A stretch of DNA of 36,138 nt, from positions 1 through 36,138 of the forward strand of contig JAJKHS010000010.1 in assembly GCA_021154885.1 (NCBI GenBank). Direction: 5' to 3'. Positions 1-36,138 of the stretch are shown here, piece after piece. The notes under the pieces were generated by a model. It was not told the DNA's origin. It saw only the letters and a program-made list of their open reading frames with translations, and ran no database searches. The position numbers and the translations under genes are program-made. Position 1 is the stretch's first letter. Every line of letters starts with the position of its first letter. The stretch comes from Thermoanaerobaculum sp. (GTDB lineage: Bacteria; Acidobacteriota; Thermoanaerobaculia; Multivoradales; UBA5704).

Positions 1-2
1 CG

Positions 3-179
3 CTGCCGGCCGAGAACTGGCTGCGGCTCTTCGTCTGGCTGGCCATCGGCTTCGCCATCTACTTCGGCTATGGCCGCAACCACAGCGTGATGAAGAACTA
101 CACCGCGGCCGAGCTGGCCAAGAGCGGCGCCTCCCTCGCCGGGGCCACCGATATCCGCCCCAAGGGACCCCGCAAGTAG
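3..179 (+). CDS. APC-family amino-acid permease, C-terminal end (partial)
   Basis: The open frame enters from the left edge and stops at TAG 177-179, giving the last 58 residues. It contains one membrane segment (WLRLFVWLAIGFAIYFGYG, about residues 6-24 of the fragment), then GRNHS and a polar cytoplasmic tail. A final helix of the form W-L-R-hydrophobic-YFGYGxxHS is typical of the C-terminal end of cationic amino-acid transporters in the APC superfamily. These are inner-membrane proton/amino-acid symporters or exchangers. The substrate cannot be read from this fragment. A strong GC hairpin follows 9 bp after the stop, so this is probably the end of its transcript. The family call is inference from one helix and its tail. 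Confidence 0.6.
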   Translation: MPAENWLRLFVWLAIGFAIYFGYGRNHSVMKNYTAAELAKSGASLAGATDIRPKGPRK

Positions 180-188
180 CCTGGTAGA

Positions 189-218
189 CGGCAGGGCCCG
201 CGCCCGCGGGCCCTGCCG
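189..218 (+). terminator. GC-rich hairpin after the permease gene
   Basis: A perfect 14-bp inverted repeat (arms 189-202 and 205-218) is separated by only 2 nt, so the real loop must open a pair or two. It lies just behind the permease stop. No T-run follows, so it is either a Rho-type or stabilising 3' structure or an imperfect intrinsic terminator. Confidence 0.5.
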
Positions 219-244
219 TGCATCCTCTCCAGCATCGCGCATTG

Positions 245-282
245 CCGCCGGACAAAAAAAGACCCCGCGTCGTCCGGCGGGG
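245..282 (-). terminator. Leftward intrinsic terminator with a competing stem
   Basis: Read on the minus strand, a 6-bp CCCCGC/GCGGGG stem (282-277 with 268-263) is followed, after two bases, by seven T (260-254), which is a textbook intrinsic terminator. A second perfect 9-bp pairing (245-253 with 272-280) shares bases with the first, so the two folds are mutually exclusive. No minus-strand gene lies immediately upstream on that strand, so the transcript it ends is unknown. Read on the plus strand, the A-tract precedes the stem and would not terminate. Confidence 0.45.
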
Positions 283-381
283 CTTGGAGGAGGGAGGTTT
301 GGAGAGGAGATTGTCTTTGGCTTCTGTCCGTCTCCACTCAGATATACGGATGGACAGGCCAAAGTGTTTGGGTGGACGGCG

Positions 382-402
382 AAAAAAACCCCGGGACCGG
401 GG
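382..402 (-). terminator. Second leftward intrinsic terminator
   Basis: On the minus strand a 5-bp stem (402-398 with 393-389, GGAC-type 4-nt loop) is directly followed by seven T (388-382). It has the same form and orientation as the element at 245-282. The 270 bases between the permease hairpin and the regulator gene at 476 hold these two elements and no coding sequence that I can support. Confidence 0.4.
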
Positions 403-475
403 TAACATCTCCATCCGGCGTTTCAACGCTGGACTGAAGTCATACGACATTCGATTCATGTATGGGGGAGAATCC

Positions 476-766
476 TTGAGCGAGCCCACGGGCTGGACTT
501 TTCTCACCAACCACGCCCACGTCCTGTTCTGCATCGCCCGCGACCCCGAGGTCCGGTTGCGGGACGTGGCAGCGAAGGTGGCCATCACCGAGCGGGCGGT
601 GCAGCGAATCGTCACCGACCTGGAGACGCAGGGCTACCTCACAGTCTCCAAGGAAGGGCGACGCAACCGCTACCAGGTCAACGACGACCTGCCCCTGCGC
701 CACCTCGTCGAGCGCCACGTCGCGGTCAAGGCGCTGATCGACCTGGTGGTGGGAGGGCAGGAGTGA
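476..766 (+). CDS. Small winged-helix transcriptional regulator
   Basis: A 96-residue protein made of one winged helix-turn-helix domain. Residues about 10-65 hold the HTH (RDVAAKVAITERAVQRIVTDL) followed by a wing with GYL and GRRNRYQV, the MarR/ArsR-like arrangement that binds DNA. I chose TTG 476 because GGGGGAG (464-470) lies 5 nt upstream; the in-frame ATG at 458 has no ribosome site and would add six unlikely residues. Its stop overlaps the GTG start of xthA by 4 bp (GTGA, 763-766), so the two are translationally coupled. A role in controlling its own operon or the DNA-repair gene is inference. There is no ligand domain, so any signal would be sensed by the HTH domain itself or a partner. 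Confidence 0.75.
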   Translation: MSEPTGWTFLTNHAHVLFCIARDPEVRLRDVAAKVAITERAVQRIVTDLETQGYLTVSKEGRRNRYQVNDDLPLRHLVERHVAVKALIDLVVGGQE

Positions 767-1527
767 AGATCGCCACCTGGAACGTGAACTCCATCCGCTC
801 CCGGGTGGAGCGGGTGGCGGCGTGGACGCAGCGGGAGCGGCCGGACGTCCTCTGCTTCCAGGAGATCAAGACCACCGACGACCTCTTCCCGCTGGCGCCC
901 TTCGCGGACCTCGGCTACCGGGCCGAGGTCTTCGGCCAGAAGACGTACAACGGCGTCGCCATCCTTACCCGCAAGCCGCTGACCCAGGTGGTGCGGAACC
1001 TGCCGGACGACGCGTCGGACGCCCCCCGACGGCTCCTCGCCGGGACCGTGGACAAGGTGCGGATCGTCAACGTCTACGTGCCCAACGGCCAGTCGCCCGA
1101 CAGCGACAAGTTCATCTACAAGCTCGACTGGCTGGCGCGCCTGCGGAGCTTCCTCGCGGCCTCGGCGAGCGCCAAGGATCCCCTCGTCCTGCTGGGCGAC
1201 TTCAACATCGCGCCCGAGGAGCGCGACGTGCGCTACCCCGACCTCTGGCGCGGCCACATCCATTTCCACCCCAAGGAGCACGAGGCGCTGGCGCGGATCA
1301 CCTCCTGGGGCCTCCACGACCTCCTGCGCAAGCATCATGAGGAGGGGGGCCTCTACTCCTGGTGGGATTACCGCCAGCTCGCCTTCCAGAAGAACAACGG
1401 CCTGCGGATCGACCTCATCCTGGGCACCGCGCCGATGCTGAAGCGGAGTCAGGACGTGGTGATCCACCGCGACGAGCGCAAGGGCGAGTCGCCGTCGGAC
1501 CACGTGCCGGTGGTGGCGGAGGTGTGA
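763..1527 (+). CDS. xthA: Exodeoxyribonuclease III (AP endonuclease)
   Basis: 254 residues, close to the roughly 268 of E. coli XthA. It is a cytoplasmic Mg-dependent nuclease of the endonuclease/exonuclease/phosphatase fold that incises at abasic sites and removes 3' blocking groups in base excision repair. Visible catalytic motifs are N7 in TWNVNS, E34 in CFQEIKT, GDFNIAPEERDV (the Asp/Asn pair) and the C-terminal SDHVPV with D246 and H247. The start is GTG 763, which overlaps the stop of the upstream regulator. The gene is followed by a large palindrome at 1538-1657, which probably ends the transcript. The full motif set makes the family certain. The balance between exonuclease and AP endonuclease activity cannot be read. 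Confidence 0.93.
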   Translation: MKIATWNVNSIRSRVERVAAWTQRERPDVLCFQEIKTTDDLFPLAPFADLGYRAEVFGQKTYNGVAILTRKPLTQVVRNLPDDASDAPRRLLAGTVDKVRIVNVYVPNGQSPDSDKFIYKLDWLARLRSFLAASASAKDPLVLLGDFNIAPEERDVRYPDLWRGHIHFHPKEHEALARITSWGLHDLLRKHHEEGGLYSWWDYRQLAFQKNNGLRIDLILGTAPMLKRSQDVVIHRDERKGESPSDHVPVVAEV

Positions 1528-1537
1528 AATATTCTGA

Positions 1538-1657
1538 TTAGGGTAGGGGCGGGTCTGGACGGCAGGTTGGGGGCTTGACCCGCCCTGATGGAGCGTCCTC
1601 GGCCTCCCAGGGCGGGTCGAGCCGCCACCCACCCGTCCAGACCCGCCCCTACCCTAA
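1538..1657. repeat. Nested REP-like palindrome
   Basis: A perfect 25-bp inverted repeat (arms 1538-1562 and 1633-1657) encloses a second inverted repeat (about 1577-1586 and 1609-1618). All four arms share a GGGCGGGTC/GACCCGCCC core. It fills the space between xthA and the next gene. GTAGGGGCGGGT-type palindromes of this kind occur as dispersed intergenic repeats in several bacterial phyla, so this is probably a REP-like or MITE-like element that also acts as a 3' structure for xthA. Confidence 0.7.
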
Positions 1658-1723
1658 ACCCTTCCTTTCCTTTAGCGAGCCCATTTTCAAATCCACCGCG
1701 CACATGTATCGTTGAGACTCCCT

Positions 1724-2464
1724 ATGCGCCGCCCTCTCCTCGCCTTCGCCTTCGCGCTCCTCGCCGCCACACCGGCCGCGGCCGCGGTGCGCGGTAAGCC
1801 CGCCCTGATCCGGCTGGAGGCGCCGCGGGCCGGGGAGATCCTGACGGCCGGCGCCACGGCCGAGCTGGCGTGGGCGCCCCAGAAGCCGTTCGAGCAGCTC
1901 GAACAGGTCGAGGAGTGGGAGGCCTTCCTCAGCTTCGACGGCGGCGCCACCTACCCGGTGCGGATCACGCCCCATCTCGACCGGGATCTCCGGCGGGTGC
2001 GCTGGCAGGTGCCGGCCATCCCCACGGCGGACGCCCGGCTGCTGCTCCGCTTCGGCAACGAGCGGCACGAGACCTACGTCGAGCTCCCCCAGAGCTTCGC
2101 CATCGCGGAGTCCGCCTGGACGCCCTCCCTCTTCGCCGGTGCCGCCCTGGCCGTCGCACGCGGCGAGCCGGCGCTGCCGGGCCACCCTGGAGTGGTCGCC
2201 TGGGTAGAGGGCTCACGCGACGGCGGCTCCCTGCGCCAGGTGGTGGCGGTGCCGGCGCCCTCCTTCCGGGACAGTGTCCGCCCGTCGACGGCCGACTCCG
2301 AGCCCGCGGTTCTGGCCGGCGGGTCCACCCAACTCGCAACGCCACCGTCCGCGAGCGGGGAGGCGGCGCCTCCGGTCTCACGGCGCTCCATCCTCGCGTC
2401 CGGCGCCCCGTCCGACCTCCCGTCTCTCGACATCCTCCTGCTGACGCAGCGGCAGAACGAATAG
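1724..2464 (+). CDS. Secreted protein with an Ig-like beta domain, function unknown
   Basis: 246 residues from ATG 1724; a TTG at 1712 would only add MRLP. Residues 1-20 are a signal peptide (MRRP, hydrophobic core, ATPAAAA). Residues about 25-130 alternate in beta fashion and contain LSFDGGATYPVRITP and VRWQVPA, resembling Ig/fibronectin-like modules in which a DGGxTW turn precedes a VPA strand. The rest is low-complexity and Ser/Pro/Ala-rich, ending in a leucine-rich tail. No enzyme motif is seen. The gene is 95 bp upstream of a TonB-dependent receptor on the same strand, so a periplasmic or surface accessory role is possible but not shown. No good Shine-Dalgarno sequence precedes the start, so the start is less sure than the frame. 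Confidence 0.6.
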   Translation: MRRPLLAFAFALLAATPAAAAVRGKPALIRLEAPRAGEILTAGATAELAWAPQKPFEQLEQVEEWEAFLSFDGGATYPVRITPHLDRDLRRVRWQVPAIPTADARLLLRFGNERHETYVELPQSFAIAESAWTPSLFAGAALAVARGEPALPGHPGVVAWVEGSRDGGSLRQVVAVPAPSFRDSVRPSTADSEPAVLAGGSTQLATPPSASGEAAPPVSRRSILASGAPSDLPSLDILLLTQRQNE

Positions 2465-2559
2465 ACCCCGAGCGGCGTTTCGTCGTCTCGTCTCCGGAGC
2501 CGCCAGGAGTGCGGCTGGCCGGAGATTCGTTCCTGTCTGCTTCTCAGAGGAGATTTCCC

Positions 2560-4668
2560 ATGCGTTGCTCGAAGCTCGTCCGCGCGCTCGCCGGGCCCGC
2601 GGCTTTCGCCATCGCCCTGCCGGCCTTCGCCCAGGCGAACCCGCCGCAGACCACGGTTCCCACCGTCACCGAGACCCTCCAGGTCACCGCCACCCGCACG
2701 CCCGAGGACGTCGAGACGGTCCCCGCCTCGATCACCGTCATCTCCGGCGAGGATCTCGCCGCTCGCGGCGCCATCGACCTGCCCGCGGCGCTCGCCCTCG
2801 CGACCGGCGTCGCCGTCGCCCCCGGCGGCGAGAACGGCCCGGCCAGCTCGGTACCCGAGATCTGGGGCCTGCGCGAGTTCGACGCCTTCCTGCTGGTGGT
2901 GGACGGCGTCCCCTGGGGGGGAGCCTTCAACCCGGCGCTACCCAGCCTCGACCTCGCCAACGTCGACCGCATCGAGATCCTCCGCGGCTCGGCGCCGGTG
3001 ATGTATGGCGCCACCTCGTTCGTGGGCGTCATCCACGTCATCCACCGCCCGGCGGGCGCCCCCGGCCGCACGGCGAGCGCCTGGGGCGGCAACTTCAGCA
3101 GCGGCGGCGCCGCCGTCTCGACCCCGCTGCCGCAGATCGGCGGTTTCCGCCAGTCGCTCACCGTCGACGGCGAGCGCCAAGGCTTCAAAGACGATCGCAC
3201 CCGCTTCGACCGCGGCCACGTCCTCTACCGCTCGTCGCTCGTCGCCGCCGGCGGCAGCTTCCGCTTCGACTTCGACGGCTCGATCGTCGACCAGAAGCCC
3301 GCGAGCCCAATCCCCATCCACGATCCCGACGTCGCTTTCCTCACGCGGCTCGACTCCAACCAGAACCCGAGCGACGCCAAGATCGACGAGGACCGCCTCC
3401 ACTTCGTGACCGGCTACGACCGCAGCCTGGCGGGGGGCGCCTGGTCCACCACCCTGGCCGTGACCCACGCCACGCGCAAGACGATCCGCGGCTTTCTGAC
3501 GGACGTCGTCGAGACCGACCCGAACGCCGCCGGCTTCAACCAGGACCTGACGACGGACGACGTCTACTTCGACACCCACCTCGCCTGGCGCCTGGGCTCG
3601 AACGCCCGCCTGGTCGCCGGCGTCGACCACCTCTACGGCAAGGCCAAGGCCGACTCCCAGACCTTCGACTACTTCGTGCCGCTCTCCGGCCACGGCGCCC
3701 CGTCGAGCAAGGGCCAGCCCCTTGACCATGGCTTCAACCTGGACGACAAACGCAACTTCTCGGGCCTCTACCTGCAGACCGAGTGGGACGCCACCCCCCG
3801 CCTCCACTTCCTGGCTGGCGCGCGGCTCAACCACACCGACGAGAAACGGACGGCCGGCGACCGCGAGCTCTCCTTCCCGGACCCCGGCGACCAGGGCACC
3901 GACCAGCGGACCGTGACCCGCGGCAGCGGCGTGCTGGGAGTCAACTGGCTCGCCTGGACGCAGGGCGACAGCGCCCTCTGGCTCTTCGCCGACTACCGCG
4001 ACACCTTCAAGCCCGCGGCCCTCGACTTCGGCCCCGAGGCCGAGGCGGACATCCTGAAGCCTGAGGCGTCCCACAGCTCCGAGGTGGGCCTGAAGAACCG
4101 CCTTGACGGCGGCCGCTTCGAGTGGGAGCTCACCGCCTTCCAGATGGACTTCGAGAACCTCGTCGTCGGGCAGTCGGTCGACGGCCTGCCGCAACTCGTC
4201 AACGCCGGCTCGGAGCGCTTCAAGGGGGCTGAGCTGGACCTCAAGGGGAGGCTCCATCCCGACCTCTGGTGGCGGGCGACCTACGCCTGGCATGATGCCA
4301 AGTTCCGCGACTTCGTGAAGCTGCTGGACGGCGAGAACCTCCAGCTCGCGGGTCACCGTCTCCAGCTCTCCGCCCGGGACCTGGCCTCGGCCGGGCTGAT
4401 CTGGGCGCCGGCACGCGGGCTCTTCGGCTCGGCGACGGTCAACTACACAGGCTCGCGGCTCCTCGACGAGCAGAACGAGATCCTGGCCCCGAGCTACACC
4501 ACCTGGGCGGCCGGCATCGGCTACCGCTCCGGCACCTGGGAGCTCCGGCTCGACGGCCTGAACCTCAACGACACCCGCCCACCCGTCTCCCTGAGCGAGT
4601 TGGGAGACGGGCAGTACTACATCCTGCCGGCTCGCAACTTCCGCCTCACCCTCGCCACGCGGTTCTGA
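2560..4668 (+). CDS. TonB-dependent outer-membrane receptor
   Basis: 702 residues from ATG 2560, preceded by AGAGGAGA at a good distance; the frame is open further upstream but a signal peptide starts here (residues 1-25, ending FAQA). A TonB-box-like VTETLQVTATRT follows, then a plug domain (about 45-165) with VPASITVISGEDL, DGVPW and VDRIEILRGSAPVMYG, then a 22-strand-type barrel that ends with the C-terminal Phe (RLTLATRF) expected of outer-membrane barrels. The family imports large scarce ligands such as ferric siderophores, cobalamin or glycans using TonB energy. The ligand is not readable, and no Fur site or cobalamin riboswitch is evident upstream. The nearby kinase-TonB_C fusions are possible partners (inference). 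Confidence 0.92.
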   Translation: MRCSKLVRALAGPAAFAIALPAFAQANPPQTTVPTVTETLQVTATRTPEDVETVPASITVISGEDLAARGAIDLPAALALATGVAVAPGGENGPASSVPEIWGLREFDAFLLVVDGVPWGGAFNPALPSLDLANVDRIEILRGSAPVMYGATSFVGVIHVIHRPAGAPGRTASAWGGNFSSGGAAVSTPLPQIGGFRQSLTVDGERQGFKDDRTRFDRGHVLYRSSLVAAGGSFRFDFDGSIVDQKPASPIPIHDPDVAFLTRLDSNQNPSDAKIDEDRLHFVTGYDRSLAGGAWSTTLAVTHATRKTIRGFLTDVVETDPNAAGFNQDLTTDDVYFDTHLAWRLGSNARLVAGVDHLYGKAKADSQTFDYFVPLSGHGAPSSKGQPLDHGFNLDDKRNFSGLYLQTEWDATPRLHFLAGARLNHTDEKRTAGDRELSFPDPGDQGTDQRTVTRGSGVLGVNWLAWTQGDSALWLFADYRDTFKPAALDFGPEAEADILKPEASHSSEVGLKNRLDGGRFEWELTAFQMDFENLVVGQSVDGLPQLVNAGSERFKGAELDLKGRLHPDLWWRATYAWHDAKFRDFVKLLDGENLQLAGHRLQLSARDLASAGLIWAPARGLFGSATVNYTGSRLLDEQNEILAPSYTTWAAGIGYRSGTWELRLDGLNLNDTRPPVSLSELGDGQYYILPARNFRLTLATRF

Positions 4669-4677
4669 GGAGAGCAA

Positions 4678-4765
4678 AAAGGGACACAAGGGACAACAGG
4701 GACGGCAGGGATAATCCAGAGGGTCTCTTTGTCCCTGGAGTCCCTGTTGTCCCTGCTGTCCCTTT
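4678..4765. repeat. Mirrored 9-bp satellite at a convergent gene junction
   Basis: The left arm holds GGGAC at 4681, 4690 and 4699 and GGGAT at 4708, an exact 9-bp period. The right arm holds the complement GTCCC at 4731, 4740, 4749 and 4758 with the same period. The arms 4678-4703 and 4740-4765 are reverse complements at 24 of 26 positions, so the segment can form a long hairpin. It lies exactly between the receptor (+) and the RdgC-like gene (-), and touches the stop codon of the latter. It probably serves both genes as a terminator. Confidence 0.75.
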
Positions 4766-5760
4766 CACTCCTCCCAGGGCGCTGCGCCTTCCGTCACCGG
4801 CAGTTCGCCGGCATCCGCGGGAGCGAGGGTGGGAACCGCCGGCTCGCCCTCCGCGTTGATCTTGTCCCTGAGCGCAGCGTACTTGCCGTCGAGGGTCTCG
4901 AAGATGGCGGCGATCTGCTCCAGCCGCTGATCGAGGTCGATCGTCCAGTGCTCGTTCTTGACCGGCTCCAGCTTCATGCCGCTGAGCCGGTAGGAGAGGG
5001 CGTCGAAGCGCAGCATCACCGGGCCGACGTGGATCTTGGCGTTGAGGATCTCGGCCCCCTCGTCCAGGTAGCGGATGAGGTCGTGGAGCACGGCGCCCGC
5101 GAGCGTCACCCGCGCCTCCCGGGTGGCGAGGCGCACGCTGCCCATCTCCGGCTCCACCATCACGTCCGACTCGTCGAGCAGGGCGCGCAGGAAGCGGCAG
5201 CCCAGCACCGACTGTCCCGGCTCCTTGGGGAGGACGACGTCGCTGCGCTCGTCCGTCTCCGGGGCCTCGTCGAGCCACGGCGCCTTGAAGTCCCCTTCGA
5301 CCCCGGCCTGGCGCAGCAGGGTGACGACCGTCCCGAGCCAGGTCTTGGCCGTGCTGGCCACGTAGAGGATCGCGCCGTCGATGCAGGCCTCGATGATGCT
5401 GGTGCGCGGTGCCTGGCGCGAAGCCGACTCGGCCTCGGCCAACTCGCGCAGCTTCTTGCGGGTCTTGGAGCCGACGAAGGTCTTGCCCGTCGCCTCCATC
5501 TCCGTCTTGATCAGCTCCCGCAGCCGCTCCTTGACCGCCGTGGCATCCGGCCGAATGCGGTCGACGCGCACGCGGAAGACGTACCTCCCCTTCGCCGCCT
5601 CGTAGGGCGCGTCGAGCTCGAAGGGCACGAAGCCCATGCGCTCCCGCACCTCGGAGCCCGGCTCGATCGCCCAGAAACGGGCGCGCTCGAAATCCGGCCC
5701 CTCGGGGGGCACGACCACGTTGAAGCGAGTGACGGCGAGCGTTCCACTCAAGAGTCCCAT
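4765..5760 (-). CDS. RdgC-like recombination-associated protein
   Basis: 331 residues from ATG 5760, with AGGAGG upstream. The protein opens with MGLLSGTLAVTRFNVV, followed by GFVPFELDAPYE, a basic helical stretch (KERLRELIKTEMEATGKT...KTRKKLRELAEAE, about 75-112) and an IDGAILYVASTAKTWLGTVVTLLR block (about 128-152). This order matches RdgC, a ring-forming DNA-binding protein that in E. coli and Neisseria modulates RecA (303 residues in E. coli). This homologue is a little longer, with an acidic Pro/Ala tail. The resemblance is remote and was judged by eye, so the family is likely but the function inferred. It is convergent with the TonB receptor and only 51 bp downstream of the secreted protein gene at 5812. 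Confidence 0.65.
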   Translation of the reverse strand: MGLLSGTLAVTRFNVVVPPEGPDFERARFWAIEPGSEVRERMGFVPFELDAPYEAAKGRYVFRVRVDRIRPDATAVKERLRELIKTEMEATGKTFVGSKTRKKLRELAEAESASRQAPRTSIIEACIDGAILYVASTAKTWLGTVVTLLRQAGVEGDFKAPWLDEAPETDERSDVVLPKEPGQSVLGCRFLRALLDESDVMVEPEMGSVRLATREARVTLAGAVLHDLIRYLDEGAEILNAKIHVGPVMLRFDALSYRLSGMKLEPVKNEHWTIDLDQRLEQIAAIFETLDGKYAALRDKINAEGEPAVPTLAPADAGELPVTEGAAPWEE

Positions 5761-5811
5761 CGTCCTGTACCTCCTGCTGCTGCCGGCAATGCCGGTGGAA
5801 AGAGGGGGATC

Positions 5812-6408
5812 TTAGCGGATGGGAGGGGGTGGCGGGGCGGATGGCGAGGTCTTGGGATTGTCCTTGGAGCTGGCCGGCGTCTTCACGACAGGCGGCTTGG
5901 CCGCGCTCGGGTCAGATGGAGGGGCATTATTCTGAGGCGCGGCCTCCGGAGCGGCGACCGGCTCCTCGGCCGGCGCCACAGCGGGGTCCTCCTCCTCGGT
6001 CTCTATCGCCTCCGTGTCGTCGGCGGGCGCGGTCTCGCTCTCTGCGACCGCCCCCTCCTCGTCGTCCCCGCCAGCGGCCGGGTTCGCCAGGCCGGCGACC
6101 TCCACCCTTGCCGCCGGCTCCTCCTCGCTGCCGGAGAGCTGGTAGATATGGATGACTTCAGAACCGGCTGCGTGGCCCTCGGGCTGGGACTGATCGGCCC
6201 GGCCCAGGTTCACGGAGAACACCTGGCCGATTTCCGAATCGACGTAGAGATCCTCCAACGTCACGTCGGCCTTGCCCTGATGCTTGGGGATGGCTTTCCG
6301 CCGGTGAGCGCTCTGCGGGGTCTTCGGCGTATCCGAAGCGGCAAGGCTCCACGCTCCCCCGGTAAGGAGGAGAAGGCCAAGGGCTGCGGCAATACCGAAC
6401 CGTCTCAT
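5812..6408 (-). CDS. Secreted acidic, proline-rich protein of unknown function
   Basis: 198 residues from ATG 6408. Residues 1-24 form a signal peptide (MRRFGIAAALGLLLLTGGAWSLAA). A short ordered part (about 40-110) with VTLEDLYVDSEIGQVFSVNLG and SEVIHIYQLSG is followed by a long disordered tail, first Glu/Asp-rich (about 112-140) and then Ala/Pro-rich, ending PPPPPIR. No Cys lipobox and no catalytic motif are visible. The protein should be periplasmic or exported. It lies upstream of the RdgC-like gene on the same strand, but a functional link is unlikely. The composition of the tail makes homology searches unreliable; only the middle part is informative. Confidence 0.55.
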   Translation of the reverse strand: MRRFGIAAALGLLLLTGGAWSLAASDTPKTPQSAHRRKAIPKHQGKADVTLEDLYVDSEIGQVFSVNLGRADQSQPEGHAAGSEVIHIYQLSGSEEEPAARVEVAGLANPAAGGDDEEGAVAESETAPADDTEAIETEEEDPAVAPAEEPVAAPEAAPQNNAPPSDPSAAKPPVVKTPASSKDNPKTSPSAPPPPPIR

Positions 6409-6697
6409 GCGGCGCGCTCCAGCAGGAAATCGAGCTCTCTATTCATCATACGTGGCAGAGGCCCGGAGTGTCCAAGGGGATGAGGCGGGCAGGGACTGTT
6501 TTCAGGGCCGAACAAGCAAGGCGGCACCACTGCGGGACAGCGGCGCCGCCTTTCAACCCCAAAAAAGGAGAAAGACCATGGCCGCGGATGATACTCGATC
6601 CGTGGTTCGAGGGGAAGAGGTTTGCGTTTTATTGCTTTGACGCCGCCGTGGGCTGGCAGACACGGCCTCGCCCGCTGCGAGGCGGCAACGGCGGGCT
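6409..6697 (-). other. Region without a supported gene; possible toxin remnant
   Basis: The minus frame starting at ATG 6701 overlaps the stop of the antitoxin-like ORF in an ATGA, as toxins often do. It runs 98 codons, but its protein (MKPAVAASQRARPCLP...) has none of the hydrophobic and basic pattern of RelE/ParE, PIN or BrnT toxins. I read it as either non-coding or a scrambled remnant of the missing toxin. No promoter or RNA structure is evident here. Confidence 0.3.
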
Positions 6698-6871
6698 TCA
6701 TCTCTCAGGTGGCTTTCTCTCGTCGGGCCGACCCCAGCTTGCCAGCCAAGCGTGCACCTCACCTTCGGGAATGCCTTGCCCGGCGTCAATGGACCGGAGG
6801 GCCTCCACGGTCTCCTGCCATCGAGACCCTTCTTCAAGATCTTCCTGCGAACGAACACCGACGATGATCAT
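6698..6871 (-). CDS. Orphan type II antitoxin-like small protein
   Basis: 57 residues from ATG 6871, with GGAGG 4 nt upstream, which fixes the start. The C-terminal half, with DAGQGIPEGEVHAWLASWG and a charged Pro-rich tail, matches the conserved end of small antitoxins paired with RelE/ParE toxins (xxGxxVPHEEVMxWLxSWG). The N-terminal DNA-binding half is short (MIIVGVRSQEDLEEGSRWQETVEAL), so DNA binding is doubtful. It lies 61 bp downstream of a kinase gene on the same strand, and no intact toxin follows, so it looks like a solitary remnant or an immunity-type antitoxin. The family call rests on the C-terminal motif alone. Confidence 0.55.
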   Translation of the reverse strand: MIIVGVRSQEDLEEGSRWQETVEALRSIDAGQGIPEGEVHAWLASWGRPDERKPPER

Positions 6872-6932
6872 CCTGCCTCCAGAGGTGATACCAGCGATTG
6901 CACGATCACTCAATGCCAGCAGAGGCCCACCC

Positions 6933-8804
6933 CTACTCCGCAAACTCCAGCCTCAGCTCCGTCCACATCTTCCCCGCGATGCCGTCCCGGGTGGCGGGGA
7001 AGAACGGCGCCTTCTTCGCTACTTCCAGGGCCGCCTCCTTGAAACCGAGGCCGGACTTGTCGCCCTCGCGGATCTGGGCGTCGATCACCTGGCCCTTCTC
7101 GTCGACCAGCACGGCGACGAGAATGGAGACTTTCTTACCAGTCCCCTTGGCGGCGGCGGGATAGGAATAGGATGGAAGCTGCTTGACCTCCGGCACCTCG
7201 ACGTTCGGCATGCCGCGGTGGATCAGGTCCCCCAGCTTCATGGGTTCCAGGAGTGCTGGAGCGGCCTTGGGCTCCGCAGGGGACGCCGGAGCCGCCTTCG
7301 GCCGCGGCACGGGCTTCTCCCGGGAGACCGGGGGAGCCGGCGCCGGCGTCACCGGAATCGGAGCGGCCGGGGTGACCGCGGCGGCGCTCCCGGTCGACGC
7401 GGGGAGGATCTTCGGTGCCGGCGGCCGGGGCTCCGCGCGCGCCACCCTGTCCCATCGCCGCACCATCCAGGCACCCAGGACGGCGAGGACCAGCACGGCT
7501 CCGGCGGCGGCGATCCAGGCTCCCGTGCGCCGGGAGGGAGGCGCCGCCGCGGCTCCCCGCACCCGCGAGGGGCCCTGCGCGAAGGGAGTGGCCGGCGGCT
7601 TCTCGGGCTCATGGGCGGCCGGGCGGACGCGCATCGGGCGCGAGGCCCAGGTGGAGTCCAGGTCCTCCGGCGACGCGATGCGCTGGGTCGGCTGAATCCC
7701 CGGAGAGGGAGCCGTGGTCCGGCTCGCGGGCGAGAAGGGGAGGACCGGCGCCAGCTCCGTCAGAGGAGGGCTGGCGGCCTCGGTGCGCAGGGTGGACTGG
7801 CCGGTGAGCGTGCCGGTGGCGGGCGTCCTCTCCAGGCCGAACTGGACGTCGAGATGGTCCTGGGTCGAGCCCGGCGGCTCCTGGGCCTGCACCTCTCCCG
7901 GCGCCAGGGGGAGCAGGATGCGCCAGACCGCCTCCGCCTCCTCCCGGGTGAGGGGGAAGCGGTCCTGGAGCATCGTCAGCTCCCAGACGAAGTCCTCGGC
8001 GCTGGCCATGCGCTCCTCCGGCTTCTTGGCCAGCGACTTGAGGACGATCGCCCGCAGCTCCGCGGGCACCCGCCCCTCGGGGTCCGTGTCGGCGAAGTCC
8101 AAAGGCGCTCGGAAGAGATGGCCGGCCATCAGGGCCGCCGGCTCGGTGCCCACCACTGGGCAGCGGCCGGTCAACAGCTCGTAGAGCACGACGCCGAAGG
8201 AGTAGAGGTCGCTGCGCTCGTCCCAGGCCGTGCCGCTGAACCGCTCCGGCGAGCCGTAGCGCGGCTTGCCCAGGAAGACGCCGGTGGTGGTGAGCCCGCC
8301 CTGCCCCTCCAGAGTCTTGGCGATCCCGAGGTCGATGAGCTTCACCAGCGGGTTGCCGTCCACGTCCCGGGTGAGCATCAGGTTGTCCGGCGAGACGTCG
8401 CGATGGACGATCCTGTGGCGATGGAGGTAGCCCAGGGCCTTGAGCGACTGGCGTGCGATCTCCAGGGTGAGCGCCACGGGCGGCGGGCCGTAGCCGTTCA
8501 GGACCTCCAGGAGGTTCCAGCCGTCGATGTACTCCATGACGATGAACGCCTGGCCGTCGGCGCCCACGGCGAAGTCGTGCAGCACGGCCACGTTGGGATG
8601 GCGCAGCCTGATCGCCGCCTTGGCCTCGCGCAGGAAGCGGTCCGCGGCCTCCCCCACCGCCTCGCTCTGCGAGCGGATCACCTTGACGACGCGGACCTCG
8701 TCCAGCAGGCGGTGACGGACCTTGTAGATGGCCCCCATCCCGCCCTCGCGGATCTTCTCGAGGATCTCGTACTTGCCGTCGATCTGCTCGTTGAGAAGGA
8801 TCAC
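6933..8804 (-). CDS. Ser/Thr protein kinase with a periplasmic TonB C-terminal domain (first copy)
   Basis: 623 residues from GTG 8804. Residues about 11-270 are a Hanks-type kinase: GEGGMGAIYK-type glycine loop (20-29), ATP-binding K41, catalytic D136 in HRDVSPDN (Ser-Pro replaces the usual Lys-Pro), DLG 158-160 in place of DFG, and GSPERF. A Pro/Ala/Thr linker leads to one membrane span (about 428-448), a Pro-rich periplasmic segment and a TonB_C-like domain (about 545-623) with VAVLVDEKGQVIDAQIREG and KMWTELRLEF. The kinase should face the cytoplasm and TonB_C the periplasm. The span lacks the His of real TonB anchors, so coupling to ExbB/ExbD is unlikely. The likely role is signalling from an outer-membrane or envelope partner (inference). 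A paralogue lies upstream at 9015-10838. Confidence 0.88.
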   Translation of the reverse strand: MILLNEQIDGKYEILEKIREGGMGAIYKVRHRLLDEVRVVKVIRSQSEAVGEAADRFLREAKAAIRLRHPNVAVLHDFAVGADGQAFIVMEYIDGWNLLEVLNGYGPPPVALTLEIARQSLKALGYLHRHRIVHRDVSPDNLMLTRDVDGNPLVKLIDLGIAKTLEGQGGLTTTGVFLGKPRYGSPERFSGTAWDERSDLYSFGVVLYELLTGRCPVVGTEPAALMAGHLFRAPLDFADTDPEGRVPAELRAIVLKSLAKKPEERMASAEDFVWELTMLQDRFPLTREEAEAVWRILLPLAPGEVQAQEPPGSTQDHLDVQFGLERTPATGTLTGQSTLRTEAASPPLTELAPVLPFSPASRTTAPSPGIQPTQRIASPEDLDSTWASRPMRVRPAAHEPEKPPATPFAQGPSRVRGAAAAPPSRRTGAWIAAAGAVLVLAVLGAWMVRRWDRVARAEPRPPAPKILPASTGSAAAVTPAAPIPVTPAPAPPVSREKPVPRPKAAPASPAEPKAAPALLEPMKLGDLIHRGMPNVEVPEVKQLPSYSYPAAAKGTGKKVSILVAVLVDEKGQVIDAQIREGDKSGLGFKEAALEVAKKAPFFPATRDGIAGKMWTELRLEFAE

Positions 8805-8939
8805 GCCTCGTCCCGCCTTGTCCGTGAGACCGCAGTAAATGGGGAACGTAGGAATGATAACAGGCTCGGTCAGAAGGGCCTACAAATCGGGCGCTAACTT
8901 TACCCGGAGCGCCCCCTCCCAAGACCCTCATCACCCCGG

Positions 8940-8985
8940 CCCTCTTCTCCCGCCCTCTCCCACCCCCCTCCCCGGGAGAAGAGGG
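8940..8985 (-). terminator. 13-bp hairpin between the two kinase genes
   Basis: Perfect arms 8940-8952 (CCCTCTTCTCCCG) and 8973-8985 enclose a 20-nt pyrimidine-rich loop. It lies 30 bp downstream of the second kinase gene in its reading direction, so it probably ends that transcript and separates it from the first copy. No T-run follows. The rest of the 210-bp gap holds nothing else that I can name. Confidence 0.55.
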
Positions 8986-9014
8986 AGACCAGCAAGACCG
9001 CTCCAACCGGGTTG

Positions 9015-10838
9015 CTACTCCGCGAACTCCAGGATCATCTCCGTCCACATCTTGCCCGGCACGTCGTGACGGGTGGCGGGCTGGAAGGGGATGCGCCTGG
9101 CGGCGGCGATGGCGGTCTCGGCGAAGCCCAGGTCCGGGGGAGCCCCTTCGCGGACACGGGCGTCGATCACCTTGCCCCGCTCGTCCACCAGCAGGGCGAC
9201 GCGCACGTCGGCCCGCACGCCGGAGCCGCGGGCCGCGGACGGATAGTTGAAGCGAGGGACGTTCAGGGGCACGGGCAACTCGACGCCGGGGCCGGGTTTG
9301 AGCAGGTCCGGCGGCTGGGTCCCCTCCTCCCAGGGCTGAGGAGCGCGCCGGGCCAGGACCACGGACGGCGCCGGGACGGGCTTCGGGGTACGCGTCGCCT
9401 TCCGACTCGCCGGAACAGGCCTGGCCGGAACGGGCTTCGGCCGGACCTCGGCGATCACCGGCGCCGGCTCGGGCTTCCGGGGCGCGGGCGGCTCCACCCG
9501 GGCGGGCGGCTCGGGCTCCGCAGCGGGTAGGGCGGCCGGCTCGTCCACCCGGGGTGTCGGCGCCGGCTCGGTCGAGGGCGGCGGGGGACCAAGCACGTGG
9601 GGCGCGGCGGCCCACTCCGGTGCCTTCGCCGTCGTCTCCGCGGCGGGCCGCCAGAAGGCCCGGGCGAAGACGAACAGCACCAGCAGCGCCGCCGTGGCCA
9701 GAGCCAGCCGGAAGAGGAGCGGCGAGTTGTCCGCCTCCACGGCCGGCGGCGGAGCGGGAGAGCCCCAGGTGAGCTCGTCCACTGCCGGAACGTCCGGGCC
9801 GCCCGCGGTCATAGCCAGGGGGAGCGCTCCGGAACGGGTGGTGTCCGACTCGGCGGAACGCAGGTAGAGCGTGTCCGAAGGCTCGGCGGCGGTTTCTCCA
9901 GCCTCGGCGGCCTCGGCGATCTCGGCATTCGCCGGGTGCGGAGCATCGGGCACCGCGAACAGGGCCTGCAGGTCCGCCTCGGAGACCGGGTACCGTGCCT
10001 GAACCCCCGCGAGAGCGGCGACGAAATCCTCGGCGCTGGGGACGCGATCCTCCGGCCGCTTCTCCAGGGCGTCCAGCACGATCTTCCGGAGATCGGGGGG
10101 AATCCGCCCCGCGGGATCGCTCTCCCCGAAGGCGAGGGGGGGCCGGTTGAGATGGCCCGCCATCAGCGACAGGGCGTCGTGGCCGGAGATGGGGCTGCGC
10201 CCCGTCAGCAGCTCGTAGAGCACCACGCCGAAGGAGTAGAGGTCGCTCCTCTCGTCCACGGGGCCGGCGTCGAACTGCTCGGGGGAGGCATAGCGGGGCT
10301 TGCCCAGGAAGACGCCCGCGTCCGTGGCCGCGGCACCGTCCTCCAGGGCCTTGGCGATGCCGAGATCGATGAGCTTGACCAAGGGGAGGCCGTCGGCGTC
10401 CCGGGTCAGCATCAGGTTGTCCGGCGAGACGTCGCGGTGGACGATGCGGCTGCGATGGAGGGCGCCGAGGGCTTTGAGCGACTGCCGGGCCATCTCCAGC
10501 CCGAGCGCCAGGGACGGCGGGCCGTGATGCCGGAGGACCTCCCGGAAGGTCCAACCGTCGATGTACTCGCTCACCAGGTAGGCGAGGCCCTCACCATCCA
10601 CGGCGAAGTCATAGAGCACCGCAAGGTTCGGGTGCCGCAGCCGGCTCGCCACTCGCGCCTCCTGGAGGAAGCGGGCCGCGGCCTCGTCGTTCCCCACGGC
10701 CCAGGAGCGGATCAGCTTGACGGCCCGCAGCTCGTCCAAGAGGCGATGCCGCACCTTGTAGACCGCGCCCATCCCGCCCTGCCGCAGCCGCGCCAGCACC
10801 TCGTACTTCTCTTCAAACGATCCGTGCAGAAGCGCCAT
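9015..10838 (-). CDS. Ser/Thr protein kinase with a periplasmic TonB C-terminal domain (second copy)
   Basis: 607 residues from ATG 10838, preceded by GGAGAGGAGGG. The kinase domain aligns with the first copy without gaps over at least 160 residues: glycine loop 20-29, K41, D136 in HRDVSPDN, DLG 158-160, then YASPEQF. An Ala/Glu-rich linker, one membrane span (about 374-396, LLFRLALATAALLVLFVFA), a long Pro/Glu/Arg periplasmic linker and a TonB_C domain (about 530-607) with VRVALLVDERGKVIDARVREG and KMWTEMILEF complete it. The linkers have diverged almost completely while both end domains are kept, so this is an old tandem duplication under selection for kinase and TonB_C. A diguanylate cyclase gene lies 87 bp upstream on the same strand. 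Substrates are not readable. Confidence 0.88.
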   Translation of the reverse strand: MALLHGSFEEKYEVLARLRQGGMGAVYKVRHRLLDELRAVKLIRSWAVGNDEAAARFLQEARVASRLRHPNLAVLYDFAVDGEGLAYLVSEYIDGWTFREVLRHHGPPSLALGLEMARQSLKALGALHRSRIVHRDVSPDNLMLTRDADGLPLVKLIDLGIAKALEDGAAATDAGVFLGKPRYASPEQFDAGPVDERSDLYSFGVVLYELLTGRSPISGHDALSLMAGHLNRPPLAFGESDPAGRIPPDLRKIVLDALEKRPEDRVPSAEDFVAALAGVQARYPVSEADLQALFAVPDAPHPANAEIAEAAEAGETAAEPSDTLYLRSAESDTTRSGALPLAMTAGGPDVPAVDELTWGSPAPPPAVEADNSPLLFRLALATAALLVLFVFARAFWRPAAETTAKAPEWAAAPHVLGPPPPSTEPAPTPRVDEPAALPAAEPEPPARVEPPAPRKPEPAPVIAEVRPKPVPARPVPASRKATRTPKPVPAPSVVLARRAPQPWEEGTQPPDLLKPGPGVELPVPLNVPRFNYPSAARGSGVRADVRVALLVDERGKVIDARVREGAPPDLGFAETAIAAARRIPFQPATRHDVPGKMWTEMILEFAE

Positions 10839-10925
10839 GGGCCCTCCTCTCCGCGAGCGAACCGCGCGCCATCTATGGTAGCAGGAGGGGGTATCAGGAG
10901 CGTAGCGAGACGGTAATCAGGCGAT

Positions 10926-11825
10926 TCAGTCCCCGACCATCTCCTCGACCAGCCGTTGCCGCATGCCGCGGACGCGCTTCTGGTGGGAACGGCGTTCGAA
11001 GAGGCGGATCTGGAGAAGCTCGCGGTCGGCGTGGTCGATGGTCCGCTCCAGGCTCTCGGTGCCGTGGCGGTTGGCCCAGCCGACGGAGAATGGGGGCAGG
11101 CCGATGGCGGTGGCGGTCACCCGCAGCCGCTGGCCTACTTCGGCCACGAACCGCGCCGAGGCGCCCAACAGCAGAAGGAGGAATTCGTCGCCGCCCATGC
11201 GCACCACGGCGTCCTCGGCGCGGGCGTTCTGCAGCAGGAAGCGGCTGATGCGGACGAGCACCTCGTCCCCCTTCTGGTGGCCGCACTCGTCGTTGAGCTT
11301 CTTGAAGTTGTCCACGTCCACGATAATGGCGCCCCAGGTGTCCAGCGCTCCCAGCCGCTTCTCGACCTCCTTGAGGAAGCGGCGGTTGAAGCAGCCGGTC
11401 AGGGGATCGCGGAGGCTCTGCTCGTGGAAGCGGGTCTCCAGGAGCTTGCGATGGGTAATGTCTACCAGGATGCCGTGGTAGAGGATCTCGCCGGTGTCGG
11501 GGTCCTCGACGGAGTGGCAGGTGTCGAGCACCGTGCGCTCCTCGCCGTCCGGCCGGCGCAGGACGAGCTCGTACTCGCGCACCACTCCCTCCCGGGCCAG
11601 CCGCTCTTTCTCCTCGTTGCGCACCTCGGGGTTGGCGAAGAGGTCCTGAGCGTGAAAGCGCTTCAGCTCCTCCAGTGACGAGGCGCCGAAGATCTCCAGA
11701 CAGGCGGGGTTGGCGTCCAGAATGTCCCCGTCCTGGGTGGTGATGTAGATTCCCTCGCGCAAGTTGGCGATGAACTGCCGTAGCGTCTCGGGGTCTTCAA
11801 GACTTCTGTAGCGTCCTTGGGGCAT
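10926..11825 (-). CDS. PAS-GGDEF diguanylate cyclase
   Basis: 299 residues from ATG 11825 (GAGG 9 nt upstream); an in-frame TTG at 11858 without a ribosome site would add 11 residues. Residues about 12-128 are a PAS domain with its PAC end (NLREGIYITTQDGDILDANPA; GILVDITHRK). Residues about 135-290 are a GGDEF domain that makes cyclic di-GMP from two GTP. The active-site GGDEF (211-215) is intact, and an inhibitory I-site RAED (202-205) stands five residues before it, so product feedback is expected. There is no membrane segment, so the enzyme is soluble and the PAS domain senses an internal cue. No c-di-GMP effector is visible in the window. It could share a transcript with the kinases downstream. 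Confidence 0.9.
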   Translation of the reverse strand: MPQGRYRSLEDPETLRQFIANLREGIYITTQDGDILDANPACLEIFGASSLEELKRFHAQDLFANPEVRNEEKERLAREGVVREYELVLRRPDGEERTVLDTCHSVEDPDTGEILYHGILVDITHRKLLETRFHEQSLRDPLTGCFNRRFLKEVEKRLGALDTWGAIIVDVDNFKKLNDECGHQKGDEVLVRISRFLLQNARAEDAVVRMGGDEFLLLLLGASARFVAEVGQRLRVTATAIGLPPFSVGWANRHGTESLERTIDHADRELLQIRLFERRSHQKRVRGMRQRLVEEMVGD

Positions 11826-11985
11826 ATTGAAAAACCTCGGCGAGATCAGCTCGCCCAAGTCGCACTACTATCTACAGGCAAGATCGGGGCCAGGTTTGCC
11901 CGGAATCCCCTCGCCCCGCCGCCGCGTTACCCGGAATGCAGGCGCTTGGGCGTACCGTCCGGGTGGCCTCCAGAGGAAGTCCGGG

Positions 11986-12507
11986 ATGAGAATAACAGTT
12001 TTTGCGCTGGCACTGCTCCTTTCTGCGCTCTCCGCGCCAGCCGCGCTGGCCCAGCAGAATCCGACCTGCCAGAAGGGTCAGAGCCTGCGGGAGGAGGACA
12101 AGACGACCGGCGTGGTGGTCCAGAAGACCCGGATCACTCCCCAGCCCGACACCTTCGACCCCCTCCTCATCTGGACCTCGGACGATCCCGGCTCGGTGAT
12201 GTTCGCCGTGCTGGGCAACAGCGACCGCGCGCGCTATGCGCACTGCAACGGGCTGACGCTGCTGGTGGACGGCCGGGCCGTGGTGATGAGCAAGCCGAAG
12301 TACCAGCAGGAGGCCGGCGGCTCCCGGGCAGTGGAGTACCTGACGGCCGACATCGCCTGGGTCGAAGCCGAGAAGCTCGGCACCGCCAAGGCCATCCGCT
12401 ACAAGATTTGCAATGACGAGTTCCACGCCCCCCCGGAGTTCGTCTGCCAGGCGCGCGACGTCATCGAGTCCGCGGCGGCGATGCGTAAGGCGCCCGCGGC
12501 GCACTGA
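11986..12507 (+). CDS. Secreted four-cysteine protein of unknown function
   Basis: 173 residues from ATG 11986, with AGAGGAAG about 8 nt upstream. Residues 1-22 are a signal peptide ending ALAQ. The mature part has four Cys (in PTCQKG, AHCNG, KICNDE and FVCQAR), enough for two disulfides as expected in the periplasm. It has a beta-rich middle (PLLIWTSDDPGSVMFAVLG, LTLLVDGRAVVM) and a helical C-terminus. No catalytic motif is seen, and I do not recognise the family. It is transcribed divergently from the diguanylate cyclase across about 160 bp, so the two may share a regulatory region. Confidence 0.6.
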   Translation: MRITVFALALLLSALSAPAALAQQNPTCQKGQSLREEDKTTGVVVQKTRITPQPDTFDPLLIWTSDDPGSVMFAVLGNSDRARYAHCNGLTLLVDGRAVVMSKPKYQQEAGGSRAVEYLTADIAWVEAEKLGTAKAIRYKICNDEFHAPPEFVCQARDVIESAAAMRKAPAAH

Positions 12508-12566
12508 GACGCCGTCGCTTCTCTCCGCACCCGACTCTTCCCCTGTGTACCCAGAATGCGTTATCT

Positions 12567-12595
12567 TTGACGCCACCGGGAAGACTCCCTATACT
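12567..12595 (+). promoter_or_regulatory. Consensus promoter giving a leaderless Uma2 transcript
   Basis: TTGACG (12567-12572), a 17-bp spacer and TATACT (12590-12595) match a housekeeping sigma promoter very well. The normal start point, 6-7 nt past the -10 box, coincides with the A of the ATG at 12602. The predicted mRNA therefore has no 5' leader, which fits the absence of any Shine-Dalgarno sequence. Confidence 0.7.
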
Positions 12596-12601
12596 CGGAC
12601 C

Positions 12602-13537
12602 ATGACCGAGCTGACGAGGAGAGCGCTGCACCACGAGGGTGGCTCAGGGGCTGGCAACAGCCGGCCGGAGGAGGAGACCGACTCCGGCAGGAGCCTGCTC
12701 CTGCGCTGGGTCAGACGTCCGGACGGCCGTATGGAGCTGCTGGAGCTGCCGCTCACCCGGGAGGACTACCTTAATCCGCAGCTCGGAGACAAATGGGTGC
12801 AGGGCAGACCGCACGGCAGGGCCATTGTGGATCTTGCGGATCGGCTGGAGCGCTGCTTCGACTCCCGGCCCGAGCTCGTGGTCCTCGTCGACGTCCAGCA
12901 CCTTCTCGGGCGGGGCCTGCCCAAGCCCTCCCCGGATATCTCGGTCATCCGCGGCGCCCGCGATCCGGATCGCATCAATTCCAGCTATGACATGGCCAGG
13001 CAGGGCGTTCCGCCGTGCCTGATCCTCGAGGTGATCTCGCCGCAGGACGCCCGCATCCGGGAGGTCGACGAGATCGACAAGGTGCAGCTCTATCAACGGA
13101 TCAAGGTGCCCGAGTACTTGTTGCTGGAGCTGCCGCGCGAGCCTTCCGGCCGTCTCCGGATCTTCGGGTACCGGCTGGACTCGGCCGGGACCTACCAGGA
13201 GATCGTGCCCGACGAGCAGGGGCGGCTGCTCTCCGAGACCACGGGGCTGTGGTTCTCCATCTCGCCGAAAGGGGACCAGGTGGTGATCCGCGAGGTCGCC
13301 ACCGGGGAGCTGGTGCCTACCTCGAAAGAGGAAAAGAAAGCCAGGACGTTGGCCGAAGCCAAAGCCGCCCGCGAGGCCGCGGCCCGCCAAGCCGCCGACG
13401 AGGCCCGCCAGGCCGCCGAAGCGAAGGCGGCTGCAGAGACGGAGGCCCGTCATCTCGCCGAGGAGCAGGCGGCCGCCGCCGAGACGGAGCTTGCCCGTCT
13501 GCGTGCCGAAATCGAGCGCCTGCGCACCAGCAGATGA
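12602..13537 (+). CDS. Uma2 family (DUF820) PD-(D/E)XK nuclease-fold protein
   Basis: 311 residues from ATG 12602. Residues about 45-215 carry the Uma2 core: an N-terminal PLTREDYLNPQ block, HGRAIVDLADRLER, then PSPDISVIRG and CLILEVIS, which supply the Asp and Glu of a PD-(D/E)XK site, and YQRIKVPEYLLLELP. The C-terminal 75 residues are an Ala/Glu/Arg heptad-like coiled coil (AEAKAAREAAARQAADEA and on), a common tail in this family. Uma2 proteins are usually called putative endonucleases, but their substrate is not established. No methylase or DNA-modification partner is nearby, so this is not a recognisable restriction system. A hairpin repeat array starts 40 bp behind the stop. The start is supported by a promoter that would make the mRNA leaderless. 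Confidence 0.82.
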   Translation: MTELTRRALHHEGGSGAGNSRPEEETDSGRSLLLRWVRRPDGRMELLELPLTREDYLNPQLGDKWVQGRPHGRAIVDLADRLERCFDSRPELVVLVDVQHLLGRGLPKPSPDISVIRGARDPDRINSSYDMARQGVPPCLILEVISPQDARIREVDEIDKVQLYQRIKVPEYLLLELPREPSGRLRIFGYRLDSAGTYQEIVPDEQGRLLSETTGLWFSISPKGDQVVIREVATGELVPTSKEEKKARTLAEAKAAREAAARQAADEARQAAEAKAAAETEARHLAEEQAAAAETELARLRAEIERLRTSR

Positions 13538-13576
13538 GGCGGGCAGCCGCTCTCACCAACTCTCCCCGGACGATTC

Positions 13577-13875
13577 GTTGTACGCTGACGGCGCTCCGTT
13601 GTCCGCAGACAACGGTCCATTGCACACGGCGCATTCTCATCGTCTCCAGACAATGGCCCGTTGTATGCGGACAACGTTCCGCTGCACGCGGCGCATTTTC
13701 ATTGTCCCCGGACAACGAGCCGTTGTAAGCAGACAGGGGCTCGTTGCACGCAGACAATGCTTCGTTGTACGCAGACAACGGCCCGTTGCACGCGGACAGC
13801 GTTCCCTTGTACGCGGCGCATTTTCATCGTCTCGAGTCAATGGCCCGTCGTACGCAGCGCATTTCCGTCGCGGGC
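13577..13875. repeat. Array of 21-bp and 41-bp hairpin repeats
   Basis: About ten full units and one partial unit abut without spacers. The 21-bp form starts at 13577, 13598, 13660, 13722, 13743, 13764 and 13785; its core is GTTGT-N6-ACAAC, a self-complementary hairpin, followed by GGCCC or GTTCC. A 41-bp form starts at 13619, 13681 and 13806 and carries a 20-bp insert close to GGCGCATTTTCATCGTCTCC inside the unit. A degenerate unit ends near 13875. The copies differ by a few bases each. The array fills the gap between the Uma2 gene and the decayed ATPase. It stays open in several frames because 21 is a multiple of three, but I do not think it codes for protein. Confidence 0.8.
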
Positions 13876-13883
13876 AAGCGCGC

Positions 13884-14613
13884 CTACTCCACCGCGAAGA
13901 CCTCCTCGACTCGCCGGGCCAGCTCGCTGGGAGGTATCCACTCCACGACCGTCTCGCCGATCCGACTGCGATGGGCGAGGGTGAGATTGAGCATCAGGGC
14001 GGTGGCCGGCCGGTAGGCCTCCAGGAAACTGCGCAGCGACTTGGAGGGCAGAGGCCGTCCGCTGCGGCCGGCCTTGACCTCCACGGGGAGGATGAGGTCT
14101 CCGCGCACCAGGACGAAGTCCACCTCGGCTCCGCCGGCGCTGCGCCAGAAGTGGAGCGTGGCCCCGTCGGGAAGGGCCTTCCCGGAGAGATTCACCAGGC
14201 TGCCGGACTGCCCGGCCAGGAGACGCAGGAGCTGGCGAAAGGCGTCCGGACGGCCGATGCGGAAGAGGTCGCTCGCATCCCGCAGGACCATGGCCTCCAA
14301 CAGGTCGGTCAGGAGGACCTCCGGATTCTCAGACAGCCAGACCCCGGGGTAGCCGCCGAAGACGAGGTGGCGGGCAAGGCGCTCTTCGACCAGCCGGTCG
14401 CGCAGGATTGCGGGTTTGTCCGCGAGGCGGCCCGATCACCAGATGAGCGCGATTCTCCTCGCTCCAGCGCTCCCGGGCCTTGGCGGCGGCGAACCTGGGA
14501 AGGTAGGTAGGCGGCAGGCGCAGCCGGAGGCAGTCCGCCAAGCCCGCCGGTTCCAGGAGCCAGGGATTGTCTCTCAGCAGAATCGTCTGGAGATCGCGGT
14601 CCACGGTCCGCAA
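13884..14613 (-). pseudogene. Decayed DUF4143-type AAA ATPase
   Basis: The N-terminal piece (from TTG 14613 or GTG 14604) reads DLQTILLRDNPWLLEP...LPPTYLPRF...RAHLVIGPP. This is the start of DUF4143 ATPases up to the point where the Walker A P-loop should begin, after which the frame turns into Arg/Pro nonsense. In another frame, downstream sequence resumes the family with LARHLVFGGYPGVWLSENPE, then LRDASDLFRIG and the DUF4143 end (GGAEVDFVLVRGDLILPVEVKAG, down to the stop at 13884). The Walker A and B core, roughly 150 residues compared with the usual 380-400, is missing, so ATP binding is lost. The C-terminal part could still be translated from ATG 14300 as a nuclease-like fragment, but a frameshift plus internal deletion is the simpler reading. 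Confidence 0.75.
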
Positions 14614-14663
14614 TTATCCCTGAAAACTGCGGGATGGGAGCCTACACCGAAGAATCGATTTCC

Positions 14664-14870
14664 CTAAGTTCCAGTCGGCATCAGCTCATAGACCATCTGC
14701 GTTGGCTGATCGACCCGCCTCGAAGCGTCCAGGATCTCCAGAGAGACGACGTTGCCGCCAGCGTCGAAGTCGAGGATGACGCCGGGCTTCTCTTCATCGC
14801 TCTCGGCGACCGGCCGATCGCTCAGGATGATGCTGAGCGTATCGGTACGGAGGTCGTAAACCACTCGCAT
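14664..14870 (-). CDS. DUF2283 family small protein
   Basis: 68 residues from ATG 14870. The pattern YDLRTDTLSIILSDRPVAES, EEKPGVILDFDAGGNVVSLEILDAS is the DUF2283 signature (D-x-L-x-I-x-L ... GVILDFDxxGxVVxxEILDAS). This is a small beta protein of unknown function often found near toxin-antitoxin or accessory genes. It begins 5 bp after the metH stop on the same strand, so it is co-transcribed and probably coupled with metH. Because of that position the SAM-type leader of metH should also control it. A direct role in methionine metabolism is not known for the family. The decayed ATPase begins 50 bp further on. Confidence 0.8.
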   Translation of the reverse strand: MRVVYDLRTDTLSIILSDRPVAESDEEKPGVILDFDAGGNVVSLEILDASRRVDQPTQMVYELMPTGT

Positions 14871-14875
14871 GAAGG

Positions 14876-17800
14876 CTACACCCCAAAATACCGTGCATCC
14901 GGATGGTGGAACACCAGCGCCGAGACGCTCGCCTCGGGGTCCATCATGTCGCCTTCGGTGAGGTGGACGCCGATCTCCTCCGGGCGCAGGGCGTGGAAGA
15001 GCTCGCGCTGGAAGGCGAGGTCCGGGCAGGCGGGGTAGCCGAAGCTGTAGCGCTTGCCCCGGTAGCGGGCGGCGAGCTTGTCCTCCAGGGCGAGCTCGGG
15101 GGCGTCCGGGAAGCCCCAGCGCTTGCGCAGGCAGGCGTGGAGCCACTCGGCGGCGGCTTCGGCCGTCTCCAGGGCCAGGGCCGCGAAGGCGTGGCTCTTC
15201 AGGTATTCGCCCTGGTGCTTCCAGGCCTCCACCCGCTCCCGGATCCCCTCTCCCGACGTGGTGACGAAGAGGGCGAGGTGGTCGCCGGGGAGGACGTAGT
15301 CCGCGAGGCTCAAGCCCCCCTCCCGGTTCTGGCGCGGGAAGTCCCAGGCCGCCACCGGCTCGCCCGTCTCCGGGTCGCGCAGGGTCACCCGGTTGCCGTC
15401 CGCCTCGGCGGGGAAGAAGCGCCAGACGGCCCGGGCCTTCATGGCGCCGTGGCGGGCCACGTCCTTCAGCTCGTCCACGATCCGTTCGAGCTTGGCGAGC
15501 TTCTCGTCCCCCTCTTCCCGCAAGCGCTTGACCGAGCCCTTGAGGCCCAGGTGCTTGCCGTAGACCATCTGGGGGTTCAGGTACTCCCAGACCTTTTCGA
15601 GGTCGAGCTCGGCGACGTGGCGGTCCAGGTCCGGCGGCGCCGGCACGGGGACGTCCCGCCGCACCTCGGCCGCGGCGGTCCGGCCCGGCTCGGCGGCCTC
15701 AGCGGTCTCCGTGGCGGCCTCGACGGTGTCGGCCGTGATCAGGTCCGTCACCTCCTGTTGCAGGTCCGGCCGCGCGGCGGGGTCCATGAGGCGCTCCACC
15801 AGCTTGAGGCCGTGCATGGCATCCTTGGCGTAGGTGCAGAGGCCGGTGTAGGCTTGGGCGATCTTGCGGTGGGTGAAGCGCCGGGTGAGGGCCGCGCCGC
15901 CCACCAGGAGGGGCGTGTCGATCCCCACGGCCGCGAGGTCGCCGGCGGTGAGCACCATCTGCTGGGCGCTCTTCACCAGCAGGCCGGAGAGGCCGATGAT
16001 GTCCGGCTGGTGCTCGCGCACGGCCTGGATCAGCCGCTCGGAGGGGACCTTGATCCCCAGGTTCACGACCTCGAAGCCATTGTTCGAGAGGACGATGTCC
16101 ACCAGGTTCTTGCCGATGTCATGGACGTCCCCCTTGACCGTGGCGAGGAGGACCTTGCCGCGGGAGGAGCTGCCGTCGACCGACTTCTCCATGTGGGGCT
16201 CGAGATAGGAGACGGCGGCCTTCATCACCTCGGCGCTCTGCAGGACCTCGGCGACGATGAGCTGGTTGTCGTTGAACAGGCGCCCCACTTCGCTCATGCC
16301 GGCCATCAGGGGGCCGTTGATGATCTCCATGGGGTTCGGCCAGCGCGGATCGGCCAGGGCGGTCTCCAGATCCTCTTCCAGACCGGTCTTGCTCCCCTCG
16401 ACGACGGCCCGGGCGAGGCGCTCTGCGAGCGGCAGCTCGGCGCGGGGCTTGACGGCGGCCGAGGACCGGCCGCGGAAGTGGGCGGTGAAGGTCTCGACCG
16501 CCCGATTGCCGGCTTCGACGTCGCCCAGCGGCAGGAAGATCAGCGCCTCGGCGAGGTCCCGCTCCTCCTGGGGGATGTCGGCGTAGCGCGCCAGCTTCTC
16601 GGTGTTGACGATGGCGGCGTCGAGTCCGGCCTTGGTGCAGTGATAGAGGAAGACGGAGTTGAGGACCTCGCGGCCGGCGTTGGGCAGGCCGAAGCTGACG
16701 TTGGAGATCCCCAGGATGGTCTTCGAGTCCGGGAAGACCTCCTTGACGGCGCGCACGCCTTCGATCGTCTGCGCCGCCGAGCCGAGGTAGGAGGCATCGC
16801 CGGTGCCGCAGGGGAAGACGAGCGGGTCCCACCAGATGTCCTCGGGGGCGACGCCGAACTCCTCGACCAGGATGTGGAAGCTGCGCCGGGCCACCTCCAC
16901 CTTGCGCTCGACGGTGACGGCCATCCCCTTCTCGTCGATCAGCCCCACCACCAGCGCGGCGCCGAAGCGCCGGGCGAGCGGTACGACCTTCTCGAAGCGG
17001 GAGCGGCCGTCCTCCAGGTTGATGGAGTTGAGGATCGACTTGCCCTGGCAGTAGGTGAGGGCCCGCTCCATGACGGCGGCGTCGGTCGAGTCGATCATCA
17101 GGGGGACCTTGACCAGACGGATCAGCCGGTCGAGGAAGGCCTCCATGTCGGCGAGCTCGGGGCGGTCGGGGTCCTGGAGGCAGACGTCGAGGACCTGGCC
17201 GCCGGCCTTCACCTGGTCCCGGCCCACCTCGGCGGCGGCCTCGTGCTGGCCGGCCTGGATGAGCTTCTTGAACTTGCGGCTGCCGAGGACGTTGGTGCGC
17301 TCGCCCACCAGCGTCGGCCGCTGGGCCTCCGAAAGCTCGACGGCTTCGAGGCCGGAGACCAGGGAGCGCCGGTGGTGAGGCACGGCGCGGGGCTTCCGGC
17401 CCTGGACGATCCGCGCCAGGGTGGCCACGTGGGCCGCGGTGGTGCCGCAGCAGCCGCCCACGAGGTTGAGCCAGCCGGCGTCGAGGAAGCGGGTGAAGAC
17501 GCGCTCGAAGACGTCCGGCCCCTCGGTATACCTCCCCTCCTCGTTGGGCAGGCCGGCGTTGGGCACGCAGGCCACCCGGGTGCGGCAGATCTCCGCCAGG
17601 GTGCGGACGTGGTCGGTCATCAGGTCCGGGCCGGTGGCGCAGTTGAGACCGATATACAAGAGGTCGGCGTGGAGCATGGAGACGGCGAAGGCCTCGGCAT
17701 CCTGGCCGCCCAGCATGGTGCCGGTGGTCTCGATGGTGGCCGAGACGGCGACGGGGACCTGCCAGCCGGTCTGGGCGAAGGCGCGCTCGATGCCGATGAG

Positions 17801-18373
17801 GCCGGCCTTGACGTTGCGGGTGTCCTGGGCGGTCTCCAGGAGCAGGTAGTCAGCGCCGCCGGCCATCAGTCCCAGGGCCTGGACGCGGAAGTTCTCGATC
17901 AGCCCCTCGAAGGTGATACCGCCGGTCACCGAGATCGCCTTGGTGGTGGGCCCCATGGAGCCACAGACGAAGCGGGGCTTCGCGAGCGTGTCGTGCTTGG
18001 CGCAGGCGCTGCGGGCGAGCGCGGCCGCCAGGCGGTTGAGCTCGAAGGCGCGGTCGGCGAGGCCGTACTCGCCCAGCACGAGCGGCGTGCCGCCGAAGGA
18101 GTCGGTCTCCACGACGTCGCAGCCGGCGGCGAGATAGCCCAGGCTGACGCCCTCCACCACGTCCGGGCGGGTGACGCAGAGATATTCGTTGCAGCCTTCG
18201 AGCTCGGGACCGCCGAAGTCGTCGGCGGTGAGCTGGGCGGCCTGGAGGGCGGTGCCGGTGGCGCCGTCGAGCACCAGGACGCGGGACTCCAGGGCGGCTT
18301 GAAGGCGCGCCGTGCGCTCCTCCACGTCGTCAGGGCGCGGCGGGACGGGGACGTCAAAGAGCGGATCGCTCAC
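14876..18373 (-). CDS. metH: Cobalamin-dependent methionine synthase
   Basis: 1165 residues from GTG 18373 with GAGGAGGAGA upstream (E. coli MetH is 1227). It transfers the methyl of 5-methyltetrahydrofolate to homocysteine through cobalamin. All four modules are present in order: homocysteine module (about 25-345) with zinc ligands in GLNCATG and VGGCCGTTAAHV; pterin module (about 350-610) with LVGERTNVLGSRKFK and MIDSTDAAVMERAL; B12 cap and binding module (about 640-870) with DVHDIG, whose H751 would be the lower cobalt ligand, and GLSGLLVKSA; AdoMet reactivation module (about 890-1165) with YGKHLGLKG, WRFFPAE, YSFGYPACPD and a C-terminal HHPDARYFGV. It needs B12 supply, and no B12 synthesis gene is in view. 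The leader (18373-18591) carries a SAM-riboswitch-like attenuator. Confidence 0.97.
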   Translation of the reverse strand: MSDPLFDVPVPPRPDDVEERTARLQAALESRVLVLDGATGTALQAAQLTADDFGGPELEGCNEYLCVTRPDVVEGVSLGYLAAGCDVVETDSFGGTPLVLGEYGLADRAFELNRLAAALARSACAKHDTLAKPRFVCGSMGPTTKAISVTGGITFEGLIENFRVQALGLMAGGADYLLLETAQDTRNVKAGLIGIERAFAQTGWQVPVAVSATIETTGTMLGGQDAEAFAVSMLHADLLYIGLNCATGPDLMTDHVRTLAEICRTRVACVPNAGLPNEEGRYTEGPDVFERVFTRFLDAGWLNLVGGCCGTTAAHVATLARIVQGRKPRAVPHHRRSLVSGLEAVELSEAQRPTLVGERTNVLGSRKFKKLIQAGQHEAAAEVGRDQVKAGGQVLDVCLQDPDRPELADMEAFLDRLIRLVKVPLMIDSTDAAVMERALTYCQGKSILNSINLEDGRSRFEKVVPLARRFGAALVVGLIDEKGMAVTVERKVEVARRSFHILVEEFGVAPEDIWWDPLVFPCGTGDASYLGSAAQTIEGVRAVKEVFPDSKTILGISNVSFGLPNAGREVLNSVFLYHCTKAGLDAAIVNTEKLARYADIPQEERDLAEALIFLPLGDVEAGNRAVETFTAHFRGRSSAAVKPRAELPLAERLARAVVEGSKTGLEEDLETALADPRWPNPMEIINGPLMAGMSEVGRLFNDNQLIVAEVLQSAEVMKAAVSYLEPHMEKSVDGSSSRGKVLLATVKGDVHDIGKNLVDIVLSNNGFEVVNLGIKVPSERLIQAVREHQPDIIGLSGLLVKSAQQMVLTAGDLAAVGIDTPLLVGGAALTRRFTHRKIAQAYTGLCTYAKDAMHGLKLVERLMDPAARPDLQQEVTDLITADTVEAATETAEAAEPGRTAAAEVRRDVPVPAPPDLDRHVAELDLEKVWEYLNPQMVYGKHLGLKGSVKRLREEGDEKLAKLERIVDELKDVARHGAMKARAVWRFFPAEADGNRVTLRDPETGEPVAAWDFPRQNREGGLSLADYVLPGDHLALFVTTSGEGIRERVEAWKHQGEYLKSHAFAALALETAEAAAEWLHACLRKRWGFPDAPELALEDKLAARYRGKRYSFGYPACPDLAFQRELFHALRPEEIGVHLTEGDMMDPEASVSALVFHHPDARYFGV

Positions 18374-18396
18374 CTCTCTCCTCCTCGCGGGAATAC

Positions 18397-18430
18397 AAAA
18401 AAACCCGACTCGTCAGCATCACGAGACGGG
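18397..18430 (-). terminator. Attenuator terminator in the metH leader
   Basis: On the minus strand the stem CCCG-T-CTCGT / ACGAG-T-CGGG (18430-18421 with 18413-18404) has a 7-nt loop and one T-T mismatch, and is followed at once by seven T (18403-18397). It ends only 24 bp before the metH start codon, so it must control metH and not finish an upstream gene. Its left arm (18429-18416) can instead pair with the 5' strand of the aptamer closing helix. Confidence 0.85.
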
Positions 18431-18465
18431 CTTTCCGCTCCGGACACTTAATTGTCACCAGGGGC

Positions 18466-18558
18466 GACCGCATCCTCGCTCGTTGAGCGAGAGGGCACCT
18501 TGGGTGTCCGTCCCAGGTTGCCGAGCCCGGCCGCAGGCCGGACCGCTCGTAATGCAAG
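18466..18558 (-). promoter_or_regulatory. SAM-I/IV-clan riboswitch-like aptamer of metH
   Basis: Read on the minus strand: P1 5' strand GCAT (18555-18552, extendable by GU pairs), J1/2 TACGAGCGG, P2 CCGGCC-TGC-GGCCGG (18541-18527), the conserved GGCAACCT (18522-18515) pairing with AGGTGCC (18500-18494), P4 (18491-18475, 6 bp, 5-nt loop) and the P1 3' strand ATGC (18473-18470). GGCAACC...GGTGCC in a four-way fold is the hallmark of SAM-I and SAM-IV aptamers. The P1 5' strand with J1/2 (18555-18543) is complementary over 13 pairs with one bulge to 18416-18429, inside the terminator. High SAM should therefore close P1, free the terminator and lower metH. The exact class (SAM-I, SAM-IV or an intermediate) needs a covariance model. 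Confidence 0.75.
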
Positions 18559-18562
18559 GAGG

Positions 18563-18591
18563 AGGATACGCCAGAGGGGAGGGGATGTCAA
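18563..18591 (-). promoter_or_regulatory. metH promoter
   Basis: On the minus strand TTGACA (18591-18586), a 17-bp spacer and TATCCT (18568-18563) form a strong housekeeping-type promoter. The expected start, near 18557, falls right at the first base pairs of the riboswitch P1 helix. This supports both the promoter and the aptamer boundary. Confidence 0.8.
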
Positions 18592-18604
18592 AGTCTCTCG
18601 TCGA

Positions 18605-19042
18605 TCAAGGTGGCTCCGGGATCTCGTCCGATCCCTGCTCGAGGAACGCCTGACCATTCCGGGCGATGTCGGCAGAGCTCTGCCGGATCAGCTTCTTCAT
18701 CCGCTCGTGATCGTGATCGAGGGTGATGGTAAGTAGGAGGACGAGTCCCTGATACTCGTCAGCACTGCCATCGAAACAACACGCGATGACTCTCATGATG
18801 CCCGGAAATCGGTATTCGACCAGGTAGCCACCTTTGACCTGGATCACCCCGCGATAGGCGCTGGGCCGCCACGGCTGCAGACGTGGATCGGTGACAGGGT
18901 GGGCGCAGACTTGAAGGACCTTTACCAGAGAGGCAACCTGGTTCGCCCTCTCGTCGCGCTCTCGCGGGTTCAATTTTTCGACGGCTTTGCGGAAGGACCG
19001 GTCCTGCCAGGTCGGCTCAAAGACCCGAACGAGCCTATGCAC
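18605..19042 (-). CDS. Candidate toxin of a Panacea toxin-antitoxin pair
   Basis: 145 residues from GTG 19042, which lies inside the end of the upstream antitoxin gene (8-bp overlap, GTGCATAG), giving tight coupling. The N-terminal half is helical and basic (WQDRSFRKAVEKLNPRERDERANQVASLVKVL). The centre has RLQPWRPSAYRGVIQVKGGYLVEYRFPGIMRVIACCF, a two- to four-strand pattern reminiscent of RelE/HigB folds (LxG..YRxR.G..RVIY). An acidic helical tail with DHDHERMKKLIRQ follows. The resemblance is weak and no RelE catalytic triad can be named, so this may be a new toxin type. Panacea antitoxins are known to pair with many unrelated toxins. The metH promoter begins 14 bp after the stop, so this gene ends its own operon. 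Confidence 0.6.
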   Translation of the reverse strand: MHRLVRVFEPTWQDRSFRKAVEKLNPRERDERANQVASLVKVLQVCAHPVTDPRLQPWRPSAYRGVIQVKGGYLVEYRFPGIMRVIACCFDGSADEYQGLVLLLTITLDHDHERMKKLIRQSSADIARNGQAFLEQGSDEIPEPP

Positions 19043-19631
19043 GGAAGGCGGCTCTGAAGTACTCGTCGGGATCCTCGATGGGATCGCTCCACTGGGACTG
19101 GTCCGTGAGGTCGAGGAAGGGCAGCGCCCGCCAGAGATTCTGCCACCCCTCCGAAAGGCGGGCGTATGCATCCTCATTGATCGCCGGCTCGGTGTTCGAG
19201 CCCCACTTCTCGCGTGGGATCTCGGGATTGAGCGACTTGGTGAGGCTGCCTAGATCCTGGGCCGTCATGGCGCCGTACTGGTCCGCTACGAAGTCCACGA
19301 TGGCCAGCTCTTCAGGGCTGAGGCGGACCGAAGGCCTGCCCGCCAGCCTGACGGTCCACCCCTCGTCATACTCAGGCTGCTCAATTTTGAAGCAGCCTTC
19401 CCGGGGATAGGTAACGCCTACCCAGGCCTCCCGAGCCACGACTCCTTGTTTCCAGGCTTCAAAGGTCGCGTCCGTGATCCGACGGCCAAGCTTTTCGGCG
19501 GCGACCACGTCGACCAGGTAGGGCAACTTGACCGCTTGCGTCTTATAGAGCGAGCCCAGCCTTTCGCAAAGCCGCGCGAGCACGGCTTCGAGCTGGGGTC
19601 CAAAAACAGGCTGTCGAGTCTTGACTTTCAT
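19035..19631 (-). CDS. Panacea-domain (SocA-like) antitoxin
   Basis: 198 residues from ATG 19631. Residues about 25-160 follow the Panacea pattern: LYKTQAVKLPYLVDVVAAEKLG (helix with the KL..Y core), a FEAWKQGVVAREAW block in place of AWxxGPVxxxVY, then LSPEELAIVDFVADQYGAMTAQDLGSLTKS and REKWGSN. SocA of Caulobacter and the PanA proteins neutralise partner toxins through this domain and sometimes aid their proteolysis. The overlap of its stop with the next start fits antitoxin-first operon order. A consensus-like promoter lies 22-50 bp upstream, so the pair is probably an autonomous unit. No separate DNA-binding domain is seen. Family confidence is good; neutralisation of the neighbour is inference from arrangement. 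Confidence 0.75.
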   Translation of the reverse strand: MKVKTRQPVFGPQLEAVLARLCERLGSLYKTQAVKLPYLVDVVAAEKLGRRITDATFEAWKQGVVAREAWVGVTYPREGCFKIEQPEYDEGWTVRLAGRPSVRLSPEELAIVDFVADQYGAMTAQDLGSLTKSLNPEIPREKWGSNTEPAINEDAYARLSEGWQNLWRALPFLDLTDQSQWSDPIEDPDEYFRAAFRA

Positions 19632-19652
19632 CTCCCGATCCTCGCCTGGAGA

Positions 19653-19681
19653 AGTATACCTCTCTTCGCAGGATGGTGAAA
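19653..19681 (-). promoter_or_regulatory. Promoter of the Panacea toxin-antitoxin operon
   Basis: On the minus strand TTTCAC (19681-19676), a 17-bp spacer and TATACT (19658-19653) lie just upstream of ATG 19631. The -10 box is near consensus and the -35 box weaker. It sits between this operon and the small Cys protein gene, so the toxin pair need not depend on ClC transcription. Confidence 0.55.
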
Positions 19682-19702
19682 GAGAAGCAGAAGTGGGACA
19701 CC

Positions 19703-19891
19703 CTACACCTCTCGGTACCCCCCGCACGCCACCACCGGCAGCGGGGGATACTTCGGAAACCGCGCATCCACCTCCGCCAGGCTGCAGCGCACGAAGACGC
19801 TGCGCTTCGAGGCGAGGAGGCGCAGGTGCTCGCAGGTGGCGCAGAGGCCGGCGGGCACGGCGAGGGCGCGGTCCTGCTCCTCGGCGCTCAT
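19703..19891 (-). CDS. Small four-cysteine protein, probable zinc binder
   Basis: 62 residues from ATG 19891. C17 and C20 with H22 (GLCATCEHLR), C36 (FVRC) and C56 (ACGGY) surround the block DARFPKYPPLPVVACGGY. The pattern LCxxCxH ... C ... RFPKYPxLPVxxCxGY recurs, as I recall, in small uncharacterised proteins of Acidobacteria and Myxobacteria, which argues that it is a real gene and not a shadow. Four Cys/His positions suggest zinc or a similar metal site; the function is unknown. Its start lies 7 bp past the ClC stop on the same strand, so the two should be co-translated. The panA promoter follows directly downstream. Confidence 0.7.
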   Translation of the reverse strand: MSAEEQDRALAVPAGLCATCEHLRLLASKRSVFVRCSLAEVDARFPKYPPLPVVACGGYREV

Positions 19892-19898
19892 TCGGCAC

Positions 19899-22082
19899 TC
19901 ATTCCGATTGGTGCTGCGCCAGGGCCTCCTCGGCGTGGCGCCCCTGGGAGAGGGCTTCCAGCTTTTCGGTGGGTCCCAGCAGGAGGAGGAGGTCGCCGGC
20001 GAGGAGGGCCGTCTCGGCCGCGGGGATCACCGGCTCCTCGCCGTAGCGGCCCTGGCGCTTGATCTCGATCACCCGCGCGCCCAGGGTCTGGGGGAGACGG
20101 GCCTCCGCCAGGGTCTTCCCCACCAGGCCGGGAGGCACCGGCACGAGGCGGAGGGAGAAGTCGGGCGGGATGTCCACGTACTGGCGGCTGGCCTGGGACT
20201 CCTGGCCGGAGACGAAGGTGGCGAGCATCGCCGGCCGGCCCAGCACCTCCTGGGCATAGACCGCCAGCAGGTCCCGCTTGGCCAACACACCGAGGTAGCG
20301 GCCGTCGTCGTCCACCACCGGCAGACGCTCGAAGTCGCTGCCGGCGAAGTACTCGGTGGCCCGGTGCAGGCGCTCGTCCTTGTGGATGGCGCGGTCCACC
20401 GGCGCCATCAGGTCGAGGGCCACCACCGCCGTCAGGGTCTCGGGCTGCTCCAGGGCGTGCTTGATGTCGTGCAGCGAGATGGCCCCCAGCAGCCGGCCGT
20501 CCTCCCCCACCACGAAGAGGCGCTGGCGGCGGGTGGAGAGAAATTTCTCCACTACGTCGCGGTAGCGGTCGCCCGGCCGCAGGATGGTGGGATCGGGGCG
20601 CGCCAGGTCCTCCGCCTTGAGCCCGGCCAGCACCACCGCCTCCATCCGCGACGGCAGCTCGATCCCCCGGGCCTGCAGCGACTCGGTGTAGATGGAGTAA
20701 GGACGCAGGCTCCGGGCCAGGGTGCTCGACAGGATGGCGGCCACCATCACCGGCAGGATCATGTCGTAGTTGCCGGTGAACTCGAAGAGGATGAGGATGG
20801 CGCTGATCGGCGCGTGGCTCGTGCCGGCCATGACGGCGGCCATGCCGACGGCGGCGTAGGCACCGTAGGGCGAGGCGATGTGCGGGAACGCCCAGTGGGC
20901 CCAGGTGCCGAAGGCGCTGCCGACCAGGGCGCCGAAGGCGAGGGAGGGGGTGAACATCCCGCCGGCGCCGCCGCTCCCCCGGGTGAGCGCGGTCGCCACC
21001 AGCTTCATCAGAGCGATTCCCAGGAGGAACAGGATGGCGAGCTCCGGCTCCGTGGCCAGCCGTGCGGGGATCGGGAGCTTGCCGGCCAGAGTCAGGTTGA
21101 TGGTGCCGTAGCCGCGGCCCAGGACGTAGGGTAGCCAGAGGCCGATCACGCCCAGGAGGGTCATGCCCACCACAGGCTGGAACGGCCGCGGCAGGAGCCT
21201 CATCTTGCCCAGGCGCTTGAAGACGGCCCCGCCCCAGCTCACCCCGGTCATGAAGACCAGCGATGCGCCGGCGCCCACCAGCCCCAGGCCGGCGTAGAGG
21301 AGCATCTCCCAGCCGCTCGTCAGGGCGTAGTCGGGGGTGGCGTAGAGCGGGGCGTTGCCCACCAGGGAACGGGCGATGAGGGTGGCGATCACCGAGGAGA
21401 CGACGATGGGGCCGAAGATCTCCAGGGCGAAGTTGCCGAGGATGACCTCCATGGCGAACAGCGTGCCGCCGATCGGGATGTTGTAAGTGGCCGCCAAGCC
21501 GGCCGCGGCGCCGCAGCCGACCAGGATCTTGAGCCGGTGGGGCGGCAGCTCGAGGCGCTGGCCCATCCACGAGGAGATCATGGCGCCCAGCCGGATCATC
21601 GGCCCCTCGCGGCCGAGCGAGCCGCCGCTGCCGACGGTGACGACGGCCGCGAGCGCGTTGATCAGCACCGGCCGCGGCGCGATCTTGCCGCCCGTCAGGG
21701 CCACGGCCTCGATGAGCATGGCCATCCCCTCGCCGCCGGTCTCGCCGCCCGGCTTGCCCCGCGCCCGCCGGCGGCCCAGCCAGAGGATGAGCCCCACCAG
21801 CACGCCGCCGCAGGCCGGGGCCACCACCACCAGCCAGCGGGGCACCTGCGTCACGAGGCGGAGGAAATCCCCCGGGCGTCCCCAGAGGAGGGTCTGGACG
21901 AGGGCGATGCACCGGTCGGTGACGAGGCCCAGCAGGCCGCCGATGACTCCCACGGCGGCAATGAGGACGAAGAAGAGCCGGTCCTCCCGGCTGGCGAGGC
22001 CGAAGCGCCGCGCCAGGGCGAAGTCCAGCGACCGGGCCCATTCGCGCACCCGCCCCAGCCAGCCTGACCGCCGCGTCTCCAT
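19899..22082 (-). CDS. ClC-family chloride transporter with CBS and TrkA-C domains
   Basis: 727 residues from ATG 22082; no clear Shine-Dalgarno sequence precedes it, so the start may lie elsewhere. Residues about 35-460 are the ClC membrane core with the anion-pathway motifs GSGGS (151-155), GREGP with gating E159, and GGMFTPSLAFGA. In the segment equivalent to the internal proton glutamate of E. coli ClC (IEE), the protein has FAMEV, with Glu (E212) at the first position and Val where E203 should be. H+/Cl- coupling may therefore differ. Two CBS modules (about 475-600) and a TrkA-C/RCK-C domain (about 625-715, LVPVPPGLVGKTLAEARLP) follow. These suggest nucleotide gating from the cytoplasm. 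It is coupled to the small Cys protein downstream. Confidence 0.92.
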   Translation of the reverse strand: METRRSGWLGRVREWARSLDFALARRFGLASREDRLFFVLIAAVGVIGGLLGLVTDRCIALVQTLLWGRPGDFLRLVTQVPRWLVVVAPACGGVLVGLILWLGRRRARGKPGGETGGEGMAMLIEAVALTGGKIAPRPVLINALAAVVTVGSGGSLGREGPMIRLGAMISSWMGQRLELPPHRLKILVGCGAAAGLAATYNIPIGGTLFAMEVILGNFALEIFGPIVVSSVIATLIARSLVGNAPLYATPDYALTSGWEMLLYAGLGLVGAGASLVFMTGVSWGGAVFKRLGKMRLLPRPFQPVVGMTLLGVIGLWLPYVLGRGYGTINLTLAGKLPIPARLATEPELAILFLLGIALMKLVATALTRGSGGAGGMFTPSLAFGALVGSAFGTWAHWAFPHIASPYGAYAAVGMAAVMAGTSHAPISAILILFEFTGNYDMILPVMVAAILSSTLARSLRPYSIYTESLQARGIELPSRMEAVVLAGLKAEDLARPDPTILRPGDRYRDVVEKFLSTRRQRLFVVGEDGRLLGAISLHDIKHALEQPETLTAVVALDLMAPVDRAIHKDERLHRATEYFAGSDFERLPVVDDDGRYLGVLAKRDLLAVYAQEVLGRPAMLATFVSGQESQASRQYVDIPPDFSLRLVPVPPGLVGKTLAEARLPQTLGARVIEIKRQGRYGEEPVIPAAETALLAGDLLLLLGPTEKLEALSQGRHAEEALAQHQSE

Positions 22083-22156
22083 GGGGATCGAATGTATCAG
22101 GCCCTGAAGTGCGGCGGGGTCTCAGGGCTCGCTCAAAGAAGCTGGCGAAATTGCTG

Positions 22157-22186
22157 TTCCCATAAACATGCGCACTCGTGTATAAT
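22157..22186 (+). promoter_or_regulatory. Strong promoter of a candidate small RNA
   Basis: A perfect TATAAT (22181-22186) stands 18 bp behind TTCCCA (22157-22162), a four-of-six -35 box. It reads rightward, away from the ClC gene, and there is no plus-strand protein gene before 26332. A promoter this good followed by a folded, terminator-ended segment points to a non-coding RNA. Confidence 0.6.
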
Positions 22187-22191
22187 CCTCC

Positions 22192-22337
22192 CCTGAGGTC
22201 GCCGAAAGCGGCCACTCTCCTTCCGGGGCTCCACCGGCGCGCGTCCGCCGCCGGTTTACGGGGGTCCCACGGCGGATGTTCGCCCCGCGGTACCAACCCT
22301 CCAGACCGCGGCATACGCCGCGCGCCAAGACTCGAGG
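22192..22337 (+). ncRNA. Candidate stand-alone structured RNA, possibly 6S-like
   Basis: A closing helix pairs CCTGAG(G)TC near 22192-22200 with GACTCGAGG (22329-22337). Inside are a GCCG-AAAG-CGGC hairpin (22201-22212), a 7-bp hairpin ACCGGCG/CGCCGGT (arms 22233-22239 and 22249-22255) and a 7-bp stem CCGCGGT/ACCGCGG (arms about 22286-22292 and 22306-22312). The 5' end (CTGAGGT-CGCCG-AAAGCGG-CCA) resembles the start of E. coli 6S RNA (CTGAGATGTTCGCAAGCGGGCCA), and the closing helix plus internal loops would fit. At about 146 nt it is short for 6S, and the long rod-like terminal stem is not obvious, so the class is unproven. No convincing ORF covers it. It lies between the divergent ClC gene and the end of glf. 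Confidence 0.4.
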
Positions 22338-22366
22338 GGACCGGGAAACCGGTCCCCTTCGCCTTT
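22335..22366 (+). terminator. Intrinsic terminator of the candidate RNA
   Basis: A perfect 10-bp stem (22335-22344 with 22349-22358) with a stable GAAA tetraloop is followed by a pyrimidine-rich tract ending in four T (22363-22366). Its left arm shares bases with the 3' strand of the closing helix of the RNA at 22192-22337. It may also act on the minus strand downstream of glf, although only A/G-rich sequence would follow there. Confidence 0.65.
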
Positions 22367-22397
22367 TCAGGGGGTGCTTTTCAGGAGGTGATGAAGG

Positions 22398-23600
22398 CTA
22401 CGCTCCCTTCCGCTCCAGCACCACCGCCTGCGTCTCCGTGAGGACGACCCGCTGCTGCCGGCGATCCTTGCGCGGTGCGATGAGGGTGGCGCGGGTGGCC
22501 TCGGCGCGCTTCTGGCCCACGATGCGGGCGTAGACGGAGAGAGCCTGGGCCACCACCTGGTCCATGTTGTAGTACTTGTAGGTGGCGAGGCGACCCACGA
22601 AGTGCACGTCCGGACGCTCTTCGGCCAGCGTCTGGTACCGCTTGTACAGCTCGGCGTTCTCGGGCCGCGGCACCGGGTAGTAGGGATCGCCCTCGGCTTT
22701 GGGGTACTCGTAGACCAGGCTGGTCTTCGCGTGCTCCTGTCCGGTGAGGTGCTTGAACTCGGTGCTGCGGGTGTAGAGGTGCTGGTTGGGGTAGTTGACC
22801 ACCGCCACCGGCTGCACCCACTCCTGGTTGATGGTCTCGAACTGGAACTCCAGCGAGCGGTAGGGCAGCCTGCCGTAGCGGAAGTCGAAGAACTCGTCGA
22901 CGGGACCGGTGAAGATCATCCGCTCGTAAGGGATGACCCCCTCGATCTCGTGATAGTCGGTGTTGAGCAGGATCTTGATGTTGTCGTGATCGAGCATATT
23001 CTCGAACATCCGCGTGTAGCCCTTGAGGGGCATGGCCTGGTAGGTGTCCGAGAAGTAGCGGTCGTCGCGGTTGGTGCGCACCGGCACCCGGGCGGTGACC
23101 ATGGCGTCGAGCTGCGAGGGATCGAGCCCCCACTGTTTGCGGGTGTAGCCGCGGAAGAACTTCTCATAGAGCTCGCGGCCGACGCGGGAGACCACCACGT
23201 CCTCGGAGGTGCGGACGCTCTCCCGAGGCTCGGCCACGGAGGCGAAGAAGCTCTCCACCTCCATGCTGTTGAGCTTCAGGCCGTAGAGCTGGTTGATGGT
23301 GTCCAGGTTGATGGGGATGGGGACGAGCTGGCCGTCCACGCTGGCCCGCACCCGGTGCTCGTAGGGCCGCCATTTGGTGAACCCGGAGAGATACTCGAAG
23401 ACCTCCCGGGAGTTGGTGTGGAAGATGTGGGGGCCGTACTTGTGGACCAGGATCCCCGCATCGTCGTAGTGGTCGTAGGCGTTGCCCCCGATGTGGGGAC
23501 GCCGGTCGACGAGAAGGACTTGCTTGCCCGAGCCCCGGGCCAGCCTCTCTGCCAGCACGCTGCCGGCGAACCCCGCCCCCACGATCATGTAGTCAAACAT
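22398..23600 (-). CDS. glf: UDP-galactopyranose mutase
   Basis: 400 residues from ATG 23600, with AAAGGAG upstream. A flavoenzyme that converts UDP-galactopyranose to UDP-galactofuranose for cell-surface glycans. Visible motifs are the FAD-binding GAGFAGSVLAERLA (about 8-21), DRRPHIGGNAYD, HKYGPHIFHT, the substrate region PIPINLDTINQLYG and FRGYTRKQWGLDP, all characteristic of bacterial UGM (367-400 residues). The C-terminal 40 residues are basic and extend slightly beyond the usual end. It is the last gene of a three-gene minus-strand unit with a glycosyltransferase and a glycosidase. No dedicated galactofuranosyltransferase of the GlfT2 type is in view, so the neighbour at 23639 is a candidate for using the product (inference). 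Confidence 0.95.
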   Translation of the reverse strand: MFDYMIVGAGFAGSVLAERLARGSGKQVLLVDRRPHIGGNAYDHYDDAGILVHKYGPHIFHTNSREVFEYLSGFTKWRPYEHRVRASVDGQLVPIPINLDTINQLYGLKLNSMEVESFFASVAEPRESVRTSEDVVVSRVGRELYEKFFRGYTRKQWGLDPSQLDAMVTARVPVRTNRDDRYFSDTYQAMPLKGYTRMFENMLDHDNIKILLNTDYHEIEGVIPYERMIFTGPVDEFFDFRYGRLPYRSLEFQFETINQEWVQPVAVVNYPNQHLYTRSTEFKHLTGQEHAKTSLVYEYPKAEGDPYYPVPRPENAELYKRYQTLAEERPDVHFVGRLATYKYYNMDQVVAQALSVYARIVGQKRAEATRATLIAPRKDRRQQRVVLTETQAVVLERKGA

Positions 23601-23638
23601 CGAACCGGCTCCTTTCGTCGTTCATTCCAAGTAGCACT

Positions 23639-24868
23639 TCAGTCAAATACTGCGGTCGAACCGACTCTCGACCGGCGACCGTCCCGCCGGGACTGGACGG
23701 CCGCGTCGATGAGATCGGACATGCTCTGCCAAGTGCGGCTCCAGGAGCCGCCGGCGAGAAAATCGTCCACCTGCCGTAGCCAGCTTGCACGCTCGCTGCC
23801 ACCTTCGCCGTGACGGGCCAGGGCCCGCTCGACGGCGGCGACGAAGTCCGCCGGCGCCTCGGCGATCTCCACCATCGCGAGCTCGCCATAGGGGCGCACC
23901 ACGTCGCGAATGGGCGTCGAGACCACCGGCTTCCCCCCCGCCAGGTATTCGGGGGTCTTGGTGGGACTGATGAAGCGGGTCGACTCATTGCGCGCGAACG
24001 GCATGAGGGCCACGTCCCAGCCCGCCAGGTAGGACGGCAGCTCGGCGTAGGGCTTCATCCCCAGGTAATGGAGGTTGGCGCGCCGCGGCAGGCCCTCGGG
24101 GTCGATCTTGACCACCGGCCCGACCATCACGAGCTGCCAGTCCGGGCGCAGGTCGGCCACGGCGGCCAGGAGGTCGAGGTCGATCCGCTCGTCGATCACC
24201 CCGAAGTAGCCCAGTCGCGGCCGGGGGATGGCGGCCTGGTCCGGCGGCTCGGGCAGGGGGTCCCGAGCGCGGCCGAAGTGCCCGGCGTCGATGCTGCTGG
24301 GGAAGGCGTGAACCTGCGGGTGGCGGTCGCGCTTGGCCTCGTAGAGGCTCTGGCCGCCGGTGAACACCAGGTCGGCCAGCGCCAGCAGGCGCTCCTCCCG
24401 CTCCAGCAGCGAGGGCGGCGCGCCGCGAAAGAGCGACAGCTCGTCCATGCAGTCGTAGACCACGGCGGCGGGCGCCAGCCCCGAGGAGTAGCCGAGAGCC
24501 ATGGGCGTGTAGTACCAGAGGACGTAGTCGGCCACGGCGTGGTCTTCGAGCAGGCCCAGCAGGAGACCGCGCTGGGCCTCCTCCGCCGCTTCCGGAGACA
24601 GGCCGGCCGGCAGGTGCGGCACGGCCACCCGCACGCCCTCGGGGCGCTCGCTCACCTCGAGGCGGGCCGGACCCTCGCCCCATTCGCCCCAGATGGGCTC
24701 TTCGACGAAGAAGACCCGGCGGTGGCGGGCGAAGCGGCTCATCAGGTGCTGGGGACGCTGGTAGACGAAGTCCCACCGCAGGTGGGAGAGACAGACGACG
24801 TCCGGCCGGGGGGCCGGACCGGGCGCCTCGCCGGGAACGGCCTCGCCGGCTTCGTTAAGAGGCTGCAT
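23639..24868 (-). CDS. GT-B glycosyltransferase next to glf
   Basis: 409 residues from ATG 24868, with GGAGGAGAG upstream. The start lies inside the end of the glycosidase gene (14-bp overlap). The N-terminal domain has LSHLRWDFVYQRPQHLMSRFA, a signature of GT4-like transferases found beside glf genes, then VVYDCMDELSLF. The C-terminal nucleotide-sugar domain has GYFGVIDERIDLDLL, WQLVMVGPV, NLHYLGMKPYAELPSYLAGWDVALMPF and the donor-binding TKTPEYLAGGKPVVSTPI. No membrane segment is seen, so it works in the cytoplasm or at the membrane face. Donor and acceptor are unknown. The genomic pairing with UDP-galactopyranose mutase suggests a galactofuranose-containing polymer. Confidence 0.85.
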   Translation of the reverse strand: MQPLNEAGEAVPGEAPGPAPRPDVVCLSHLRWDFVYQRPQHLMSRFARHRRVFFVEEPIWGEWGEGPARLEVSERPEGVRVAVPHLPAGLSPEAAEEAQRGLLLGLLEDHAVADYVLWYYTPMALGYSSGLAPAAVVYDCMDELSLFRGAPPSLLEREERLLALADLVFTGGQSLYEAKRDRHPQVHAFPSSIDAGHFGRARDPLPEPPDQAAIPRPRLGYFGVIDERIDLDLLAAVADLRPDWQLVMVGPVVKIDPEGLPRRANLHYLGMKPYAELPSYLAGWDVALMPFARNESTRFISPTKTPEYLAGGKPVVSTPIRDVVRPYGELAMVEIAEAPADFVAAVERALARHGEGGSERASWLRQVDDFLAGGSWSRTWQSMSDLIDAAVQSRRDGRRSRVGSTAVFD

Positions 24869-26054
24869 GCTCGCTCTCCTCCTCGCCCGGCACGGAGACC
24901 GGGTCTGCTAAATCATTGAAACTTTTGGAATCGTTCGCCGCGGCCTCGCCGCGGAAGACCTCCATCTGCCGGCGCAGCTCCTGGGCGAGAGGGAGATGGA
25001 CCTCGCGCTGCCCGGCCGCGCCGGGGTACCCCCAGAGACCGCTGTGGCAATGGCGGTCGTCGTCCCATCCCGGGTAGTCGAGGATTGGGTAGAGGCAGAT
25101 GCCATGGACGGGTACGCCCTGCCGGCGAGCCGCCAGCACCTCGCCGGCGACGTAGCGCAGCCAGCCGGCGCGAGCTCCCTCCTGAGCGCCGGTCTCGGCC
25201 ACGATCAGGGGCCGGCCGTAGCGGTCGAAAACTTCGCGCAGGATCTCCCGGAACGGGCGGTAGAGCGGATCGCCCAACCGCACTCCCCGGCCGTCGAGGA
25301 GCCACTGGTTCTCGGGGTAGTAGTTGAGGCCCAGGCCCCCCAGGTAGCGCTCGTCGCCGCCGAGCTGCGGCCAGAGCCGGCCGAGGATCAGGTCCCAGGC
25401 CTCGAACTGCGCCCGGCGATGCCCCTCGGCGTCCGCCTGCCGCTCCGGCCGGTCCGGGCCGGCCACGATGTGGATGGCCGGCTCGCAGGCGAGGACGCGC
25501 GCGCGGGAGTCGACGCTCCACACCGCGTCCGCCGCCGCCAGGAAGGCGCGGGCGAGCTGGGCTTTGAGCTCGAACCCGCGGCCGGTGGCAAAGGGGTTGA
25601 GGCAGGCCACTTCGCCTCCCCCCCAGGCCCAGAACGAGATCTCGTTGACCGGCGTGTACCACGGCGGCTGGTCGGTCTCGGCGGCGATCAGCCGGGCCAC
25701 CGCCCGGGCATAGGCCGCGAAGCGGTCCACGAAGTCCGGCCGGAAGACGTCGAGGTCGTCGAGATCGTTCGGCCAGCCGTAGTGGCAGAGGTCCCAGATC
25801 ACCTGCACCCCCGCTTCCCGGGCCGCCCGCACCTGCGGCAGCAGGGAGGAGAAGTCCCAGCGGCCGGGGGCAGGCTCCACGCGATGCCAACGCACCCCGT
25901 CGCGCACCGTGGTCATTCCAAGGTTGCGGACGCGAGCGTAGTCGGCGGCGGCGAAACGGTCGTGCTCGGTCGCTGCGATCAGGTCGAGACGCCTGCCATC
26001 ACGCCGATGGTGACAGGAACACTCGAAGCCGGCCATCCAGAAGCTCTGAAACAT
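24855..26054 (-). CDS. Clan A (TIM-barrel) glycoside hydrolase-like protein
   Basis: 399 residues from ATG 26054. The protein begins FQSFWMAGFECSCHHRRDGRRLDLIAATEHDRFAAADYARVRNLGM-like and continues TVRDGVRWHRVEPAPGRWDFS, a GH1/GH5-like (beta/alpha)8 barrel entry. The acid/base is E138 in TPVNEIS at the end of strand 4, and the nucleophile is E287 in LIVAETGA at the end of strand 7, so retaining glycosidase chemistry is possible. There is no signal peptide, which is unusual for a scavenging glycosidase and fits processing of an intracellular glycan or a sugar-nucleotide intermediate. It is the first gene of the operon with the glycosyltransferase and glf. The low-complexity acidic end (PGEEESEHAAS) overlaps the next gene. 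Confidence 0.8.
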   Translation of the reverse strand: MFQSFWMAGFECSCHHRRDGRRLDLIAATEHDRFAAADYARVRNLGMTTVRDGVRWHRVEPAPGRWDFSSLLPQVRAAREAGVQVIWDLCHYGWPNDLDDLDVFRPDFVDRFAAYARAVARLIAAETDQPPWYTPVNEISFWAWGGGEVACLNPFATGRGFELKAQLARAFLAAADAVWSVDSRARVLACEPAIHIVAGPDRPERQADAEGHRRAQFEAWDLILGRLWPQLGGDERYLGGLGLNYYPENQWLLDGRGVRLGDPLYRPFREILREVFDRYGRPLIVAETGAQEGARAGWLRYVAGEVLAARRQGVPVHGICLYPILDYPGWDDDRHCHSGLWGYPGAAGQREVHLPLAQELRRQMEVFRGEAAANDSKSFNDLADPVSVPGEEESEHAAS

Positions 26055-26331
26055 GGGACCTGAACAATTTCCCCCTCTCTGGCGCGGTCAATTGTGCAAG
26101 ACCTGGACCACGCACCCGGAACGTGCCTTCCCCCTGGGAGGGGCGAGCTTCTTCGCCGGAAGAGGGAAAACGACCGGGGAAAGTGGGTACCGCGGAGCTT
26201 GCAAGAGCTACACGCCGGCCGGACCTTTCTTCAGTGTTCCGCCTTCCTTTGAAACGGCACCTAAGAAATAGAAGGCCGGCACACCGCGCGGTCGTGGTGA
26301 CCGCCCGCTCACCCGGCCTGGAGGGATTTTC

Positions 26332-26445
26332 ATGATCTCCAGAACGTCTCCCGACAGCCCGCGGACCGCACCCCAAGGTGGCATCCTCCACTTCCTGCTC
26401 CGGATCTTCGCCTTCGCCGGGGGCACCATGGACCCCAACGGCTAG
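26332..26445 (+). CDS. 37-residue hydrophobic peptide ORF upstream of the TPR gene
   Basis: ATG 26332 has an excellent ribosome site, GGAGGGA (26320-26326), 5 nt upstream. The peptide has a polar Ser/Thr/Pro N-terminus, a hydrophobic helix (ILHFLLRIFAF) and the end GGTMDPNG before TAG 26443-26445. It is followed after 15 bp by a strong intrinsic terminator. It has no signal-peptidase site and could be a membrane peptide, an exported signal or a leader peptide. I recall similar short ORFs ending MDPNG in related genomes but cannot verify this. The 277 bp upstream, back to 26055, contain GCCGGCC/GGCCGGC inverted repeats and no other gene that I can support. The strong ribosome site and terminator are the evidence that it is expressed. 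Confidence 0.6.
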   Translation: MISRTSPDSPRTAPQGGILHFLLRIFAFAGGTMDPNG

Positions 26446-26460
26446 CACCAGTTCCACCCC

Positions 26461-26494
26461 GACACCGGCGTCGTGCGCGCCGGTGTCACTTTTT
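26461..26494 (+). terminator. Strong intrinsic terminator between the peptide ORF and the TPR gene
   Basis: A perfect 10-bp stem GACACCGGCG/CGCCGGTGTC (26461-26470 with 26478-26487) with a 7-nt loop is followed by AC and five T (26490-26494). It ends 26 bp before the TPR start codon. The TPR gene must therefore be read through it or use a promoter squeezed inside it. This is the layout of an attenuator. Confidence 0.88.
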
Positions 26495-26520
26495 CCGGCC
26501 CAGCAGCAACTTAATGGTAG

Positions 26521-27888
26521 ATGGATGCCAATCACCCTGACCGGCAGACTCTCGAGAGATTCGCCCAGGCCGGAGTCTCGGCCGCCGAGGAGCGCTGGAT
26601 CGAGAGCCACCTCCGTTCCGGCTGCCGGGTCTGCCAGCGGGAGGTGGACCATCTGCTGGGGACGCTGAGCCCGGCCCCGGAAGCCGCGCCGGTCCCGGAC
26701 GCGGCGGACGCGGCGGAGGCGAGCTTCGCCTCCTGGAAAGGCCTCTTCGCCCAGCTCGAACAGAGGCTCGCCCTGGTGACGGCGGAGCGGCGCGCGGCGC
26801 CCCCGTTGCTGGCGGAGCTGCTGGGCTACCCGCCGGCCGAGCGGCCGGTCCTGGTGCGCCAGTGCCGCCGTTTCCAGACCCTGGCCGTCTGCGAGCAGCT
26901 CGTCGACGCCAGCTTCGAGGCGGGGTTCCACGACGCGGGCCAGTCGGTGGAGCTGGCCGAGCTGGGTCTCCTGCTGGCCGGCCATCTCGACGCCGGGCAC
27001 TACGGCCGCTCCGTGGTGCTGGATCTTCAGGCGCGGGCCTGGGCCTACCTCGGCAACGCCCGGCGTATCGCCTTCGACCTGGCCGGCGCCGAGGAGGCCC
27101 TGAACCAGGCCGAGGGCCTGGCCGAGAGCGGCTCGGCCGATCCCCTGGAGGAGGCCCGCATCCTCGATCTCCGCGCCTCCCTGCTCGGCGATCAGGGGCG
27201 CTTCGAGCAGGCCGCCGACCTGCTCGACCTGGTCATCGACATCTACCAGGACCTGCACGAGCCCCACCGCCAGGGGCGTGCGATGATCAGCCAGGGGGTC
27301 TTCCTGGGCCACGCCGGCTGGCCCGAGGAGGCCATCCGCCAGATCCGCAAGGGCCTCGCCCTGCTGGAATGGGAGCGCGAGCCACGGCTGGTGCTGATGG
27401 CGCGCCACAACCTTGCCTGGTTCCTGAACGACTGCGAGCGCAGCGAGGAGGCCCTGCGGCAGCTCGCGCGCTTCCGCCACACCTACCGTGAGTTCCCCGA
27501 TGCCTGGACCGAGTTGCGCCTCGCCTGGCTGGACGGCCGCATCGCCGCTCGCCTGGGCCGTCCCGGGGAGGCCGAGCGGAGCCTGATCGAGGTGCGGCAG
27601 CGCTTCCTCGCCGAGGGACACGGCTACGACGCCTCGCTGGTGACCCTCGACCTCGCGCAGCTCTATCTCCAGCAGGGGCGCAACGCCGAGGTGCGCGAGC
27701 TCGCCGCCGGCATGCTCGCCGTCTTCCTCTCCCAGGACGTCCACCGCCAGGCCGTCGCCGCCCTCACCGTCTTCCAGCAGGCGGCCGAGCTCGACCGCGC
27801 CACCCCCCTGCTGCTGGAGGAGATCGCCGCCTACCTGCGGCGGGCGCGGCGCAATCCGCGGCTGCGCTTCGAAAAGGCGGCGGCGTAG
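26521..27888 (+). CDS. Zinc-finger/TPR protein, possible regulator or scaffold
   Basis: 455 residues from ATG 26521; the ribosome site is weak (GGTAG). The N-terminal 45 residues hold H30-x4-C35-x2-C38 in ESHLRSGCRVCQREV, like the zinc-binding anti-sigma (zf-HC2) module. After an Ala/Pro linker (46-70) come helical repeats of about 40 residues (about 100-430) with A/L-rich TPR spacing, for example RARAWAYLGNARRIAFDLAGAEEALNQAE and ARHNLAWFLNDCERSEEALRQLARFR. There is no membrane span, HTH or enzyme domain. Anti-sigma-type fingers and TPR arrays both mediate protein or peptide binding. The preceding peptide ORF and terminator suggest joint control. No sigma factor is adjacent, so its partner is unknown. 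Confidence 0.7.
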   Translation: MDANHPDRQTLERFAQAGVSAAEERWIESHLRSGCRVCQREVDHLLGTLSPAPEAAPVPDAADAAEASFASWKGLFAQLEQRLALVTAERRAAPPLLAELLGYPPAERPVLVRQCRRFQTLAVCEQLVDASFEAGFHDAGQSVELAELGLLLAGHLDAGHYGRSVVLDLQARAWAYLGNARRIAFDLAGAEEALNQAEGLAESGSADPLEEARILDLRASLLGDQGRFEQAADLLDLVIDIYQDLHEPHRQGRAMISQGVFLGHAGWPEEAIRQIRKGLALLEWEREPRLVLMARHNLAWFLNDCERSEEALRQLARFRHTYREFPDAWTELRLAWLDGRIAARLGRPGEAERSLIEVRQRFLAEGHGYDASLVTLDLAQLYLQQGRNAEVRELAAGMLAVFLSQDVHRQAVAALTVFQQAAELDRATPLLLEEIAAYLRRARRNPRLRFEKAAA

Positions 27889-27927
27889 GGCCCTTCAAGA
27901 AAAGAAGGAAAAACAAGGAGTAAGCCG

Positions 27928-27944
27928 GCCGGCGGGACGCCGGC
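27928..27944. repeat. Short hairpin between the TPR and YcaQ-like genes
   Basis: GCCGGC-GGGAC-GCCGGC (27928-27944) is followed by a second inverted repeat, CCCAGGG-GG-CCCTGGG (about 27948-27963). The pair fills most of the 91-bp gap and resembles dispersed GC-rich intergenic repeats. It may serve as the 3' end of the TPR transcript. Confidence 0.5.
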
Positions 27945-27979
27945 GGTCCCAGGGGGCCCTGGGTTATCCTTCTTGCCCG

Positions 27980-29197
27980 ATGCCCAAGACCTCTCCACTC
28001 CCGGTCATTCCGGCCGGCACCGCCCGCCGCCTGCTGCTGGGCGCCCAGGGGCTGCTCGACGACCCCCGCCGCAAGGCGACGCCGGACGTCCTCTACGACC
28101 TGATCGCGCGCATGGGTTTCGTCCAGATCGACTCCATCAACGTCGTGGCCCGCGCCCATCACCTGACGCTCGCCTCCCGCCTCCAGGGGTACCGGCCGGC
28201 CCTGCTGGAGCGGCTGCTGGAGCGCGAGCGGCGGCTCTTCGAGCACTGGACCCACGACGCTGCGGCCATCCCCACCGTCTGGTATCCGCACTGGAAGCCG
28301 CGGTTCGAGCGCTACCGGCAGAAGGTGCTCGGGCATCCCTGGTGGCTGGAACGCGTGGGGCCGGACCCCTACCGGGTGTTCGCTCACGTGCGCGAGCGCA
28401 TCGTCAAGGAAGGGCCGCTGATGACCAAGGACTTCGAGGACGAGCGGCCCGCGGGGACCGACAAGACCTGGTGGGGGTGGAAGCCCCACAAGGCCGCCCT
28501 GGAGTACCTCTGGCGCACCGGCGAGCTCGCCATCGCCGGGCGGGTCAACTTCCACAAGGTCTACGACCTCGCCGCGCGCGTCCTGCCGGCAGCCCACGCC
28601 GCGCCGGCGCCGGGCGACGAGGAGCACCTCGACTGGGCCTGCCGCTCGGCCCTGGAGCGGCTGGGGGTCGCCACGGCCGACGAGCTCGCCGGCTTCTGGC
28701 GCGCCGTGTCCCTGGAGGCGGCGCGGAGCTGGGGGGAGCGGGCCGCAGCCCGGGGGGAGGTCGCGACCGTCGAAGTGGCGACCGCCGACGGCTCCAAGCC
28801 GCGCAAGGCCTGGGCGGTCCCCGATTGGGAGGAGCGGGCCGCGGCGCTGCCCGCCGCCCCGCCGCGCGTCCGCCTGCTCTCCCCGTTCGACCCGATCCTC
28901 CGTGATCGCAAGCGCACGCTGCGCCTCTTCAACTTCGATTACCGCTTCGAGGCCTTCGTGCCCGGCCCCCAGCGCCAGCACGGCTACTACGTGCTGCCGA
29001 TCCTCGAAGGCGAGCGCCTGGTGGGCCGGCTCGACCCCAAGCTCCATCGCGAACAGGGGCTGCTGGAGATCCGCGGGCTGTGGTGGGAGCCCGGGGTACG
29101 GGCGAGCCAGGGGCGGAGGGCGAACCTGGAGGCGGCGGTCGAGCGGCTGGCGCGGATGGTAGAAGCGACCGAGATAGCGTTCGGCAAGGTGATGTGA
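27980..29197 (+). CDS. YcaQ/AlkX-type winged-helix DNA glycosylase homologue
   Basis: 405 residues from ATG 27980; a TATCCT box 9 nt upstream suggests a very short or absent leader. The N-terminal block LARMGFVQIDSINVVARAHHLTLASRL-like carries Q49-x-D51, the catalytic QxD pair of the YcaQ (DUF1006, HTH_42) family. HWTHDAAAIPTVWYPHWKPRF and a C-terminal LLSPFDPILRDRKRTLRLFNFDYRFEAFVP follow, the most conserved stretch of the family. E. coli YcaQ unhooks interstrand crosslinks and removes bulky N7 lesions; family members in antibiotic producers give self-resistance to alkylators. No biosynthetic cluster is nearby, so general repair is the likely role. Length and motifs agree with the family. 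Confidence 0.88.
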   Translation: MPKTSPLPVIPAGTARRLLLGAQGLLDDPRRKATPDVLYDLIARMGFVQIDSINVVARAHHLTLASRLQGYRPALLERLLERERRLFEHWTHDAAAIPTVWYPHWKPRFERYRQKVLGHPWWLERVGPDPYRVFAHVRERIVKEGPLMTKDFEDERPAGTDKTWWGWKPHKAALEYLWRTGELAIAGRVNFHKVYDLAARVLPAAHAAPAPGDEEHLDWACRSALERLGVATADELAGFWRAVSLEAARSWGERAAARGEVATVEVATADGSKPRKAWAVPDWEERAAALPAAPPRVRLLSPFDPILRDRKRTLRLFNFDYRFEAFVPGPQRQHGYYVLPILEGERLVGRLDPKLHREQGLLEIRGLWWEPGVRASQGRRANLEAAVERLARMVEATEIAFGKVM

Positions 29198-29255
29198 CGA
29201 TCAGGGGCGATCTTCAGGCATGACACACCTCTTGAAAAGAGTATATCAGCGCGGC

Positions 29256-31400
29256 TCACGGAAGCGTCGGAGTGGTCGCTCGCCCCGCCCGCTCCAGCGC
29301 CCGCTGCATGAGCAGGTCCTGGCTGGAACGCGGCTCCTCGCCGGACCCCGGCTGGCGCTGGACGTAGGTGCCGTCGGGCTGCATGTCCCAGGCCTTGCAG
29401 TTGTCCGCGAGCTGGAGGTCGAGGATGGCCCGCACCTCCTCCTTGAGCTTCGGGTCCTCGACCGGCACCGCCGCCTCCACCCGGGCGTCGAGGTTGCGCG
29501 ACATCCAGTCCGCCGAGCCCAGGTAGTACTCGGGCTCGCCACCATTACCGAAGCAGAAGATGCGGGCGTGCTCCAGGTAGCGCCCGACGATCGAGATCAC
29601 CCGGATCGTCTCGCTGCGGCCGGGCAGCCCCGGGCGCAGCCGGCAGATCCCCCGCACGATGAGGTCGATCTCGACGCCGGCCGCCGAGGCGTCGTAGAGC
29701 GCGTCGACGATCTGCTTGTCGTCCAGGGCGTTCATCTTGGCGATGATGCGCCCGCCGCGGCCGGCCCGCTGGTGCGCCACCTCGCGGGCGATCATCTCCA
29801 TGAAGCGCTGGCGCATGGTGATGGGGGCCACCAGCAGCTTCTTGAACTGCGGCTGGTAGACGAGGCCGGTGAGCATGTTGAAGAGTTGGGCCACGTCCTG
29901 GGCCAGGGCCTCGTCGCAGGAGAAGAGGCCGAGGTCGGTGTAGAGCTTCGCCGTCTCCGGGTTGTAGTTGCCGGTGGCGATGTGGGTGTAGCAGCGCAGG
30001 ACGTCCTTCTCCTGGCGCACCACCAGGGTGATCTTGGCGTGGGTCTTCAAGCCCACCAGCCCGTAGCAGACGTGGGCGCCCACCTTCTCCAGCGCCTCCG
30101 CCCACTCGATGTTCGCCGCCTCGTCGAAGCGCGCCTTGATCTCCACCGTCACGGCGATCTGCTTGCGCGCCTCGGCGGCGCGGATCAGCGCCTGCATGTT
30201 CGGCGAGTCGGCGGAGGTGCGATAGAGCGTCTGCTTGATGGCCAGCACCGCCGGATCCACCACCGCCGCCTCGATGAAGCGCTGGGTGCTGGTGGCGAAC
30301 GAGTCGTAGGGGTGGTGGACGAGGATGTCGCCGGCCGCGATGGCGTTGAAGACCTCCGCCTCGTCCCCCGTCTCGAAATGGAAGCGGGGGTGGGTCACCG
30401 GCGCCCAGGGGCGGTAGCGCAGCGACGGCAGGGGGGCTGAAACGGCGAGCGCCATCAGGTCCTTGAGCGCCAGGGGCCCCTCCACCTCGAAGATCTCCGG
30501 CTCGCCGACCGCGAGCTCCTCGCCCAGGAAGTCGATCATCCAGCGCGACATGCCCTTCGCGACCTCCAGGCGCACGACGGTGGCGAAGCGGCGCTCCCGC
30601 AGCTCCTCCTGGATGGCCTCCAGCAGATCCTCGGCCGTCTCCTCGTTGCGCTGCACGTCGGCGTTGCGCGTCACCCGGAAGGGGTGGGACTCGACGATCT
30701 CGACCCCCGGGAAGAGGCGGTCCAGATGGTGGGCGATGACGTCCTCCACCGGCACGTAGCGCAACGGCCGGTCCCGCACCGACTCCGGCAACTGCACCCA
30801 GCGCGGCAGGATGTGCGGCGCCTTGACCCGGGCGAAGCGCGGGGCGTCGTCGCCGGGGAGCCGGATGGAGACGCCGAGCGACAGGCTGACATTGGAGATG
30901 AAGGGGAACGGGTGCGCGGGATCGACCGCCAGCGGCGTCAGGATGGGGAACATCCGGCGGTCGAACTCCTCCGTCAGGTAGCGGCGCTCGCCGGCCCTGA
31001 GCTCCCCCCAGCGGACGATCTCCAGCCCGTGCTGGCGCAGGGCCGGGAGCAGCTCGTCCTTCAGCAGCCGCCGCTGGCGCGCCACCATCGGCCGCACCGC
31101 GGCGTTGATGGCGGCGAGCTGCTGGCGGGGGGTGCCGCCGCTGTCGGCGCCCAGCTCGCGGAGGTTGCTGGCGAGCTGCTGCTTCAGGCCGCCCACCCGT
31201 TTCATGAAGAATTCGTCGAGGTTCGAATCGAAGATGGCGACGAACTTGAGCCGCTCCAGCAGGGGGTTGTCCGGGTCCTCCGCCTGCCGCAGCACCCGGG
31301 CGTTGAACTCCAGCCAGGAGAGCTCGCGGTTGAGGATCAGGTTGGGGGCTTCGGCGCGCTCGTCGAAGCGCTCCGGACGCGATGGATTGGGCTCAGACAC
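29256..31400 (-). CDS. ppk1: Polyphosphate kinase 1
   Basis: 714 residues from GTG 31400 (GGAGG 10 nt upstream); E. coli Ppk is 688. The enzyme makes polyphosphate from ATP at the inner membrane. The N-terminal block LNRELSWLEFNARVLRQAEDPDNPLLERLKF with NLDEFFMKRV is diagnostic. H454 in GLKTHAKITLVVR and H473 in CYTHIATGNYN are 19 residues apart, exactly like the catalytic His pair (435 and 454) of E. coli. GSADWMSRNLDARVE near the C-terminus is also conserved. It is divergent from ppx, with about 150 bp between the starts. The ppk-ppx-phoBR arrangement suggests phosphate control. The frame extends further upstream without homology, which is why the GTG is preferred. Confidence 0.97.
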   Translation of the reverse strand: MSEPNPSRPERFDERAEAPNLILNRELSWLEFNARVLRQAEDPDNPLLERLKFVAIFDSNLDEFFMKRVGGLKQQLASNLRELGADSGGTPRQQLAAINAAVRPMVARQRRLLKDELLPALRQHGLEIVRWGELRAGERRYLTEEFDRRMFPILTPLAVDPAHPFPFISNVSLSLGVSIRLPGDDAPRFARVKAPHILPRWVQLPESVRDRPLRYVPVEDVIAHHLDRLFPGVEIVESHPFRVTRNADVQRNEETAEDLLEAIQEELRERRFATVVRLEVAKGMSRWMIDFLGEELAVGEPEIFEVEGPLALKDLMALAVSAPLPSLRYRPWAPVTHPRFHFETGDEAEVFNAIAAGDILVHHPYDSFATSTQRFIEAAVVDPAVLAIKQTLYRTSADSPNMQALIRAAEARKQIAVTVEIKARFDEAANIEWAEALEKVGAHVCYGLVGLKTHAKITLVVRQEKDVLRCYTHIATGNYNPETAKLYTDLGLFSCDEALAQDVAQLFNMLTGLVYQPQFKKLLVAPITMRQRFMEMIAREVAHQRAGRGGRIIAKMNALDDKQIVDALYDASAAGVEIDLIVRGICRLRPGLPGRSETIRVISIVGRYLEHARIFCFGNGGEPEYYLGSADWMSRNLDARVEAAVPVEDPKLKEEVRAILDLQLADNCKAWDMQPDGTYVQRQPGSGEEPRSSQDLLMQRALERAGRATTPTLP

Positions 31401-31454
31401 GGGGCTCGGACCTCCGGGGGGCGGACGAGGTGGCCCGCCAGGACTGCCCAAATC

Positions 31455-31487
31455 TTGACACATCCAGGCGACACAGTTCCATGACAC
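31455..31487. promoter_or_regulatory. 13-bp GACAC direct repeats between ppk1 and ppx
   Basis: GACAC occurs at 31457, 31470 and 31483, an exact 13-bp period, in the shared upstream region of the two divergent genes. A consensus-like TTGACA (31455-31460) includes the first copy. The spacing is not the 11 bp of PhoB sites. It may be an operator for another regulator, or chance in a short GC-rich gap. Confidence 0.3.
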
Positions 31488-31548
31488 TCCGGTGACGAAG
31501 GCGTGTCGCCGCCGGCCGGGCCGCGACCCGTCGGCTACAATCGCCGGC

Positions 31549-33213
31549 GTGAGCGCGTCACCCACGGTGGTCGTCCAGCCCCTCAGTTTCCCGGCTGCCG
31601 GCCCGGATGCCGGCGAGCCGGTCGCCGGGCCCGCCGCAGGGGGCGTGGCGCCCGAGCGCCTGGCGGCCATCGACATCGGCTCGAACTCGATCCACATGGT
31701 GGTGGCCGAGGTGGGGGCCGGCGGCGGCTACCGCCTGCTGGGACGCGAGCGGGAGATGGTGCGCCTGGGCAAGACCGGATTCGGCGAGGGCGCCCTCTCC
31801 GAAGCGGCCATGCAGGACGGCCTGGAGACCCTGGCCAAGATGACCACCATCGCCCGTCTCAAGGGAGCACAGCGGGTGGTGGCGGTGGCCACCAGCGCCG
31901 TGCGCGAAGCCGCCAACGGCGCCGACTTCCTGGCCCGCGTCAAGGCCCACACCGGCCTCGACGTGCAGCTCCTGACCGGCGCCGGGGAGGGGGAGCTCAT
32001 CTACCGCGCGGTGCGCGAGGTGGTGGACCTCGGTCCCGGCGCCGCCGCCGTGGTCGACATCGGCGGCGGCAGCACGGAGTGGATCGCCACCCGCGGCGGG
32101 GAGATCCAGCAGGTGGTGAGCCTCGCCCTGGGCTCCCTGCGCTGCGCCGTCGAGCTCCCGGGGGACCCGCCCGGCGGCGCCGACCTCGACCGCCTGCGCC
32201 GCCGGATCGCCCGGCGCCTCGCCGAGACCGTGCCGCGGGGCTCGGTGGAGCGGCTGGTCGCCACCTCCGGCACGGCGGTCTGCTGCGCCGACCTCGTCGA
32301 CCACTTCGCCGGCCGGCCGTGGAAAGAGCTCTCCAGCGGTCTGCGCGAGGTACGGACCAAGGACCTCGCCCTGCTCGTCGAGCGGCTGCGCCCCCTGAAG
32401 CGCCGCCAGGTCGCCGCCCTGCCACCGGTGGGCGGCCCCCGCTCCGAGAGCCTGCTGGCCGGCGCCGTGCTGCTCCAGGAGCTGGTGGCCCACGCCGGCG
32501 TCGATCGCTTCCAGGTCTCCGACCGGGCGCTGCGGGAGGGGCTGGTGCTGGCGGCCCTCGGCCAGCCCATCCCCGCCGCCGGCGAGCCCGGCGACCTGCG
32601 GCGGCGCCAGGTGCTCCGCCTCGCCGAGCGCGCCGAGAGCGTCTACCGCCACGACCTGCAGACGGCGCGCCTCGCCACCCGCCTGTTCGACGTCACCGCC
32701 TCGGTCCACGGCCTGGGCAGCCGCGAGCGGGAGTGGCTGGAGTACGCCGCCCTGCTCCACGACATCGGCTACTCCATCCACTACCGCGGCCATCACAAGC
32801 ACGCCTACTACCTCATCGTCAACGCCGTGCTCGACGCCTTCGACCCGCGGGAGATCGAGATCATCGCCCACGTCGCCCGCTATCACCGGGGCGCGACCCC
32901 CAAGCCCGGCCACCCCACCCTCGCCGCCCTCAAGCCCTGGCAGCAGCGGATCATCCGCAAGCTCGCCGCCCTGTTGCGCGTCGCCGACGCCCTGGACCGC
33001 ACCCACGCCTCGCGGGTCGAGGAGATCTACGGCTCCATCCGCATCGGCCGCGTGAGCCGCGCCAGCCACGGCCGCAAGGTCACCCTGGAGGTCGTGTCGC
33101 CCTACGCCGTCGACCTCGAGCTGGAGGCCGCGCGGGAGCATGGCACGTTTTTTGAAAAAGTCTTCGACTGTACCCTCCGCCTGCGCCAGGGCCTGGAAGC
33201 GGCGGCTGGCTGA
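31549..33213 (+). CDS. ppx: Exopolyphosphatase / pppGpp phosphohydrolase family with HD domain
   Basis: 554 residues from GTG 31549. A TACAAT box (31536-31541) 7 nt upstream suggests a leaderless mRNA; another in-frame GTG at 31492 would add 19 residues. After a disordered N-terminus, the actin-like domain starts at LAAIDIGSNSIHMVVAEV (about 38) and has VATSAVREAANG, LTGAGEGELIYRAV and VVDIGGGSTEW, the phosphate-binding loops of Ppx/GppA. An HD domain follows (about 390-510) with LLHDIGYSIHYRGHHKHAYYLI. The enzyme removes terminal phosphates from polyphosphate or converts pppGpp to ppGpp; the two activities cannot be separated by reading. Its place opposite ppk1 and before phoB favours polyphosphate. 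Confidence 0.9.
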   Translation: MSASPTVVVQPLSFPAAGPDAGEPVAGPAAGGVAPERLAAIDIGSNSIHMVVAEVGAGGGYRLLGREREMVRLGKTGFGEGALSEAAMQDGLETLAKMTTIARLKGAQRVVAVATSAVREAANGADFLARVKAHTGLDVQLLTGAGEGELIYRAVREVVDLGPGAAAVVDIGGGSTEWIATRGGEIQQVVSLALGSLRCAVELPGDPPGGADLDRLRRRIARRLAETVPRGSVERLVATSGTAVCCADLVDHFAGRPWKELSSGLREVRTKDLALLVERLRPLKRRQVAALPPVGGPRSESLLAGAVLLQELVAHAGVDRFQVSDRALREGLVLAALGQPIPAAGEPGDLRRRQVLRLAERAESVYRHDLQTARLATRLFDVTASVHGLGSREREWLEYAALLHDIGYSIHYRGHHKHAYYLIVNAVLDAFDPREIEIIAHVARYHRGATPKPGHPTLAALKPWQQRIIRKLAALLRVADALDRTHASRVEEIYGSIRIGRVSRASHGRKVTLEVVSPYAVDLELEAAREHGTFFEKVFDCTLRLRQGLEAAAG

Positions 33214-33300
33214 GAGTATGAATTTCTACAGCGCGTTGTAAGAACCGCCCGTCTTGGCCGGTTTGCGCCAGCGGTCTCTTTTCCTTCCCATAAACCACGC

Positions 33301-33340
33301 TGTCACAGAGAGTTAACAGGATCCTCACCGGGGTTTCACA
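33301..33340 (+). promoter_or_regulatory. Four-repeat Pho-box-like array upstream of phoB
   Basis: Four 7-bp half-sites stand at an exact 11-bp period: TGTCACA (33301), GTTAACA (33312), CCTCACC (33323) and TTTCACA (33334). All share the pattern T-x-x-C/A-A-C. PhoB binds head-to-tail 11-bp direct repeats of CTGTCAT-like half-sites, and in Gram-positives TTAACA-like ones. The array lies 224 bp before phoB and 88 bp after ppx, so autoregulation of phoBR is the simplest reading. The third half-site is the weakest. Confidence 0.6.
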
Positions 33341-33348
33341 TCCGTTTC

Positions 33349-33542
33349 TGTGGAAAACTCTCCACGCTGCCATCCAGGGCCCTTTCCGACCCGCGTTGTG
33401 AATCCTACAAACTCCCTGGAATCAATGACTTGCCCGCTTTGCACAGCAGCTTGGTCAAAGCGGGGAAAGGCCCGGAAACACGGCCTCTCCCAGGGGTTCG
33501 AGGGCTCTTTTCCACAGGGTTTTCCGCATTCTTTGTGGAAGA
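33349..33542. promoter_or_regulatory. Three DnaA-box-like sites between ppx and phoB
   Basis: TGTGGAAAA (33349-33357, complement of TTTTCCACA) and TTTTCCACA (33508-33516) match the relaxed DnaA box TTWTNCACA. TGTGGAAGA (33534-33542) differs at one position. No AT-rich unwinding region or dnaA/dnaN gene is near, so this is not offered as an origin. The rest of the 350-bp gap holds the Pho-box array and no gene. Confidence 0.4.
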
Positions 33543-33563
33543 CTCCGTGGTAGCCTCTGGCCA

Positions 33564-34247
33564 ATGGCGCAAGAACGCATCCTGCTCATCGAGGACGAGC
33601 CCGACATCGCCGAGGTGTTGCAGTACAACCTCGAGAAGGAGGGCTTCGCGGTGGAGGTGGCACGGCGGGGGGACACCGGCCTCGAGGCCCTGCGCCGCGA
33701 GCCGGCCGACCTGCTGGTGCTCGACCTCATGCTCCCCGGCATCGACGGTCTGGAGCTGACGCGGCTGCTGAAGCGGGATGCCGCCACCTCCCGGCTGCCC
33801 ATCGTCATGCTCACCGCCCGTGGCGAAGAGGTGGACCGCATCGTCGGGCTGGAGCTGGGAGCCGACGACTACATCAGCAAACCCTTCAGCCCGCGGGAGG
33901 TGGTGCTGCGGGTCAAGGCGGTGCTGCGCCGTCTGCAGCCCGAGGACGCCGTCAGCGACCTGCTGGAGGTCGGGGGGATTCAGCTCGACGTCTCCGGCCA
34001 CCAGCTCCGGGTGCGGGGCCGGGAGGCGCCGCTCACGGCCACCGAATTCCGCCTGCTGCGGCTGCTCATGGAGCGCGGCGGCCGGGTGCAGACGAGGGGA
34101 CAGCTCCTGTCGGACGTCTGGGGCTACGCCGAGGACATCGACAGCCGGACGGTGGACACCCACATCCGGCGCCTGCGCCGCAAGCTCGGCCCCGAGGCCG
34201 ACCGCATCGAGACCGTCATCGGAGTCGGCTACCGGCTGAGGCCCTGA
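33564..34247 (+). CDS. phoB: PhoB-type response regulator (OmpR family)
   Basis: 227 residues from ATG 33564. The receiver domain (1-120) has the acidic pair E10/D11 in LLIEDEPD, phospho-acceptor D54 in LVLDLMLPG, T84 in MLTARG and K106 in ISKPFSP. The winged-helix output domain (about 128-225) has PLTATEFRLLRLLMERGGRVQTRGQLLSDVWGY and RTVDTHIRRLRRKLG, the OmpR/PhoB DNA-binding pattern. Its stop is followed after 6 bp by the kinase gene, so the pair is an operon. The closest reading is PhoB because of the PAS-type PhoR kinase, the ppk1-ppx context and the Pho-box-like array upstream. Other OmpR regulators cannot be excluded from sequence alone. No clear Shine-Dalgarno sequence is seen. Confidence 0.85.
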   Translation: MAQERILLIEDEPDIAEVLQYNLEKEGFAVEVARRGDTGLEALRREPADLLVLDLMLPGIDGLELTRLLKRDAATSRLPIVMLTARGEEVDRIVGLELGADDYISKPFSPREVVLRVKAVLRRLQPEDAVSDLLEVGGIQLDVSGHQLRVRGREAPLTATEFRLLRLLMERGGRVQTRGQLLSDVWGYAEDIDSRTVDTHIRRLRRKLGPEADRIETVIGVGYRLRP

Positions 34248-34253
34248 CCCCGA

Positions 34254-36077
34254 GTGCGGCGCCTCGGCCTGCCGCCCAAGCTGCGGCTCGCTCCCCTCTG
34301 GCCCGCGCTGGCGGCCACGGCCATCGCCAGCGCCTTTCTCTGGTTCCTCCTCCCCGGGCTGTTCGAGAGCACGGCCTCGGTGCAGCTCTTCGACGCGCTG
34401 CGCATCCTCACGCCCATCGTCCAGCGCCAGGTGTCCGACACGCGGACCGATCCGCGGCTCTGGGTGCGGCAGCTCGCCGCCGACAGCGGTCTGCGGGTGA
34501 CCCTGATCCGCGGCGACGGCGTGGTGATCGCCGACAGCTCCGTCGAGCCGGCGAAGGTGGGGGCGATGGAGAACCACCGGCAACGTCCCGAGGTCCAGGA
34601 GGCCCTGGCCCGCGGCTCCGGGATGTCGGTGCGCAGGAGCGCCACCACCGGCGACACCTACGTCTATGCCGCCAAGACCCTGGCCGGCCCGCGTGGGGAG
34701 ACGCTCATCCTGCGCCTGGCCGAGCCCCTGGAGCAGCTCCAGGCGCTGCGCGGGCAACTGGCGGCGGCCATGGCGCTCGCCGTCCTGGCGGCGGGCTGCG
34801 GCATCCTGGTCACCTCCCTGTGGCTGGACCGCCGCCTCTTCCAGCCCCTCTCGCGGCTCATCGCCGACGCGCGGAACATCGCCGCCGGCCGCGCCGCCCG
34901 CGTCCAGGTGCCGGACGAGGACGAGCTGGCGGCCCTGGCCCTGGCCCTCAACCACCTCGCCGCCACCGCCGAGGAGCAGTTCGAGGCCGTGCGCAAGGAG
35001 CGCGACCAGCTCCGGCAGATCCTGGCCAGCATGTCGGAAGGGGTCCTGGTGGTGGGGCCGGACGGCCGTGCCCTGATGATCAACCCGGCCTTCTATCAGC
35101 TGTTCGACCTGCGGGGCGACTTCTCCGGCCGGCCGGTGCTGGAGATCATCCGCCATCCGGGCTTCAGCCGCCTGATCGAGGACACCCTGCGCGCCGGCGA
35201 GCCCCAGAGCGCCCAGATCGAGCTCGCCGTCCCCGAGCGGCGCACCCTGCTGCTGGCCAGCTCGCCGTTGTCTGGCGGCCCGGGCGGCGAGCGGGGCGCC
35301 GTGGTGGCCACCCGCGACACCACCGAGCTGACGCGGGTGGCGGACATGCGCAAGGACTTCGTGGCCAACGTCTCCCACGAGCTCAAGACGCCGCTCGCCG
35401 CCATCCGCGGCTACGCCGAGACGCTGCGCGACGGCGCCTTGGAGGAGCCCGCCACGGCCCGCCGCTTCACCGAGCGCATCCTCAGCCAGTGCCGGCGCCT
35501 GCAGGAGCTGCTGGACGACCTGCTGACCCTGTCGCGCCTGGAGGGCGTCGCCCCCGCCCTGGAGCGCGAGCCCGTCGACCTCGGCGCCGTCGTCCGCCGC
35601 GCCGTGGAGCTGCTCTCCACCGCCGCCCGCGAGAAGCGGGTGGAGATCACGGTCGAAGAGGAGGCGGTGCCGCCGGTGCCGCCCATTCCGGGCGACCCCG
35701 ACGGCCTGGAGCGCCTGCTCCTCAACCTCCTGGACAATGCCATCAAGTACAACCGTCCGGACGGCAAGGTTACCCTTCGCCTCGCGCGCGCGGACGGCGA
35801 GGCGGGCCAGGCGGTCATCGAGGTGAGCGACACGGGGATCGGCATCCCCCCCGAGTCGATCCCCCGTCTCTTCGAGCGCTTCTACCGCGTCGACAAGGGC
35901 CGGGCCCGCGAGGAGGGGGGCACCGGCCTCGGCCTCGCCATCGTCAAGCACGTGGCCCAGGCCCACGGCGGCCAGGTGGACGTCGAGAGCCGCGTCGGCC
36001 GCGGCTCGACCTTCCGGGTGAGGCTGCCGCTGGCCCTCACTCCCCCAACCCCCTCTCTCCCGGCCTCCCCCCTATAG
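34254..36077 (+). CDS. phoR: PhoR-type sensor histidine kinase
   Basis: 607 residues from GTG 34254. Two membrane spans (about 12-36 and 163-188) flank a periplasmic sensor domain of about 125 residues that is larger than in E. coli PhoR, which has almost none; this resembles the Bacillus/PnpS form. A HAMP domain (about 190-245), a PAS domain (about 255-360, LASMSEGVLVVGPDGRALMINPAF), HisKA with phospho-acceptor H375 in VSHELKTPLAAIRGYAETL, and a HATPase domain (NLLDNAIKYN, DTGIGIP, GGTGLGLAIVKHVAQAHGG) complete it. It autophosphorylates and should pass phosphate to the regulator encoded just upstream. PstS/PhoU partners are not in the window and may follow beyond the right edge. The PAS-HisKA order is the PhoR signature. 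Confidence 0.88.
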   Translation: MRRLGLPPKLRLAPLWPALAATAIASAFLWFLLPGLFESTASVQLFDALRILTPIVQRQVSDTRTDPRLWVRQLAADSGLRVTLIRGDGVVIADSSVEPAKVGAMENHRQRPEVQEALARGSGMSVRRSATTGDTYVYAAKTLAGPRGETLILRLAEPLEQLQALRGQLAAAMALAVLAAGCGILVTSLWLDRRLFQPLSRLIADARNIAAGRAARVQVPDEDELAALALALNHLAATAEEQFEAVRKERDQLRQILASMSEGVLVVGPDGRALMINPAFYQLFDLRGDFSGRPVLEIIRHPGFSRLIEDTLRAGEPQSAQIELAVPERRTLLLASSPLSGGPGGERGAVVATRDTTELTRVADMRKDFVANVSHELKTPLAAIRGYAETLRDGALEEPATARRFTERILSQCRRLQELLDDLLTLSRLEGVAPALEREPVDLGAVVRRAVELLSTAAREKRVEITVEEEAVPPVPPIPGDPDGLERLLLNLLDNAIKYNRPDGKVTLRLARADGEAGQAVIEVSDTGIGIPPESIPRLFERFYRVDKGRAREEGGTGLGLAIVKHVAQAHGGQVDVESRVGRGSTFRVRLPLALTPPTPSLPASPL

Positions 36078-36138
36078 GCGCTACCTTCGCCTCAGAGCGC
36101 CCCCCCGCCCGAGGGCCCTCTGAGGCGAAGGTAGCGCC
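36077..36138. repeat. 21-bp perfect inverted repeat at the right edge
   Basis: Arms 36077-36097 and 36118-36138 are perfect reverse complements with a C/G-rich 20-nt loop. The left arm begins on the last base of the phoR stop codon, and the right arm ends at the window edge, so the repeat may continue outside. It is probably a terminator-like or REP-like 3' structure for phoBR. No T-run is visible inside the window. Confidence 0.7.

Follow-up and report, generated by a model that had tools for sequence, protein, structure and literature searches.

The DNA window analysed here, a stretch of 36,138 nucleotides that makes up contig C10 of a genome of 8.2 Mb assembled as 161 contigs, holds a small peptide gene beside a gene for a TPR protein, and sequence comparisons place this locus as one of about fifty peptide/TPR pairs in one Acidobacteriota genome. 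Our preferred explanation, which we hold to be rather probable, is that the DPxG peptides of these pairs are exported, re-imported and bound by the cytoplasmic TPR regulators encoded next door, with dozens of private channels in operation.

The peptide ORF of the window (26332–26445, forward strand) encodes 37 residues and is preceded by a Shine-Dalgarno sequence, GGAGGG, at 26320–26325 (forward strand), 6 nt 5′ of its ATG; the ORF and its strong ribosome site are thus present as originally predicted. Its tail, GGTMDPNG (26419–26442, forward strand), had been thought to look like a conserved tag, and this was borne out by the recurrence of the motif, as GxxxDPxG and often repeated, across the family. 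The strong terminator described between the two genes was likewise found, as an intrinsic-terminator-like hairpin followed by a T-tract (26461–26494, forward strand). The hairpin (26461–26487) has an 11-bp stem and a loop of 5, folds by itself with −22.1 kcal/mol (z = −3.2), and is followed by TTTTT at 26490–26494, 26 nt 5′ of the ATG at 26521. The proposed receptor or regulator, a finger-TPR protein of 455 residues (26521–27888, forward strand), is predicted to consist of an anti-sigma-like, finger-like head, HxxxxCxxC, in residues 1–49 (26521–26667, forward strand; alignment and model) and a TPR superhelix in residues ~86–440 (26776–27840, forward strand; Pfam and model). Its description as a zinc-finger/TPR protein holds for the repeats, which Pfam recognises (TPR_12, 1.1e-7; TPR_10, 1e-6), and for an N-terminal H..H-x4-C-x2-C pattern; no Pfam zinc-finger family was matched at E ≤ 0.1. 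No sigma-70 consensus promoter for the TPR gene was found in 26000–28050, and a scan of the window with Rfam at gathering score gave nothing at the peptide/TPR locus. The single Rfam match lies elsewhere, a SAM-I/IV riboswitch at 18438–18560 on the reverse strand (RF01725; 43 bits, above the gathering score). Downstream of the TPR gene, at 27980–29197 on the forward strand, is a gene for an AlkZ-like DNA glycosylase (PF06224, 5e-71).

Comparison with two same-genus orthologues indicates that the window pair is atypical of its family. The orthologous pairs are L089 in genome G070 and L191 in G069 (partial), with receptors 71% and 67% identical to that of the window; their precursors are 72 and 71 residues long, have a signal-like start and end in GGAMDPNGAH and GGALDPNGAH, respectively. 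The window peptide gene is shorter than that of L089 by 99 nt, which the alignment divides into in-frame gaps of 51 nt and 48 nt, and the absent nucleotides include the hydrophobic core of the signal peptide. All three loci keep the Shine-Dalgarno site (TGGAGGG in both orthologues) and the stem core and T-tract of the terminator. The distance from the end of the stem to the receptor start codon is 33 nt in the window versus 88 nt in L089 and 87 nt in L191, the last figure presuming a TTG start, and the GGGGGAGGAA ribosome site that precedes the receptor start in both orthologues is gone in the window. The very short gap between terminator and TPR gene is peculiar to the window genome and looks like a deletion. 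Judged by these alignments, the window pair has lost its signal peptide relative to its orthologues, and likewise the leader with the receptor's ribosome site; it may be decaying, have turned into a non-secreted private signal, or be misassembled. Because both elements are absent, decay or a secondary shift to an intracellular role is probable. The window peptide was not among the listed matches (52 of 55) of the peptide profile described below, and we count it in the family on the strength of its motif and its orthologues.

Matches to the window TPR protein numbered 70 in its own genome, fragments included (E ≤ 0.001), and small ORFs with DPxG near the C-terminus were found beside most of these TPR genes: in 33 ORFs, DP[N/D]G lay no more than six residues from the stop, and a second rule that included hydropathy gave 50 peptides. 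A strict coding pattern, G-x-M-D-P-[N/D]-G followed by TRR, occurred twice in the 8.2 Mb, each time next to a TPR paralogue, versus no occurrence of the reversed control. Since the first small-ORF searches were confined to the surroundings of TPR genes, we ran a peptide profile (alignment A4, 31 rows) against whole genomes. In the own genome it gave 55 matches at E ≤ 0.01, of which the 52 listed merge into 44 loci. A TPR match lay within 1 kb of 41 of these 44 loci, in zones that make up 2.3% of the genome (binomial P = 1e-63); the other three were the orphans L212 and L213 and one of three tandem peptides, 1,250 nt away. Counted from the TPR side, a peptide (a profile match or a member of the 50-peptide rule set) lay within 1 kb of 49 of the 57 genes with a matched stretch of 330–500 residues. 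Among the eight others are two, both in L040, that lie with intact ECF sigma genes. The original prediction had made its case depend on conservation of a short peptide ORF beside TPR genes, and the two counts, 49/57 and 41/44, bear this out. Three family peptides (L212:4151–4402, L213:3867–4148 and L214:5939–6202) lack a TPR match in the stretches examined and count as orphans, and L045:3007–4146 carries three tandem, very similar DPxG peptide genes adjoining a TPR gene.

The pairing extends to other genomes of the order. In the best peptide-fetched locus from each of 25 other genomes, a TPR match was present in 14 of 15 cases where the peptide matched at E ≤ 1e-4 and in 2 of 10 where it matched more weakly; four further peptide loci of genome G041 all contained one. 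Of the 71 order genomes compared, 38 have the TPR family (E ≤ 1e-30); the peptide (E ≤ 1e-4) was found in 16 of these and in none of the other 33. The remaining 22 TPR-family genomes gave no peptide match at this threshold, and some of them show divergent precursors by eye. Among 247 genomes across the phylum, the peptide was present in at least four (two of this order, two weak) and the TPR family (E ≤ 1e-40) in at least six, all of the same class; counts across order and phylum are lower bounds, since the candidates scored in each genome were capped in number. Outside the order, the peptide profile gave two weak matches, in G231 and G246, neither with a TPR match in its locus. Weak matches in genus g25 (L138–L142) share a common unrelated ending and were taken as chance. 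A survey of the order with the exact pattern GGNNNNATGGAYCCNRAYGGNTRR recovered the own genome only (1 of 72) and was replaced by profiles because the pattern was too strict. A scan of the genome_contigs collection with the single protein found no relative, and a search of that collection with alignment A3 found three loci.

A typical precursor consists of a basic stretch, a hydrophobic segment, a Trp-rich segment (consensus LWxWLxxLW) and one to four copies of GxxxDP[N/D]G. By a simple heuristic rule, a signal-like N-terminus is present in 26 of the 33 DP[N/D]G-ended ORFs versus 47 of 1,650 length-matched control ORFs. The leaderless 37-residue peptide of the original prediction is therefore not the family form: own-genome precursors have a median length of 101 residues (range 37–135), most have a signal-like start, and the window peptide, one of the seven ORFs without such an N-terminus, belongs to a copy that has lost its signal. 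Scans of four peptides each found no family in Pfam (window, L039, L047 and L075) or NCBIfam (L039, L074, L089 and L098).

The variable residues of the motif agree within a precursor and track the receptor. In the 40 precursors that have the motif at least twice, identity between copies over the four positions preceding DP was 0.71 versus 0.36 after shuffling (highest of 2,000 shuffles, 0.46), and both copies can change together between orthologues, as with QGSGVDPNG twice in L169 and QGSALDPNG twice in L154. In Mantel tests on 52 upstream-type pairs, receptor distance correlated with motif distance (0.30; reached in 0 of 2,000 permutations), and did so with signal-peptide distance removed (partial Mantel, 0.295; 0 of 2,000). 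Motif distance hardly followed signal-peptide distance (0.07; 256 of 2,000). Receptor distance also correlated with signal-peptide distance (0.24; 1 of 2,000), and shared descent must therefore play a part. Such covariation of receptor and motif is what a ligand-receptor pair should show, with shared descent only partly controlled. The dN/dS values ranged from 0.26 to 1.07 for peptides and from 0.16 to 0.48 for their TPR partners, and were higher for the peptide in 12 of the 14 pairs with both values (exceptions, L075/L075 and window/L089, the latter 0.42 vs 0.43); we take this only as a hint because the pairs share ancestors and gaps. Three closely similar pairs in G071 (L176, L177 and L178) have receptors 84–90% identical and motifs that differ at single residues (GCHIDP, GCYIDP); on these similarities they are assigned to recent duplications, useful for specificity tests.

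These results also bear on a different reading, in which the secreted DPxG proteins are effectors, such as bacteriocin-like, adhesive or metal-binding surface peptides, and the TPR regulator controls their expression or immunity and binds no signal. Convergent and upstream gene layouts would fit a regulator beside its target gene, the Trp-rich segment precedes the repeats, and the DPDG/DPNG turns could bind ions. However, if the regulator had no contact with the peptide, one would expect neither the agreement of copies within one precursor nor a motif similarity that tracks TPR similarity and hardly that of the signal peptide. We therefore disfavour the effector reading and judge it improbable.

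Analysis of gene layout separated the pairs into classes that differ in motif and receptor head. Of 119 peptide ORFs (weak matches included, presumed duplicate loci left out), 63 have their nearest TPR gene downstream on the same strand, 38 are convergent with it and 6 divergent, 1 has it in reverse order, and for 11 the locus contains none; the contigs G071:C162 and G069:C241, both with peptide and TPR matches, are absent from this set. The motif is Cys-bounded, GCxxDPxG..C, in 31 of 38 convergent pairs versus 2 of 59 upstream pairs. Receptor heads in the family are of two kinds, HTH domains and HxxxCxxC fingers, and some finger-receptor genes have an ECF sigma gene as neighbour. In the upstream class, 48 of 63 heads are fingers and the other 15 were left unclassified by the pattern-based classifier, as were 71 of the 166 TPR ORFs overall; finger columns H13, H36, C40 and C43 (L039 numbering) are invariant in the 14 sequences of alignment A2. 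Convergent-class receptors have an HTH domain where examined (HTH_3 in L050 and L074, by Pfam). Ten further heads unclassified by pattern comprised seven of HTH families (E ≤ 0.01), one sigma70 region-4-like helix-turn-helix and two with no match. Many stop-to-stop frames of the HTH class exceed 500 residues (e.g., 505–596).

The finger had originally been taken as an anti-sigma-type head, and neighbouring genes sustain this for part of the family. An ECF sigma gene lies between the peptide and receptor genes in L097 and before the receptor gene in L040 (both confirmed by Pfam), as well as before the receptor gene in L102 and L105 (sequence pattern only). Most finger loci have no sigma gene by pattern search, and no ECF sigma gene adjoining the window's own TPR gene was found. 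Short sigma-2-like ORFs were noted just before finger-TPR genes at L041:3812–4300, L043:2284–2625 and L119:2078–2473, the last from reading of the sequence alone; Pfam detected no sigma domain in those of L041 and L043. Genes downstream of own-genome finger-TPR genes showed no common theme or target by eye.

A strict terminator was present in 15 of 62 peptide-to-TPR gaps, the window included, versus 1.3 expected from shuffles, and terminators between peptide and receptor thus appear to be in part a family feature. The original prediction had proposed that the terminator yields much peptide and little receptor, or makes TPR expression depend on events at the leader; this holds at best in part, given a strict terminator in 15 of 62 gaps and a short gap in the window that looks like a deletion. 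A separate reading is attenuation by a leader peptide, in which translation of the peptide ORF sets read-through into the TPR gene and the peptide product is inert. The strong Shine-Dalgarno site, the terminator and a stem conserved in three species would suit it, as would the enrichment. Against it, 47 of the 62 gaps contain no strict terminator, both orthologues have a separate receptor ribosome site, and attenuation of the nearest TPR gene is impossible for the 38 of 119 peptides that are convergent to it. We regard attenuation as very improbable.

The predicted structure of the window receptor would suit peptide binding. A model built from three sequences (mean pLDDT 85.1, pTM 0.71) is all helical repeat and finger, with a head of three helices; a model of a fused read-through peptide-TPR protein was uninformative (mean pLDDT 54.5). 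In the best 50 structural matches listed, the first eleven rows are LGN/Pins (Z 24.6–26.1), followed by TSK (22.1). The top bacterial structures among the matches listed are the NprR–NprX peptide complex (Z 21.6 with 292 aligned, rmsd 4.4), Rap bound to CSF (Z 21.5) and RapI (Z 21.4). PlcR, Rgg, PrgX and AimR were not among these best 50 (VIA-align), which excludes nothing. The suggested likeness to Rap/PlcR-type receptors thus holds for the fold, near NprR and Rap, and found no counterpart in a profile search of the PDB, where no RNPP protein was among the matches listed (60 of 127). Because TPR superhelices resemble each other widely, we read the NprR/Rap match as a suitable fold and not as kinship.

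A receptor of helical repeats and a finger, encoded together with its precursor, would also suit a monitor of export, in which precursor left behind in the cytoplasm is detected by the TPR protein and the pair reports Sec capacity, not neighbours. The signal-less precursor of the window, still in frame after losing 99 nt, is in keeping with this. Such a monitor, however, hardly explains about fifty differently tagged pairs per genome, or why the repeated, pair-specific part is the C-terminal tag, and we consider it distinctly unlikely.

Under our preferred explanation, a small precursor with a signal peptide, a Trp-rich segment and one to four GxxxDP[N/D]G copies would normally be exported by Sec and trimmed outside the inner membrane into short DPxG peptides. 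An importer, perhaps of the OppA type, would return these to the cytoplasm, where the TPR protein of the adjacent gene would bind them in its groove. The occupied receptor would then change the state of its output head (an HTH in some pairs, in others an anti-sigma-type HxxxCxxC finger, with an ECF sigma gene adjoining at some loci) and thereby transcription. Since the residues before DP are particular to each pair, dozens of private channels could operate in one cell. The own genome has two SBP_bac_5 genes for OppA-type binding proteins. Several points count against the proposal: uptake would need to cross the outer membrane as well, and the eukaryotic LGN outscores NprR/Rap (Z 26.1 vs 21.6). 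So do the eight TPR genes with no nearby peptide, the three orphan peptides, the 22 TPR-family genomes lacking a peptide match at E ≤ 1e-4, the absence of the window peptide from the listed profile matches and of RNPP proteins from the listed PDB matches, and the lack of a common theme by eye among genes after finger-TPR genes.

The fullest form of the proposal, which we rate as an even call, is that intracellular peptide pheromones evolved independently in one Acidobacteriota order, as a system whose channels run in parallel by the dozen in a genome. From each exported precursor would come several near-identical DPxG turn peptides, linear in the finger class and closed by a disulphide in the HTH class, and one TPR receptor with ECF sigma/anti-sigma or HTH output would read them. 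If this is true, RRNPP-type peptide-TPR signalling extends beyond Firmicutes, a single genome can have about fifty distinct peptide channels, and the paired, diverged repeats offer a ready set for learning how TPRs read peptides and for building orthogonal signalling parts. It would also be the first peptide-signalling hypothesis for a poorly cultured phylum; among the open-licence PMC matches listed, nothing concerned a DPxG peptide family or RRNPP in Acidobacteriota.

Several known systems resemble the pairs in part. LGN/Pins, a eukaryotic cell-polarity scaffold with peptide-binding TPRs, supplies the best structural matches to the window receptor and, to our knowledge, has no DNA-binding or sigma-linked head. 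The NsdA family of TPR-like regulators, for which we know of no peptide partner, gives a weak TPR match (NCBIfam NF053720; E = 1.8e-6, 27.7 bits, curated cut-off 75 bits). An ECF sigma factor paired with a zinc-binding anti-sigma factor is a known system, and the Acidobacteriota pairs resemble it in the HxxxCxxC head and, at the four loci named above, in a neighbouring ECF sigma gene. Unlike that system, and unlike the ECF42 sigma factors whose C-terminal TPR extension is described in PMC8999054, the pairs have the TPR fused to the finger, not to the sigma factor, and a putative secreted-peptide gene attached.

The closest comparison is with RRNPP/RRNPPA quorum sensing (Rap-Phr, NprR-NprX, PlcR-PapR, Rgg-SHP), which PMC10075063 and PMC9765709 describe in Firmicutes; the study of PMC10075063 analysed only Firmicutes and virus genomes. 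It used five criteria: a propeptide of 10–100 aa, a Sec-type signal, a receptor of 250–500 aa, TPRs and neighbouring genes. In the Acidobacteriota pairs, a gene for a small, putatively Sec-exported precursor likewise lies beside one for a cytoplasmic TPR protein. Most members have the signal by heuristic, with the window peptide lacking it and its two orthologues having it; 24 of the 50 own-genome precursors fall within 100 aa and 26 exceed it; the window receptor, at 455 aa, lies within the length range, beyond which HTH-class frames often extend; and the receptors carry TPRs by Pfam and model. One class of receptors also shares the HTH head, and the fold match reaches Z of about 21. Several pheromones per precursor are known in RRNPP as well (PMC11343458), as are many pairs per genome, with over 25 in Paenibacillus (PMC7425212). 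The pairs differ from RRNPP in their phylum, in the GxxxDPxG motif (Cys-bounded in the convergent class), in reaching about fifty in one genome, in finger heads with neighbouring ECF sigma genes, and in having no sequence link to RNPP proteins among the 60 of 127 PDB matches. Because phylum, peptide family and heads differ and the link between the receptors is one of fold, we do not file the pairs as members of RRNPP; by analogy, they most likely work like RRNPP while standing apart from it.
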